Shown: piece after piece, positions 1 through 64,000 of the stretch | How the letters are laid out: each line of letters starts with the position of its first letter | How positions within the stretch are numbered: the first letter of the stretch is position 1 | Virus record (IMG/VR): IMGVR_UViG_3300036770_004143 | Location: 124,001 to 188,000 of that record | DNA from: a virus | Direction: 5' to 3' (one strand) | DNA length: 64,000 nucleotides | Program-made: the position numbers and the translations under genes | The notes under the pieces: generated by a model | What the model was told of the DNA's origin: nothing | The model's input: the letters and a program-made list of their open reading frames with translations, nothing else | Database searches by the model: none

Positions 1-1098
1 ATCACCTTTTGTCATTTTATTATGTTCTTCAATTTCTAAAAAAACAGAGTTTTTGAAAATTAATTCAATTTTATTTTTAATATCTTTATTTGAAGAAATA
101 CAATTACTATAAACATTATTTTGTTCATAACAATTTTTATAAAATTCTTTAATATTTTTACTTGATAACATTATTTTAATTGTGTCAGCATAAGCTAAAT
201 AAACTTTATTTTTTACTGTATTCTCACTATTTGCTTCACCTACTGCTTCAATATACAAAGCACCATTCAAATCAGCTAATGTGCTTATTTGGTAATTAAC
301 ATTACCTTTATATGATATAAATTGATTTGAATGTTCAAATCTTTTTTCAAATTTAAAAGCATCAGTTGTCTCTCTTTTATGTGTCAATCCACAAAGTAAT
401 TTATCAATTGGTGTTGTTTTTTCGGTACAATCGTAAGAATAACTTGTACTTTTAGGTAATTCTTCTGAATCAAAATTTATTTGATAATCCACATATGTAT
501 TATATATTAAATTTTTTTCCTTACCTGCTTCAAGACTCATTAAACTTGTTTTATCATTTAGATAAAAAGAATCATCATACATATTAACTAAATTCCTATA
601 TGAATAAAAATTAGGTTCATTTATTGATATCTTTCTTTCTCTATTTATAAAGAAATTTGTAAATATATCAATATGAAGTGATACAAAATCATCAAACAAA
701 CCATCATCTCTTTTTTCTACACTTAATAGATTAGTAAAAATTTGACTAATATATATATTCATAAATTTAGGAAGACTACTACAATAAAATTCAGCATTTA
801 ATTGGATTGATTCATTATCTAAATTTGATTTTTTTGATTTTTTTGATTTTTTTAATTGCTCTGTTGCTTTATCACAATCACTAAAATTTTTAAAATCAAT
901 AGATTTTAACTCAACATTTGGCTCTAAATATGATATAATTCTATTTTCTAATTTAGTTTTACTATTATTTGGTACTATATCTTTAAATTTACCTTGTACA
1001 CAATCATATACAAATTGAAACTCATCTGGTGTAATATATTTATGTTTCACACGTTTGCTATTACCCTCATCTAATCTAAATAAATTAAAACTATTCAT
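1..1098 (-). CDS. Unknown protein, C-terminus cut by window edge
   Basis: Open reading frame of 366 codons running off the left edge without a stop, so the C-terminus is missing. It starts at the ATG at 1098. The N-terminus MNSFNLFRLDEGNSK contains L-D-E followed by G, which fits the leader/cleavage pattern seen in many proteins here. A lysine/serine tract (repeated KKS) lies near residue 85. I recognise no domain. A TATTTATA motif lies 25 nt upstream on the same strand, shared with the divergent holin gene. Calling it a head-packaged protein is an inference. Confidence 0.8.
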   Translation of the reverse strand, partial: MNSFNLFRLDEGNSKRVKHKYITPDEFQFVYDCVQGKFKDIVPNNSKTKLENRIISYLEPNVELKSIDFKNFSDCDKATEQLKKSKKSKKSNLDNESIQLNAEFYCSSLPKFMNIYISQIFTNLLSVEKRDDGLFDDFVSLHIDIFTNFFINRERKISINEPNFYSYRNLVNMYDDSFYLNDKTSLMSLEAGKEKNLIYNTYVDYQINFDSEELPKSTSYSYDCTEKTTPIDKLLCGLTHKRETTDAFKFEKRFEHSNQFISYKGNVNYQISTLADLNGALYIEAVGEANSENTVKNKVYLAYADTIKIMLSSKNIKEFYKNCYEQNNVYSNCISSNKDIKNKIELIFKNSVFLEIEEHNKMTKGD

Positions 1099-1119
1099 AA
1101 ATTTTTACAATTTTTTATA

Positions 1120-1127
1120 TATTTATA
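1120..1127 (+). promoter_or_regulatory. TATTTATA late-type motif for the holin-like gene
   Basis: Plus-strand copy within the TATTTATAAATA core. It is 48 nt from the holin start, farther than usual for this motif. Confidence 0.3.
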
Positions 1128-1131
1128 AATA
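1124..1131 (-). promoter_or_regulatory. TATTTATA late-type motif for the 1098 gene
   Basis: TATTTATA on the minus strand, 25 nt before the start. It overlaps a plus-strand copy, together forming TATTTATAAATA in the divergent intergenic region. Confidence 0.4.
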
Positions 1132-1175
1132 TAACAATATTGTTATATCTAAACATTTTTTTAAAAAAAAACAAA

Positions 1176-1397
1176 ATGACAAAAGAACAAATCTTAGGAG
1201 TTGTTAGGCATTTACTTACATTCTTTGGTGGTATTTTGGTTACAAAAGGTCTTATTGATGAAACAATTGTAACAGAAATAATTGGTGGTCTTTCCACTTT
1301 AATTGGTGCTATATGGTCTTTTATTGCTAAGACGCCAATTTTAGCACCTACTGAAACACCTGTTGAAACTCCAAAAGTTGCAAAAAAAGGTAAATAA
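1176..1397 (+). CDS. Holin-like membrane protein (Pam3-gp28-like)
   Basis: 73-residue protein. I chose the ATG at 1176 (MTKEQILGVVRHLLTFFGG), not the in-frame start at 1140, because the family begins this way. Two hydrophobic segments (about residues 8-25 and 34-52) are followed by a Thr/Pro/Lys-rich tail (PTETPVETPKVAKKGK). The pattern matches small phage holins of the Pam3-gp28 type, which permeabilise the inner membrane to release the lysin. It is monocistronic and followed at once by a strong terminator. The lysin genes lie elsewhere (19.5 and 25.3 kb). Confidence 0.7.
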   Translation: MTKEQILGVVRHLLTFFGGILVTKGLIDETIVTEIIGGLSTLIGAIWSFIAKTPILAPTETPVETPKVAKKGK

Positions 1398-1416
1398 TCA
1401 AATTTACCAAAATAGA

Positions 1417-1448
1417 AAAGGGCTTATATCACTATAAGCCCTTTTTTT
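1417..1448. terminator. Bidirectional terminator between holin and thyX
   Basis: AAGGGCTTATA / TATAAGCCCTT hairpin with A-run and T-run on opposite sides, between convergent genes. Confidence 0.85.
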
Positions 1449-2160
1449 ATAAGTTAAATGCTTTTAAGGAGTATTTAAATGGATTCCCAGGTATTTGCTT
1501 AATCTCATTAAGCATCTGTTCAACAACATCACCAATTTCATATTGTGATGGTGAATCTAAACATCTTTTCTTATATATCTGTACAAACCCATCAAATGAT
1601 AGAAATTTATTGCTATTTAATTGTGAATTATACATCTTGAAGAACCTAGATGATTCTTTTGCCCTTGCTTTTGACATCCCTGCCTCAACCAAATCTTTAA
1701 AGCAATTATGATACATTTTATTTAACTTCTCACTTTGAGCATTTAATGTATCATACCAGAATTTACCCTTATCACCAAATTCAAGCCAATCTTTTGGTAA
1801 GTAGAATTTATCCTCTTTCAATTCCTTGTATCTTGCTGACTCTGCATTCTCAGCTAATAATGCCACAGAATGCTTCAAAAATTGAATGTGAGTGGCTATC
1901 TCTGTTGTGGTGACAAAGTGTAGGGAACTAAATCTAAATGGTGAATTATGCCCTTCCTGTCCCAAATAAAATAATAGTTGTTCCACATTCCTAATCTTCT
2001 TTGAATTGTTCACAATGTAGTCAACAATTGCATCCACTCTTTCATCAATATTTTCTGGCATTGGTATTTCTAAATCTAAGAAAGTTGAACTCCATGCCGC
2101 CAAACTATGTGTATTATCTCCACCATAGTGTCCAATCAAAATTGCCTTGTTGTCTGTCAT
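1447..2160 (-). CDS. thyX: Flavin-dependent thymidylate synthase-like protein
   Basis: 237 residues. The segment GHNSPFRFSSLHFVTTTEIA matches the H-x-SPF block of ThyX, and QFLKHSVALLAENAESARY occupies the place of the RHRxxSxNExSxRY signature. ThyX makes dTMP from dUMP using methylene-tetrahydrofolate and FAD/NADPH, which would support phage DNA synthesis. The signature is degenerate: K-H-S replaces R-H-R, and two extra residues precede N-A-E-S-A-R-Y. Activity is therefore less certain than family membership. It ends at the terminator shared with the holin gene. Confidence 0.8.
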   Translation of the reverse strand: MTDNKAILIGHYGGDNTHSLAAWSSTFLDLEIPMPENIDERVDAIVDYIVNNSKKIRNVEQLLFYLGQEGHNSPFRFSSLHFVTTTEIATHIQFLKHSVALLAENAESARYKELKEDKFYLPKDWLEFGDKGKFWYDTLNAQSEKLNKMYHNCFKDLVEAGMSKARAKESSRFFKMYNSQLNSNKFLSFDGFVQIYKKRCLDSPSQYEIGDVVEQMLNEIKQIPGNPFKYSLKAFNL

Positions 2161-2214
2161 ATTTTTAGTTTTTGTTTTAATAATAGTAAAATTTAAACAT
2201 CATTCAAATAACAA

Positions 2215-3120
2215 TTAAAATCTTTTGGTGATTTTTTGTTGGGTAGGTTTCTGTTTTGGTTGGTATTGTGCAGGATCTGTTGAATCTTGTGCATTCATTG
2301 GTATATTTGATGGGGAATAAACATTTGGATTAGTTTCTACTTTTGGATTAGGACTTGTTAAGATTGTTTCTACACCACTTTTCAAATTTTCAGCGTTTTG
2401 ACCAGAAAAATAAACATTTGCACTAGATTCAGCTTTTTTCAAAACACCACCCCCTACTGTTTTCATATATTCAACCATTTTTAAAAACCAAGAACTTATA
2501 GCGTCAAATTTATCTAAAAGAAACTTACATATATTTGCCAATAAATCAAAATTTCTTTCTGAAAAGAAAACAAACATATCATTTAATGATTTATTAATAG
2601 TTTTAAAATGGTCTTCTATTTTTCTCCAAAATGGAGTAAATATACTATTAACTTTATCTATTGATTGAACAAGTGGTTGATTCACTATAGTATCTTTCCA
2701 TTTTGCAACTGGTGTCAATTCAGCAAAACCTGGCACAGCCAATACTAATTCAATAACACCAAGTATAAATTTTTTGGTTTTTTCCTCATTAGTTTCAGGT
2801 AAATTTAAACCCTCATAAAACCAATAAAGTGAATGTAATAAACCAATATAATTATCTGCAACACCACCAGTTGCAAATGCTGCTGTAAGTTGTGCATCAT
2901 TTAATAAATTATGGATACCATTTGATGTACTAACATCATATCTAGTGATAACATTATTATATGTGTTTATTAATTTTTTTGTTTCTTTTTCATTATACCC
3001 AGAATATTGGGTAGAATCCATAAAAGACCTAGGGGAATCAGCAGAACCTTGCTCATTTATATTCTTAGTATAATATAATGACCTTATGTATTTTTTTTCA
3101 TTTTTGTTTATATATAACAT
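2215..3120 (-). CDS. Unknown late protein with leader
   Basis: 301 residues. The N-terminus reads INKNEKKYIRSLYYTKNINE, then Q-G-S-A-D, so I-N-E|Q fits the proposed prohead-type cleavage site. This leader resembles those at 6710-7810 and 21140-21637 (E-K-x-x-I-x-x-L-Y). A helical body holds a hydrophobic stretch around residues 115-135 (VIELVLAVPGFAELTP). The C-terminus is rich in Pro, Asn and Gln (PKQKPTQQKITKRF). I recognise no enzyme motif. TATTTATA lies 15 nt upstream. Confidence 0.8.
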   Translation of the reverse strand: MLYINKNEKKYIRSLYYTKNINEQGSADSPRSFMDSTQYSGYNEKETKKLINTYNNVITRYDVSTSNGIHNLLNDAQLTAAFATGGVADNYIGLLHSLYWFYEGLNLPETNEEKTKKFILGVIELVLAVPGFAELTPVAKWKDTIVNQPLVQSIDKVNSIFTPFWRKIEDHFKTINKSLNDMFVFFSERNFDLLANICKFLLDKFDAISSWFLKMVEYMKTVGGGVLKKAESSANVYFSGQNAENLKSGVETILTSPNPKVETNPNVYSPSNIPMNAQDSTDPAQYQPKQKPTQQKITKRF

Positions 3121-3135
3121 ATTTTATATTTTATA

Positions 3136-3143
3136 TATAAATA
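3136..3143 (-). promoter_or_regulatory. TATTTATA late-type motif
   Basis: Motif 15 nt upstream of the start at 3120. Confidence 0.5.
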
Positions 3144-3152
3144 CATAAAAAT

Positions 3153-3473
3153 TTATTTTAATCCACTAACCAAACCCTCCAATTCAGAAATACTTGGCAA
3201 CCCAACAATTGTTTCATTTTCTTTTGAATTTAAGTAACTTTTTATTGTTGGCACACCCCTAACTCCAACTTCATTAACTGCATAATTTACATCATTCTGC
3301 ACATTAAATGTATATAATGACACATCTGAATTATTCTCTTTCAATTTATTGGCCAATTGCTCAAATATAGGTTTAAGCATTCTGCATGGTCCACAAGTTG
3401 TGGAGTAGAAATCAACAACCATTTTTTCACCAGCATTGATTTTTGACACTAATTGTTCTTTTGTAAGTTCCAT
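3153..3473 (-). CDS. trxA: Thioredoxin
   Basis: 106 residues from the ATG at 3473 (MELTKEQLV). The in-frame upstream extension is AT-rich junk and was rejected. The fold signature is clear: VVDFYSTTCGPCRMLKPIFE with the CGPC redox centre, later the cis-Pro block GVRGVPTIKSY. It reduces disulfides, probably supporting phage enzymes or host ribonucleotide reductase. The next upstream gene on this strand ends at 3523. No leader is present, unlike its neighbours. Confidence 0.93.
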   Translation of the reverse strand: MELTKEQLVSKINAGEKMVVDFYSTTCGPCRMLKPIFEQLANKLKENNSDVSLYTFNVQNDVNYAVNEVGVRGVPTIKSYLNSKENETIVGLPSISELEGLVSGLK

Positions 3474-3522
3474 ATTTTTTTTTCTAAATATAATATAATA
3501 TTGTATAATGTATTTAATAATT

Positions 3523-4494
3523 TTATGATTTTTTTGTACAGAGATTTTGTACTGCTGTTTTTGTGTTAATAAGAATACCTGGCCTATTTTCTGTTTTATT
3601 ATCACCAATATTAAATTTAAATGTAAAATAACCTTTATCTAAATTTGGACCACATTCTGTATAAAATAATATTTTACTCTTTTCATTTTTTATCTGTATA
3701 GTGTTATTATATTTTTCAGCAATAAAACTATTACCTACATTGATATTAACTTTATACTTTTTTCCCAAAGTAATTAAATCACTTTTAACTGCATTAGTCA
3801 CACTAATTCTATTTGTATTTTTACAAAAATAATTATATACATTAGATATAAAGTTAGAATCTGTTGTGTCAGTAATAGATTTAACAAACCCAGTTGCATT
3901 TAAATCTTTAAATTCACGTGGTTTTTTCATTAATGATTCACAGTTAGTACTATAAATTGGTTGATTTTGTTTATTTCTAAAAAATATTTGCCCCCATTGA
4001 GTGTAAGCATCCTTAACAAATCCAAGTGACTTTGTTTCTTGGTTTATTTTTCTAACAAGACCAGCTGTTGATAATTGTTGATTGGTTGTGGCTTGAGCAT
4101 TAGACACAGCACTAGCAGGAGGTGTTTTTGCATTAGGTGCAATAGTTTTAATATCCCCATCAGTTACTGATATTTTTCCAAATTTAGCAAAAACAGCTCT
4201 TAATGTGTTTGTACCAAATTTACCATCAGGATTAACCTTCAATGCCTGTTGTAAGGGTTTGATATTTTCGCTTTCTGAACATACGAAATAAGGGCCACTA
4301 TTTACTTTTTGATAACCATATGGACAATAGTTTGCAGATTGTTGTTGGGTTGATGCTGCTGGTTGTTGTTGTGGAGCAGTTTGTTGTTGTCTTTGTGCTA
4401 AAGTTTCTGGAGTGTCCATATCATCTTGTTCTAACAACACCCTTTTTATTAATGAAATAAGATTATTTTCACTTAAACGTAATTTATTTTTCAT
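3523..4494 (-). CDS. Leader-bearing peptidoglycan-binding protein
   Basis: 323 residues from the ATG at 4494 (MKNKLRLSENNL). The leader LSENNLISLIKRVLLE ends in L-L-E|Q. A Gln/Ala-rich linker follows. Around residues 60-115, NIKPLQQALKVNPDGKFGTN matches the PG_binding_1 fold (LQ..L.....G.FG..T). The C-terminal about 160 residues are unrecognised. The sequence before the PG domain (CPYGYQKVNSGPYFVC) resembles that in the 7822-9381 protein. This suggests a head-packaged cell-wall-binding protein; localisation is inferred. Confidence 0.85.
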   Translation of the reverse strand: MKNKLRLSENNLISLIKRVLLEQDDMDTPETLAQRQQQTAPQQQPAASTQQQSANYCPYGYQKVNSGPYFVCSESENIKPLQQALKVNPDGKFGTNTLRAVFAKFGKISVTDGDIKTIAPNAKTPPASAVSNAQATTNQQLSTAGLVRKINQETKSLGFVKDAYTQWGQIFFRNKQNQPIYSTNCESLMKKPREFKDLNATGFVKSITDTTDSNFISNVYNYFCKNTNRISVTNAVKSDLITLGKKYKVNINVGNSFIAEKYNNTIQIKNEKSKILFYTECGPNLDKGYFTFKFNIGDNKTENRPGILINTKTAVQNLCTKKS

Positions 4495-4507
4495 AAAATA
4501 TTTTATA

Positions 4508-4515
4508 TATAAATA
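4508..4515 (-). promoter_or_regulatory. TATTTATA late-type motif
   Basis: Motif 13 nt upstream of the start at 4494. Confidence 0.5.
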
Positions 4516-4604
4516 TACCAATAATAAGTTATTTATATTTTTATAAACAAATTGCTATATAGTTTTTTATAAACAAATATTTATTAAACATAACAATAAA
4601 CAAT

Positions 4605-4688
4605 ATGAAAATATCAAACATGTTATGTCTTTTTGAGAGAAATTGGATAATGAATTTGAACACACGGCTTCAAGCCATAAACTTATAA
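4605..4688 (+). CDS. Possible 27-residue peptide
   Basis: Short ORF MKISNMLCLFERNWIMNLNT... between a TATTTATT element (4578-4585) and a terminator starting at 4693, so it fills a complete small transcription unit. Its LFERN stretch is repeated, also readable as LFERN, at about 23350. It could equally be a non-coding transcript. Confidence 0.3.
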   Translation: MKISNMLCLFERNWIMNLNTRLQAINL

Positions 4689-4692
4689 TTAA

Positions 4693-4727
4693 AAAGGGTT
4701 GCCAAAATACTTGCAACCCTTTTTTTA
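4693..4727 (+). terminator. Terminator upstream of HNH gene
   Basis: AAGGGTTGC / GCAACCCTT stem with a T7 tail. Confidence 0.8.
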
Positions 4728-4753
4728 TTTTATTATATTTTTAATAAAAACAG

Positions 4754-5242
4754 ATGGAAACAATATTAGTTCTAAATTCAGATTATACCCCCCTAAATAT
4801 CACAACGTTTAAAAGAGCAATCATATTGGTGATTAAGGGGAAAGCAGAAATTATAAAAAATGATGTGGATTTTATAAGAACAGAAACAATAAATTATGAA
4901 AAACCATTGATAATTAGACTTCTTAAATATATTTCACATAAGATGAAGAATTTAAGGGTTAATAGACAAAGATTATATAAAAGAGATAACCATGAATGTG
5001 CATATTGTGGTTCAAAAAAGGAATTAACCATTGATCATATAATACCAAAATCAAGAGGGGGTAAGAACTCTTGGGGAAATCTTATAACTTGCTGTTTACC
5101 TTGCAACCTAAAGAAGGGTGATAAGACACCAGATGAGGCAAGAATGCCTTTAAGGTTTGCACCAAAAACACCATCATTCCTATCAAATGATTCATCCATC
5201 ATAAAAATATGGGAAGATTATAAATCATCATTTGCCTATTAA
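4754..5242 (+). CDS. HNH endonuclease
   Basis: 162 residues. A complete HNH/zinc module is visible at about residues 80-125: CAYCGSKKELTIDHIIPKSR, then GGKNSWGNLITCCLPCNLKK. It has the His-Asn-His core and two CxxC pairs. The arrangement resembles widespread stand-alone HNH nucleases of Bacteroidota and their phages. It could be a homing endonuclease, a degrader of competing DNA or a packaging-associated nuclease; the neighbours do not decide. clpP follows 35 nt downstream. Confidence 0.9.
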   Translation: METILVLNSDYTPLNITTFKRAIILVIKGKAEIIKNDVDFIRTETINYEKPLIIRLLKYISHKMKNLRVNRQRLYKRDNHECAYCGSKKELTIDHIIPKSRGGKNSWGNLITCCLPCNLKKGDKTPDEARMPLRFAPKTPSFLSNDSSIIKIWEDYKSSFAY

Positions 5243-5277
5243 TTTGTTTTTTATTATATTTTCAAAAAAAGGATAAT

Positions 5278-5946
5278 ATGAAGAATGAATTTAAATCTTA
5301 TTATGTGGGTCATTTGGGAAAGCCATCATCCCATTTGGATTATTTTGAAAAAAATGTATCTGCATCTATGACACCTTATATCCTTGAAGAAAGGGAAATG
5401 AGGGCAACACAAATTGATATCTTCTCAAGATTAATGAGAGATAGGTTAATATGGGTGGCTGGTCCAGTTGAAGATAGAATGTCCACCATAATCCAAGCTC
5501 AACTTATGTTCTTGGATTCAGCAGATTCATCTGATGTAACATTACACATAGATAGCCCTGGTGGCTCTGTGAAGGCAGGTTTATCAATTGTTGATGTTAT
5601 GGATTACATTAAGTGTGATGTAGCCACAGTGAACACAGGAATGGCAGCATCAATGGGTTCAATATTGCTTGGTGCTGGAACAAAAGGAAAAAGGTCTTCA
5701 TTAAGATTTTCCAAAACAATGTTACACCAGAGTTCTGGGGGTGCAGTTGGTAATATTCAAGATGCAGAAATAACAATGAAAGAATGGCAAAAAACAAATG
5801 ATATTTTGTTTAATTTGTTGGGTCAATATTGTGGAAAAGACCCAGAGGTTGTTAAAACAGATGCTAGTAGAGATTTGTGGTTGGATGCAAATGAGTCTTT
5901 GGCTTATGGTATAATTGATAAGGTTATTGTGTCTAAGAAGGGTTAA
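5278..5946 (+). CDS. clpP: ClpP-type serine protease subunit
   Basis: 222 residues, close to usual ClpP length. The catalytic triad is readable as Ser125 (GMAASMGS), His150 (TMLHQSSGG) and Asp199 (DASRDLW), with the 25 and 74 residue spacings of ClpP. The oxyanion/substrate segment IDSPGGSVKAGLS is present. It resembles Bacteroidota ClpP strongly (TPYILEEREMRATQIDIFSR). It probably works with a host Clp ATPase, or is a diverted protease used in virion maturation; S14 enzymes serve as prohead proteases in some phages. A ClpX is not visible in the window. Confidence 0.93.
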   Translation: MKNEFKSYYVGHLGKPSSHLDYFEKNVSASMTPYILEEREMRATQIDIFSRLMRDRLIWVAGPVEDRMSTIIQAQLMFLDSADSSDVTLHIDSPGGSVKAGLSIVDVMDYIKCDVATVNTGMAASMGSILLGAGTKGKRSSLRFSKTMLHQSSGGAVGNIQDAEITMKEWQKTNDILFNLLGQYCGKDPEVVKTDASRDLWLDANESLAYGIIDKVIVSKKG

Positions 5947-5951
5947 AAAAG

Positions 5952-5978
5952 AAAAGGTTGGCTAAACACCAACCTTTT
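5952..5978. terminator. Terminator between clpP and 6053 gene
   Basis: AAAAGGTTGG / CCAACCTTTT hairpin between convergent genes. Confidence 0.7.
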
Positions 5979-6052
5979 CCAAATTTTGAACACCTCCTCT
6001 TTTTTTAAAATCCGATTTATAATCAACAGATGCTATCTGTATGATTCAATTA

Positions 6053-6706
6053 TTATGCAAAAAATTTACTCTTTAATTGACCCCAAGCAGTAGATAAGAA
6101 TTTACAAATAATAGGGGTTAATGCTTTCATCATAATTTTCTTTGTTTCATTATTTTGTAAAAATTCTGCAATTGTATTTCTAAACACTCCTCCCAATAAA
6201 GTTCCAAAAAAACCATTTTTAAAAATACTATCTTGTGCTTTACCTAGGATAACTGTTTCAGCAATAGCATCTATAAGTTTTTCAGTAAACACATTACAAT
6301 CACCTGACAATGCTTTTACTAAGGAAGCTGGATCATCTAATAAAAAGTTAATAATTGTTTTTAATAACCAACCATCTGGAATTTTCAAATATTTAGTTAA
6401 AATTAATTTTAAGAAATATTCTAATATTGTTTGCCCAACACCTGAACCAACTGTGGAAGATGCCATATTTGCAAGATTTCCAGGGTTTAAAAAACTACCA
6501 ATACTATTCATAGTATTAGCATTCAAAAATTCTCTTAATACTTTTGTATTATTTAACTTATTAAGTTCATTTATATAATGAACTGACACATATAGTTTTT
6601 TCTTTTCTGAAAATGAGTTAAATTCTCTTATAGTTAAATTAGAAAATTTATTTTCAAATTTTTTCTGTTCTCTTATTAATTCTAATATGTTTCTTTTAGT
6701 TATCAT
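6053..6706 (-). CDS. Unknown leader-bearing protein
   Basis: 217 residues. The N-terminus MITKRNILELIREQKK holds a candidate I-R-E|Q cleavage site. The middle (residues about 70-130) is apolar and glycine-rich (GSFLNPGNLANMASSTVGSG), followed by ILEYFLKLILTKYLKIP, suggesting membrane-active or amphipathic helices. Four nucleotides separate it from the upstream gene, so the two are probably co-transcribed. I recognise no domain. It could be a structural core or pore-like ejected protein. Confidence 0.75.
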   Translation of the reverse strand: MITKRNILELIREQKKFENKFSNLTIREFNSFSEKKKLYVSVHYINELNKLNNTKVLREFLNANTMNSIGSFLNPGNLANMASSTVGSGVGQTILEYFLKLILTKYLKIPDGWLLKTIINFLLDDPASLVKALSGDCNVFTEKLIDAIAETVILGKAQDSIFKNGFFGTLLGGVFRNTIAEFLQNNETKKIMMKALTPIICKFLSTAWGQLKSKFFA

Positions 6707-6709
6707 TTT

Positions 6710-7810
6710 TTATCTTTTTATTTTAAAGAAATCAGGAACATTTGCATAATCACCAATAACATCTAATGCTTCCAAATTTTTACCAAATTTTTTATCTTTA
6801 TATGTATTATAACAAACTTGAATTTTATTTTTTAACCCTAATAAACTTGGTGGTATTCCTGTTGTATCATTCTTATACCTATATAAAGCATTTGTGAACT
6901 TTTCTAAATCAAGATTACATTGTCTATATGAAGCATCACTAATATTTAGTGATCCATAATCATCTTCCTTTGATTTACCTGTTTTCTTTGGTTGAAAAAG
7001 AATATAATCATATGAAAATATATTTGGATATAAATCCTTTAAATTAGTTTTAACATAATTAGCCTCCTGAGTATAGTCAAATTTAGCATCAGTTACCCAA
7101 CCATTTTTTTCCAAAGTTGCAATAACTTGCTTTTGTTGGGGTGTTATACCACCAACATTTGCCCCAGTTGCTGGTTTATAGAAAAATTGGTCTTGTGTGC
7201 TTGGATATAATTTTGGATTGAAATTTGGTTCATTTGATAGGAATTCAAATATTTGTGTGATACTTAATTTTTCATATTGTTCAGGTGAATTTAAAAATCT
7301 CCTTTCTTGAACCGGAAATTGTGAAGCACCTTTAAATCCATAACTAGCAACTGATTCATTAACTTTTTTTATTGTTTCAGAAATCTTTTGACTTAATCCA
7401 GAACAAGTAAATGGTTGTGAACTTGTGAAATATTTTTGCCCATTATTATTACCAATAAGATAGGTGTTTAAAGTTCCATCACTATTTATATTCTCCAAAT
7501 CAAAGAAAACAGCACTATCAACAGCATAATTATTATTAGTTTCATTAAGCCCTAAAATGCCAATTCTACCTAATTGTTTTGATGGTCTAGGTTTTCCTGT
7601 TATTTCTTTAGTGTTTGGATTCCAACCTTTAAATCCAGTGAAATCACAAAGATTTTGATTAACTATTTGATTAGCTAATGATTGAGTGTGATTTGGTGTG
7701 AAACTCTTTGTTGGATCAAAAGTATTATTTGTTGCCTGCTCTTTTAGAGCATTATGCATATATAATATTCTTTTCTTTTCAGAATTTTCAATATTTAAGT
7801 TAATTTTCAT
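6710..7810 (-). CDS. Unknown leader-bearing protein
   Basis: 366 residues. The leader NSEKKRILYMHNALKE ends L-K-E|Q-A-T-N-N and belongs to the E-K-x-x-I-x-x-L-Y type, also at 2215-3120. The body is polar, with many aromatic residues and several Cys (DFTG near the start, QPFTCSGLS, YRQCNLDLEKF). No catalytic motif is recognised. It sits in a tight minus-strand run with the genes at 6053 and 7822 (gaps of 3 and 11 nt), so the three probably form one late operon. Confidence 0.8.
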   Translation of the reverse strand: MKINLNIENSEKKRILYMHNALKEQATNNTFDPTKSFTPNHTQSLANQIVNQNLCDFTGFKGWNPNTKEITGKPRPSKQLGRIGILGLNETNNNYAVDSAVFFDLENINSDGTLNTYLIGNNNGQKYFTSSQPFTCSGLSQKISETIKKVNESVASYGFKGASQFPVQERRFLNSPEQYEKLSITQIFEFLSNEPNFNPKLYPSTQDQFFYKPATGANVGGITPQQKQVIATLEKNGWVTDAKFDYTQEANYVKTNLKDLYPNIFSYDYILFQPKKTGKSKEDDYGSLNISDASYRQCNLDLEKFTNALYRYKNDTTGIPPSLLGLKNKIQVCYNTYKDKKFGKNLEALDVIGDYANVPDFFKIKR

Positions 7811-7821
7811 ATCTTTTTTTT

Positions 7822-9381
7822 TTAAAAATTTTCAATAGATAAATCCTCCCCACCTAACCAATCAAATTTATTTTTTGCTGGTTGTGTAACAACTGGTGGC
7901 ACAACAACATTACTTTGACATAAAGTAGCCAAATCTTGTTCAGTAAATTGTGTAACCCTTTTTTGTGATTGAAGTGCATTAAATGTGTTTGGCCCAAAAA
8001 ACCCATCAACAGTAACACCTAAACATTGTTGTAACTTTTTAACAGGTTCACCTTTTGAACATTTTTTATAAACACCATCAGAAGGGAATTGAAAACCATT
8101 TGGACAAAATCTTGTTACTCCACCTCCACCAGTAGTTGCTCCTCCACCACCTATTGTTGTTTCATTTTTCTTATTTTTATTCTTTTCATAGCAAGAATGA
8201 ATATAGAAAGTTTTACCACTAGTATTAATAAATTTTATACAACCATCATCATCACAAACAGTCTTTCCATAAGAACTTCTATCTTTAAAATACCAGTTAG
8301 TACCATATGTTGTGGAAGGGTAATATAATTTCAAAACAATACCACCATGTTTCTCCACTTCTGGATTCTGTGTTGAATTAATAAGGATACCTTCCCTAGG
8401 TAGGGGTGCATTTGGTTGAATACCATAATTATTATACAAGAAATTACTAATACATTTTGGTGCAGCATTTTTACCCCCAAAGCATTTGCCAGTGTAATAA
8501 GATTTACCATTTTTATCAGTAAATTTAACACAACCATTTGCATCACAACTAGTAAACCCATAAACTGAATTATCACCAAAATGCCAATTATAACCAGTTC
8601 TTGGATCAGGATATAATGATGTTAATACAATTCCACCACGTTGTTGAATTTCAGGGTTATTTGTTGTTATTTTATAACCTCCACTTGGGAAGGGGTCAGT
8701 TTCTTTCTTATTAAATTGATTTTTTATTAAATTAACAATACAAGGAACTTCTTTGGTTGCCATTTTTTTGGTATAGTTATCTAATAACTTACCAATCATT
8801 TGATTTACTTGGGATAACTCCTCTGCCTTTACATGTTCTTTTTTCATTACAGTATATAACTGTATGTTATTTTCATCCCAATATGTTTGTTTTGTTAGGC
8901 AAAAATCATTGAAAGTTTTCAATTCTTTTAAAGCCCCATAAACTCTTTCTAATATTTTACCTTCAATTAAACCTTGTGCTGGATCTGTAAGAGTATCCCA
9001 AAAAACGCCAGGTGAAAAACTTGAAGTTGGATTATACGCATTTTTTAATTTGGATGCTACACTACTAGCAATATCACTAGAACCTTTCTTTGTTATATTT
9101 GGAATTCTATCACACATTGCAAAATAACTATAAAGTTCATCTAAAGGTCTATTTCTACCTCTAGCATCAATAGCTTGTTTTGCCCAATAAGCAGCTGTCA
9201 AACCCCCTATAACATAACCAGCTGCTTTTAAAAAAGGCCAAATTAAAAAACCTGCCTCATTTAACAATTCCTTACTTTCTGATGCTTTTTGAATATTTTC
9301 CTTTAAGTTAAAACTTGGATCATATCCCATCAATAATTTCTGTCTTAATATTATATCTATTTTGTTATCAATATCTTTCAT
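7822..9381 (-). CDS. Peptidoglycan-binding protein with duplicated domain
   Basis: 519 residues. A long N-terminal leader region ends in ELLNE|AGFLIWP (L-N-E|A). Two homologous units of about 65 residues follow (about 240-305 and 330-395). Each has the pattern NPE...GGIVL...YP...YNWHF(G/K)D...YG...C(D)..GC(I/V)KF. At about residues 430-485, a CPNGFQFPSDGVYKKC segment precedes a PG_binding_1 domain (VKKLQQCLGVTVDGFFGPNT). Proposed role: a virion-carried protein with tandem sensor-like units and cell-wall binding. Confidence 0.85.
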   Translation of the reverse strand: MKDIDNKIDIILRQKLLMGYDPSFNLKENIQKASESKELLNEAGFLIWPFLKAAGYVIGGLTAAYWAKQAIDARGRNRPLDELYSYFAMCDRIPNITKKGSSDIASSVASKLKNAYNPTSSFSPGVFWDTLTDPAQGLIEGKILERVYGALKELKTFNDFCLTKQTYWDENNIQLYTVMKKEHVKAEELSQVNQMIGKLLDNYTKKMATKEVPCIVNLIKNQFNKKETDPFPSGGYKITTNNPEIQQRGGIVLTSLYPDPRTGYNWHFGDNSVYGFTSCDANGCVKFTDKNGKSYYTGKCFGGKNAAPKCISNFLYNNYGIQPNAPLPREGILINSTQNPEVEKHGGIVLKLYYPSTTYGTNWYFKDRSSYGKTVCDDDGCIKFINTSGKTFYIHSCYEKNKNKKNETTIGGGGATTGGGGVTRFCPNGFQFPSDGVYKKCSKGEPVKKLQQCLGVTVDGFFGPNTFNALQSQKRVTQFTEQDLATLCQSNVVVPPVVTQPAKNKFDWLGGEDLSIENF

Positions 9382-9393
9382 GATAGTTATTTT

Positions 9394-9618
9394 TTAATTT
9401 AAAGGATTAGCCTTGCCCCTACTTGCACCAGATTCCCACTTTGACTTGCTATCTATTGGGTTTGCTTTACCTCTTGTTGCACCAGACTCCCATTTTGACT
9501 TGCTATCTATTGGGTTTGCTTTGCCTCTTGTTACACCAGACTCCCATTTTGATGATGATGTCCCACCATTTGATGCTGGTGCTTCTTCTTGTTCACCAAA
9601 TTGTTTCTTAAATTTCAT
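9394..9618 (-). CDS. Small repeat protein
   Basis: 74 residues, mostly three copies of S-K-W-E-S-G-x-(T/S)-R-G-K-A-N-P-(I/L) (about 20 residues per unit). The DNA repeat is about 60 bp, over 9411-9570. The N-terminus is MKFKKQFGEQEEAPAS, where G-E|Q is a weak version of the leader site. The protein is basic and probably disordered. The strong unit conservation suggests recent duplication or selection for a repeated binding peptide. It lies 12 nt upstream of the gene starting at 9381. Confidence 0.7.
   Translation of the reverse strand: MKFKKQFGEQEEAPASNGGTSSSKWESGVTRGKANPIDSKSKWESGATRGKANPIDSKSKWESGASRGKANPLN
9411..9570. repeat. Three tandem about 60-bp coding repeats
   Basis: Near-identical units containing TTGACTTGCTATCTATTGGG on the plus strand; they encode the SKWESG peptide repeats. 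Confidence 0.8.
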
Positions 9619-9620
9619 AA

Positions 9621-9923
9621 TTAATAATTTTGTGGTTTTGGTAATAAATTTGGATTAACTGTATAATATTCAGTTAAGAAATTTATTAATTCTATTTTAT
9701 CAACATCAATATCTTCAAATTCATCAATATCAGTATCAATTAACTCATCATCTGGGATTGATAGGTGATTTGGAACTATTGAATAGCCATACTCTTCTGC
9801 TAAATCATAATCAATTTGATCCTGTCTAATAATATCATCAGAATCATCAATCAATCTAAATGTGACATCAAGTATGTTTGTTTCTTTATCAACAAAAAAT
9901 GCTGTAAGTTCTTTAATTTCCAT
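9621..9923 (-). CDS. Acidic protein of unknown function
   Basis: 100 residues, very acidic (DDIIRQDQIDYDLAEEYG, then DDELIDTDIDEFEDIDVDK). No leader and no recognised domain. It lies in the middle of the minus-strand late run, 3 nt from the next gene. Such acidic proteins may act as DNA mimics or scaffolding, but nothing here proves either. Confidence 0.7.
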   Translation of the reverse strand: MEIKELTAFFVDKETNILDVTFRLIDDSDDIIRQDQIDYDLAEEYGYSIVPNHLSIPDDELIDTDIDEFEDIDVDKIELINFLTEYYTVNPNLLPKPQNY

Positions 9924-9926
9924 TTT

Positions 9927-10478
9927 TTAATATTTTGCAATTCTATGCATAAAGTTTTTGATTTCAACTAATTTATCATTAACAGGATTATTTTTTATAT
10001 AATTTTCATTAATAATTTTTGCTGTTTTATTTTTTCTTGATTCAGATAAAATCAACTTTTTTGCTTGCCTAACAAATGATTCCACCATTGGGCTCATCTC
10101 ATCATATTCATCATATTCAAATTCATAAATGGTTTCATCATCATCATCATAAGACATTTCATCCATTTCAATAAAATCCATTTTATTTTCATTGTCAATG
10201 TCTTCAGTATTCCAGTTCTCATTCATTGAACCACATTCCATACATTCACCTTCATACATACCACCACCACATTCAGAACACATTCCACCTGTGTTTTCTT
10301 TTATTAAATCTGAATTCTTTAAAGTAAATCCTTGTTTATCTGAAATATCATCATAAGTTGATATTCTTGTTGGATTGTTTTTTTGTTGCATTGAAAGATA
10401 ACCATTATACAATTCCTTATGCTTTCTTAAAATGTCATTTTGCTCTTCTTCTGTTATTTTGAAAAAATATGAGTTCAT
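9927..10478 (-). CDS. Zinc-ribbon protein, possible late precursor
   Basis: 183 residues. Two CxxC pairs about residues 67-81 (CSECGGGMYEGECMECGS) form a probable zinc ribbon. It is followed by a very acidic section (EYDEYDEMSP) and a basic C-terminus. D-L-I-K-E|N lies directly before the ribbon, so processing could remove about 61 residues. The N-terminus (FFKITEEEQNDILRKHKELY) resembles the second leader type. TATTTATA lies 15 nt upstream. The role is unknown. Confidence 0.75.
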   Translation of the reverse strand: MNSYFFKITEEEQNDILRKHKELYNGYLSMQQKNNPTRISTYDDISDKQGFTLKNSDLIKENTGGMCSECGGGMYEGECMECGSMNENWNTEDIDNENKMDFIEMDEMSYDDDDETIYEFEYDEYDEMSPMVESFVRQAKKLILSESRKNKTAKIINENYIKNNPVNDKLVEIKNFMHRIAKY

Positions 10479-10493
10479 AATTTTTGATTTTAT

Positions 10494-10501
10494 TATAAAT
10501 A
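10494..10501 (-). promoter_or_regulatory. TATTTATA late-type motif
   Basis: 15 nt upstream of the start at 10478; probably drives the run down to 6053. Confidence 0.55.
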
Positions 10502-10524
10502 TTACAAACTATCCAAAATTTTTA

Positions 10525-10532
10525 TATCTTTG
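10525..10532 (+). promoter_or_regulatory. Host-type promoter -7 (TATCTTTG)
   Basis: TAnnTTTG element 12 nt upstream of the ATG at 10545; no good -33 TTG seen. Confidence 0.5.
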
Positions 10533-10544
10533 CAAAAAAAAAAG

Positions 10545-11015
10545 ATGAACATATTCTTCTTGGATGAAAATCCCCAACTAAACGCCCAATATCATTGTGA
10601 CAAACACGTGGTTAAGATGATATTGGAAACAGCACAATTGCTATGTTCTGTGCATCATATGTGTGATGAGATTGATGTACCATATAAATTGGCGCATAAG
10701 AACCATCCATGTTCCATCTGGTGTAGAACATCATTAAGTAATTATTTTTCATTATGTGAATTGGGTCTTGAATTATCAAAAGAATACACCCATAGATATG
10801 GAAAGCACCATAAATCAACAGATGTGATTCATTGGTGCTTAGATAATCTTCCAAATATTAAAGATATTGGGTTCACCAAACCCCCACTTGCAATGCCAGA
10901 ACAATATAAAGTAGATGATTATGTCCAATCATATAGGAACTATTATATTGGGGATAAAAAAAGATTTGCAACCTGGAAAAATAGAGATGTTCCTTCTTGG
11001 TTTAAGGACATTTGA
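10545..11015 (+). CDS. Conserved phage protein of unknown function
   Basis: 156 residues from the ATG at 10545; the upstream TTG is part of the promoter. It begins MNIFFLDENPQLNAQYHCDK, continues HVVKMILETAQLLCS, and has YKLAHKNHPCSIWCR and YRNYYIGDKKRFATWKNRD. I recognise these as blocks of a protein widespread in phages but know no proven activity. Conserved His and Cys residues suggest metal binding. Its host-type promoter and lack of a leader suggest early expression. The 3' end overlaps the convergent gene by 14 nt. Confidence 0.88.
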   Translation: MNIFFLDENPQLNAQYHCDKHVVKMILETAQLLCSVHHMCDEIDVPYKLAHKNHPCSIWCRTSLSNYFSLCELGLELSKEYTHRYGKHHKSTDVIHWCLDNLPNIKDIGFTKPPLAMPEQYKVDDYVQSYRNYYIGDKKRFATWKNRDVPSWFKDI

Positions 11016-11745
11016 TGTTTTTTACTGTACCAAACCTTTTTATTAATTGTATATTTTGCATTAATTTATCTATATTACGCCTATAAACAGTAATTTGCAA
11101 ACACACTTTTACTGAGTCTTTTCCTACTGGTATTGGTACAAAATCTATTTCACCTCCAGTCAAATATGGCTTTCTTAAAGTACTAGTATTATCTATTGGT
11201 GGTTGTTTTACTTGCATATTTTCTGTTGAAGAATATCTTATATTAACAAATTGTTCAGCATTTGCTTCTGGGCTATTAGGTACATTATTCTTACCAACAA
11301 GTGTTGCTTGTATTGAAAATTGTGTTTGCAAATTAGGTATTGCATTTTTCAAAGCAGCAATAAAAGACTTGGCTCTATTTTGACCCAAAGCAATATTTTT
11401 AGAACCATATGTGTCCTCACCTCTATATGTTACTGCTGAAACACCAGGTGTGATAATAGCACTACTTACTTTATTATTTGAAAATAAATCCATAGCTCTC
11501 CTAAACTCATTAGAATTTGTATCAACAATACTAGAACCTAATTTAAATAATGCTTTACCTAATTGTGTTTCTTGTGTCATTTGTGCATCTTGTGAAACAT
11601 CTCCTCTATCTCTAACAGCATATGGATCAAATTCACCCCTCTCACGATTTGGGCTCAAATCTCTAGGTGGTAGTGCTTGCTCATATATTATTCTTTTTAC
11701 TAATTTATTTAAACCAGATTCTGTTAATTTGTATTTTTTTTCCAT
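11002..11745 (-). CDS. Leader-bearing protein, possibly OmpA-like domain
   Basis: 247 residues from the ATG at 11745. The leader LTESGLNKLVKRIIYE ends I-Y-E|Q-A-L-P-P. The body contains LGSSIVDTNSNEFRRAMDLF, then YGSKNIALGQNRAKSFIAAL, which recalls the OmpA C-terminal peptidoglycan-binding fold (N..L...RA..V...L). The match is partial. If right, this is another cell-wall-binding packaged protein. TATTTATA is 12 nt upstream. Confidence 0.75.
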   Translation of the reverse strand: MEKKYKLTESGLNKLVKRIIYEQALPPRDLSPNRERGEFDPYAVRDRGDVSQDAQMTQETQLGKALFKLGSSIVDTNSNEFRRAMDLFSNNKVSSAIITPGVSAVTYRGEDTYGSKNIALGQNRAKSFIAALKNAIPNLQTQFSIQATLVGKNNVPNSPEANAEQFVNIRYSSTENMQVKQPPIDNTSTLRKPYLTGGEIDFVPIPVGKDSVKVCLQITVYRRNIDKLMQNIQLIKRFGTVKNIKCP

Positions 11746-11757
11746 TTTATTTTTTTC

Positions 11758-11765
11758 TATAAATA
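11758..11765 (-). promoter_or_regulatory. TATTTATA late-type motif
   Basis: 12 nt upstream of the start at 11745. Confidence 0.5.
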
Positions 11766-11788
11766 TATCATTATTTGATTTTTTTTTG

Positions 11789-11796
11789 TATATTTG
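11789..11796 (+). promoter_or_regulatory. Host-type promoter -7 (TATATTTG)
   Basis: 22 nt upstream of the phosphoesterase ATG at 11819; -33 is unclear. Confidence 0.5.
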
Positions 11797-11818
11797 TACT
11801 CCACAAAACACAAAACAA

Positions 11819-12472
11819 ATGAAATTAAAATTAAAAAAAGAAAGGCAAATCTGGGTATTTAGTGATCCCCACTACAACCACAAGAATATATGTAGGGGTA
11901 CAACAAATTGGAGAACCAAAAATAATGAAGTCCCCACAGACAATACCAGGGATTTTGAAACATTAGACAAAATGAATGCTGCAATTGTGAATAATATCAA
12001 TGCAGTTGTTAATCAAGATGATATATTAATATGCTTGGGTGACTGGTCTTTTGGGGGATTTGATTCAATACAAGAGTTCTATGATAAACTAATATGCAAG
12101 AACATACACTTGGTATTAGGAAATCATGACGACCACATTGAGAAAAACAAGTCTGACATACAGAGGCTGTTTATGAGCGTTAATTCCTATGTTGAACTTG
12201 AAGTTGATGGTAATAAGTTTGTATTGTGCCACTACCCCATAGCATCCTGGAATGGCTTAAATAAGGGCATAATGCACCTACACGGACACTGCCACCTTCC
12301 AACCAATAAAAGGTTCGGAAAAGGGAAAAGAATTGACGTGGGGATGGATGGACACCCAGAATTTAGACCATACAATTTGACAGAGGTTGTTGCATTACTA
12401 AACAAACAACCTATTGCATCAGATATGGGGTTTGACCACCATACTGAAGAACTTTTAAATGTTGTGGGATGA
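11819..12472 (+). CDS. Calcineurin-like metallophosphoesterase
   Basis: 217 residues from the ATG at 11819; the much longer upstream extension is antisense to another gene and was rejected. All metal motifs are present: SDPHYNH (D-x-H), GDWSFGG (GDx), GNHDDH (GNHD), CHYP and HGHCH. This is a two-metal phosphohydrolase; the substrate cannot be told. The next gene overlaps by 4 nt (ATGA), so they are co-translated. A second phosphoesterase of a different subtype is at 22250-22915. Confidence 0.92.
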   Translation: MKLKLKKERQIWVFSDPHYNHKNICRGTTNWRTKNNEVPTDNTRDFETLDKMNAAIVNNINAVVNQDDILICLGDWSFGGFDSIQEFYDKLICKNIHLVLGNHDDHIEKNKSDIQRLFMSVNSYVELEVDGNKFVLCHYPIASWNGLNKGIMHLHGHCHLPTNKRFGKGKRIDVGMDGHPEFRPYNLTEVVALLNKQPIASDMGFDHHTEELLNVVG

Positions 12473-12921
12473 TACTAATTAGATATAAAGATAATGAATA
12501 TTACATAGCCAAACCAATATCAAATATTGATGTTGGTAGCTATGTATTCATTTCTGGGTATGAAACATTTGGTGAAATATTGGGATATGCAAATACAGAG
12601 CATAATCTAATTAAAATTAAAGGTTCATCAACATATTTGTCTGTATCCCAAAATAAATTATATGAAATTGTTGGTTCAACAAAGCCTGGATTTAAATACT
12701 CTTTAAATAGGAAAGATTTGGATTTTCAGTTTGGGGCGTTCACCCCAAAAGAAGTAATTCAATATTATTTGAATTATTGTGAAAAACATAAAGATGCAAC
12801 CATTGATGATTTCAATAGGTTTTTCTTAAATAAGAATAGAAATGTGATAAACATTGAGGAAGTAACTATTGATTCAAATTTTGAGTTGGTTTTTGGAAAT
12901 GTAATACCATTGTTATATTGA
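12469..12921 (+). CDS. Unknown protein coupled to phosphoesterase
   Basis: 150 residues, start overlapping the previous stop by 4 nt. It begins MILIRYKDNEYYIAKPISNI. The N-terminal half reads like a small beta-barrel (DVGSYVFISGYETFGEILGY). The C-terminal half is helical. No leader and no recognised family. Translational coupling suggests a function together with the phosphoesterase. Confidence 0.8.
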   Translation: MILIRYKDNEYYIAKPISNIDVGSYVFISGYETFGEILGYANTEHNLIKIKGSSTYLSVSQNKLYEIVGSTKPGFKYSLNRKDLDFQFGAFTPKEVIQYYLNYCEKHKDATIDDFNRFFLNKNRNVINIEEVTIDSNFELVFGNVIPLLY

Positions 12922-12939
12922 TTTTATTAAAAAAGTGCA

Positions 12940-12947
12940 TATCTTTA
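12940..12947 (+). promoter_or_regulatory. Host-type promoter (TATCTTTA)
   Basis: -33 TTG at 12918-12920, exact 19-nt spacer, TATCTTTA at 12940-12947; drives the 12994 gene. Confidence 0.6.
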
Positions 12948-12993
12948 CATTAAGACAAATATGTCAAACATAAACATTTAAAAACAAAACAAA

Positions 12994-13206
12994 ATGCAGA
13001 CATTACTTTTCAACACAACAGAAAAAACTGTAAGACTTTATGAGGGGCCAAAACCAGAAGGCACTATCATTTGTAAATTCAACTCAATTCCAACCGTTAA
13101 AATCTATGATGGGTATTATGAGGTTAAACAGAAAGATGAGGATGAAAAAACTTACCCTGTTGCACGATTTCCAGTAAATGGAACAAATATGTTTATTGAA
13201 AAATAA
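12994..13206 (+). CDS. Small protein of unknown function
   Basis: 70 residues (MQTLLFNTTEKTVRLYEGPK...), beta-rich with alternating hydrophobics. It has its own host-type promoter and a strong terminator directly after, so it is a monocistronic, probably early gene. I recognise no family. Confidence 0.8.
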   Translation: MQTLLFNTTEKTVRLYEGPKPEGTIICKFNSIPTVKIYDGYYEVKQKDEDEKTYPVARFPVNGTNMFIEK

Positions 13207-13215
13207 ATCTAAAAA

Positions 13216-13246
13216 CCCCCTACTTTATTACGGTAGGGGGTTTTTT
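13216..13246. terminator. Bidirectional terminator
   Basis: CCCCCTAC / GTAGGGGG stem, T6 tail, between convergent genes. Confidence 0.9.
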
Positions 13247-13248
13247 AT

Positions 13249-15174
13249 TTATACCTCTTCTGCATCACTATTATTCAAAAATAGGTCTAATTTATAATTA
13301 AACATATTATTATATAATTCATCAACAGGCATATTTCCAGTATATTTATTTTTTGTCTTTTTATCAATCAATATTACTTTAACATCCGCATCATCAAAAT
13401 CAATTTCTGGATTTAAATATATCTTCACAAGTGAACCATCAAAAACTTTTGGGTAATCTCTATATTCCCAATTGTATTCATCATTATTCTTATAATACTT
13501 TTCAAGTATATCAAACAACTTCATTCTAATTTTTAAATTTTCAGGATTTGGCTCATCCAAATCACCAAATTCTTCCATAATGAAATCTTCTAATACATCT
13601 GCAATAACTGGGTGCATATCTCCATATGATGGATATACAGTATCATATTCAACATACCATTCATCAGTTACAATATCAACATGATTAATATAATTTCCAA
13701 ATAGTTCACAAAAATCATCTATTTCAGTAAGTCTTTGCCTATTAACATATTGTATAAACTCATAAGAATTCACACTCAAAACTTGTGTCCTTGAATAATA
13801 TCCTGTTTCAGTTATAAATGCGTATTTTTTTATATCATCTAAATCTCTTTCTATTGCCCCATTATAATTTGATATGGTTGCATCATATGTTTTGTTTGAA
13901 TGTGCGTCAAATATTTTATCAAAATATTTTGATTTTTTATTATTTATATGTTGTAAGAAATATTTTTTAAATTTATCTAATGTTGCAAAATTATAATTCA
14001 TATATTTTATAGAATTACTATTTTTTTCAAAATAATCATCTACATAATTTTCTAATGTTTCATTAAAATCATATCTTTCCTCATATATTGATTCACTTAA
14101 ATTATTATTCCTTTTTTCACCTTCTAGGTATGAAATATGATTTTCTAAATTACCTATTGAAGGATAGTTTTTACTTATCTTTGAACATGATGTTCTAAGT
14201 TCAAAATCAATGTCTGACCCATCATATGTGATATCATCAATATTACTATCAGTAATAAGTGCCATACTCTCATCATCATCTTCATCATACTCTGTCATTT
14301 GGTCATAAGTTTGATTTTCAGCAAAAGCCAAAGCAATTTTGTTGCTTATACCAGCTTCAATTAATCTTTGAATTCTAATATAATTTAATTTACCTGCAAA
14401 CTTTTCTGATAATGCATCTATTCTGTCAAATTGCACATCCTCACTAAAAATACCTTCTTTATTCACTAATAATGGAAAATAAAACTCCCTTAATTCTTCA
14501 TGTTTAATAAAAAATCCTTTAACATTTATCATACCATCTCTAATATCTCTAAACTCATTCTTTTTAAACTGAAATTGGTATTTGTGTTTTTCATCACTCT
14601 TATCAATCATAATATATATTGGAGCATAATTATATGTTGTAAATAAATTACCCCTACTTTTGTATGCTGGGTCTAAACTGTATTTACCCCAAGTTGTACA
14701 CCAGGATGAACCAACTCCAAGCCAGGCTGCTGCCTTCTCTGTTTTTGGCCTAAATACAACCCATTTTTCACCATTGTGAAGAAGTTCATATGAATCTTTT
14801 GGCAATTCTTTTAAGATTTCTCTTATTGGTGTATTAATAGATACAATATAATCTTTTACAACATTATACAAATCTGATATTTGCTTGATAGACTTCAAAT
14901 CAATGCTCAAATTTTTTGCATAAACAATTTTCAAGTATCTTGTGGCTTCAACCAAGTTCTCAAGATTTGGCATATTGCCAATCTTGTAGATGTTCAATAA
15001 TACTTTGGCATATTTCCCTATAAGAATGACATTATCATTCTGTACTTTTGTTTTGGGATCTGCTTTCACAATTCTATCAAATATATTCCTTGGAATATCA
15101 TTATAATATTTGGTATAAATGTCATCCACCCTGGATTCAATGATTAATTGCTCTAATGATTTTAATAATCTCAT
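13249..15174 (-). CDS. Large leader-bearing Cys-motif protein
   Basis: 641 residues. The short leader MRLLKSLEQLIIE|SRVDD ends I-I-E. Around residues 145-215 lies a recognisable domain: WVVFRPKTEKAAAWLGVGSS, W-C-T-T-W-G, then APIYIMIDK and YQFQFKKNEFRDIRDG. The last block closely parallels YQFHYESNQFKDRKD in the 249-residue protein at 18612-19361, so the two share a domain. The C-terminal 400 residues are acidic and Tyr-rich, without known motifs. The gene at 15184 is 9 nt upstream. A Cys-dependent activity is possible but unproven. Confidence 0.85.
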   Translation of the reverse strand: MRLLKSLEQLIIESRVDDIYTKYYNDIPRNIFDRIVKADPKTKVQNDNVILIGKYAKVLLNIYKIGNMPNLENLVEATRYLKIVYAKNLSIDLKSIKQISDLYNVVKDYIVSINTPIREILKELPKDSYELLHNGEKWVVFRPKTEKAAAWLGVGSSWCTTWGKYSLDPAYKSRGNLFTTYNYAPIYIMIDKSDEKHKYQFQFKKNEFRDIRDGMINVKGFFIKHEELREFYFPLLVNKEGIFSEDVQFDRIDALSEKFAGKLNYIRIQRLIEAGISNKIALAFAENQTYDQMTEYDEDDDESMALITDSNIDDITYDGSDIDFELRTSCSKISKNYPSIGNLENHISYLEGEKRNNNLSESIYEERYDFNETLENYVDDYFEKNSNSIKYMNYNFATLDKFKKYFLQHINNKKSKYFDKIFDAHSNKTYDATISNYNGAIERDLDDIKKYAFITETGYYSRTQVLSVNSYEFIQYVNRQRLTEIDDFCELFGNYINHVDIVTDEWYVEYDTVYPSYGDMHPVIADVLEDFIMEEFGDLDEPNPENLKIRMKLFDILEKYYKNNDEYNWEYRDYPKVFDGSLVKIYLNPEIDFDDADVKVILIDKKTKNKYTGNMPVDELYNNMFNYKLDLFLNNSDAEEV

Positions 15175-15183
15175 ATCTTTTTT

Positions 15184-16737
15184 TTATTTTTTTATTGGTA
15201 TATTATTTTCTGAACATATTTCATAAAAATTATCTACAAACTCACTTGTACTAATATATGCATTACTATCAAGATATAACCTAGGTTTGCTTATCCTTTC
15301 TTCTTCATATACTAAATTATATAACTCATCTTTAACCTCTCCTGCTGTGGATAAAACTTTAGCAGAATCAATATCATCTTTAAAATCTAAAATATTAACT
15401 CTTATTAATGCACCCTCATAATTCAATTTTAAAACCTCACCATAATCAGAAAATGCTTTTTCAATACATTTATTGATATCATCATAGTAAGAACTTTCAT
15501 AAGCACGATCCATTGCCTGTCTAATAACATCAGTAAGTTCATCTATTTCTAATTCTTTAATTTTATCAACTAATTTTAAATCCTGAAAATATTCATCATC
15601 ATCATTTGAGTCATTTAAATCATTTATTTCCTCTTTAAAGTTATTTATCAAATATTCCTCAATTTTATCCTCTAATTCACTACTTGAATAATAAGTGAAA
15701 TCTTTCCAATTATTATCAAAATCAAAATAATCCAACCCATTTTCAAGGAAGTTTTCAATATAATTAATATATTCTGAACTACCATTTTTTAATCGCCTTC
15801 TACTATCATAGTCATCTGAATTAATATATTGATACATTTCATCAGGTTTTATAAAAATATCAAAAATTACCTGTGGTTCTTTATTAATCAATCCTTTTTT
15901 GTATGCAGAATATAGGGCAATAGTTCCAAATAATTTTTCATTATGTTTCATAACAAGTTTAAATAAATCATCATTTAAATCTGCTAATTTAAAATCACTA
16001 GCTGAATCATATTCAGAACCAAATCCAACAATATCAACTTTTGGGTCTATAAGTAATTGAGCAATATATTTATGATATTTTTCTGCTGGTTTTGAATTCT
16101 TCTGACCTTTTAGTTGTAATATTTTAAAACCCTCACTTTGTTCTTCTATGGCTGCTGTTAAATGACTTTTATTTATTGTGAATTTATCATTTATTCTTCT
16201 TGCTTCACGCAATGAAAATAAAGTATCACCACGAGTTGAAGCGCAATGTCCCATTCTTTTCTGTTCATCATTACAATATGAAGTCTGCAAATCTATCCAA
16301 TAAAATCCCATACCATCCTCATCCCTAAAATCAAGAATGATATTATCTTCATCCTCTTCATAATTATATATACCAGAACCAACCTCTAATTCATCATGCC
16401 ATTTTTTAGATTCCCTAACTAATGTTAAGTAATCATCATTTTTATGAGTTCCCAAATTACCATTTAAACCTACCCTAATCCAGTCCATAATGGATACTAA
16501 ATTTTCACTAAATATTCTATAATCTTTATTTAGCAAAATAATTGCTTGTTCTGTTGTGACTTTTGGGTTGTTCTTTACAATAATTTCAATAACTTTATTA
16601 GCCATTATAATTGCCAATTTACCACATTTTTCAACAAAGAAATCTGCGGCTTTATCACTTAATTTTAACTTATTCACCAAAACATCTTTTGCAGATGCTT
16701 CTAGTATTAAACTTTTTGTAACATTAATTAATTTCAT
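15184..16737 (-). CDS. Leader-bearing RMGHC protein
   Basis: 517 residues. The leader MKLINVTKSLILE|ASAKD ends I-L-E|A. Clear paralogue of the protein at 36560-38116: both have an MDWI/IDWI-x-x-GLNGN block, LDFRDEDGMGFYWIDL, then E-x-x-RMGHC, G-D-L-x-SLR, LTA-x-I, and QLKG-x-x-N-x-K-P. The pattern HC-GD-xx-SLR-LT-xx-QxKG-x-N recalls PcfJ-like domains remotely. Both have long acidic, variable C-termini. Function unknown. The gene is followed at 9 nt by the 641-residue gene. Confidence 0.85.
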   Translation of the reverse strand: MKLINVTKSLILEASAKDVLVNKLKLSDKAADFFVEKCGKLAIIMANKVIEIIVKNNPKVTTEQAIILLNKDYRIFSENLVSIMDWIRVGLNGNLGTHKNDDYLTLVRESKKWHDELEVGSGIYNYEEDEDNIILDFRDEDGMGFYWIDLQTSYCNDEQKRMGHCASTRGDTLFSLREARRINDKFTINKSHLTAAIEEQSEGFKILQLKGQKNSKPAEKYHKYIAQLLIDPKVDIVGFGSEYDSASDFKLADLNDDLFKLVMKHNEKLFGTIALYSAYKKGLINKEPQVIFDIFIKPDEMYQYINSDDYDSRRRLKNGSSEYINYIENFLENGLDYFDFDNNWKDFTYYSSSELEDKIEEYLINNFKEEINDLNDSNDDDEYFQDLKLVDKIKELEIDELTDVIRQAMDRAYESSYYDDINKCIEKAFSDYGEVLKLNYEGALIRVNILDFKDDIDSAKVLSTAGEVKDELYNLVYEEERISKPRLYLDSNAYISTSEFVDNFYEICSENNIPIKK

Positions 16738-16749
16738 TTTATAAATTTT

Positions 16750-25256: not shown

Positions 25257-25883
25257 TTAATTTAGTTTTTTATAAAATTTATTGAAATAGGAAATCCTTG
25301 AATCTAACCCGTGTGTTCCACCATTTACTCTTTTTGTAATTCTTGTAATAATATCTCTTGTTGCACCAAGATCTGCAATCTCATTCAATTTGTTTTTATC
25401 AAAAAACCAACCAGCAGATGCCAATGGATATGTTGTTGCAACTAAATCTGGATTGCCAATTATATCAACATCCATACCTGCCTCATTTAATGATTTATTA
25501 AATAATAAGTAATTATTTTTACCAGTCAATTGTATGTAACCCCTACCTCTGTATTTATACCCTTCAATGCTATCTTCATCACCATTTCCCATTCTATTTG
25601 CATAAACAAGACTTGCAATCTTGGATGGTTTCCTTTCATATAACAATGCTTTTGCGTGTGTGGTAAAATACTTGCCAAAAACCTCTTGTAATCTTTTTGC
25701 TGAATAGTTTAAATTCTCTTGTACAGCAGTAAAATTTCCTGATTCATGAGCGCATTGTGCTAAGAAATGTGCTAACCTTAATTGTGTGTTTATATCATAT
25801 TTTTCATAGATTAAATCAATCTGATTGATGATTGATTCTGGAATAATTCCAATTAATTTTTGCTTGGCACTTGACTGATCCAT
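25257..25883 (-). CDS. GH19 chitinase-like lysozyme
   Basis: 208 residues. GH19 signature: AHFLAQCAHESGNFTAVQEN with the catalytic Glu, then EGYKYRGRGYIQLTGKNNY, NPDLVAT and the C-terminal VNGGTHGLDSRI. No signal peptide or binding domain, a minimal endolysin hydrolysing the glycan strand. It lies 4 nt upstream of the secreted protease gene, so the two are probably co-transcribed. Confidence 0.94.
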   Translation of the reverse strand: MDQSSAKQKLIGIIPESIINQIDLIYEKYDINTQLRLAHFLAQCAHESGNFTAVQENLNYSAKRLQEVFGKYFTTHAKALLYERKPSKIASLVYANRMGNGDEDSIEGYKYRGRGYIQLTGKNNYLLFNKSLNEAGMDVDIIGNPDLVATTYPLASAGWFFDKNKLNEIADLGATRDIITRITKRVNGGTHGLDSRISYFNKFYKKLN

Positions 25884-25959
25884 AATATTTTTATATTTTT
25901 GTTATATATTAGTTATTATTGTATAAATACTGTATTTATTGTTATAAATTATAACAAAT

Positions 25960-26580
25960 ATGGATAATATTACAAAATTAATTAAAGAGAATTTAGAAAA
26001 ATTCACTAATAGAACATTGGTATTAAAGAAAAATGTAAATATATCAGAAGAACTTGAATACCATATTAATGAAAACTTAACATTAACTAATAATGTTTTT
26101 ATGGTTTATTCCAAAAAATACTTTGACTTGATTAATGAGGTTAGAGATTTATGGATGAGAGATTTAATCCAACTAAATGAAGAAGATGAACAAATGGTAA
26201 TGTCAGATACTGGCAAAGTTGCATTATTTGAAGGTGAAATGGTTTATCTTGATGCACCTGTACTTGAAAGTGATGATTTTGATTTCTTAAATGAGGCTGA
26301 ACATAGGGGTAAAAAAGTTAATATAGGAAAACCATTTAGAACTCCTGGTGGACCAAAGAAATTTGCAGTTTATGTTAAAACACCAGGTGGGGGCGTTAAA
26401 AAGGTTACATTTGGTGATCCAAATTTAAAGGTGAGAAATAAAAACAAAGGTGCAGCCAAATCATTTAGAGCAAGACATAAGTGTGACCAAAAGAAAGATA
26501 GAACCACAGCAGGATACTGGTCATGTAATGTGGGCAGATATTCAAAACAACTTGGATTAAAATCTTCAAATAGTTGGTAA
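25960..26580 (+). CDS. DUF5872-like protein with internal cleavage site
   Basis: 206 residues. The N-terminal 110 residues are helical and acidic (NEEDEQMVMSD). D-F-L-N-E|A-E-H-R-G at about 110 is a candidate prohead-type cleavage site. The basic C-terminal domain reads KPFRTPGGPKKFAVYVKTPG, VTFGDPNLKVRNK, KSFRARHKCDQ, YWSCN. This is the DUF5872-type pattern found in several marine and other phages. It probably ends as a basic, DNA-associated head protein after processing. The next gene begins on its last base. Confidence 0.82.
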   Translation: MDNITKLIKENLEKFTNRTLVLKKNVNISEELEYHINENLTLTNNVFMVYSKKYFDLINEVRDLWMRDLIQLNEEDEQMVMSDTGKVALFEGEMVYLDAPVLESDDFDFLNEAEHRGKKVNIGKPFRTPGGPKKFAVYVKTPGGGVKKVTFGDPNLKVRNKNKGAAKSFRARHKCDQKKDRTTAGYWSCNVGRYSKQLGLKSSNSW

Positions 26581-27170
26581 TGGAAAAAGAAGCATTAAAA
26601 AGAATATTTGATTTTCTTGAAGAAAAAGGAGAACATAGGGGTCCATTATTTTGGAAGCATAAAAATAATATACCATTAACAGATGAAGAATTAAATATTG
26701 AAGGTAATTTGGATTTAAGTGATACAAATATAACCTCTTTACCAAAAGGATTGAAAGTTGGTGGTGATTTGGATTTATCATTTTTAAACATAACCTCATT
26801 ACCAGATGGATTGAAAGTTGGTGGTTATTTAAATTTATCATATTCAAACATAACTTCATTACCAGATGAATTGAAAGTTGATGGTAATTTAGGGTTAGCT
26901 TTTTCGCCAATACAAACATTACCAAAAGGATTGAAAGTTGGTGGAACTTTGAATTTGAATAATTGTGATGATATAACCTCATTACCAGAAGGATTAAAAG
27001 TTGGGAAATGGTTCAGTTTATCCGGTTCTAAAATAACTTCCTTACCAAAAGGATTGGAAGTTGGTGATGATTTATTTATAAGTTGGACAACTTTAACCAA
27101 ATACACAGATGATGAATTAAAAAAAATGATTAAACCTGGATTTATAAAAGGTGAGATAGTAAGAAAATAA
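26580..27170 (+). CDS. LRR protein, array copy 1
   Basis: 196 residues. Conserved N-terminus (MEKEALKRIFDFLEEKGEHR), PLTDEELN linker, then about six 22-23-residue repeats of the form LP-x-GLKVGG-x-L-x-L-x-x-T-x-I-x-S. The C-terminal cap is YTDDELKKMIKPGFIKGEIV. These are leucine-rich-repeat solenoids for binding a partner; the target is unknown. Start overlaps the stop of the DUF5872-like gene. Confidence 0.9.
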   Translation: MEKEALKRIFDFLEEKGEHRGPLFWKHKNNIPLTDEELNIEGNLDLSDTNITSLPKGLKVGGDLDLSFLNITSLPDGLKVGGYLNLSYSNITSLPDELKVDGNLGLAFSPIQTLPKGLKVGGTLNLNNCDDITSLPEGLKVGKWFSLSGSKITSLPKGLEVGDDLFISWTTLTKYTDDELKKMIKPGFIKGEIVRK

Positions 27171-27694
27171 TGAAAAAAGAAACCCTAAAAAGAATATTTG
27201 ATTTTCTTGAAGAAAAGGAAGGGAAATCATCTATTAAATGGAAATTAATTAATGATATACCATTAACAGAAGAAGACTTAAATTTTGAAGGTGATTTATT
27301 TTTAAGAAATTCAAAAATAACCTCATTACCAGAAGGTTTGAAAGTTGGGGGGACATTAAATTTATTCAAATCAAAAATAAAATCATTGCCAGAAGGATTG
27401 AAAGTTGGTGATGATTTGGATTTAAGTGAATCTGATATAGAGTTTTTACCAAAAGGATTGGAAGTTGGGGGTGATTTGTATTTACTTGATACACCCATAA
27501 CTTTTTTACCAGAAGGTTTGAAAGTTGGTGGTTATTTGGATATAAGAGATACAAAAATAACTTCCTTGCCAAAAGGATTGGAAGTTGGGGGTAATTTGTA
27601 TATCTATAGAACACCATTAAAAAAATACACAGATGAACAAATAAGAGAAATGATAAAATCTGGATTTATAAAAGGAAGAATATTTAGGCAATGA
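27170..27694 (+). CDS. LRR protein, array copy 2
   Basis: 174 residues, begins MKKETLKRIFDFLEEKEGKS. About five repeats (SLPEGLKVGGTLNLFKSKIK type), cap YTDEQIREMIKSGFIKGRIF. TAATG overlap with copy 1 and ATGA overlap with copy 3: translationally coupled. No leader. Confidence 0.9.
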   Translation: MKKETLKRIFDFLEEKEGKSSIKWKLINDIPLTEEDLNFEGDLFLRNSKITSLPEGLKVGGTLNLFKSKIKSLPEGLKVGDDLDLSESDIEFLPKGLEVGGDLYLLDTPITFLPEGLKVGGYLDIRDTKITSLPKGLEVGGNLYIYRTPLKKYTDEQIREMIKSGFIKGRIFRQ

Positions 27695-28518
27695 ACAAAG
27701 AAATAGTAAAAAGAGTATTTGATTTTATTGAAAAAGAGGAAGGGCATAAAGTACCATTTTTATGGAAATTATTTAATAATATACCATTAACAAAAGAAGA
27801 TTTAATTGTTAAAGGGGATTTGAATTTAGAAGATTCAGAAATAACCTCATTACCAGAAGGCTTAACAATTGAAGGTGATTTCTTTTTTTATCATACACCT
27901 GTTGAACTACCAAAAGGGTTGAAAGTTGGTGGTAATTTATCTTTAATTGGTCCAAATGTAACCTCATTGCCAAAAGGATTGGAAGTTGGTGGTAGTTTGT
28001 TTGTATCAGATACAGAAATAACCTCACTACCAGAAGGATTGAAAGTTGGGGGTGATTTAGATTTAGCAGATACACAAATAACCTCATTACCAGAAGGATT
28101 TAAAGTTGGGGGTAATTTAAACTTATCACATTCAGAAATAACACGATTACCAAATGATTTGGAAGTCAATGGCAATTTGACTTTAAGTTTTTCAAATATA
28201 ACCACATTACCAAAAGGATTAAAAGTTGGAGGTGATATTAAGTTGTTGGGTTCAAAAATAAGATCCTTACCAGAAGGATTGAAAGTTGTGGGTCGGTTGG
28301 ATTTAAGAGATACCACTATAGGTTCATTACCAAAAGGCTTGGAAGTTGGTGAGAAATTAGCTTTAAATGATTGCAAAAAATTAACTTCATTACCAAAAGG
28401 ATTGAAAGTTGGGGGTGATTTAATTATAATTCGGACAAATTTAACCAAATACACAGATGATGAATTAAAAAAAATGATTGGTTCGGGTTTTATAAATGGT
28501 GAGATAATAAGAATATAA
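27691..28518 (+). CDS. LRR protein, array copy 3 (largest)
   Basis: 275 residues with about ten repeats, roughly twice its neighbours. Begins MNKEIVKRVFDFIEKEEGHK. One repeat is shortened (EGDFFFYHTPVELPKG), showing unit loss. Copy number differences between paralogues suggest repeat expansion by unequal recombination. Cap YTDDELKKMIGSGFINGEII. Confidence 0.9.
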   Translation: MNKEIVKRVFDFIEKEEGHKVPFLWKLFNNIPLTKEDLIVKGDLNLEDSEITSLPEGLTIEGDFFFYHTPVELPKGLKVGGNLSLIGPNVTSLPKGLEVGGSLFVSDTEITSLPEGLKVGGDLDLADTQITSLPEGFKVGGNLNLSHSEITRLPNDLEVNGNLTLSFSNITTLPKGLKVGGDIKLLGSKIRSLPEGLKVVGRLDLRDTTIGSLPKGLEVGEKLALNDCKKLTSLPKGLKVGGDLIIIRTNLTKYTDDELKKMIGSGFINGEIIRI

Positions 28519-28922
28519 TGGAAAAAGAAACATTAAAAAGAATATTTGAATTCCTTGAAGCAAAAGGAGAACAGAGAATACCATTCTTGTGGAAATGGAA
28601 AAATGAAATACCATTAACAGAAGAAGACTTAAATGTTCAAGGTGATTTGGATTTAAGTAATTCAAACATAACCTTATTGCCAGAAGGTTTGAAAGTTAGT
28701 GGTACTTTTGATTTAGGATATTCAAATATAACATCATTATCAGAAGGATTGAAAGTTGGTGATGATTTGTATTTAAGTAATTCAAACCTATCCTCATTAC
28801 CAAAAGGATTGGAAGTTGGGGGTTTTATATTTATATATAATACACCATTAACAGAATACACAAATAATGAATTAAGAGAAATGATTAAGCCTGGATTTAT
28901 AAAAGGAAGAATAATTAGATAA
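28518..28922 (+). CDS. LRR protein, array copy 4
   Basis: 134 residues, about three to four repeats. Begins MEKETLKRIFEFLEAKGEQR, with PFLWKWKNEIPLTEEDLNVQ nearly identical to copy 5, so these two look like a recent duplicate pair. Cap YTNNELREMIKPGFIKGRII. TAATG overlap at both ends. Confidence 0.9.
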   Translation: MEKETLKRIFEFLEAKGEQRIPFLWKWKNEIPLTEEDLNVQGDLDLSNSNITLLPEGLKVSGTFDLGYSNITSLSEGLKVGDDLYLSNSNLSSLPKGLEVGGFIFIYNTPLTEYTNNELREMIKPGFIKGRIIR

Positions 28923-29395
28923 TGAATATAGAACAACTAAAAAGAATATTTAATTTCCTTGAAGAAAAAGGAGAACAGAGAATACCATTCTTGTGGAAAT
29001 GGAAAAATGAAATACCATTAACTGAAGAAGACTTAAATGTTCAAGGGGACTTGGATTTTTCACAATCAGAAATAGAATCTTTACCAGAAGGATTAAAAAT
29101 TAGTGGTGATTTGGATTTATCCTACACATATATAAGGTCATTACCAAAAGGATTGAAAGTTGGTGGTCATTTGGATTTAACTGAAACAGATATAGAGTTT
29201 TTACCCAAAGGATTGGAAGTTGGGGGTGATTTAATATTAGATGGTTGTGCCAATATAAAAACCTTACCCAAAGGCTTGAAAGTTGGGGGTAATTTGGAAT
29301 TAACAGGTATAACATTAGGTGAAGATTATGATGATGATGAACTAAGAAAAATGATTAAACCTGGATTTATAAAAGGAAGAATTAATGCAGAATGA
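28922..29395 (+). CDS. LRR protein, array copy 5
   Basis: 157 residues, about five repeats, begins MNIEQLKRIFNFLEEKGEQR. The cap is altered (LGEDYDDDELRKMIKPGFIK). It shares with copy 4 a near-identical N-terminal 45 residues but differs in the repeats, showing that the recognition part diverges faster than the head. Confidence 0.9.
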   Translation: MNIEQLKRIFNFLEEKGEQRIPFLWKWKNEIPLTEEDLNVQGDLDFSQSEIESLPEGLKISGDLDLSYTYIRSLPKGLKVGGHLDLTETDIEFLPKGLEVGGDLILDGCANIKTLPKGLKVGGNLELTGITLGEDYDDDELRKMIKPGFIKGRINAE

Positions 29396-29859
29396 AAAAA
29401 GAAGTACTAAAAAGGATATTTGAGTTCCTTGAAGAGAAGGAAGGACATAATTTACCATTCTTATGGAAGTTGATGTCTAATGAACCATTAACAGAAGAAG
29501 AATTAAATGTTAAAGGTCATTTGACTTTAAGTAATAAAGGAATAGAAACATTACCAAAAGGATTGAAAGTTAGAGGTGATTTGGATTTGCAAGATTCCTC
29601 TATAAAATCATTACCAGAAGGATTGAAAGTTAGGGGTAATTTGATTTTAATTGATACACCCATAACTTTTTTACCAAAAGGGTTAGAAGTTGGCGGTTAT
29701 TTGGATATAAGATATACAAAAATAACCTCCTTACCAAAAGGATTGGAAGTTGGTGCTACTTTATATATTAAAAATACAGCATTATTAGAATACACAGATG
29801 AAGAATTAAAAGAAATGGTTAAACCTGGAATTTTAGCAAGAAGAATATATAGAGAATGA
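29392..29859 (+). CDS. LRR protein, array copy 6
   Basis: 155 residues, about five repeats. Begins MKKEVLKRIFEFLEEKEGHN, ATGA overlap with copy 5. The N-terminal DNA sequence is almost identical to copy 7. Cap YTDEELKEMVKPGILARRIY. Confidence 0.9.
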   Translation: MKKEVLKRIFEFLEEKEGHNLPFLWKLMSNEPLTEEELNVKGHLTLSNKGIETLPKGLKVRGDLDLQDSSIKSLPEGLKVRGNLILIDTPITFLPKGLEVGGYLDIRYTKITSLPKGLEVGATLYIKNTALLEYTDEELKEMVKPGILARRIYRE

Positions 29860-30260
29860 AAAAAGAAGTACTAAAAAGGATATTTGAGTTCCTTGAAGAG
29901 AAGGAAAATAAAAATCCACCATTTATATGGAAATATGAAAATAATCTACCATTAACAAAAGAAGAATTAAATGTTGAAGGTGATTTGAGTTTGGTTCAAT
30001 CAAATATAGAATCATTACCAGAAGGATTGAAAGTTGGGCGTGATTTGGATATTTTTGGTTCAAAAATAACCTCATTACCAAAAGGATTAGAAGTTGGGCG
30101 TTTTTTGGATATAAGAGATACAAAAATAACCTCCTTGCCAAAAGGACTAGAACTTGGTAGTAGTTTGTATATTAGACATACAGCATTAGTAAAATATTCA
30201 GATGAAGAATTACAAGATATGGTTAAACCTGGATTTATAAATGGAATAATACATAGATAA
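29856..30260 (+). CDS. LRR protein, array copy 7
   Basis: 134 residues, about three to four repeats. Begins MKKEVLKRIFEFLEEKENKN; cap YSDEELQDMVKPGFINGIIH. It ends the array, and the cupin gene begins on its last base, so array and cupin may be one transcript. Confidence 0.9.
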   Translation: MKKEVLKRIFEFLEEKENKNPPFIWKYENNLPLTKEELNVEGDLSLVQSNIESLPEGLKVGRDLDIFGSKITSLPKGLEVGRFLDIRDTKITSLPKGLELGSSLYIRHTALVKYSDEELQDMVKPGFINGIIHR

Positions 30261-30535
30261 TGGAAAAAGAAACATTACCATTCAAACAAGAAAATAAAGA
30301 AGGGAAATTGATTAGAGAGTTTAGTCAATTTGTTGATATTGAAGAATTACATTGGCATAGAGATAGAACAAATAGAGAGGTTAAGATAATCCAGGGTGGA
30401 GGATGGAAATACCAAAGCTGGGATGCTTTACCTATTAAACTAAAAAATAATGACACTATATCCATACCAAAAGGGTTATGGCATAGAGTTATTAAGGGTG
30501 ACGAACCCCTAATTGTAGAAATAACTGAATTATGA
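30260..30535 (+). CDS. Small cupin-like protein
   Basis: 91 residues. Cupin pattern: ELHWHRDRTNREVKIIQGGG with paired His and Glu, then ISIPKGLWHRVIKGDEPLIV supplying the second His. Such small cupins occur in phages; the ligand is unknown. It begins on the last base of LRR copy 7 and overlaps the next gene by 4 nt. Confidence 0.8.
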   Translation: MEKETLPFKQENKEGKLIREFSQFVDIEELHWHRDRTNREVKIIQGGGWKYQSWDALPIKLKNNDTISIPKGLWHRVIKGDEPLIVEITEL

Positions 30536-31701
30536 AAAAACAAATGAATGAGGCTAGGGGTGTCCCAGCAGGCATCACTAATTATGCCACAAAAATATTT
30601 AATGATGTATTAGAAAAATTAAAAAGTAATAAATTTAAAAGACAATCTCCATTTGATACGTATAGTGCAGTTGTAGATGCACCAGGTAAATTCTTAAAAG
30701 ATGATAAACCAGTTCAAATTAGTAAAATAAAGGTTAATATAAATTTTGACTTTTATCCTAGTTCTGATATAAAAAAAATAATAGCAGCCAACCCCAAAGT
30801 TAAAACAAAAACAGATAAATTATTATTGACTGGTTTGGGTATGGAGTTTTTTTTAACAAAAGACTTAACAAAAAATTATAACTTAAAAGTTGCTTCAACT
30901 GAAAACCCAATTTTACATATTAATTTTGTAGCAAGTGAAGATTTAAATGATATTGAAAATAATGTGTATAAGTTATTAAATGATAATTATGATACTTTTT
31001 TAAGTACATTTGGTCATGAAATTCAACATCATATTAATATGGAGGCAAAAGGGGAAGATGATATAGCATTACGAACAAAATATAGAGTAGTTTCAAATCC
31101 AAGTGATGTTACAGAGTATAAATCATTAAGTGATTTTGTATTTAATTTATATTATCTTTCACTAATTGAAAATATTGTTAGACCTACTGAGTTAAAAACT
31201 ACATTAGATAATAAAAAGGTAACAAAAAAACAATTTCAACAAGTTTATTATGATTCTGAAATGTATCATAAATTTGAGATATGTGAGAATACAACATATG
31301 AAAAATTATGCAATGAATTGCTAAAAGATTTAGAAAAATCTTTACCGCCTATAATATTTAAACATAAAACTAAATCTGAGATTATAGAAATAATGTTAAC
31401 AAAAACCTTTATTAATATGATTGATGAAGGTGCAAGTTTTTTGAAAATGGCTATTTTTGATAAAATGCCTAATGCTCCCATAGATGAAATAGATAGTGTT
31501 TTTAACAACAAATTTGAAGTTTTTTTGAAAAAACATATGTTTATCAAATACAAACCAAGTAAGGATATATATGGTGAAAAGGATTTAGATGTTGAAAAAA
31601 CATATAGATCCTTAATAAAAGACATGAATATTACAGCAACTAAAATGAAGAAAAAAATTGCTAAATTATATGAAGATTTACCATATGAGTATGAGAATTA
31701 A
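30532..31701 (+). CDS. HExxH metallopeptidase-like protein, copy 1
   Basis: 389 residues. Short leader MKKQMNE|ARGVP (M-N-E|A). Zinc motif HEIQH in STFGHEIQHHINMEAKG near residue 162. Paralogue of the protein at 31860 (same leader, same length, same C-terminus TAxKMKKKIAKLYED). The N-terminal 100 residues share the pattern VxxPGxFxKxDKxxQIxxxxV. Probably a packaged zinc protease; no downstream third ligand is obvious. Confidence 0.85.
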   Translation: MKKQMNEARGVPAGITNYATKIFNDVLEKLKSNKFKRQSPFDTYSAVVDAPGKFLKDDKPVQISKIKVNINFDFYPSSDIKKIIAANPKVKTKTDKLLLTGLGMEFFLTKDLTKNYNLKVASTENPILHINFVASEDLNDIENNVYKLLNDNYDTFLSTFGHEIQHHINMEAKGEDDIALRTKYRVVSNPSDVTEYKSLSDFVFNLYYLSLIENIVRPTELKTTLDNKKVTKKQFQQVYYDSEMYHKFEICENTTYEKLCNELLKDLEKSLPPIIFKHKTKSEIIEIMLTKTFINMIDEGASFLKMAIFDKMPNAPIDEIDSVFNNKFEVFLKKHMFIKYKPSKDIYGEKDLDVEKTYRSLIKDMNITATKMKKKIAKLYEDLPYEYEN

Positions 31702-31712
31702 AAAATAAATTG

Positions 31713-31720
31713 TATTTTTG
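31713..31720 (+). promoter_or_regulatory. Host-type promoter -7 (TATTTTTG)
   Basis: 17 nt upstream of the 41-residue gene at 31738. Confidence 0.4.
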
Positions 31721-31737
31721 CAAAAAAAACAAAAGAT

Positions 31738-31863
31738 ATGTACATTGTTAACATTAGAATACCAGATGATTTGAAAGGTAAAGTAAAGATAAACTTACCT
31801 GAACAAATAAAGATAAGAGAAACTAAAGAAAAAAGTTTGAAAGTAGAAATAACCAAATCATGA
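31738..31863 (+). CDS. 41-residue basic protein, copy 1
   Basis: Starts MYIVNIRIPDDLKGKVKINL and ends LKVEITKS. Paralogue of the 38-residue product at 33010 (IPDxLKGKxKINLP, KExEEKxLKV). Both follow an HExxH gene. Overlaps the next gene by 4 nt (ATGA). Function unknown; too short for a domain call, but duplication and coupling support it as real. Confidence 0.75.
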   Translation: MYIVNIRIPDDLKGKVKINLPEQIKIRETKEKSLKVEITKS

Positions 31864-32978
31864 GAAAACAAATGAATGAGGCTAGGGGAGTTCCAGAGGG
31901 ACTTACTAGTTATGCAAAAAAAATATTAGATAAATTTTTAGAAGATTTAAATAGCCCTTTTCCTAATAAAACCACAGTTGTTAATATACCAGGTACTTTT
32001 TTTAAAAATGATAAAACACTTCAAATTAATGATGTAAGTGTTCTTATAAATTTAAAATTTTATACTAGCCAGCAAATTAAGGCAATTGTAAAGGCTAACC
32101 CCCATATTAAAGAAAAAAGTGATGAATTACTGTTGAGTAGTTTAGGTATGCGGTTTGACATAGACAATAACCTAACAAAAAATTATAATTTAAAAATTTT
32201 CAAGAGTGAAAGTCCAACTATTACTATTAATTTTTTAGCAAGTAGAGATATACAAGAAGTTTATAAAAAGATATACATAATATTAAAAGATAATTACGCT
32301 AGATTTTTAGATTCATTTGGACATGAACTTAAGCATTTTATTGATAACCAATTAAAAGTTGAAAAGGATATAGCATTAAGCGCAAAGTATCAAGTAGTTT
32401 CACAGGCAAGAAATTTTACTGATAGTCAAACATTAATTGATTTTTTCTTTGATGTATATTACCTTTCATCAATTGAAAATCTTGTTAGACCTTCTGAGTT
32501 AAAAACAAAATTGGATAATGAGAATATAACAAAAAAAGATTTTAAGGAAATTTATTATAATTCTAAAATGTATAAAAAGTTTGATTTTTGTCAAAATATG
32601 ACATATGAAAAATTATACAATAATTTGGGGGAAGAGTTAGCAACAAAAGTATCCCCTGAAAAATTTAGTAAATCTAAAGATAAACTTATATCAAATGAAT
32701 TAAGTAAAACCATAAGAAAAATGATTGCTAGTGGTAAAGATTACTTAAAAACAATGATTCCTATCTCAAAAGGGGATATATCTATAACAAATGCTTATTT
32801 AAGCAAGTTTAAGAGTTTTTTAAAAAATCATTTATTTATTAAATATGCTTCAAATCAGGTTATAGATACAGAAAAAACATATAGAGCAATAATAAAAGAT
32901 ATGAATGCTACAGCAATTAAAATGAAGAAAAAAATTGCTAAATTATATGAAGATGTGCCAGATAATTATGAATCATAA
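31860..32978 (+). CDS. HExxH metallopeptidase-like protein, copy 2
   Basis: 372 residues, leader MRKQMNE|ARGVP. Zinc motif HELKH in DSFGHELKHFIDNQL. About half identical by eye to copy 1, including SLIENIVRPTELKT / SSIENLVRPSELKT. Tandem duplication with its 3' small gene formed a two-module block. Proposed as head-packaged peptidase; substrate unknown. Confidence 0.85.
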   Translation: MRKQMNEARGVPEGLTSYAKKILDKFLEDLNSPFPNKTTVVNIPGTFFKNDKTLQINDVSVLINLKFYTSQQIKAIVKANPHIKEKSDELLLSSLGMRFDIDNNLTKNYNLKIFKSESPTITINFLASRDIQEVYKKIYIILKDNYARFLDSFGHELKHFIDNQLKVEKDIALSAKYQVVSQARNFTDSQTLIDFFFDVYYLSSIENLVRPSELKTKLDNENITKKDFKEIYYNSKMYKKFDFCQNMTYEKLYNNLGEELATKVSPEKFSKSKDKLISNELSKTIRKMIASGKDYLKTMIPISKGDISITNAYLSKFKSFLKNHLFIKYASNQVIDTEKTYRAIIKDMNATAIKMKKKIAKLYEDVPDNYES

Positions 32979-32989
32979 AAAATAAATTA

Positions 32990-32997
32990 TATCTTTG
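32990..32997 (+). promoter_or_regulatory. Host-type promoter -7 (TATCTTTG)
   Basis: 12 nt upstream of the 33010 start. Confidence 0.5.
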
Positions 32998-33009
32998 TCA
33001 AAAAAAAAT

Positions 33010-33126
33010 ATGGATATCAATAACATTAAAATTCCTGATGCTTTGAAAGGTAAAATAAAGATAAACTTACCTGATGAAATCAAGATAAAAGAAACTGAAG
33101 AAAAAACTTTGAAAGTAAAAAAATAG
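33010..33126 (+). CDS. 38-residue basic protein, copy 2
   Basis: MDINNIKIPDALKGKIKINL... Paralogue of the 31738 product. Own TAnnTTTG promoter, so it can be expressed apart from the peptidase upstream. Function unknown. Confidence 0.7.
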   Translation: MDINNIKIPDALKGKIKINLPDEIKIKETEEKTLKVKK

Positions 33127-33130
33127 TCTG

Positions 33131-33138
33131 TATCTTTG
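33131..33138 (+). promoter_or_regulatory. Host-type promoter (TTG-N19-TATCTTTG)
   Basis: TTG at 33109-33111, 19-nt spacer; drives the RNA ligase operon. Confidence 0.65.
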
Positions 33139-33170
33139 CTTAAACTTAATCACTAAATAAAACCACAACT

Positions 33171-34229
33171 ATGAGATATGATTTAGATGTTTTGAACAAG
33201 TATGTGGAAGATGGGTTGTTAATGAGAGCAAAACACAAATTATACCCATTGTATATCTATAATTATACTAGAACTGTTCAGTATGGTAATTTGTGGGATG
33301 ATGTTACCATAAATTTTAGAGGAACTATATTGGATGAAGATGGTAATTTAGTTGCTAAAAGTTTCCCAAAATTTAAAAACTTTGAGGAACACTCTGCTGA
33401 TGAATTACCAAATGAAGATTTCAACATCTATGAGAAAATGGATGGATCTTTGGGTATAGTATATTTCTATGACAACAAGTGGAATATGGCAACTAGGGGA
33501 TCTTTTAACTCTGACCAGGCTATAAAAGGTTTGGAAATATTGAATAGATATGACTTATCCTTGTTGGATGTAAATTATACTTACTTATTTGAAATATTAT
33601 ATCCTGAAAATGTTATAGTTGTCCGCTACAATGAAGAGAAATTAGTTTTATTAGCAAAATACAATGTTATAACTGGTGAAGAAGGTGATGTTCAAACTGA
33701 ATATTACAAAGCAAATTTTGATGTTGTTAATTGCTATAATAATTTACCAAATAACTTTGCAGATTTAAAGAGGGGTATAGAGGACAACAAAGAAGGTTAT
33801 GTATTACGCTTCAAAAATGGAATGAGGGTTAAGATAAAGGGTGAACAATATGTTAGACTTCACAAAATATTAACTAATATATCTAATATGGATATATGGT
33901 TATCTTTGAAAAATGGTGAAGATTTATCTTTATTATTGGATGCTATACCAGATGAAATGGACAATAATGTTAGGGATTTTGTTGACTTCTTGAAAATAAA
34001 CTATAATGTTGTATATGATACTGCATTAGATTTTTATGAGAACTTGTTAAATGAAAATGAAATAAATTCCAAAAAAGATTTTGCTTTATTAATAAAGGAT
34101 TTAGACCCAAAAAATAAATCTTTGTTGTTTGCATTTTGGGATAAAAAAAGATATGAGGATATAATATGGAATATAGTAAAACCAGATGAATATTCTTTAT
34201 TGTCTAAATTAGAACTTAATGAATCATAA
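33171..34229 (+). CDS. RNA ligase, T4 Rnl1-like
   Basis: 352 residues. Nucleotidyltransferase motif I EKMDGSLGIVYF (Lys is the AMP acceptor) near residue 89, preceded by NFRGTILDEDGNLVAKSFPK. Motif III-like YLFEILYPENVIVV, motif IV EGYVLRFKNG and motif V RVKIKGEQYVRLHK. It seals RNA ends, in T4 to repair tRNA cut by host anticodon nucleases. Four tRNA genes lie downstream in the window, which fits. Early-type promoter. No polynucleotide kinase seen nearby. Confidence 0.92.
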   Translation: MRYDLDVLNKYVEDGLLMRAKHKLYPLYIYNYTRTVQYGNLWDDVTINFRGTILDEDGNLVAKSFPKFKNFEEHSADELPNEDFNIYEKMDGSLGIVYFYDNKWNMATRGSFNSDQAIKGLEILNRYDLSLLDVNYTYLFEILYPENVIVVRYNEEKLVLLAKYNVITGEEGDVQTEYYKANFDVVNCYNNLPNNFADLKRGIEDNKEGYVLRFKNGMRVKIKGEQYVRLHKILTNISNMDIWLSLKNGEDLSLLLDAIPDEMDNNVRDFVDFLKINYNVVYDTALDFYENLLNENEINSKKDFALLIKDLDPKNKSLLFAFWDKKRYEDIIWNIVKPDEYSLLSKLELNES

Positions 34230-34347
34230 AATACCAGAGTTTAAGGTCTTAGTTGTAAGAAGTTGGTTTACCAAAGACAATGCTAATTCTAATATATCTG
34301 ATTTAGTATCTGTCTTTGGTTTTAGATTAATAAAAAATGAAATATAA
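34219..34347 (+). CDS. 42-residue protein bridging two genes
   Basis: MNHKIPEFKVLVVRSWFTKD... ending GFRLIKNEI. Overlaps the ligase 3' end by 11 nt and the next gene by 1 nt (TAATG), filling the gap exactly, which supports translation. No family recognised. Confidence 0.65.
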   Translation: MNHKIPEFKVLVVRSWFTKDNANSNISDLVSVFGFRLIKNEI

Positions 34348-34982
34348 TGGCTTATTTGAATGCAAACATACCAACTATTACTTGTCTAATTAGGAATGAA
34401 TTTTTATTCAATCATAAATCAGGCTTTAATGAATATACCCCAGCTGATGTACATTCAGTTGCATCTATTCAAAAGAGAGTTCCATTATTTGAAGCATTTT
34501 TAGACAACGGAGTAAATTGGACCCGTAGGCCTATTCACTCCTTTGTATGGAAGGAAGGGGCAGAAGTATTACCTTTATCTGAACATATGTATTGGGATTG
34601 TTTCTCGTCATATATAGATGTAAATGTAAGAGAAAGGTTAGCAGGTCTTAGAGCTGACTTAATATCAATAACTGGTGTTAAACGTTTAGGAACATATATG
34701 TTTACACTTGATTGGTCACATGAAAATAGAAATGTTATTGATACTAATTTTTCTGAAACCCCAGAACATAAATGTGGGCATCTTTTTAAGATGGATAATG
34801 GGAACTATTTCATATATCCAAACAATAGAATTATTTGGATGGATACCGCTTGGACTTATAATAGGATAGACAAAAATCCTGGGTATAAGATAGATATGAA
34901 TGTCTATTCAGTAGAAAATATGAGTGGATATGCAACAGATTATAATTATATAACTAATTTTACAAAAGATGGAAAAGACTGA
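34347..34982 (+). CDS. Unknown conserved-looking protein
   Basis: 211 residues, begins MAYLNANIPTITCLIRNEFL. Trp- and Tyr-rich (KEGAEVLPLSEHMYWDCF, RIIWMDTAWTYNRID). The pattern resembles phage proteins of unknown role found near nucleic-acid genes; I cannot name a family. Overlaps the SET gene by 14 nt, so part of the ligase operon. Confidence 0.8.
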   Translation: MAYLNANIPTITCLIRNEFLFNHKSGFNEYTPADVHSVASIQKRVPLFEAFLDNGVNWTRRPIHSFVWKEGAEVLPLSEHMYWDCFSSYIDVNVRERLAGLRADLISITGVKRLGTYMFTLDWSHENRNVIDTNFSETPEHKCGHLFKMDNGNYFIYPNNRIIWMDTAWTYNRIDKNPGYKIDMNVYSVENMSGYATDYNYITNFTKDGKD

Positions 34983-35376
34983 TATTATATATAATATATT
35001 AAATAATACAAAATTAAAATTAAAACCATCTAAGGTATGCAATGGAGTTGGTGTATTTAGTATTTGCAAAATAAAAAAAGATGAGAAACTATTTTCAGAT
35101 GTAACTGTTGATACAATGTATATATCTTGGGATGATCTTAAAGGTATTCCTAAATCTACTGAATCCTATTTAAGAACTATAGCAAACGTTGCTGATGGGG
35201 GGATTTATTTGTCAAGAACACCTAATAACATAAATCTATCATATTATGTAAATCATTCAAATAAGCCAAATGTTTTTCACAACTTAGATACAGATGAATT
35301 TTATGCTATATGTGATATTGATGAAGATGAAGAAATTTTATGCACTTACACTGATTTAGAAATTGATTGGGAATAG
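34969..35376 (+). CDS. SET-domain protein (lysine methyltransferase-like)
   Basis: 135 residues. GVGVFSICKIKKDEKLFSDV is the N-terminal SET strand. NLSYYVNHSNKPNVFHN holds the N-H-S motif of the AdoMet pocket; ICDIDEDEEILCTYTD is the C-terminal (I..GEE)..Y segment. A single compact SET domain would methylate a protein Lys. Rare in phages; target could be a host or phage protein. Confidence 0.82.
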   Translation: MEKTDIIYNILNNTKLKLKPSKVCNGVGVFSICKIKKDEKLFSDVTVDTMYISWDDLKGIPKSTESYLRTIANVADGGIYLSRTPNNINLSYYVNHSNKPNVFHNLDTDEFYAICDIDEDEEILCTYTDLEIDWE

Positions 35377-35410
35377 GTATTATGATATTTAACACAAAAA
35401 AACTAAAAAT

Positions 35411-35689
35411 ATGGATAACTTTAGATTAGGTAAGGAAATAAATATAACTGGATTAAGCAAGAAAAGCACAATTAGTGTTCCTTATCATATTCTTGAACAT
35501 ACCTTTGGAGTGCCAACCATTATTGAAGATAATAATTATGCAATCTGGAAATTAAGGTTTGAGGATACAGAAGAATCTATTGCAATACTAAATGATAATG
35601 AGAATTATCTTGAAACAAATAAATGGTTTGTTAAAGCACATAATTCAAAGGGTATTGAAAGAGTAAAAAACATTTTATCAAGTATTTAA
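35411..35689 (+). CDS. Unknown small protein
   Basis: 92 residues (MDNFRLGKEINITGLSKKST..., FEDTEESIAILNDNENYLET). Alpha/beta pattern with no recognised motif. End of the ligase-SET run; a new host-type promoter follows. Confidence 0.75.
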   Translation: MDNFRLGKEINITGLSKKSTISVPYHILEHTFGVPTIIEDNNYAIWKLRFEDTEESIAILNDNENYLETNKWFVKAHNSKGIERVKNILSSI

Positions 35690-35721
35690 TGGTATAAGTT
35701 GTTTTTTTAAAAAAACATTCT

Positions 35722-35729
35722 TATCTTTG
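35722..35729 (+). promoter_or_regulatory. Host-type promoter (TTG-N20-TATCTTTG)
   Basis: TTG 35699-35701, 20-nt spacer; upstream of the 52-residue gene and two tRNAs. Confidence 0.65.
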
Positions 35730-35752
35730 TAGAGTAATAAAAAAGCAAACAT

Positions 35753-35911
35753 ATGAAGAATCCATTAAAAGTTTGTACATGCACACAGTGCAAAGCAAGT
35801 AAGCAGAGAATGAATAGTGCTTATAAAAAAAAGATGAGAATTTTATTAAATAAAAAATTAAGAAGAATGGACTTTGAAAATCCAAAGTACATAAACTTCT
35901 ACTACGCATAG
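35753..35911 (+). CDS. 52-residue basic protein with CxCxxC
   Basis: MKNPLKVCTCTQCKASKQRM..., rich in Lys/Arg, ending YINFYYA. C-T-C-T-Q-C may bind zinc. It sits between a clear promoter and tRNA-Met, so the tRNAs are probably co-transcribed. Small size hid it, but the start, Cys motif and promoter support it. Confidence 0.75.
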   Translation: MKNPLKVCTCTQCKASKQRMNSAYKKKMRILLNKKLRRMDFENPKYINFYYA

Positions 35912-35920
35912 AAGAGACAT

Positions 35921-35995
35921 CGCAGGGTCGTATAAGGGTTAGTATATTGGGCTCATAACCCAGAGATATAGGTTCGAGTCCTATCTCTGCAACCA
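35921..35995 (+). tRNA. tRNA-Met (CAT), CCA encoded
   Basis: Anticodon arm TTGGG-CTCATAA-CCCAG; T-arm ATAGG-TTCGAGT-CCTAT; ends ACCA. First acceptor pair is imperfect (C-A). Confidence 0.85.
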
Positions 35996-36002
35996 GTTAA
36001 AA

Positions 36003-36076
36003 TAGGATGTGGCGCAATCCGGTAGCGCACTTGCTTTGGGAGTAAGTAGTTGCAGGTTCAAATCCTGTCATCCTAA
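36003..36076 (+). tRNA. tRNA-Pro (TGG)
   Basis: Acceptor TAGGATG / CATCCTA, anticodon loop TTTGGGA in stem CTTGC/GTAAG, T-loop TTCAAAT. CCA not encoded. Confidence 0.88.
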
Positions 36077-36083
36077 CAAATGT

Positions 36084-36114
36084 CCCCTAACCTAATTATG
36101 GTTGGGGGTTTTTT
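36084..36114. terminator. Terminator after tRNAs
   Basis: CCCCTAACC / GGTTGGGG stem and T6 run, overlapping the 3' end of the opposing gene. Confidence 0.85.
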
Positions 36115-36506
36115 ATTTCATCACCATTTTTTAAATGCGAGTTTGGGAAGAAGTTAAATCTTGTCTTTTTTGAAATCCATATTAATGTGGGCAATATTGG
36201 TAAAGGTAGTGGGACAAACCTGGTGCATATTAGAAAGAATACCTTAACAAGATCCAGGGATTGGTTTTTTAGGAAGGTTAACTCCTTTACAGTTACACCT
36301 TGATTTAAAATGTATTTTTTTAAGATGGAAAATGCAATTATTGTTTCTTCTTTTTCTAACTTTGTTGAGTCTTGTAATTTCTCCCAATTTTCTTGGATAA
36401 AGAAAATGGTTTTATTAAACCAATTTTTTAGTTTTTTTAAACTATCCAAATCATTGATTGATTTTACCAAAACATCTAATTGTTTCTTACTAACAATTAA
36501 CTTCAT
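36096..36506 (-). CDS. Unknown protein with hydrophobic C-terminal half
   Basis: 136 residues. N-terminus MKLIVSKKQLDVLVKSINDL resembles the leader helix but lacks the final x-E site. The C-terminal FFLICTRFVPLPLPILPTLI, then FFPNSH, faintly recalls LETM1-like segments. Possible membrane association. No confident function. Confidence 0.7.
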   Translation of the reverse strand: MKLIVSKKQLDVLVKSINDLDSLKKLKNWFNKTIFFIQENWEKLQDSTKLEKEETIIAFSILKKYILNQGVTVKELTFLKNQSLDLVKVFFLICTRFVPLPLPILPTLIWISKKTRFNFFPNSHLKNGDEIKNPQP

Positions 36507-36533
36507 ATTTTCTTTTGTTTTTGAAATGTATTA

Positions 36534-36541
36534 TATTTATA
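36534..36541 (+). promoter_or_regulatory. TATTTATA late-type motif
   Basis: 18 nt upstream of the start at 36560. Confidence 0.5.
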
Positions 36542-36559
36542 ATAATAAATACATATTTT

Positions 36560-38116
36560 ATGAAAATAATTATAACAGAAAGTCAATTTGGTATCTTAAC
36601 TGAAAATAAGGCTACTATTGATAATCTTGTGAAAATTGCCAAGCTATCCCAATCTGATGCTGAATTATTATATTCAGTTGCTGGTAAATTATCTATGTGG
36701 TTGGCAAAGAAAATTAAAGACAAAAGGATAAGGTCAAAAATTGAGGATATAACTGGGATAATTGATTGGATTAAAACTGGATTAAATGGTAATATACAAA
36801 CCATTAAGAATGTTGAATTCAATGAATTGGTTAATATGCAAGATAGATGGCACAAATCATTGAAAGCAAAAGATTATGATTTTGAATATTTTGATGAAAA
36901 CATACCTGTATTGGATTTTAGGGATGATTCTGGGTTGGGGTATTATTGGGTCAAGTTAAAAACCAATCCTTGCACAGAGGAGGCTGAAAGGATGGGGCAT
37001 TGTGGTAGATCTGGAAAAGGTGATTTATATTCTCTTAGAGTCAATGAGTTAAAAGGTCAAACTGGTAAAGTTAGTAATAAATCACTTATCACAGCATCAA
37101 TTAAGGATGGGGTTGTTTATCAAATGAAGGGTAGATTCAACAAGAAACCAAGTGAAGAATATTATGATTACATTATAAAACTTCTATTAAAGAAGAACCC
37201 AGATGGAGATTATATGATAAAATCATTTGGTTCAGAATATGCTTCAAAGGAAGATTTTAATGTTATGGATCTTGATTTCTCAAAGTATGTTGATTTTTTC
37301 AAAACTAGAATTGATTTGTTAATATCAGATGAAGTTCTTGAAAATAATGAAAAAAGATTAGATAGTTTAGAAAGTGGAACATTGTTTTATGAAAATGAAG
37401 ATTGTGTTAGACAAGCTGTTTATCAATTCTTGACTAGTTATGAAAAAATGGAAATAAGAGATGAGAATAGTAATTTAGAATATGCTAATATTATTTTTAA
37501 ATTATATGAAGAATCTAATGTTTTACCAAATGAAGAATTTATTGATTTATTAAATAGATATTTTGAGTTAAAGAATGATAAAGTTGATTTTTTTGATATG
37601 AAAATTGAAGAAAGATATGGGGGACATGTTTTTCATTTTGTAAATGAAAATGGTGTAAAAGAGGAATATGAAATCTTTAAAGAAGAAGATGCAAGAGAAA
37701 GAGCAATAACCTCAATTCATGATATTTATGATAATATAGCAGAGTTATTTAGAAATAGAACATATTATGAAAATCGTGGAATTGATTTGGATAGTTTTGT
37801 TGAAATATCTAAAGATGAAATGATGGAATATATTTCATCTATGGTTTGGGATGATCCCAAACATTTTTTGGATAAAGATGATTATACAGATAAAGAAGTT
37901 TATGAATATATTGATAATGAAGTAAATGATTATGAGGAAAATCCAAAAAGTTTTATTCGTGATTTTGATATCGATGAAACTAGTTATTTTAATAGAGATA
38001 AATTTGATGAAGCCATTTTTGAACATGATGGGTATTCCACATTAGCATATTATGATGGTGAATGGGTAGAAATAAGAGTTTGTGATGAAACATATATAAC
38101 ATATAGAACTGAATAA
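36560..38116 (+). CDS. Leader-bearing RMGHC protein, paralogue
   Basis: 518 residues from the ATG at 36560. Leader ITESQFGILTE|NKATI (L-T-E|N). Shared with the 15184-16737 protein: DWIKTGLNGN, VLDFRDDSGLGYYWVKL, EAERMGHCGRSGKGDLYSLR, SLITASI, QMKGRFNKKPSEEYYDYI, SFGSEYAS. The conserved Cys in RMGHC and the QxKG-x-x-N-x-KP stretch are the likely active region. The C-terminal half is very acidic. Function unknown; proposed packaged protein. Confidence 0.87.
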   Translation: MKIIITESQFGILTENKATIDNLVKIAKLSQSDAELLYSVAGKLSMWLAKKIKDKRIRSKIEDITGIIDWIKTGLNGNIQTIKNVEFNELVNMQDRWHKSLKAKDYDFEYFDENIPVLDFRDDSGLGYYWVKLKTNPCTEEAERMGHCGRSGKGDLYSLRVNELKGQTGKVSNKSLITASIKDGVVYQMKGRFNKKPSEEYYDYIIKLLLKKNPDGDYMIKSFGSEYASKEDFNVMDLDFSKYVDFFKTRIDLLISDEVLENNEKRLDSLESGTLFYENEDCVRQAVYQFLTSYEKMEIRDENSNLEYANIIFKLYEESNVLPNEEFIDLLNRYFELKNDKVDFFDMKIEERYGGHVFHFVNENGVKEEYEIFKEEDARERAITSIHDIYDNIAELFRNRTYYENRGIDLDSFVEISKDEMMEYISSMVWDDPKHFLDKDDYTDKEVYEYIDNEVNDYEENPKSFIRDFDIDETSYFNRDKFDEAIFEHDGYSTLAYYDGEWVEIRVCDETYITYRTE

Positions 38117-38120
38117 AGTA

Positions 38121-38717
38121 ATGAAATTAATAGAAATTTTTAAAACACTAATTAATGAGGAAACTGATGGTATTACTATTTTTTTAAATAAAATACAAAA
38201 AGAGTATGATATATCAGATTCCTTATATACTGAATTGATGAATTTCATTGAGAAATCTAATTGTCAAAAAATAGAGTTTGCAAAATTCAATTATCCTGCC
38301 CTTGGATTGGCCTTACATAATGGTGTTATGATAAACTCAACTATGGTTGGTGGGAGTTTAAATTTTTTGGTTTTTGTTATTTTCCATGAGATAGCACATC
38401 AATTCCAGTTTAAGAAATATGGTGATAAGATTATGTATGGTGTTTATTCTGGTGATGTTAGTATTGATGAGGCTGCCAAATTTATGAAACACACAGAAGA
38501 GGTTGCTGATGAATTTGCTATGAGGAAGATAAGGGAGTTGCAGAAAAAAGGATTAATAGATGATAAGTATAAACCAGCATCACAATATAAGAATGTATCA
38601 ATTCACTCAATAAAAAGTATGATAAGTGGTTTTAGAAAACAATTAGAAAATCAAAACTTATCATCCCCTACTGAAATTAGTAAATTTTTCTATAATCTAG
38701 TTAAAAGTAAAATGTAA
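38121..38717 (+). CDS. Leader-bearing zinc metallopeptidase
   Basis: 198 residues. Leader MKLIEIFKTLINE|ETDGI (I-N-E|E). Zinc motif HEIAHQ in VIFHEIAHQFQFKKYG near residue 92. A second Glu-bearing helix HTEEVADEFAMRKIRE about 30 residues later gives HExxH...E, gluzincin-like or M48/WLM-like. Four nt after the RMGHC gene. A compact peptidase probably delivered with DNA. Confidence 0.88.
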   Translation: MKLIEIFKTLINEETDGITIFLNKIQKEYDISDSLYTELMNFIEKSNCQKIEFAKFNYPALGLALHNGVMINSTMVGGSLNFLVFVIFHEIAHQFQFKKYGDKIMYGVYSGDVSIDEAAKFMKHTEEVADEFAMRKIRELQKKGLIDDKYKPASQYKNVSIHSIKSMISGFRKQLENQNLSSPTEISKFFYNLVKSKM

Positions 38718-38721
38718 TAAT

Positions 38722-39024
38722 ATGCTTAATGTATTTAAATTTTTCAATCAAAAAAATAATAACATAATCTTAAATGATTACATTGGTGAATATAAAGCTG
38801 ATGATGGTAGAACTGGAAAATTATATGTGGAGGGTGATAAAATAAAGTTCACATATGATGGAAAGACAATAACCTTCAATCCAGAAGCTGAAGCAGACAC
38901 TTTTAAAATAAGTTATTTCCCCTTTAAAGGGTTGGCAATATTCTCAAGGGATGGTAAGGGTAAAATAAAAGAGGTTAAGGCTGAATTGGCAGGGTATATC
39001 ATAAATGCCAAAAAGATTGCTTAA
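38722..39024 (+). CDS. Unknown small beta-rich protein
   Basis: 100 residues, begins MLNVFKFFNQKNNNIILNDY. Segment IGEYKADDGRTGKLYVEGDK, KIKFTYDGKTITFNP suggests a small beta-barrel, as in lipocalin-like repeats. No leader. Last gene of the late run before the methyltransferases. Confidence 0.72.
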   Translation: MLNVFKFFNQKNNNIILNDYIGEYKADDGRTGKLYVEGDKIKFTYDGKTITFNPEAEADTFKISYFPFKGLAIFSRDGKGKIKEVKAELAGYIINAKKIA

Positions 39025-39070
39025 ATTTAATTTATGTGCCAAATTAGTTGTGTTTTTGATTAATGTTTCT

Positions 39071-39078
39071 TATCATTG
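39071..39078 (+). promoter_or_regulatory. Host-type promoter (TTG-N20-TATCATTG)
   Basis: TTG 39048-39050; -7 TATCATTG; upstream of the methyltransferase cluster. The same TATCATTG box recurs at 44081. Confidence 0.5.
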
Positions 39079-39099
39079 TTAAGAACAAAATAATCAAAG

Positions 39100-39960
39100 A
39101 TGAAAAGTGAAGGCATTAATGTTTTAAGTTTATTTGATGGAATGTCTTGTGGACAAATTGCATTAAATAGGCTTGGTATAAAGATATCAAAGTATTATGC
39201 ATCTGAAATAGATAAAGCACCAATAAAGGTGACACAGCATAATTATCCAGACACAATCCAGGTTGGGGATGTTACCAAAGTAAAGGGTGATGATTTACCG
39301 CAAATTGATTTGTTAATTGGGGGTAGTCCATGTCAAGGGTTCTCTTTTGCTGGAAAGAAACTTAATTTTGAGGATCCAAGAAGTATTCTATTCTTTGAGT
39401 TTGTTAGGTTGCTTGATGAATGTAAACCTACATATTTTCTATTGGAGAATGTGAAGATGAAGAAAGAATGGCAAGATGTCATTAGTGATTTGTTGGGGGT
39501 TCAACCAATGAGGATTAATAGTTCAAAATTTACAGCAGCAAAGAGAGATAGGTTATATTGGACAAATATCCCAAATATTTCTGAACCTATTGATAAGGAA
39601 ATATCATTTGATGATATTAATTCAAATATTGATGAATGGATTGAACCTGAAAGGATTGAAAAAATTGCTGCCTGGAAGGCACAACAAAAACCTTTAAAAA
39701 ATGCCACATTTATTGGAAGAAAATCAAAATTGCCTTGTTTGACAGCAAGGGGATATAACCAATATCATAGTGGAATGATATTGATAACAGATGGTGAGAA
39801 GTATAGGTATTTAACCAATGAAGAAGCAGAGATGGCACAAGGTGTTCCTGTTGGCTACACATCTATATGTAATGATAGAGAAAGAAGCCATATGCTTGGG
39901 AATGGGTGGACAGTTGATGTAATTGCTCATATATTTTCACCACTAAAAAATGAATTATGA
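39100..39960 (+). CDS. DNA cytosine-5 methyltransferase 1
   Basis: 286 residues. Motif I NVLSLFDGMSCGQIALN, motif IV GGSPCQGFSFAGK with the catalytic Cys, motif VI ENVKMK, motif VIII AAKRDRLYWTN, motif X LGNGWTVDVIAHIF. It transfers methyl from AdoMet to cytosine C5. No restriction partner, so probably self-protection of phage DNA. ATGA overlap with the next gene. Confidence 0.95.
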   Translation: MKSEGINVLSLFDGMSCGQIALNRLGIKISKYYASEIDKAPIKVTQHNYPDTIQVGDVTKVKGDDLPQIDLLIGGSPCQGFSFAGKKLNFEDPRSILFFEFVRLLDECKPTYFLLENVKMKKEWQDVISDLLGVQPMRINSSKFTAAKRDRLYWTNIPNISEPIDKEISFDDINSNIDEWIEPERIEKIAAWKAQQKPLKNATFIGRKSKLPCLTARGYNQYHSGMILITDGEKYRYLTNEEAEMAQGVPVGYTSICNDRERSHMLGNGWTVDVIAHIFSPLKNEL

Positions 39961-40595
39961 ATATATTAGAATTATTTGCTGGAAGTAGATCCATTGGTAA
40001 AGTTGGTGATAAATTGGGAATGAATGTTTTTTCTGTTGATTGGGAGAAATATGAAGATATTGATTTATGTATTGATGTTGCAAAATTGAAGAAAGAGGAT
40101 ATTCCCTTTATACCTGATTTAATCTGGGCATCTCCCGACTGCACAACATATAGTATTGCTGCTATTTCAACCCATAGAAACAATACTGAACCAAAAAGTG
40201 AATATGCCAAAAAATGTGATGCGACAAATCAGCATTTCATATCCTTAATTAAGGAGTGGTTGGAGATTAATCCTGATATGGTTTTCTTTATTGAGAATCC
40301 AAGGGGTATGTTAAGAAAGATGCCCTGGATGCAGGAATTTAAAAGACACACCATATGGTATTGTGTTTATGGTGATGAAAGAGCTAAGCCAACCGATATA
40401 TGGACAAATTCAGATAAATGGATTCCAAGACCAGTATGTCATAATGGAAATAAGGAATGTCATCATGCACCTGCTCCTAGGGGGTCAAAAACTGGAACAC
40501 AAGGCAGAAAAGGGTCATATGAAAGGAGTAAAATACCTGAACAATTATGTTATGAGGTATTAGAATCTCTCAATAAACCTAATATTACACAATAA
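39957..40595 (+). CDS. Divergent C5 methyltransferase-like protein
   Basis: 212 residues. MNILELFAGSRSIGKVGDKL is motif I of the cytosine methyltransferase fold. WASPDCTTYSIAAIS holds a P-D-C in place of P-C, and FFIENPRGMLRKMPW replaces the E-N-V motif. This variant is widespread in phages and usually annotated as DNA cytosine methyltransferase; whether it methylates is uncertain. It starts within the stop of the previous gene. Confidence 0.85.
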   Translation: MNILELFAGSRSIGKVGDKLGMNVFSVDWEKYEDIDLCIDVAKLKKEDIPFIPDLIWASPDCTTYSIAAISTHRNNTEPKSEYAKKCDATNQHFISLIKEWLEINPDMVFFIENPRGMLRKMPWMQEFKRHTIWYCVYGDERAKPTDIWTNSDKWIPRPVCHNGNKECHHAPAPRGSKTGTQGRKGSYERSKIPEQLCYEVLESLNKPNITQ

Positions 40596-40630
40596 AGTAA
40601 TTAAGTTTATTGTGCAAAAACAACTTTATT

Positions 40631-41455
40631 ATGGAAATAAAAGGTCCTTTTTCATATAGTGGGAACAAATATAAGATATATAAGGCTCATTTAAAGCCCA
40701 TTTTTGATGAATTTGACCAAGTTATTGAGCCATTTGCTGGTTCTGCGCCCCTATTATACAATGCAAAGGGGGGTGGAATTGGCTCTGACACCAATAAAGC
40801 GGTTGTTTTTATGCATAATTCACTAAAAATTGATGAAATTGACAAGAAAATGGAGGAAATTTACCATTTTTACTTCAAAAATGGGCTAAATAAGGACTCT
40901 TATATGGAATTAAGGTCATTTTTCAATGAAAAGTGGAAAATATTTGGGTTTTTTGATGAAATTGCACCACATTTTCTATTATTATGCCAATTATCCTTCA
41001 ATTCTTTGGTTAGATTTAGCAAAAATGGGTATAATGTACCATTTGGAATGAAAAAACCTGACTTTAATAGGGTTTTAGTGCATTCAAACATCTCAAAATC
41101 AAGAAATATCACCATATTTGAGTTAGAATATGATAAATTGGACATTTCTTTGTGTAAAGATGCCATAATTTACTTAGATCCACCATATATTGCATCAAAA
41201 TACCAATATAATGGGTGGAATGTTGAAGATGAGGTTAAATTATTGGAATATATTGATAATTTGCACAAAATTGGGAGGAAATTTGTATTATCCAACACAT
41301 TATATCATAGAGGAGTTAAAAATGAACACCTAAATGCCTGGATTTCCAAGTATAATGTTAAATATATTGATAAAAACTACAATTCTTGGTCTGCGGCAGT
41401 CAAATCTGTTAAAAATGACTATAAAACATGTGAAATTATTGTAGATAATCTATAG
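40631..41455 (+). CDS. DNA N6-adenine methyltransferase (D12 class, Dam-like)
   Basis: 274 residues from the ATG at 40631 (MEIKGPFSYSGNKYKIYKAH). Motif X FSYSGNK, motif I IEPFAGSAPLLYN, motif IV YLDPPYIASKYQYNG. D12-class adenine methyltransferases such as Dam and T4 Dam have this order. It probably protects phage DNA; the site cannot be read from sequence. Confidence 0.92.
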   Translation: MEIKGPFSYSGNKYKIYKAHLKPIFDEFDQVIEPFAGSAPLLYNAKGGGIGSDTNKAVVFMHNSLKIDEIDKKMEEIYHFYFKNGLNKDSYMELRSFFNEKWKIFGFFDEIAPHFLLLCQLSFNSLVRFSKNGYNVPFGMKKPDFNRVLVHSNISKSRNITIFELEYDKLDISLCKDAIIYLDPPYIASKYQYNGWNVEDEVKLLEYIDNLHKIGRKFVLSNTLYHRGVKNEHLNAWISKYNVKYIDKNYNSWSAAVKSVKNDYKTCEIIVDNL

Positions 41456-41465
41456 AATTAAGAAT

Positions 41466-42620
41466 ATGAATGTATTAAGTTTGTTTGATGGGATGAGTTG
41501 TGGCCAAATTGCTTTAAATAAAGCAAATATTCCATATAATAACTACTATGCTGCTGAAATAGACAAGTATGGTATGCAAATAACAAAGAAAAACTACCCC
41601 AACACAGTTCATTTGGGTGATGTAACTCAAATAAGGGGTAATAATTTGCCAAAAATTGACTTATTGATTGGTGGTAGTCCTTGCCAGGGGTTTTCATTTG
41701 CTGGGAAACAACTTAATTTTGATGATCCAAGGAGTAAATTGTTCTTTGAGTATGTTAGAATACTAAATGAGGTTAGAGAAACTAATCCAAATGTTAAATT
41801 TTTGCTTGAGAATGTGAAAATGAAGAAAGAATTCTCTGATATAATATCAGAACATCTTGGAGTTGAACCTATTAAGATAAATAGTTCATTAGTTTCTGCC
41901 CAAAATAGACTTAGGTTATATTGGACAAATATTGAAGGTGTTGAACAACCAGAAAATAGGAAAATATATCTAAAAGATGTTTTAGAACCTATTGTGGATG
42001 ACAAATATTACATATCACAGATTGCTGTTGAAAAACTAAATAGACATGGTAATAAAGTAATTAAGGAATTGGGCATTCCTAAAAAATCTGGAACAATACA
42101 TGCTGGATATTATAAGATGGGAGGTAGAGATCAGCAGTATGTCAAGGATATTCCAGATTTACAACCATCATTGCAAGATAGGATTTATTCAGATGATGGT
42201 AAATTTGTTGCAATAACCCCCTCCTTTATGCCATATGTTATTACAATTGATAATCATCATTCAGATTCTGAATTAAAATGTGTTGGTGCATTGGGTAAGA
42301 ATAAAAAATGGCTTGATAATGGTAAAAACTTGCAAAGAAACTTTTCACAAGGGGAGAGAATATATTCAACTGATGGTAAATCACCTTGTTTGTCTGCAAA
42401 TAGTGGTGGTAGTGCTGGGGTTGGTAATACATTGATAACAGATGATATAAAAGATGAATACAAAATTAGGAAATTGACACCTATTGAATGTGAAAGGTTG
42501 CAAACAGTTCCAGATAATTATACAGAGGGGGTTTCAAACACTCAAAGGTATAAAATGTTGGGTAATGGATGGACAGTTGATGTTATTACACATATATTTG
42601 AAAAATTAAAAAGTTTATAA
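41466..42620 (+). CDS. DNA cytosine-5 methyltransferase 2
   Basis: 384 residues, paralogue of copies 1 and 3. NVLSLFDGMSCGQIALNKAN, GGSPCQGFSFAGKQLNFDDP, LLENVKMKKEF, SAQNRLRLYWTN, and LGNGWTVDVITHIFEKL. The target-recognition region (about 190-330) is about 80 residues longer than in copy 3, so a different specificity is likely. It starts 10 nt after the adenine methyltransferase. Confidence 0.95.
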   Translation: MNVLSLFDGMSCGQIALNKANIPYNNYYAAEIDKYGMQITKKNYPNTVHLGDVTQIRGNNLPKIDLLIGGSPCQGFSFAGKQLNFDDPRSKLFFEYVRILNEVRETNPNVKFLLENVKMKKEFSDIISEHLGVEPIKINSSLVSAQNRLRLYWTNIEGVEQPENRKIYLKDVLEPIVDDKYYISQIAVEKLNRHGNKVIKELGIPKKSGTIHAGYYKMGGRDQQYVKDIPDLQPSLQDRIYSDDGKFVAITPSFMPYVITIDNHHSDSELKCVGALGKNKKWLDNGKNLQRNFSQGERIYSTDGKSPCLSANSGGSAGVGNTLITDDIKDEYKIRKLTPIECERLQTVPDNYTEGVSNTQRYKMLGNGWTVDVITHIFEKLKSL

Positions 42621-42623
42621 CTA

Positions 42624-42631
42624 TATTTATA
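42624..42631 (+). promoter_or_regulatory. TATTTATA late-type motif
   Basis: 11 nt upstream of the 42643 start, inside the methyltransferase cluster. Confidence 0.45.
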
Positions 42632-42642
42632 TAATAAAAAGT

Positions 42643-43131
42643 ATGGATAAATTATATAAACAAATTAATAGGGTTAAATTTTTAATGGAAGACCATAAAA
42701 ATTTTGGGGATGAAAGATTTGGTATTGGAAACTCCATTGATTTACTTAAAAATAATTATAACATACACAAAGAAGATAAATTACCAGAAGAACTAATTAA
42801 TGTACATGATTCTGCAACACATTCTGAATACTGGGAAGATACGTTAAAATATGTTTCATTAAAAAAAAAGAAATTAAGTAATAACAAAAAATTATATACA
42901 ACTCAAAGTTATTTATCAAAATCATTTATTGATACAATAGATAATAATGTTTATAATTATTCTGATATAATTGTTGCAACTGCAAATGATGATAAATTAT
43001 GGATTTTAAATGGTCATCATAGAATTTACTATGATAGATTAAATGATAGAAATTCTATAGCATATATTTTATCAAAAAATGATGTAAAAGAAATTGACAA
43101 TGTGTTTTACACAAGTGAAGATGATGAATAA
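42643..43131 (+). CDS. Leader-bearing ParB-like protein
   Basis: 162 residues. Leader YKQINRVKFLME|DHKNF (L-M-E). Near residue 125 LWILNGHHRIYYDRLNDRNS matches the G-H-H-R core of the ParB/sulfiredoxin-like fold, which includes nucleases and CTP or ATP users. Its own late motif and leader set it apart from the methyltransferases around it. Possible packaged nuclease or nucleotide-modifying protein. Confidence 0.78.
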   Translation: MDKLYKQINRVKFLMEDHKNFGDERFGIGNSIDLLKNNYNIHKEDKLPEELINVHDSATHSEYWEDTLKYVSLKKKKLSNNKKLYTTQSYLSKSFIDTIDNNVYNYSDIIVATANDDKLWILNGHHRIYYDRLNDRNSIAYILSKNDVKEIDNVFYTSEDDE

Positions 43132-43144
43132 TAAATATTGAAAT

Positions 43145-44050
43145 ATGAATGTATTAAGTTTGTTTGATGGGATGTCTTGTGGCCAAATTGCATTGAATAG
43201 GGCTAATATTCAATACAACAATTATTTTGCATCAGAGATAGATAAGAATGCCATAAAAGTTACACAGCATCATTACCCTAACACAGTTCAATTGGGTGAT
43301 GTGACAAAAATTGAGTTTATTGCTTCAAAGATTGATTTGTTAATTGGGGGAAGCCCCTGCCAGGGTTTTTCATTTGCTGGGAAGCAACTTAATTTTGATG
43401 ATCCAAGGAGCAAGTTATTTTTTGAGTTTGTTAGATTAATTGATGAGTGTAAACCAACATATTTCTTATTGGAGAATGTTGTGATGAAAAAAGAATATGA
43501 GGATGTTATTACCCAATATTTGGGAGTAGAACCAATCAAAATTAATAGTTCGTTGGTTTCAGCACAAAATAGAATTAGATTATATTGGACAAATATACCA
43601 AACGTTAAAGAGCCAGAGGATAGGAACATTTCATTGAGTGATATTCTTGAGGATGATTCTATTATAAATCCTGGTGCAATTAGGGGTAGGAGATTAAATA
43701 AAGCAACCATAATTGGTAGAAGGTTAAATTTTGATGGAAAGAGAAAAGATTATGACAAAGATATACCCATTACCCAATGCTTGGAAGTAAGAGCAACCAA
43801 TACAAATAAGAGCAATTGCCTCACCACTGTTGATAAGGACAATGTATTGACCACAATGCCCATTGGAAGGCATCCAAATGCTTTTAAAGATAAGTTACCA
43901 TTTAGATACTACACATTAAAAGAGTATGAGAGGCTTCAAACAATACCAGAAGGTTATACAAGTGTTGTATCTACATCACAAGCAAAAAAAATGATTGGTA
44001 ATGCTTGGACAGTAGATGTTATTTCACATATTTTCTCTTACTTAAAATAA
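43145..44050 (+). CDS. DNA cytosine-5 methyltransferase 3
   Basis: 301 residues. Motifs as in copy 2 (LSLFDGMSCGQIALNRANIQ; SPCQGFSFAGKQLNFDDP; SAQNRIRLYWTNIPN; MIGNAWTVDVISHIF). DNA identity to copy 2 is high at the 5' end, showing recent duplication. The variable region contains RGRRLNKATIIGRRLNFDGK. Probably another specificity. Confidence 0.95.
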   Translation: MNVLSLFDGMSCGQIALNRANIQYNNYFASEIDKNAIKVTQHHYPNTVQLGDVTKIEFIASKIDLLIGGSPCQGFSFAGKQLNFDDPRSKLFFEFVRLIDECKPTYFLLENVVMKKEYEDVITQYLGVEPIKINSSLVSAQNRIRLYWTNIPNVKEPEDRNISLSDILEDDSIINPGAIRGRRLNKATIIGRRLNFDGKRKDYDKDIPITQCLEVRATNTNKSNCLTTVDKDNVLTTMPIGRHPNAFKDKLPFRYYTLKEYERLQTIPEGYTSVVSTSQAKKMIGNAWTVDVISHIFSYLK

Positions 44051-44080
44051 GTAAAATTTGGTTCACACCAAAAAGTTCAC

Positions 44081-44088
44081 TATCATTG
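44081..44088 (+). promoter_or_regulatory. Host-type promoter (TTG-N20-TATCATTG)
   Basis: TTG 44058-44060, spacer 20; drives 44107. Confidence 0.5.
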
Positions 44089-44106
44089 TATATAAGAAAT
44101 ACAACT

Positions 44107-44301
44107 ATGACAAATCAATGCATTGAGTTTGAAAAACTTCCAGACAACAATTTTTTTATGCTTGATGGTATAACATATTGCAAATTTGGAAGATATGGAT
44201 TAGGGTTTAATGATGGTGAAAAAGCCTTCAAAATAGTCAATCCCAAAACATTGGTTGAGCAATTAGATTTAAAAGATGTTTTTTCTAAAAAAAATACATA
44301 A
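44107..44301 (+). CDS. Small protein of unknown function
   Basis: 64 residues from the ATG at 44107 (MTNQCIEFEKLPDNNFFMLD). The longer in-frame ORF upstream overlaps the methyltransferase and was rejected. Contains ITYCKFGRYGLGFNDGEKAF. No family known. Own host-type promoter. Confidence 0.72.
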   Translation: MTNQCIEFEKLPDNNFFMLDGITYCKFGRYGLGFNDGEKAFKIVNPKTLVEQLDLKDVFSKKNT

Positions 44302-44328
44302 TTATACCTTTCTTATCAAAAATATATT

Positions 44329-44336
44329 TATCTTTG
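44329..44336 (+). promoter_or_regulatory. Host-type promoter -7 (TATCTTTG)
   Basis: 23 nt upstream of 44360; no clear -33. Confidence 0.45.
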
Positions 44337-44359
44337 CACTGTTATAAAGATGATGAGTT

Positions 44360-44617
44360 ATGGAAAAAGATGTAGCCAAAATACTTAGAGAATTACAATA
44401 CTTAGCAACAGCTTCTAAGGACTTTAAGACAAATTACCACAACCTAATAATTGTGTCCACTCTAATACGTGGTAATTTGAATGAATACTACCTGCCAGAT
44501 CATAATGGCAAACTAAGTATTGTATCTAAGGAAATGGCAATTGATTATATAAAGTCAATATCCGCTTTGCCTCAAAATGAAACTAGGGGCAAAGCGGAAA
44601 AAAGTGAAAACAATTAA
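44360..44617 (+). CDS. Small protein of unknown function
   Basis: 85 residues (MEKDVAKILRELQYLATASK..., YYLPDHNGKLSIVSKEMAID). Helical N-terminus and charged tail KAEKSENN. No family recognised. Followed 10 nt later by a membrane protein. Confidence 0.72.
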   Translation: MEKDVAKILRELQYLATASKDFKTNYHNLIIVSTLIRGNLNEYYLPDHNGKLSIVSKEMAIDYIKSISALPQNETRGKAEKSENN

Positions 44618-44627
44618 ATTATTTATT

Positions 44628-44897
44628 ATGATGATAATCTTTTTATTTGTATATATATCTCTTACAGTTCATTTATTATTTTATGAGTTTGATGATAAAC
44701 ATCTTAAAATATTTAGATTACTAGGCAAAGTTATGGGTACTACAATAACATTATTTATTCTATTTATTTTAATGTCATCAGTAATTGGAAGATTTGTTGA
44801 TAATCTTGAAGTTAATTACACCATTTTATTATTTATCTTACTTTTAACATTCCTTATTATTTTCTGGACTATAAAAGTTATAAAATTCTTTGAATAA
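44628..44897 (+). CDS. Small membrane protein
   Basis: 89 residues if started at 44628 (MMIIFLFVYISL); an alternative start at 44577 would overlap the previous gene by 41 nt. Three transmembrane helices (residues 2-20, 37-57, 65-83). No known family. Confidence 0.65.
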   Translation: MMIIFLFVYISLTVHLLFYEFDDKHLKIFRLLGKVMGTTITLFILFILMSSVIGRFVDNLEVNYTILLFILLLTFLIIFWTIKVIKFFE

Positions 44898-44932
44898 TTT
44901 CTTTTTTTTGATTTAGTTTTATTATCTTTACA

Positions 44933-44940
44933 GACCAAAA
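44933..44940 (+). promoter_or_regulatory. Host-type promoter (TATCTTTA)
   Basis: TTG at 44908-44910, 22-nt spacer; 10 nt before 44951. Confidence 0.5.
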
Positions 44941-44950
44941 CAAAAGAACA

Positions 44951-45358
44951 ATGAAACTCTTAACAAAAACAGAAAACCTAAGTTTTGCAGATAGTACAGG
45001 ATTAGCAAATGCTGTTATTGACTGGTGTGAAAAAAATATTGGAACTAATTGGAGATATCCAAGACCCAGGTTAAGTTTATTGGGTGGTATAGCAGATGAT
45101 ATGTCAAGAGACACATACGGGGAGTATGATGTTGAAAATAATCTTATCAATATTAATTTAGAACGTAATGTGTATGTTAGGTGTCTTATAAAAACCATCA
45201 TACACGAATATACACACTACCTTCAACCAGTTAGAACAAAGTATTGGAAACTGGCTAAAAAGCATGGATACTATGACAATCCATTAGAGGTTGAAGCAAG
45301 GTTTAATGAAAACACAAAGTATAGAGATTGTTTCAAGGACTTAAAAAAAATATTATGA
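44951..45358 (+). CDS. SprT-like metallopeptidase
   Basis: 135 residues. Zinc motif HEYTHY in CLIKTIIHEYTHYLQPVRT, with LEVEARFNENTK after it as possible third-ligand helix. Unlike the other HExxH proteins here it has no leader and carries a host-type promoter, so it seems to be an early intracellular protein. Similar small HExxH proteins are common in Bacteroidota phages. Confidence 0.82.
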   Translation: MKLLTKTENLSFADSTGLANAVIDWCEKNIGTNWRYPRPRLSLLGGIADDMSRDTYGEYDVENNLININLERNVYVRCLIKTIIHEYTHYLQPVRTKYWKLAKKHGYYDNPLEVEARFNENTKYRDCFKDLKKIL

Positions 45359-45483
45359 AAATTATTAGGTTTTTAGGAAAATTATCATTATATTTGCTAA
45401 CCATTTTGATATTGAGTTTCCTTGTATATCAAGGGATATTAATGGGGATAGTTTTGTATTACTTTTTAAAAATATTTGCATGA
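45355..45483 (+). CDS. 42-residue membrane peptide
   Basis: MKIIRFLGKLSLYLLTILIL... ending YYFLKIFA: one or two transmembrane helices. ATGA overlaps with both neighbours support translation. Role unknown. Confidence 0.7.
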   Translation: MKIIRFLGKLSLYLLTILILSFLVYQGILMGIVLYYFLKIFA

Positions 45484-45665
45484 AAGAAATAAAACAAGAA
45501 AAAGACAAGTGTGTTCTTTGTGGTAAAGAAACACCATATTTAATAACTACTCATATTGATTATAGAGTTGGGTATATTGAAGGTGGGGGACAAGGCTGCT
45601 TCCAGCCCCAGACATGTAATGATGAGAAATTTTATCAAACAACTAAAAATAAGAAAAATGACTAA
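45480..45665 (+). CDS. Small Cys protein
   Basis: 61 residues. C-V-L-C-G-K-E-T plus two later Cys (QGCFQPQTCNDEK) give a CxxC...CxxxxxC zinc-finger-like layout. ATGA overlap upstream, 8-nt overlap downstream. Role unknown. Confidence 0.75.
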   Translation: MKEIKQEKDKCVLCGKETPYLITTHIDYRVGYIEGGGQGCFQPQTCNDEKFYQTTKNKKND

Positions 45666-45975
45666 AACACAATTTATTTCCATTCTTGAGAGATATAAAA
45701 CTATTAATGATAAATTTTCAGAGTTGGCTAATATTGGGTTTGACTTTTTTGAGAATGCAAAATTTCCATTGATTGAATTAACTGAAAGACAGTTTGATGC
45801 TTTTATGGAGACAAGATATAACAAAGAAGGTATTGAATGGATTTCTTGGTTTATTTTTGACTATAACTGGGGTGAAACTGGACAGCCTAGTGCTTGGGAT
45901 AAGGATAATAATCCAATTTGCACAGACATTGAATCCCTATATGATTATATAGAGGCAAATTGTAGAGTGGAGTAA
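45658..45975 (+). CDS. Unknown protein
   Basis: 105 residues from the ATG at 45658 (MTKTQFISILERYKTINDKF); the longer upstream reading lies in another gene. C-terminal WISWFIFDYNWGETGQPSAW, then C-T-D-I. No family recognised. Followed 11 nt later by tRNA-Met. Confidence 0.75.
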   Translation: MTKTQFISILERYKTINDKFSELANIGFDFFENAKFPLIELTERQFDAFMETRYNKEGIEWISWFIFDYNWGETGQPSAWDKDNNPICTDIESLYDYIEANCRVE

Positions 45976-45986
45976 TTTTTTTATTA

Positions 45987-46060
45987 GGATCTGTAGCTCA
46001 GTTGGTAGCAGCAAAACGCTCATAACGTTGAGGTCGCAAGTTCAAGTCTTGCCAGATCCA
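45987..46060 (+). tRNA. tRNA with CAT anticodon (Met or lysidine-Ile2)
   Basis: Acceptor GGATCTG / CAGATCC, anticodon loop CTCATAA, T-loop TTCAAGT. CCA not encoded. The second CAT tRNA in the window; isoacceptor identity is ambiguous. Confidence 0.88.
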
Positions 46061-46074
46061 CAACATTATTAATT

Positions 46075-46149
46075 TGGCATATAGCTCAAAGGTGGAGCAC
46101 AATTCTGATAAGATTGAGGTTGCTGGTTCAAGTCCAGCTATGCCAACCA
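46075..46149 (+). tRNA. tRNA-Ile (GAT), CCA encoded
   Basis: Acceptor TGGCATA / TATGCCA, anticodon loop CTGATAA in stem CAATT/GATTG, T-arm GCTGG-TTCAAGT-CCAGC. Confidence 0.88.
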
Positions 46150-46161
46150 AAAAACAAAACA

Positions 46162-46395
46162 ATGGCAGAATATAGCAAGGAGTATTGTATTGAAAGAAAT
46201 ATGGGATTTCAAGGAGACTTTTCCATAGAAGAAGAGTTTAATAAACTTGAAAAAGACAATGATATTGGTATAGTTTGTGAAGGTTATGGTTTTATTGCCA
46301 TAGCCAGAAACCAAGAGGATCAATGTCTGGTTGCATATAGAGATGCTGATGATGGTATTATCTGGGATGAATTTTTATTTACACAAAAAAATTAA
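46162..46395 (+). CDS. Unknown small protein
   Basis: 77 residues from the ATG at 46162 (MAEYSKEYCIERNMGFQGDF), since the earlier in-frame ATG lies in the tRNA. IVCEGYGFIAIARNQEDQCL suggests a beta core. Directly after tRNA-Ile. Unknown. Confidence 0.75.
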   Translation: MAEYSKEYCIERNMGFQGDFSIEEEFNKLEKDNDIGIVCEGYGFIAIARNQEDQCLVAYRDADDGIIWDEFLFTQKN

Positions 46396-46400
46396 AATAT

Positions 46401-46661
46401 ATGGGAATTTTAAATTATGTTTATGTTGTTGTTTGTGATGGTAGGCCAATATTAGCAGCACATAATAAAGCTGAGATTGAAAGTATGCTATATGAGTATA
46501 TATTTGGATCCAGAGAGGTTAATAAAGACCAGTTGACATACCAACCTTATGATAGCAAATATCCCTCTATAAACGACTTGGAGGGTATCTATTACTACAA
46601 GGATGAAATGGGGGATGTGGATGAGTTTAGAGTTTATGGAACTGAATATTCAAATAAATAA
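46401..46661 (+). CDS. Unknown small protein
   Basis: 86 residues (MGILNYVYVVVCDGRPILAA..., IYYYKDEMGDVDEFRVYG). Small alpha/beta protein. Directly abuts the next gene. No family known. Confidence 0.75.
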   Translation: MGILNYVYVVVCDGRPILAAHNKAEIESMLYEYIFGSREVNKDQLTYQPYDSKYPSINDLEGIYYYKDEMGDVDEFRVYGTEYSNK

Positions 46662-46937
46662 ATGACTAAAATGAAATTGGAAGAAGTTATTTCAAAATAT
46701 GGTGATGTCAAATTAAAGTTTGAGTTTTACCATAAACATACCTTCAAATTTGAAGGCACAGCACCTGATGGTACAGATATAGGTGCGTATTGTGGGGGTG
46801 ATGCCCAGGCTATATTTAATAAAGAGATTTTTAATGATAGCACTGATACACTTGGCAATATAATTGGAAAGTGGTATTATGTACAATTGGTTAGACAAGG
46901 TGAAACTATTTTTGAATTGGAAGATTTCTCAAAATAA
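46662..46937 (+). CDS. Unknown small protein
   Basis: 91 residues (MTKMKLEEVISKYGDVKLKF..., GAYCGGDAQAIFNKEIFN). Follows the previous stop with no gap; probably coupled. No recognised family. Confidence 0.75.
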   Translation: MTKMKLEEVISKYGDVKLKFEFYHKHTFKFEGTAPDGTDIGAYCGGDAQAIFNKEIFNDSTDTLGNIIGKWYYVQLVRQGETIFELEDFSK

Positions 46938-46945
46938 TAAAAAAA

Positions 46946-47221
46946 ATGAAAACATTTAAAGATTTGGTTTTTGAACCATCAGAAGCACCATTAAATGGTA
47001 TTAGATCCACAATTGATTTTGATAATGGCTATGGAGTAAGTGTTATTAAGAATTCATTCTCATATGGAGGATCTGCTGGTTTCTATGAACTTGCAGTTGT
47101 TAAAGATGGTCAAATTAATTATGATAATCCAGTTGCCAATGGAGATGTTGTTGGATGGCTTAATGAGGAAGAAGTTTCTGAATTATTGATTGAAATCCAA
47201 AATTTTGAAGATAAATTTTGA
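46946..47221 (+). CDS. Unknown small protein
   Basis: 91 residues (MKTFKDLVFEPSEAPLNGIR..., GGSAGFYELAVVKDGQIN). Compact alpha/beta. Resembles small conserved phage proteins but I cannot name a family. Last of the four-gene run after the tRNAs. Confidence 0.75.
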   Translation: MKTFKDLVFEPSEAPLNGIRSTIDFDNGYGVSVIKNSFSYGGSAGFYELAVVKDGQINYDNPVANGDVVGWLNEEEVSELLIEIQNFEDKF

Positions 47222-47239
47222 TATTTAGAAAATAAGATG

Positions 47240-47247
47240 TATATTTG
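47240..47247 (+). promoter_or_regulatory. Host-type promoter (TTG-N19-TATATTTG)
   Basis: TTG 47218-47220, exact 19-nt spacer; drives the exported SPOR-like protein. Confidence 0.7.
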
Positions 47248-47271
47248 AACCATAATCAAAAACAAAAACAA

Positions 47272-47736
47272 ATGAACAGACTAATTTTAACAATTCTTGT
47301 TGCTCTACCCCTAGTTGGGTTTTCACAATCTACGATTGACACATTATGCTTTGAACTTCCTTATAGGAAACAAGCACCAGCTCCTTGCAGTATTGAAGAT
47401 ACTACCACATCTGAAACCAGATTATATATGGTTAAAGTTGGGTTATATGACAGGAATATTGAAGCTAGGGAATACATCATAAAGATTGACCTTGGATCAC
47501 AATATCACTACTTCTATAACCAATTATTTAGAAGCAGGGATAAAGCAACTAATGCTATGAAGAATTTAAGGGGATTGGGCTACTGTGATGCTTATGTTGT
47601 TGAATTACCTAGTTTTATTATGGGGTTTGAATTTAATGAACCAAAACAAACAACCTCACTTGCTAACCCAAATCAACTTCCAACATCGCTTAGTAAACAA
47701 CCACAAAGTGGGGCAAAGGTTACTTGGGTGAATTGA
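47272..47736 (+). CDS. Exported SPOR-like protein
   Basis: 154 residues from the ATG at 47272. Signal peptide MNRLILTILVALPLVGFSQ. Then YMVKVGLYDRN, YFYNQLFRSRDKATNAMKNL and GYCDAYVVELP match the SPOR fold (peptidoglycan binding at septal denuded glycans). Early-type promoter suggests expression early in infection, perhaps to affect the host envelope. SPOR call is moderate. Confidence 0.75.
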   Translation: MNRLILTILVALPLVGFSQSTIDTLCFELPYRKQAPAPCSIEDTTTSETRLYMVKVGLYDRNIEAREYIIKIDLGSQYHYFYNQLFRSRDKATNAMKNLRGLGYCDAYVVELPSFIMGFEFNEPKQTTSLANPNQLPTSLSKQPQSGAKVTWVN

Positions 47737-47755
47737 CACAACCATTTGAATCTTA

Positions 47756-47790
47756 AAAAGAGGCATATGCATTTTGTGTATGCCTTTTTT
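47756..47790 (+). terminator. Terminator
   Basis: GGCATA / TATGCC stem and T6 run after the SPOR-like gene. Confidence 0.75.
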
Positions 47791-47819
47791 AATAAACATT
47801 TTTTAATAAACAAAAAAAC

Positions 47820-48443
47820 ATGAAGAATTTAATTTTATTAATTTTTACAATTTTAACCACATCATTAAATGCACAGTTTATCACAACTGGTATTAGAGGG
47901 GGTTTAAGTAGTTCTATGAGTTTGGATGAAATTCAACTCATTAACACATCAAGCAAGGAGGAATTCTTGTTGTCTATGAGTAACAAAACATTTGGATACC
48001 ACTTTGGTGCATTGTTAAGAGTTAAACTTGGACCATTATTTGTGCAACCAGAGGTTGTTTTCAATTCAAACTCATTTGATATATCTTTCCAGGATATAAA
48101 TAAGTTAACAACAAATATTGGAAAACAAAAATTTCAATACATTGATATCCCTGTCTTGGTTGGAATTAAATTTGGTCCATTAAGAGTTAATGCAGGACCA
48201 ACTGGTCATTTATTTCTAAATAACACAAAGGATTTATTTGATGTAAATAATTATGCAGCAACTTTTGAAAAAGTTAGTATTGCTTACACAACAGGTGTAG
48301 GGTTGGATTTGGGTGCATTTATGCTTGATGTGAGGTATGATGGTAATTTATCTGATAATAATCCCCTAATTCAATTTACAGAAGGATTTACCTTATCAAA
48401 TAGACCACCAAGATTCTCTGCTAGTATTGGTTTTAAGTTTTAA
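47820..48443 (+). CDS. Outer-membrane beta-barrel protein (PorT-like)
   Basis: 207 residues. Signal peptide MKNLILLIFTILTTSLNAQ. Strand pattern FITTGIRGGLSSSM, GYHFGALLRVKLGPLFVQPE, FQYIDIPVLVGIKFGPLRVN, and C-terminal RFSASIGFKF: the OMP_b-brl_2/PorT-like eight-strand barrel common in Bacteroidota. May change the surface of the infected cell, for example receptor masking. Confidence 0.85.
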   Translation: MKNLILLIFTILTTSLNAQFITTGIRGGLSSSMSLDEIQLINTSSKEEFLLSMSNKTFGYHFGALLRVKLGPLFVQPEVVFNSNSFDISFQDINKLTTNIGKQKFQYIDIPVLVGIKFGPLRVNAGPTGHLFLNNTKDLFDVNNYAATFEKVSIAYTTGVGLDLGAFMLDVRYDGNLSDNNPLIQFTEGFTLSNRPPRFSASIGFKF

Positions 48444-48462
48444 AACTAAATGAAAATTTTAA

Positions 48463-48500
48463 TACCCCAATCTGAATAATAATTTAGGTTGGGGTTTTTT
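48463..48500 (+). terminator. Terminator
   Basis: ACCCCAA / TTGGGGT stem with T7. Confidence 0.75.
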
Positions 48501-48517
48501 TATTCAAGTATTATGTG

Positions 48518-48525
48518 TATATTTG
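48518..48525 (+). promoter_or_regulatory. Host-type promoter -7 (TATATTTG)
   Basis: 30 nt upstream of the clamp-like gene; -33 not evident. Confidence 0.45.
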
Positions 48526-48555
48526 CATATCAATTAATCACAAAAAATAAATCAC

Positions 48556-49320
48556 ATGTTTGTATCACAGAATATCCAGAAGCCAATTGAGAATGAGTTG
48601 GATTTATTTGAAAGAGCCTTAGAAGGTAAGGACAAAGATGCTATTAAATTATACATCAAGAAAGAATTTTTTGAGGAGGAAAATTTGTATAATTTCCTCA
48701 ATGAAAGGTTGAAAGATTTGGAGATTAAATCAAAGAGGGCAACAAAGTTTAAGAATTTTGAGGCAATGATTAGATCTGGGTTAAAATCTTTGGCTGGAAA
48801 AGATGATTTTAGACCTGCTATGATGACAGCATACTTCTGTTTTGATAGAAAGGAAATTGCTATTACAGATGCACATAAAATGGTTGTTATTCCTGCACCA
48901 GATTTAGAATTTACAGAAGACACTTATTTCTCTGTTGATAAATTAAAAAATCTAATTGCTCAAAATGAGGAGGAGTTTGTAAATAAGTTTCCAAGATACT
49001 ATAATGTTATTCCAGAGTTATCTGATGAGAATGCTTTTGATGTTGATATTACCCAAAGGGATATTGATGTGATGAGGAAGTTTGTGGAAGTTTGCAAATT
49101 GTTGGGAATGAAGCATATGAAGGTTAAAATTGGACCATCATTATTTGATCCAATTAAAGTGTTGGAAGTAATTGATTTTGCTAGAAGCATTGACCCAAAA
49201 TGGGCAATCAATTTTAAAGCCAAGACATTATCACATCCTCATATTATGGTATCAAATGGTTATACCTTTTTGATTATGCCATTATTGCAATCTGAGGATG
49301 ATAAATTCTTCAAGGTTTAG
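48556..49320 (+). CDS. Sliding-clamp-like protein
   Basis: 254 residues. AITDAHKMVVI matches the beta-clamp A-T-D-G-H-R-L block, and NKFPRYYNVIP matches its K-F-P-x-Y-x-x-V-I-P block about 60 residues later. The N-terminal 90 and C-terminal 80 residues are less clear. Bacterial beta clamp has three domains (about 370 residues), so this is shorter. A phage processivity factor or clamp relative; host-type promoter fits an early replication role. Confidence 0.6.
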   Translation: MFVSQNIQKPIENELDLFERALEGKDKDAIKLYIKKEFFEEENLYNFLNERLKDLEIKSKRATKFKNFEAMIRSGLKSLAGKDDFRPAMMTAYFCFDRKEIAITDAHKMVVIPAPDLEFTEDTYFSVDKLKNLIAQNEEEFVNKFPRYYNVIPELSDENAFDVDITQRDIDVMRKFVEVCKLLGMKHMKVKIGPSLFDPIKVLEVIDFARSIDPKWAINFKAKTLSHPHIMVSNGYTFLIMPLLQSEDDKFFKV

Positions 49321-49343
49321 TATTAAATCCCAATATATTGTAC

Positions 49344-49371
49344 CCCCCAATCTTATGGTTGGGGGTTTTTT
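49344..49371 (+). terminator. Terminator
   Basis: CCCCCAA / TTGGGGG stem with T6; part of a block duplicated at 49882-49958. Confidence 0.8.
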
Positions 49372-49382
49372 ATTTATTAATA

Positions 49383-49390
49383 TATTTATA
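49383..49390 (+). promoter_or_regulatory. TATTTATA late-type motif
   Basis: 9 nt upstream of 49400. Confidence 0.45.
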
Positions 49391-49399
49391 TATAAAAAA

Positions 49400-49825
49400 A
49401 TGAAAGATTTGAATAAACTCATTAAAGAAAATATACACAAGTATATTCTTTTAAAAGAGAGCCAGGAAAAAACACTAAATGAACTTTTGGGTATATTATC
49501 TAAATATGAACTTCCAGATGGGGATTATGCAATTTTTGGTTCAGCACCACTTATGGTATCAGGTATGATTGATTCAGTAAATGATTTAGATGTTATCATT
49601 AGACCATCAAAATGGCCTTTTCCTAGCAAAGGAGAATATAGAACAGATGACATTGAATTTTTTGATAATTGGCCTGGATTTGATGTTGATGATTTAATTG
49701 ATAATCATACCTTTGAATATAATGGTTTTTTATTTGTTAATTCTAGTGAGGTTATAAAATATAAAAGAAAATTAAAAAGAGAAAAAGATAAAAATGTTTG
49801 GATGTTTAAATCTGATAATAATTAA
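49400..49825 (+). CDS. Leader-bearing nucleotidyltransferase-like protein
   Basis: 141 residues from the ATG at 49400. Leader LIKENIHKYILLKE|SQEKT (L-K-E|S). AIFGSAPLMVSGMIDSVNDL, then DVIIRP: G-S...D-x-D, the core of the polymerase-beta-like nucleotidyltransferase fold (MNT/AbiEii-like). Small size and packaged leader suggest a toxin-type nucleotidyl transfer to host tRNA or protein; that is inference. Its 3' end is duplicated at 50686-50730. Confidence 0.8.
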   Translation: MKDLNKLIKENIHKYILLKESQEKTLNELLGILSKYELPDGDYAIFGSAPLMVSGMIDSVNDLDVIIRPSKWPFPSKGEYRTDDIEFFDNWPGFDVDDLIDNHTFEYNGFLFVNSSEVIKYKRKLKREKDKNVWMFKSDNN

Positions 49826-49881
49826 ACATAGTGTTCATTGTCAATGAACGTTCAAATATAATGAACACAATAATTTCTTAC

Positions 49882-50011
<130 letters not shown>

Positions 50012-50068
50012 TAACTTGTTTTAAAACCTGGAGGGTTATTAAAATATAACTTGATTAAAAAAAATATA

Positions 50069-50665
50069 ATGGAAAAAGAAGCATTAAAAAGAATGTTAGA
50101 GTTCTTTGAAAAAAAAGAAAATTATAGAATACCACTTAGTTTTAAACTTAAAAACAATGAACCAATAACAAAAGAAGATTTATATGTTAAAGGTGATTTG
50201 AAAATTGTCAATGGTTTTAATTTAACATCATTACCAGAAGGATTAAATGTTGGTGCTTTGCGGTTATTAAATTGCAATAATTTAACCTCATTACCAAAAG
50301 ATTTAAATGTTCGTGGTGATTTGTATTTATCAGATATGCCTATAACCTCATTACCAGAAGGATTGAAAAAAGTTTTTAGTTTATCTCTAGTTAGTTGCCC
50401 TAATTTTTCCTCATTACCAAAAGGTTTGGAAATTGAGGGTCCTTTTATTTTATTGATGTGTCCAAATTTAATATCATTACCGGAAAGATTTAGAGTTGGT
50501 CATAATTGTTTATTATCTTCTTCAAATATAACTTCATTACCAAAAGGCTTGGAAGTTTATGGTGATTTATTTATTAAGAATACAGCATTAACAAAATACA
50601 CAGATGAAAAATTAAGAGAAATGATTAAGCCTGGGTTTATAGGTGGAAAAATAATTAGACAATGA
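50069..50665 (+). CDS. LRR protein, detached copy 8
   Basis: 198 residues from MEKEALKRMLEFFEKKENYR. About seven degenerate repeats (SLPEGLNVGALRLLNCNNLT type), cap YTDEKLREMIKPGFIGGKII. It belongs to the 26.6-30.3 kb family but repeats are more diverged. It sits inside a segmental duplication in the place of the nucleotidyltransferase body. No leader. Confidence 0.88.
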   Translation: MEKEALKRMLEFFEKKENYRIPLSFKLKNNEPITKEDLYVKGDLKIVNGFNLTSLPEGLNVGALRLLNCNNLTSLPKDLNVRGDLYLSDMPITSLPEGLKKVFSLSLVSCPNFSSLPKGLEIEGPFILLMCPNLISLPERFRVGHNCLLSSSNITSLPKGLEVYGDLFIKNTALTKYTDEKLREMIKPGFIGGKIIRQ

Positions 50666-50730
50666 AAAAAGAAGCATTAAAAAGATACAAAGATAAAAAT
50701 ATTTGGATGTTTAAATCTGATAATAATTAA
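50662..50730 (+). pseudogene. Chimeric remnant: LRR start fused to nucleotidyltransferase tail
   Basis: 22 codons: MKKEALKR (an LRR gene start, overlapping copy 8 as ATGA) joined to YKDKNIWMFKSDNN, matching the end (KDKNVWMFKSDNN) of the 49400 gene. The join lies in an AAAAGA-GATAAAAAT stretch common to both. A recombination scar. Confidence 0.85.
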
Positions 50731-50790
50731 ACATACTGTTCAATATTTATTAATGTTCATTGTCATTGAACATTCAAATACACTGAACAT
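50686..50790 (+). repeat. Copy of 49786-49866 region
   Basis: GATGTTTAAATCTGATAATA and following TTCATTGTC-TGAAC sequence repeat the 3' end and flank of the 49400 gene, with a small insertion. Confidence 0.85.
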
Positions 50791-50810
50791 AATATTAAAA
50801 TAAAAATTAT

Positions 50811-51374
50811 ATGAATTTACAAGAGAACATCCAGAGAATTATGGAGGTGATGAGCCTAAATGAGGTTAAAAATATGGGATTACTATACCATTACACATCA
50901 ATGGAATTTGCAGAAGATATTATGAAGTCAAATAAACTTCTTGGATCTTTAAATGATTTTGAGGATAGAACATACAAGGTTGTATCTTTAACTAGGGATA
51001 GGAATTTCCATAACACACAATATCACAAAATGGTTGGTAAAAGTTATTTTGTTAGATTTGCATTAGATTCAGAAAAATTAAGTCAACGTTATAAGATGAG
51101 GCCAATATTTAGTTACTTTGAAAAACAAAAAGGTAAACAAAATTTATTTGGGGCAGAAGAAGGTGTTATTACAGATGAAATATTTCCATTAACAAGATAT
51201 TTGGTAAAGATTGAAATAATAAAACCATTTATGGATGCATCATTAAAAATGTATAAGAATGATTTGGAACATTATAATCTTGATAAGATGGATGAGTTTA
51301 TAAAAAAGTATGATGTAAGGCTTATAGATTTGAATAATAGGGAAGTTAAGAATGATAACATAAATGAGGATTAA
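50811..51374 (+). CDS. Leader-bearing ADP-ribosyltransferase-like protein 1
   Basis: 187 residues. Leader MNLQENIQRIMEVMSLNE|VK (L-N-E). Body LLYHYTSMEFAEDIMKSNKL, VVSLTRDRNFH, then YFVRFALDSEKLSQRYKMRP: the H-Y-T start and S-L-T-R-D strand of the ART/Tpt1-like superfamily seen in phage and toxin proteins. T4 packages an ART, Alt, the same way. NAD-dependent modification of a host protein or RNA is inferred. Confidence 0.8.
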   Translation: MNLQENIQRIMEVMSLNEVKNMGLLYHYTSMEFAEDIMKSNKLLGSLNDFEDRTYKVVSLTRDRNFHNTQYHKMVGKSYFVRFALDSEKLSQRYKMRPIFSYFEKQKGKQNLFGAEEGVITDEIFPLTRYLVKIEIIKPFMDASLKMYKNDLEHYNLDKMDEFIKKYDVRLIDLNNREVKNDNINED

Positions 51375-51398
51375 TTTGGGGGTATTAAATTTTATAAT

Positions 51399-51854
51399 AT
51401 GAATTTACAAGAGAACATCCAGAGAATTATAGAGGTAATGAATATAAATCAATACAAAGACATCCAGGCATATAGGGGTATTGGCAAAAGAATAAATGCA
51501 ACATATGGTGGGAATGATGATGGTATTGGTGTATTCTGGACTGACAATATGACAATGGCAAAATGGTTTGCTGGGTTAATTGAATATGATGTTGATACGG
51601 ATCAATATGAAACCATTTCAGAAGATGGAAAGGTTATTGAAAAAACATTAAACTTTAATAACCCATATGTAATTACAACAGATGATGAGGATTATGACGC
51701 ATTCCAGCAATATATGGATGAGATTAAAGAAACTGGTGGTGTGGAGGCCTACAAATCAAATTTAATTGATAAAGGCTATGATGGCATTATATTAGAAGAC
51801 AACAACACCAATTATTATGAAGATGGTACATACAACATCTATATAGAATTTTAA
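51399..51854 (+). CDS. ADP-ribosyltransferase-like protein 2
   Basis: 151 residues. Starts MNLQENIQRIIEVMNINQYK: the same leader family as protein 1, but the cleavage Glu is Gln (I-N-Q), so it may not be processed. Body QAYRGIGKRI, GVFWTDNMTMAKWFAG, LIDKGYDGIILEDN matches ART-like domains of polyvalent proteins (R-G start, F-W-T strand, GYDGI). Function inferred from pattern. Confidence 0.75.
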   Translation: MNLQENIQRIIEVMNINQYKDIQAYRGIGKRINATYGGNDDGIGVFWTDNMTMAKWFAGLIEYDVDTDQYETISEDGKVIEKTLNFNNPYVITTDDEDYDAFQQYMDEIKETGGVEAYKSNLIDKGYDGIILEDNNTNYYEDGTYNIYIEF

Positions 51855-51864
51855 AAAAAGGCAA

Positions 51865-51916
51865 AGAGGGGGGGGGGATATATAAAAGAAATTTTTTTAT
51901 TTTAGCCCCCCCCTCT
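51865..51916. terminator. G-run/C-run hairpin
   Basis: AGAGGGGGGGG / CCCCCCCCTCT arms about 28 nt apart with T-rich loop, after the 51399 gene. Confidence 0.5.
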
Positions 51917-51957
51917 CCAAATCAACCAAAACTTGATGCAATAAATTATATTTAATA

Positions 51958-51965
51958 TATTTATA
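51958..51965 (+). promoter_or_regulatory. TATTTATA late-type motif
   Basis: 13 nt upstream of the ATG at 51979; supports that start over the TTG at 51973. Confidence 0.5.
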
Positions 51966-51978
51966 TAAAAAATTGAAT

Positions 51979-52446
51979 ATGAAAAAAAATAGATTTAATC
52001 AATTATTGGAAGCAACAATGGGTGATGTTAAACCCTTGTTAATTGAATCCGAAGGTTCTCAAAATTTTGTCATTACTAATGAAACAACAGTTCAAGAATT
52101 AGAAGATTATTTATACGAAAAAATTCAGAATAGGTATAATTATGGAGAGGATAGAACTTTTAATTTTATTATTGAAGAATTAGTAGAGAATATTCTTGAA
52201 GCATCTGGCAAATCAGAACAAGAAGCAGGGTCTGTGGCTACAAAATTTGTTGAAGACAATATGACTAATAATCAAGCAAATATTCCAAATGAATATTCTG
52301 ACTATGGATTTGATGTAGAGGGTGAAAATCTATATAAAGGGAAGACTATTTTTGAATTTACTGCTGGGGGAGATGGATATGGATATGGTGGAACCCTTAG
52401 TAATTTAAATGAGTTACTAAATGATTTAAAAAAATTAAGTCAATAA
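51979..52446 (+). CDS. Leader-bearing protein of unknown function
   Basis: 155 residues. Leader MKKNRFNQLLE|ATMGD (L-L-E|A); a second site I-E|S follows 13 residues later (VKPLLIESEG). Acidic helical body ending FTAGGDGYGYGGTLSNLNEL. No family recognised. Confidence 0.78.
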   Translation: MKKNRFNQLLEATMGDVKPLLIESEGSQNFVITNETTVQELEDYLYEKIQNRYNYGEDRTFNFIIEELVENILEASGKSEQEAGSVATKFVEDNMTNNQANIPNEYSDYGFDVEGENLYKGKTIFEFTAGGDGYGYGGTLSNLNELLNDLKKLSQ

Positions 52447-52469
52447 GGTACTATTAATGAGGAGTGAAA

Positions 52470-52477
52470 TATTTATA
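52470..52477 (+). promoter_or_regulatory. TATTTATA late-type motif
   Basis: 14 nt upstream of 52492. Confidence 0.5.
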
Positions 52478-52491
52478 ATAATAAATAAAAT

Positions 52492-53172
52492 ATGAAAAAA
52501 ATAATATTAACAGAATCTGAATTAAACTTTTTGATTAAAAACATACTAAATGAAAATTTAATATTGGAATCAAATAGAAGGGGGTTAAATGTGGATAATT
52601 TAGAAAGAACTTTTGCACATTACAATCAGCTTGAATCTCGTGGAACATTCAATGAAATATTCAAGTATGAAAGGGAAAATGGAATAGAACCTATGAAATC
52701 TTTCACAAATGGTTGTGCTACCAAAGTTTCTTTGGCATTAAATTCTGCTGGACAATCATTAAACCCAACTTTTAGGGTATCAAATGGACCATTTAAAGGT
52801 AAATATGTACAAACAAGTGCTAAAGGACTTAAAGACGAATTGATGCAAAAATGGGGGCAACCAGATGTATTTATAAAAAAAGTAGAATCTCTTAAACAAG
52901 TTCAAGATAAAATTGGTCCTGGTAAGAGTGGGGTTTATATTTGCACACCATGTGGATTTAAAACATGTACAGGACATGCTGCTATTTGGTCTTGGAAACT
53001 AAATGGTAATAAAGGTGGTCCTATGGACAACACAACATATCCAGAAGTTAAAGGTGGAACAATATATTTTTGGCAAGTTGGAGAAACTGTTACTAATTTA
53101 TATGGTTGGGATGTTAATAAAGATAACATGTTAAAAACAAAGAATCAATCCAATTTTCCCCTAAATATCTAG
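52492..53172 (+). CDS. Leader-bearing Tae4-like amidase
   Basis: 226 residues. Leader LTESELNFLIKNILNE|NLILE|S with two consecutive candidate sites. Core SFTNGCATKVSLALNSAGQS with Cys75 and KTCTGHAAIWSWKL with His162: the Cys/His pair and N-x-C-A-x-x-x-S-x-A-L-N block of Tae4, an NlpC/P60-like amidase of type VI secretion that cuts D-Glu-mDAP bonds. As a packaged enzyme it could aid passage through the wall or act after entry. Confidence 0.82.
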   Translation: MKKIILTESELNFLIKNILNENLILESNRRGLNVDNLERTFAHYNQLESRGTFNEIFKYERENGIEPMKSFTNGCATKVSLALNSAGQSLNPTFRVSNGPFKGKYVQTSAKGLKDELMQKWGQPDVFIKKVESLKQVQDKIGPGKSGVYICTPCGFKTCTGHAAIWSWKLNGNKGGPMDNTTYPEVKGGTIYFWQVGETVTNLYGWDVNKDNMLKTKNQSNFPLNI

Positions 53173-53197
53173 GTTTTAATAAAAAAATTAATAAATT

Positions 53198-53413
53198 ATG
53201 AAAAGAATATTTAAATTAACAGAAAGTGATGTTGCAAGAATCATTAAAAAAGTTGTAAAAGAAGCCGACCCTGGTGATGGAACACCAGATGATTTTTCTG
53301 AATATGAAGGAAGAACTAACATTTATGCAAATAGTGTTAATAATCCTAAACATCTATTTAATAAAAAAAGTAAAAAACCTTTAGTTTACAACACAAAAAA
53401 CCAAAATATTTAA
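53198..53413 (+). CDS. Small leader-bearing protein
   Basis: 71 residues. Leader MKRIFKLTESDVARIIKKVV, then KE|ADPGD (V-K-E|A). The mature part of about 49 residues is polar (DGTPDDFSEYEGRTNIYANS). Almost a naked targeting peptide with a short cargo, useful as a minimal example of the leader. Terminator follows. Confidence 0.78.
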   Translation: MKRIFKLTESDVARIIKKVVKEADPGDGTPDDFSEYEGRTNIYANSVNNPKHLFNKKSKKPLVYNTKNQNI

Positions 53414-53420
53414 ATAAAAA

Positions 53421-53448
53421 ACCCCCACAATAAATGTGGGGGTTTTTT
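53421..53448. terminator. Bidirectional terminator
   Basis: CCCCCACA / TGTGGGGG stem, T6. Confidence 0.9.
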
Positions 53449-53449
53449 A

Positions 53450-54256
53450 TTAAAAACTTTTTAATGTTGATTTATTAAAAGTGAATTCTGAACTATATAA
53501 ATATTCACCAAAATTTAAATCATACCAAGGTGATTCTCTATCATCACCAACAAGAATTTGAATATCTTGTGCAGGCATATAACTTTGTGCTAACATAAAT
53601 TTAACCTCACCATTTTTATTAAAACATTTATCCACAACAATTACAGCATGACCTGGAAATCCACCAACAATGAATACATCTCCAATTTGCAAATCATTTA
53701 TTGGTTTTGATTTAAGTTGTTTGCTCAATGAATATGTGTTGGCATAAGAGAAAACTCCACACATATATTTCCATAAATTATTGGTTGATGGATTTCTACC
53801 TTCTAAGAAATTAATATAATTTGATTTAAATCCACTTACATAGAAAAATTCAATTTCATTATACTTTTTTTGGGAAAACAAATATTCAGCACGTAATCTC
53901 ATAATGGCATCAGCACACTGGTGGTTAGGATTCCCCTTAAATGGCAAATTAACAACAGCACAATAGGCAGATGTGTTGGTTTTTAATGATCCATCAAAAT
54001 GTTTAACTTTTGATCCATTTGGTAGCAAAGGTAAATTTTGTAGATATTCACCAAATGAATTTTTTTTAGATTTTACTCTTACAAAACCTTCTGGTGTGTT
54101 AAACCTTGTTTTCACTACAAATCCATCTTCATTTAAGATTTGTTTTGATTTAACAATAATAGTTTCATTTTGTGCAGAACTATTACTACAAGAGTTATGT
54201 ACAAGTAAACCAATTAATACAAAAATGATTAACAAATAATTTTTTAATATTTTCAT
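53450..54256 (-). CDS. DUF4846 lipoprotein
   Basis: 268 residues. Lipobox-like LIGLLVHNSCSNSS after a hydrophobic N-terminus. TRFNTPEGFVRVKSKKNSFG, EYLQNLPLLPNGSKV, NHQCADAIMRLRAEYLF, GDVFIVGGFPGHAVIVVD and AQSYMPAQDIQIL are the conserved blocks of DUF4846, a Bacteroidota family resembling papain-like folds (H in PGHAVIV). Probably host-derived; exported to the envelope. Confidence 0.9.
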   Translation of the reverse strand: MKILKNYLLIIFVLIGLLVHNSCSNSSAQNETIIVKSKQILNEDGFVVKTRFNTPEGFVRVKSKKNSFGEYLQNLPLLPNGSKVKHFDGSLKTNTSAYCAVVNLPFKGNPNHQCADAIMRLRAEYLFSQKKYNEIEFFYVSGFKSNYINFLEGRNPSTNNLWKYMCGVFSYANTYSLSKQLKSKPINDLQIGDVFIVGGFPGHAVIVVDKCFNKNGEVKFMLAQSYMPAQDIQILVGDDRESPWYDLNFGEYLYSSEFTFNKSTLKSF

Positions 54257-54267
54257 AGTTTTTTTTA

Positions 54268-54275
54268 TAAAGATA
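54268..54275 (-). promoter_or_regulatory. Host-type promoter (TTG-N20-TATCTTTA)
   Basis: Minus strand; TTG at 54296-54298. Drives the DUF4846 gene. Confidence 0.6.
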
Positions 54276-54321
54276 AGTAGTCTTATTTAGATTAGCAAAT
54301 ATTGGAAAAGAGTAATTAGGA

Positions 54322-54903
54322 TTAATCATACTTATTCTTGACAGGTATTGCCAATTCCGGATAGAATATTGCAATATCCTTTCCTGTAAATATTTCATCT
54401 CTATGATTAATCTTATAATGTGGTGAATTATCAATATATATTGAATCAAAACCTTTCTCTTTTAGGGCTTCAATAAATGGTCTTGATTCCAGAACAGACC
54501 AATCGCCATCATAAAGGGCTTCTGATGCTGCTTCCTCATAATCTCTAATTCCTCCCCTTTGATGTTGGATAGTAGAGAAATCCCCAGTATCTGCTAAAAG
54601 TTCAATATACTCTGGGTCATCAGAATATTGTTCTGGGTCAAATGTATTCTTTACATTTAGATGGTAAGATAGGATTCTAACATGACCATAGTCTGGTTCA
54701 GACTTTTCAGGGTAATCAAAATTCATTGCATATCTATATGCAATTTCTTTATGTTTGGTAAAAAAGATTAATCCCCTTTCATTGATTTTTAATTCATCAT
54801 CATTAAAATTTGGGTTATCTGTTCCATGATAGTATGTATCAGAACTATCAACATTAGCTTCCATAAGGACTATAATCCTATTAATATTTTCTTGCAAGTT
54901 CAT
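54322..54903 (-). CDS. Leader-bearing ADP-ribosyltransferase-like protein 3
   Basis: 193 residues. Leader MNLQENINRIIVLME|ANVDS (L-M-E|A). DTYYHGTDNPNF, GLIFFTKHKEIAYRYAMNFD, SYHLNVKNTFDPEQYS, EALKEKGFDSIYIDN: the H-G-T start, F-F-T strand and G-F-D-S block of ART-PolyVal-type domains. The strongest ART candidate of the three. Late motif 15 nt upstream. Confidence 0.82.
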   Translation of the reverse strand: MNLQENINRIIVLMEANVDSSDTYYHGTDNPNFNDDELKINERGLIFFTKHKEIAYRYAMNFDYPEKSEPDYGHVRILSYHLNVKNTFDPEQYSDDPEYIELLADTGDFSTIQHQRGGIRDYEEAASEALYDGDWSVLESRPFIEALKEKGFDSIYIDNSPHYKINHRDEIFTGKDIAIFYPELAIPVKNKYD

Positions 54904-54918
54904 AACTTATAATTTATA

Positions 54919-54926
54919 TATAAATA
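54919..54926 (-). promoter_or_regulatory. TATTTATA late-type motif
   Basis: 15 nt upstream of 54903. Confidence 0.5.
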
Positions 54927-54957
54927 TTGTTAATTTAAAAAACTTGTTGCTTGGGGG

Positions 54958-55665
54958 TTATATATGATATATTAACTTTGCTTTTTGATATGCTTCTGCT
55001 GCTTCACCTGGGGTGTCAAACAAACCAAGGTGTATTATTTTTTTATTAATTTGTATTTTTGCAAGCCATTTTTTACTTGGTTTATTAAAGTAATAACCTT
55101 TAACCCCTTTTTTATTTCTATGAGTTTCACTCATTTTCTGTTTTGTTTCTTCTGAATGTGTTTTACCAAACATGTTAGTGTTACCTTTCATTGCTTCACT
55201 CAATTTCTGTTTTGTTTCTTCTGAAAAAGTTCTACCTTTCAGTGCTTCACTCAATTTCTGTCTTGTTTCTTCTGAAAGAGTGTTACCTTTCAGTGCTTCA
55301 CTTATTTTCTGTTTTACTTCTTCTGAAACAGTTTTACCTTTATTTCCTTCACTCATTTTCTGTCTAGTTTCTTCTGAGCATATTAAACCCAAACAACCTT
55401 CACCCCCATCTGTCATATTAACCAAATTCCCCAAACCCAAATCTTTCCTTCCATACTTTTCTATTAATAATATTTCAATCTTTTTTGCTTCATCATGTTC
55501 AATATCCTCATAAACAATATTCACAGTATATCCAGCTTTATTAACAATATTATGCCAATGTTTATTTCTATTATGTTTATCAAAAGCCCTTCCCTCTTCT
55601 TTACCAATACCAACATAAAACACCTCATTGGTGTCATTTCTTAAATGTTCATATACAATTGCCAT
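54958..55665 (-). CDS. GIY-YIG endonuclease with NUMOD3 repeats
   Basis: 235 residues. GIY-YIG fold: VYEHLRNDTNEVFYVGIGKE with R-A-F and a later E (IEILLIEKYG). Then five NUMOD3-type units (SEETRQKLSEALKGRTFSEE) and a C-terminal AP2-like segment (KKWLAKIQINKKIIHLGLFD). A free-standing homing endonuclease (Seg-like). The repeated DNA of the units is visible at 55130-55370. Confidence 0.93.
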   Translation of the reverse strand: MAIVYEHLRNDTNEVFYVGIGKEEGRAFDKHNRNKHWHNIVNKAGYTVNIVYEDIEHDEAKKIEILLIEKYGRKDLGLGNLVNMTDGGEGCLGLICSEETRQKMSEGNKGKTVSEEVKQKISEALKGNTLSEETRQKLSEALKGRTFSEETKQKLSEAMKGNTNMFGKTHSEETKQKMSETHRNKKGVKGYYFNKPSKKWLAKIQINKKIIHLGLFDTPGEAAEAYQKAKLIYHI

Positions 55666-55679
55666 ATTCTTTTTTTTTG

Positions 55680-55687
55680 CAAATATA
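55680..55687 (-). promoter_or_regulatory. Host-type promoter (TTG-N19-TATATTTG)
   Basis: Minus strand; TTG at 55707-55709, 19-nt spacer. Drives the GIY-YIG gene. Confidence 0.65.
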
Positions 55688-55713
55688 ATTAAAATTAATT
55701 TGGTTGCAAAGCA

Positions 55714-55721
55714 TATTTATA
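55714..55721 (+). promoter_or_regulatory. TATTTATA late-type motif
   Basis: 14 nt upstream of 55736. Confidence 0.5.
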
Positions 55722-55735
55722 ATTAAAAATATAGA

Positions 55736-57097
55736 ATGAAAATATTAATCAATGAGAATCAATTAAGTGATATCATAAATGAAGCAATACCTTATAAAAT
55801 TGCAAAAAAATATTTAGAATTAAATAGGAATCCAAGCATAAAAAAACATATTGATAATATGTTTAATAAGTTAAAAGAAATGCCAGGAGCAAGAGTATTG
55901 GATAAAGCTGGGGATAGGGTTGCATTCCCTTATAAACAAATTGATTTGGAAAATGAGATTAGCAAGATGCTTAAAAATAATAAATATAAATTAGTAGATT
56001 TCAATAATAATGAGGCATTAAGTGTTAAAGATATCATTGGGGAAAAACCTCAACCAATCAAAATAAGCAAAGCATTAACAATAATATCAAAAAAAAGTGC
56101 TGAGGCGGGTAGATTATTAAAATTATATAATTATACTAGAAGCCAGAGTATTAAAGACGAGGATATTGAATTTATGATTGTATTTTCAAGAAAAAAATAT
56201 GATCTTGCTGGAATGACATATGGAAGGAGTTGGCCATCAAACTGTATGCACTTGACAGATGGGGTTAATAAGGATTTCATTTTAAAAGATGTTGAAAGTG
56301 GAACAATAATATGTTATTTGATAACCAAAGATGATATAAATATAGATGATCCAATTGGTAGAATTTTAATAAAACCATTTGTTAATGTTGATGATGAATC
56401 TGATGTGATTTTATATCCAGAAACAAAAACATATGGCAATATAAAAGACACATTTAAATTTGTTAAAGATATTGATAAATATATGGATGCTGCTCAATCC
56501 ATTAAATGGAAATATGATTTAAAAAAAGGTTTATATTGTGATGGAAGGAGGAAGACTGTGTTTGGTAAAGATGCATTAAGACTTGAAGTATTAAAAAGTA
56601 TGGAACAGGGTTATTTAACAAGAGATGAAAATGAATTGGCATTGTTAACATCAGAAGATTTATATAAATATGTTAATAAGAAGATTGATAAGTTTAAGGA
56701 TAGTCCATCAGCATATAAAGAATTAGAATATGAAGATTTTAAAGTAGCAACTTCAGAGCAAATAAATCAATATTTTGATATTATCAAACAAAATAATCTA
56801 ACTGTAAATATAAATAATATTAGATTTTTGAAAAAAAGTATAATAAAAGATTATTTAGATAATCAAATTTTAAAATATAAAAATAAACTTAGAAATAAAC
56901 TTGATGAAATTGAAATTTTCTTATTAACAGATAACCAGAAAAAAGAATATTCAAATAGTGTTATTGATAGAAATGAAATGTTAGATGATAAATTATTTGA
57001 TTTACTTTCATTTGATGAAAAGGTTGATTATTTTAAAAAAGGTAATAGTTTTTCTGGGCGTCAACGTGAATTTAGAAATAAAATATTAAATAATTAA
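55736..57097 (+). CDS. Leader-bearing YGRxW-CMHL protein, copy 1
   Basis: 453 residues. Leader MKILINENQLSDIINE|AIPY (I-N-E|A). Right after the cleavage site comes AIPYKIAKKYLE, also conserved in the 58154 paralogue, so the mature N-terminus is conserved. Core MTYGRSWPSNCMHLTDGVNK, DVESGTIICYL, DPIGRILIKPF, ILYPETKTYG. Conserved Cys in W-P-S-N-C-M-H-L. C-terminal 160 residues are charged. Function unknown; related in layout to the other Cys-motif proteins. Confidence 0.87.
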   Translation: MKILINENQLSDIINEAIPYKIAKKYLELNRNPSIKKHIDNMFNKLKEMPGARVLDKAGDRVAFPYKQIDLENEISKMLKNNKYKLVDFNNNEALSVKDIIGEKPQPIKISKALTIISKKSAEAGRLLKLYNYTRSQSIKDEDIEFMIVFSRKKYDLAGMTYGRSWPSNCMHLTDGVNKDFILKDVESGTIICYLITKDDINIDDPIGRILIKPFVNVDDESDVILYPETKTYGNIKDTFKFVKDIDKYMDAAQSIKWKYDLKKGLYCDGRRKTVFGKDALRLEVLKSMEQGYLTRDENELALLTSEDLYKYVNKKIDKFKDSPSAYKELEYEDFKVATSEQINQYFDIIKQNNLTVNINNIRFLKKSIIKDYLDNQILKYKNKLRNKLDEIEIFLLTDNQKKEYSNSVIDRNEMLDDKLFDLLSFDEKVDYFKKGNSFSGRQREFRNKILNN

Positions 57098-57108
57098 AAA
57101 CATATAGA

Positions 57109-58056
57109 ATGAAAATATTAATCAATGAGAATCAATTAAGTGATATCATAAATGAGGGGTCAATAAGATTAACACCAAGTGAGAGGCAGCAGGTGGAGGA
57201 TATTCTACCCAAAGCGATTGAAGTCATAGCAGGAAAAGACCTTGGAAGCAGCACAGGATGGTGGGGGGCTTTCAAGAAAATTGGCATAATAAGAGCAGTT
57301 TCAGCGGATGGGGAAAAAATATTGATAGATATATTTGTTGGAAATAATATAAGTGATGAAACAAAAACAGCACTAGGTTACTATAATCCAAGAGATCGAA
57401 AAAACCCAAATGATAATTTCATTGTATTGCAACAACGTAACTTATCAAGTTATTTTAAAGGTCCACTAGGTATAGATTCCAAAATAGATAAATTTGCACT
57501 GGGGATAGAAAATCCTGGCATTGAGGAAGTACGAGGGGTGTTGAAACATGAAATCATCCATGCAAAGGATCCAAATATGAATCAACATTTTAAGTTTAGA
57601 TATAAGAAAGAACCAAAAAATTCAAAGGAAGAGGAAAAACTTTATTATAGTTCATGGGAGGAGTTTAAAACAATGTCAGGACAACTACTTGAAGCAATAA
57701 TTGTATGTTCAGAAAAAGCACCAAAACTAGGGATGGAAAAAAAAGATATAATCAATGGTTTAGATAATATACTAATGTTATATGCTGGCAAAACTAAAAG
57801 TTTCAATCAAAATGCCAAGGATCTTATTCAAGGCAGTGGTAAAAGGAATATCTTCCAAAAGATAATAGTAAATAGCAATATATATCAAAAATATCTAATA
57901 TCAAGCAATTATACCCCAGTGGAAACATATCATGCTTATTTGCAAAAAATAAAAGAACACAACCCCAAGGGTTATAACAGATTTTTAAGGGAATTATATA
58001 GGACAATAAATGAGGCCAAAGATATGGCAAATAAACAAGAGGCATATAATGCTTAG
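57109..58056 (+). CDS. Leader-bearing zinc metallopeptidase
   Basis: 315 residues. Leader DNA and peptide identical to copy 1 above (MKILINENQLSDIINE) but followed by G-S-I-R-L, so the leader has been swapped onto a different body. Zinc motif HEIIH in EVRGVLKHEIIHAKDPNMNQ near residue 148; WEEFKTMSGQLLEAIIV may hold the third ligand. Proposed packaged protease. Confidence 0.87.
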   Translation: MKILINENQLSDIINEGSIRLTPSERQQVEDILPKAIEVIAGKDLGSSTGWWGAFKKIGIIRAVSADGEKILIDIFVGNNISDETKTALGYYNPRDRKNPNDNFIVLQQRNLSSYFKGPLGIDSKIDKFALGIENPGIEEVRGVLKHEIIHAKDPNMNQHFKFRYKKEPKNSKEEEKLYYSSWEEFKTMSGQLLEAIIVCSEKAPKLGMEKKDIINGLDNILMLYAGKTKSFNQNAKDLIQGSGKRNIFQKIIVNSNIYQKYLISSNYTPVETYHAYLQKIKEHNPKGYNRFLRELYRTINEAKDMANKQEAYNA

Positions 58057-58082
58057 AATACAAAAAAGTTTTTTTTTTAAAA

Positions 58083-64000: not shown

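Follow-up and report, generated by a model that had tools for sequence, protein, structure and literature searches.

The amidase locus and its conservation

The window analysed here is a stretch of 64,000 nucleotides, positions 124001-188000 of the 270,075-base IMG/VR virus record IMGVR_UViG_3300036770_004143 (G000). On its plus strand lies a two-gene unit that begins with a gene for a Tae4-like amidase. Its features are as follows.

52492..53172, plus strand: Tae4-like amidase gene (226 aa, ATG start)
52492..52554, plus strand: leader MKKIILTESELNFLIKNILNE, a predicted capsid-targeting propeptide
52600..53079, plus strand: Tae4 domain, residues 37-196
52714..52716, plus strand: Cys75, the predicted nucleophile
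52975..52977, plus strand: His162, the predicted catalytic base
53026..53028, plus strand: Asp179, tentatively a third catalytic residue
53198..53413, plus strand: gene for a 71-aa protein with the same leader, a conserved downstream neighbour of the amidase in a second phage (G040) as well
53413..53451, no strand assigned: strong hairpin (z = -5.4) closing the two-gene unit, likely a (bidirectional) terminator

In a Pfam search of the whole G000 record, the ORF at 52492-53172 was the sole Tae4 match. An identical copy of the gene is present in two other viral contigs, and a profile-led scan revealed an intact homologue in G040 (locus L100), a distinct phage whose record is a fragment. The two proteins are 62% identical across residues 1-199, a stretch that takes in the leader, and the G040 homologue itself scores 35.0 bits with Pfam Tae4 (cut-off, 27). 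Substitutions between them are mostly synonymous, and the lower value of pN (0.27) than of pS (0.68) indicates that the amidase gene is under purifying selection. The ORF is a real gene, and the original prediction that it joins a leader to Tae4 motifs was confirmed by the Pfam match (E=2.5e-9), the leader match (iE=2e-8) and the G040 homologue.

No Tae4 beyond the near-identical copy was found in a scan of 39 related records, many of them fragments in which absence is weak evidence, and a second pattern scan made no additions; Tae4 was thus found in two phage species only. Searches of PHROGs and NCBIfam with the amidase returned no strong match, and INPHARED returned none with the amidase as query. 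A DUF4846 lipoprotein-like gene lies near the amidase in both phages (window 53450-54256, minus strand; L100 1233-2045, minus strand). Elsewhere in the window, three paralogous C5 DNA methyltransferase genes stand close together (39100-44050).

The Tae4 domain and its predicted catalytic residues

A profile search against Tae4, which had been proposed along with the original prediction, gave a score well above the curated cut-off (37.7 versus 27 bits, E=2.5e-9), with Pfam Tae4 (PF14113) matching residues 71-170. Profile-profile comparison with 15 bacterial Tae4s (hhalign) aligned residues 37-196 with a probability of 98.9%. The stretches NGCATKVSLALN (residues 73-84) and TGHAAIW (residues 160-166), originally read as the catalytic Cys and His blocks of Tae4, were upheld as such by Pfam, phmmer, an 81-row alignment and hhalign. 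In the phmmer alignments, Cys75 falls on Cys50 of Ssp1 (the residue changed in the C50A mutant, 4bi4) and His162 on the catalytic His of 4j30. The Cys75 column holds Cys in 81 of 81 cellular (bacterial) relatives, and the His162 column holds His in all but one of the 79 cellular rows having a residue there. The assignment of Asp179 is more tentative: the same Asp occurs in both phage proteins, yet it sits one column off the Tae4 family Asp position, and that position is itself mostly occupied by residues other than Asp in the wider family.

According to the alignment, both phage proteins are missing the cysteine pair that flanks the third catalytic residue of T6SS Tae4 and is required for toxicity there (PMC3695027). 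In its place, both have Cys151 and Cys154. That the phage protein contains a Tae4-family (NlpC/P60) domain with intact catalytic Cys and His columns is well supported by these comparisons, and homology to solved Tae4 structures predicts a papain-like NlpC/P60 fold. As judged by this homology, the phage enzyme is distantly related to the wall-cutting Tae4 enzymes that bacteria use against rivals. In a phylogenetic tree, the two phage proteins fell outside the proteobacterial clade, in a group with long-branched sequences from Helicobacter and Fibrobacterota, on what appears to be a deep separate branch; this placement is unsure because of the long branches.

An N-terminal leader shared by many phage proteins

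The leader, whose core LTESELNFLIKNILNE comprises residues 6-21 of the amidase, lies wholly upstream of the Tae4 domain, where most sampled bacterial Tae4s begin. The cut is predicted after E21 (LNE/N, the slash marking the cut), with an alternative after E26 (ILE/S) that would extend the leader codons to 52569. A signal peptide was considered and rejected on hydropathy, as the leader has no hydrophobic stretch: its 9-residue hydropathy maximum is 1.37, compared with 3.50 for the neighbouring lipoprotein. An INPHARED search with a 23-residue leader peptide gave no match, and a literature search found no full-text account of this leader.

We surveyed such leaders among the 1,200 called genes of five related phage records (G000, G040, G023, G034 and G036), using an anchor motif, [LIV][TNS]E..[LIVMF], and an end motif, [LIVM]xE, at a fixed distance from it. 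The end motif was present at the fixed position in 39 of 69 N-terminal anchors but after only 1 of 197 internal ones. A profile trained exclusively on G023, G034 and G036 matched the amidase leader with iE=2e-8 and detected 19 proteins in G000 and G040 at iE<=0.001, all of the matches starting at residue 12 or earlier. With this profile, reversed proteins yielded 0 matches, and no internal matches were obtained at iE<=0.001. At iE<=0.01, the leader profile found nothing in 615 kb of bacterial loci, and the leader class was likewise absent from Flavobacterium phage immuto, the closest cultured relative found. Similarly, class A leaders began 45 of the 1200 N-termini but followed only 2 of 3815 internal Met residues used as a control. 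A further class (D), of short leaders, was set aside because its frequency at N-termini (14/1200) did not exceed that at internal Met (32/3815).

Altogether, the five records contain 42 leader proteins, which fall into 35 body clusters. Their alignment shows conservation confined to the leader, where E8 is the same throughout and E21 almost throughout (34 leader proteins for E21). The sequence comparisons thus provide good support for a genuine N-terminal module common to many unrelated phage proteins, with about 35 unrelated bodies carrying it. Besides the amidase and its 71-aa neighbour, the window contains further proteins with this or another type of leader.

3523..4494, minus strand: 323-aa protein, same leader class, weak peptidoglycan-binding match
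11002..11745, minus strand: 247-aa protein, same leader class by leader profile
18612..19361, minus strand: 249-aa protein, same leader class by leader profile
51399..51854, plus strand: ADP-ribosyltransferase-like protein, second leader type (MNLQENI...), Pfam ART-PolyVal below cut-off
54322..54903, minus strand: ADP-ribosyltransferase-like protein, MNLQENI leader, Pfam ART-PolyVal below cut-off
55736..59401, plus strand: three proteins, third leader type (M[KR]ILINE.QLS.II.E)

The 71-aa protein was considered as an immunity protein for the amidase; this is not favoured, given that it bears the same leader and has no match to Tai4 or Rap1a models. Several other families with common N-termini were observed. 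About a dozen tandem small proteins at L100 and L196 (G040:92000-102000) start with MKIIITE(S/N)Q and have no fixed LxE end. A large tandem family of LRR-like paralogues (window 26574-30260 and other places in G000) has the common start M(E/K)KE.LKRIF.FLE.K, and more than 20 tandem tiny ORFs of 60-80 aa (G000:190000-202000, minus strand) have an M(K/R)NI motif in common at their N-termini.

Peptidoglycan-binding domains occur in other leader proteins, which suggests that wall-directed cargo is a theme among them. In a related phage, a leader of this kind precedes a Peptidase C39-like cysteine peptidase (L222:14088-14759, minus strand).

Most of the peptidoglycan hydrolases that phages encode are endolysins. 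The amidase might thus have this commonest of roles and lyse the cell that produces it, its N-terminal segment being incidental or serving another role, and the expected diderm host would have a wall of the kind that Tae4 enzymes cut. We nevertheless regard this as unlikely. The same leader occurs on some 35 unrelated bodies in related phages and hence is not specific to lysis, and the Amidase_2 (70.7 bits) and GH19 (25.5 bits) genes of the window, either of which could fill the lysis role, both have no leader.

Head protease, predicted capsid cleavage site and the reading of the leader

Among the proteins encoded by G000 are a T4 gp21-type prohead protease (Peptidase_S77/gp21-family, PF03420, 78.7 bits; phrog_207, head maturation protease) and, as identified with PHROGs, a gp20-type portal, a terminase and a gp23-type capsid protein. 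In aligned columns, the site in the capsid precursor reads YLINEA in G000, HLINEA in G034 and FLINEA in G040, G023 and G036, so that INE/A is invariant in the major capsid protein of all five phages, at the expected cleavage site. Scaffold proteins carry LVKESL.EQ, much like the leader ends. The residue after the cut differs, being A in the major capsid protein and mostly Q, N or S in the leaders.

In T4, the gp21 prohead protease cuts after L/I-x-E, and the internal proteins have N-terminal capsid-targeting propeptides of 10-19 residues (PMC9026906). The leader matches these propeptides in position, order of length, shared use and end motif. Because a gp21-type protease and an [LI]xE/A capsid site accompany a shared leader ending in [LIVM]xE, a capsid-targeting propeptide is the best reading of the leader, and by analogy with T4 the leader proteins would be packaged and cleaved.

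This connection of the leader to the head is one of sequence analogy and not a physical one, and cell-wall hydrolases are often carried by phage tails. The leader might then be a different targeting tag, directing proteins to the tail or baseplate, to a replication compartment or to the membrane on which head assembly begins; in that case the enzyme would be tail-associated or cytoplasmic. Such a tag seems improbable to us, however, as the T4 prohead-protease motif closes the leader at a fixed distance, sites of this kind also occur in the head precursors of these phages, and the small unrelated proteins that bear the leader look less like parts of a tail than like T4 internal proteins. The capsid-targeting propeptide accordingly remains our preferred reading. 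The original prediction of a Tae4 fold loaded into a phage head is partly supported. Computation shows homology to Tae4, with the columns of the catalytic Cys and His retained, and identifies the leader as a module common to many N-termini, alongside the gp21-type protease and the matching capsid site; the loading itself stays a prediction from sequence evidence.

Affiliation of the phages

Comparison of major capsid proteins placed the phage among the T4-like phages, and its nearest cultured relatives include a Flavobacterium phage. The related phage G034 has a bS21-like ribosomal protein gene in antisense orientation within its head module (G034:108711-108896). In this, and in having the same head gene set, it resembles the bS21-encoding phages of freshwater Bacteroidetes (PMC9723584), although the available portion of that paper mentions neither the leader nor its cargo. 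The capsid relatives together with the bS21-like gene make Bacteroidota the likely hosts.

On balance, we lean towards the view that a clade of large uncultured phages, probably of Bacteroidota, possesses a modular head delivery system in which one interchangeable leader serves dozens of unrelated cargos, including a Tae4-family amidase in at least two phages. If so, the leader would be a readable label of injected proteins. A list of such proteins could be drawn up purely from sequence, and in these genomes dozens of functionally uncharacterised genes would stand out as candidate early-infection effectors.

A proposed route for the amidase

We think it probable, from homology and by analogy with T4, that the gene encodes a papain-fold Tae4-family peptidoglycan amidase whose precursor bears a T4-type capsid-targeting propeptide and which is packed into the head, ejected with the DNA and used to cut the wall. 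From packaging and cleavage through injection to substrate and site of action, the course that we infer is the following. Having no signal peptide, the precursor would stay in the cytoplasm of the infected cell, where the leader of 21-26 residues would dock it in the core of the prohead. Cleavage behind the Glu of the L/I-x-E terminus, by the phage's gp21-type protease, would next remove the leader, and the mature enzyme would remain in the head. When the new virion infects, the enzyme would leave through the contractile tail together with the DNA. By cutting the peptide stems in the peptidoglycan of the host, it would ease, or else limit, the breach made by the passage of tail and DNA through the wall. 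Since an enzyme with no signal peptide cannot reach the producer's wall before lysis, this route would also explain why no immunity protein was found.

Access to the wall is the hardest step to explain, because T4 internal proteins are delivered to the cytoplasm, where they act (PMC9026906) and where peptidoglycan is out of reach. The amidase might be released in the periplasm during ejection or else have a different, cytosolic substrate. For the latter case, the head-packed enzyme would act in the host cytoplasm on a target other than the wall, for instance a host protein or the precursors of peptidoglycan in the cytosol. Such a target would agree with the behaviour of the T4 internal proteins, with the missing T6SS-type cysteine pair, which is tied to periplasmic activity, and with the deep phage branch outside the proteobacterial Tae4 clade. 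We still consider it very unlikely, as the overall Tae4 domain and its Cys and His columns are kept and another substrate has no direct support. Further observations speak against the head-cargo proposal as such: immuto does not have the leader class, the T6SS cysteine pair is missing, Tae4 was found in two phage species only, and the residue after the cut is not the same in the major capsid protein as in the leaders. We continue to favour a head-packed enzyme that would act on the wall.

Comparison with known systems

The phage proteins resemble the Tae4 effectors of the T6SS (PF14113; Ssp1, 4bi3; StTae4, 4j30) in that the whole domain can be aligned, including the catalytic Cys and His and a C-terminal strand with an FW motif. 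They differ from them in having an N-terminal leader, in not having the conserved cysteine pair and in their deep separate branch. The gene context differs as well: in a control T6SS locus (L101), Hcp, the Rap1a immunity protein and Tae4 are encoded side by side, whereas neither G000 nor the fragmentary G040 record gave a match to Tai4, Rap1a or Hcp.

The proposed carriage of a wall-cutting enzyme in the head has a counterpart in T7, where gp16, like some other ejected virion proteins, carries a cell-wall hydrolase domain inside the head. As predicted here for the amidase, a cell-wall enzyme is thus carried in the head and ejected. The folds differ, however, and T7 gp16 is a core protein that does not use this propeptide route.

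The T4 internal proteins (IPI-III and Alt) share with the leader proteins a short N-terminal propeptide, found on unrelated proteins and ending in L/I-x-E, and in both cases a gp21-family protease and a gp23-type capsid protein are encoded in the same genome. The phage leader differs from the T4 propeptides in sequence and is longer (21-26 versus 10-19 residues), and its cargo, as predicted from the genes, comprises among others a cell-wall amidase and proteins that bind peptidoglycan. A Tae4-family enzyme has apparently been recruited as T4-style head cargo. If this is true, one enzyme family would serve two related contractile machines, as T6SS cargo passed between bacteria and as cargo of a phage head.
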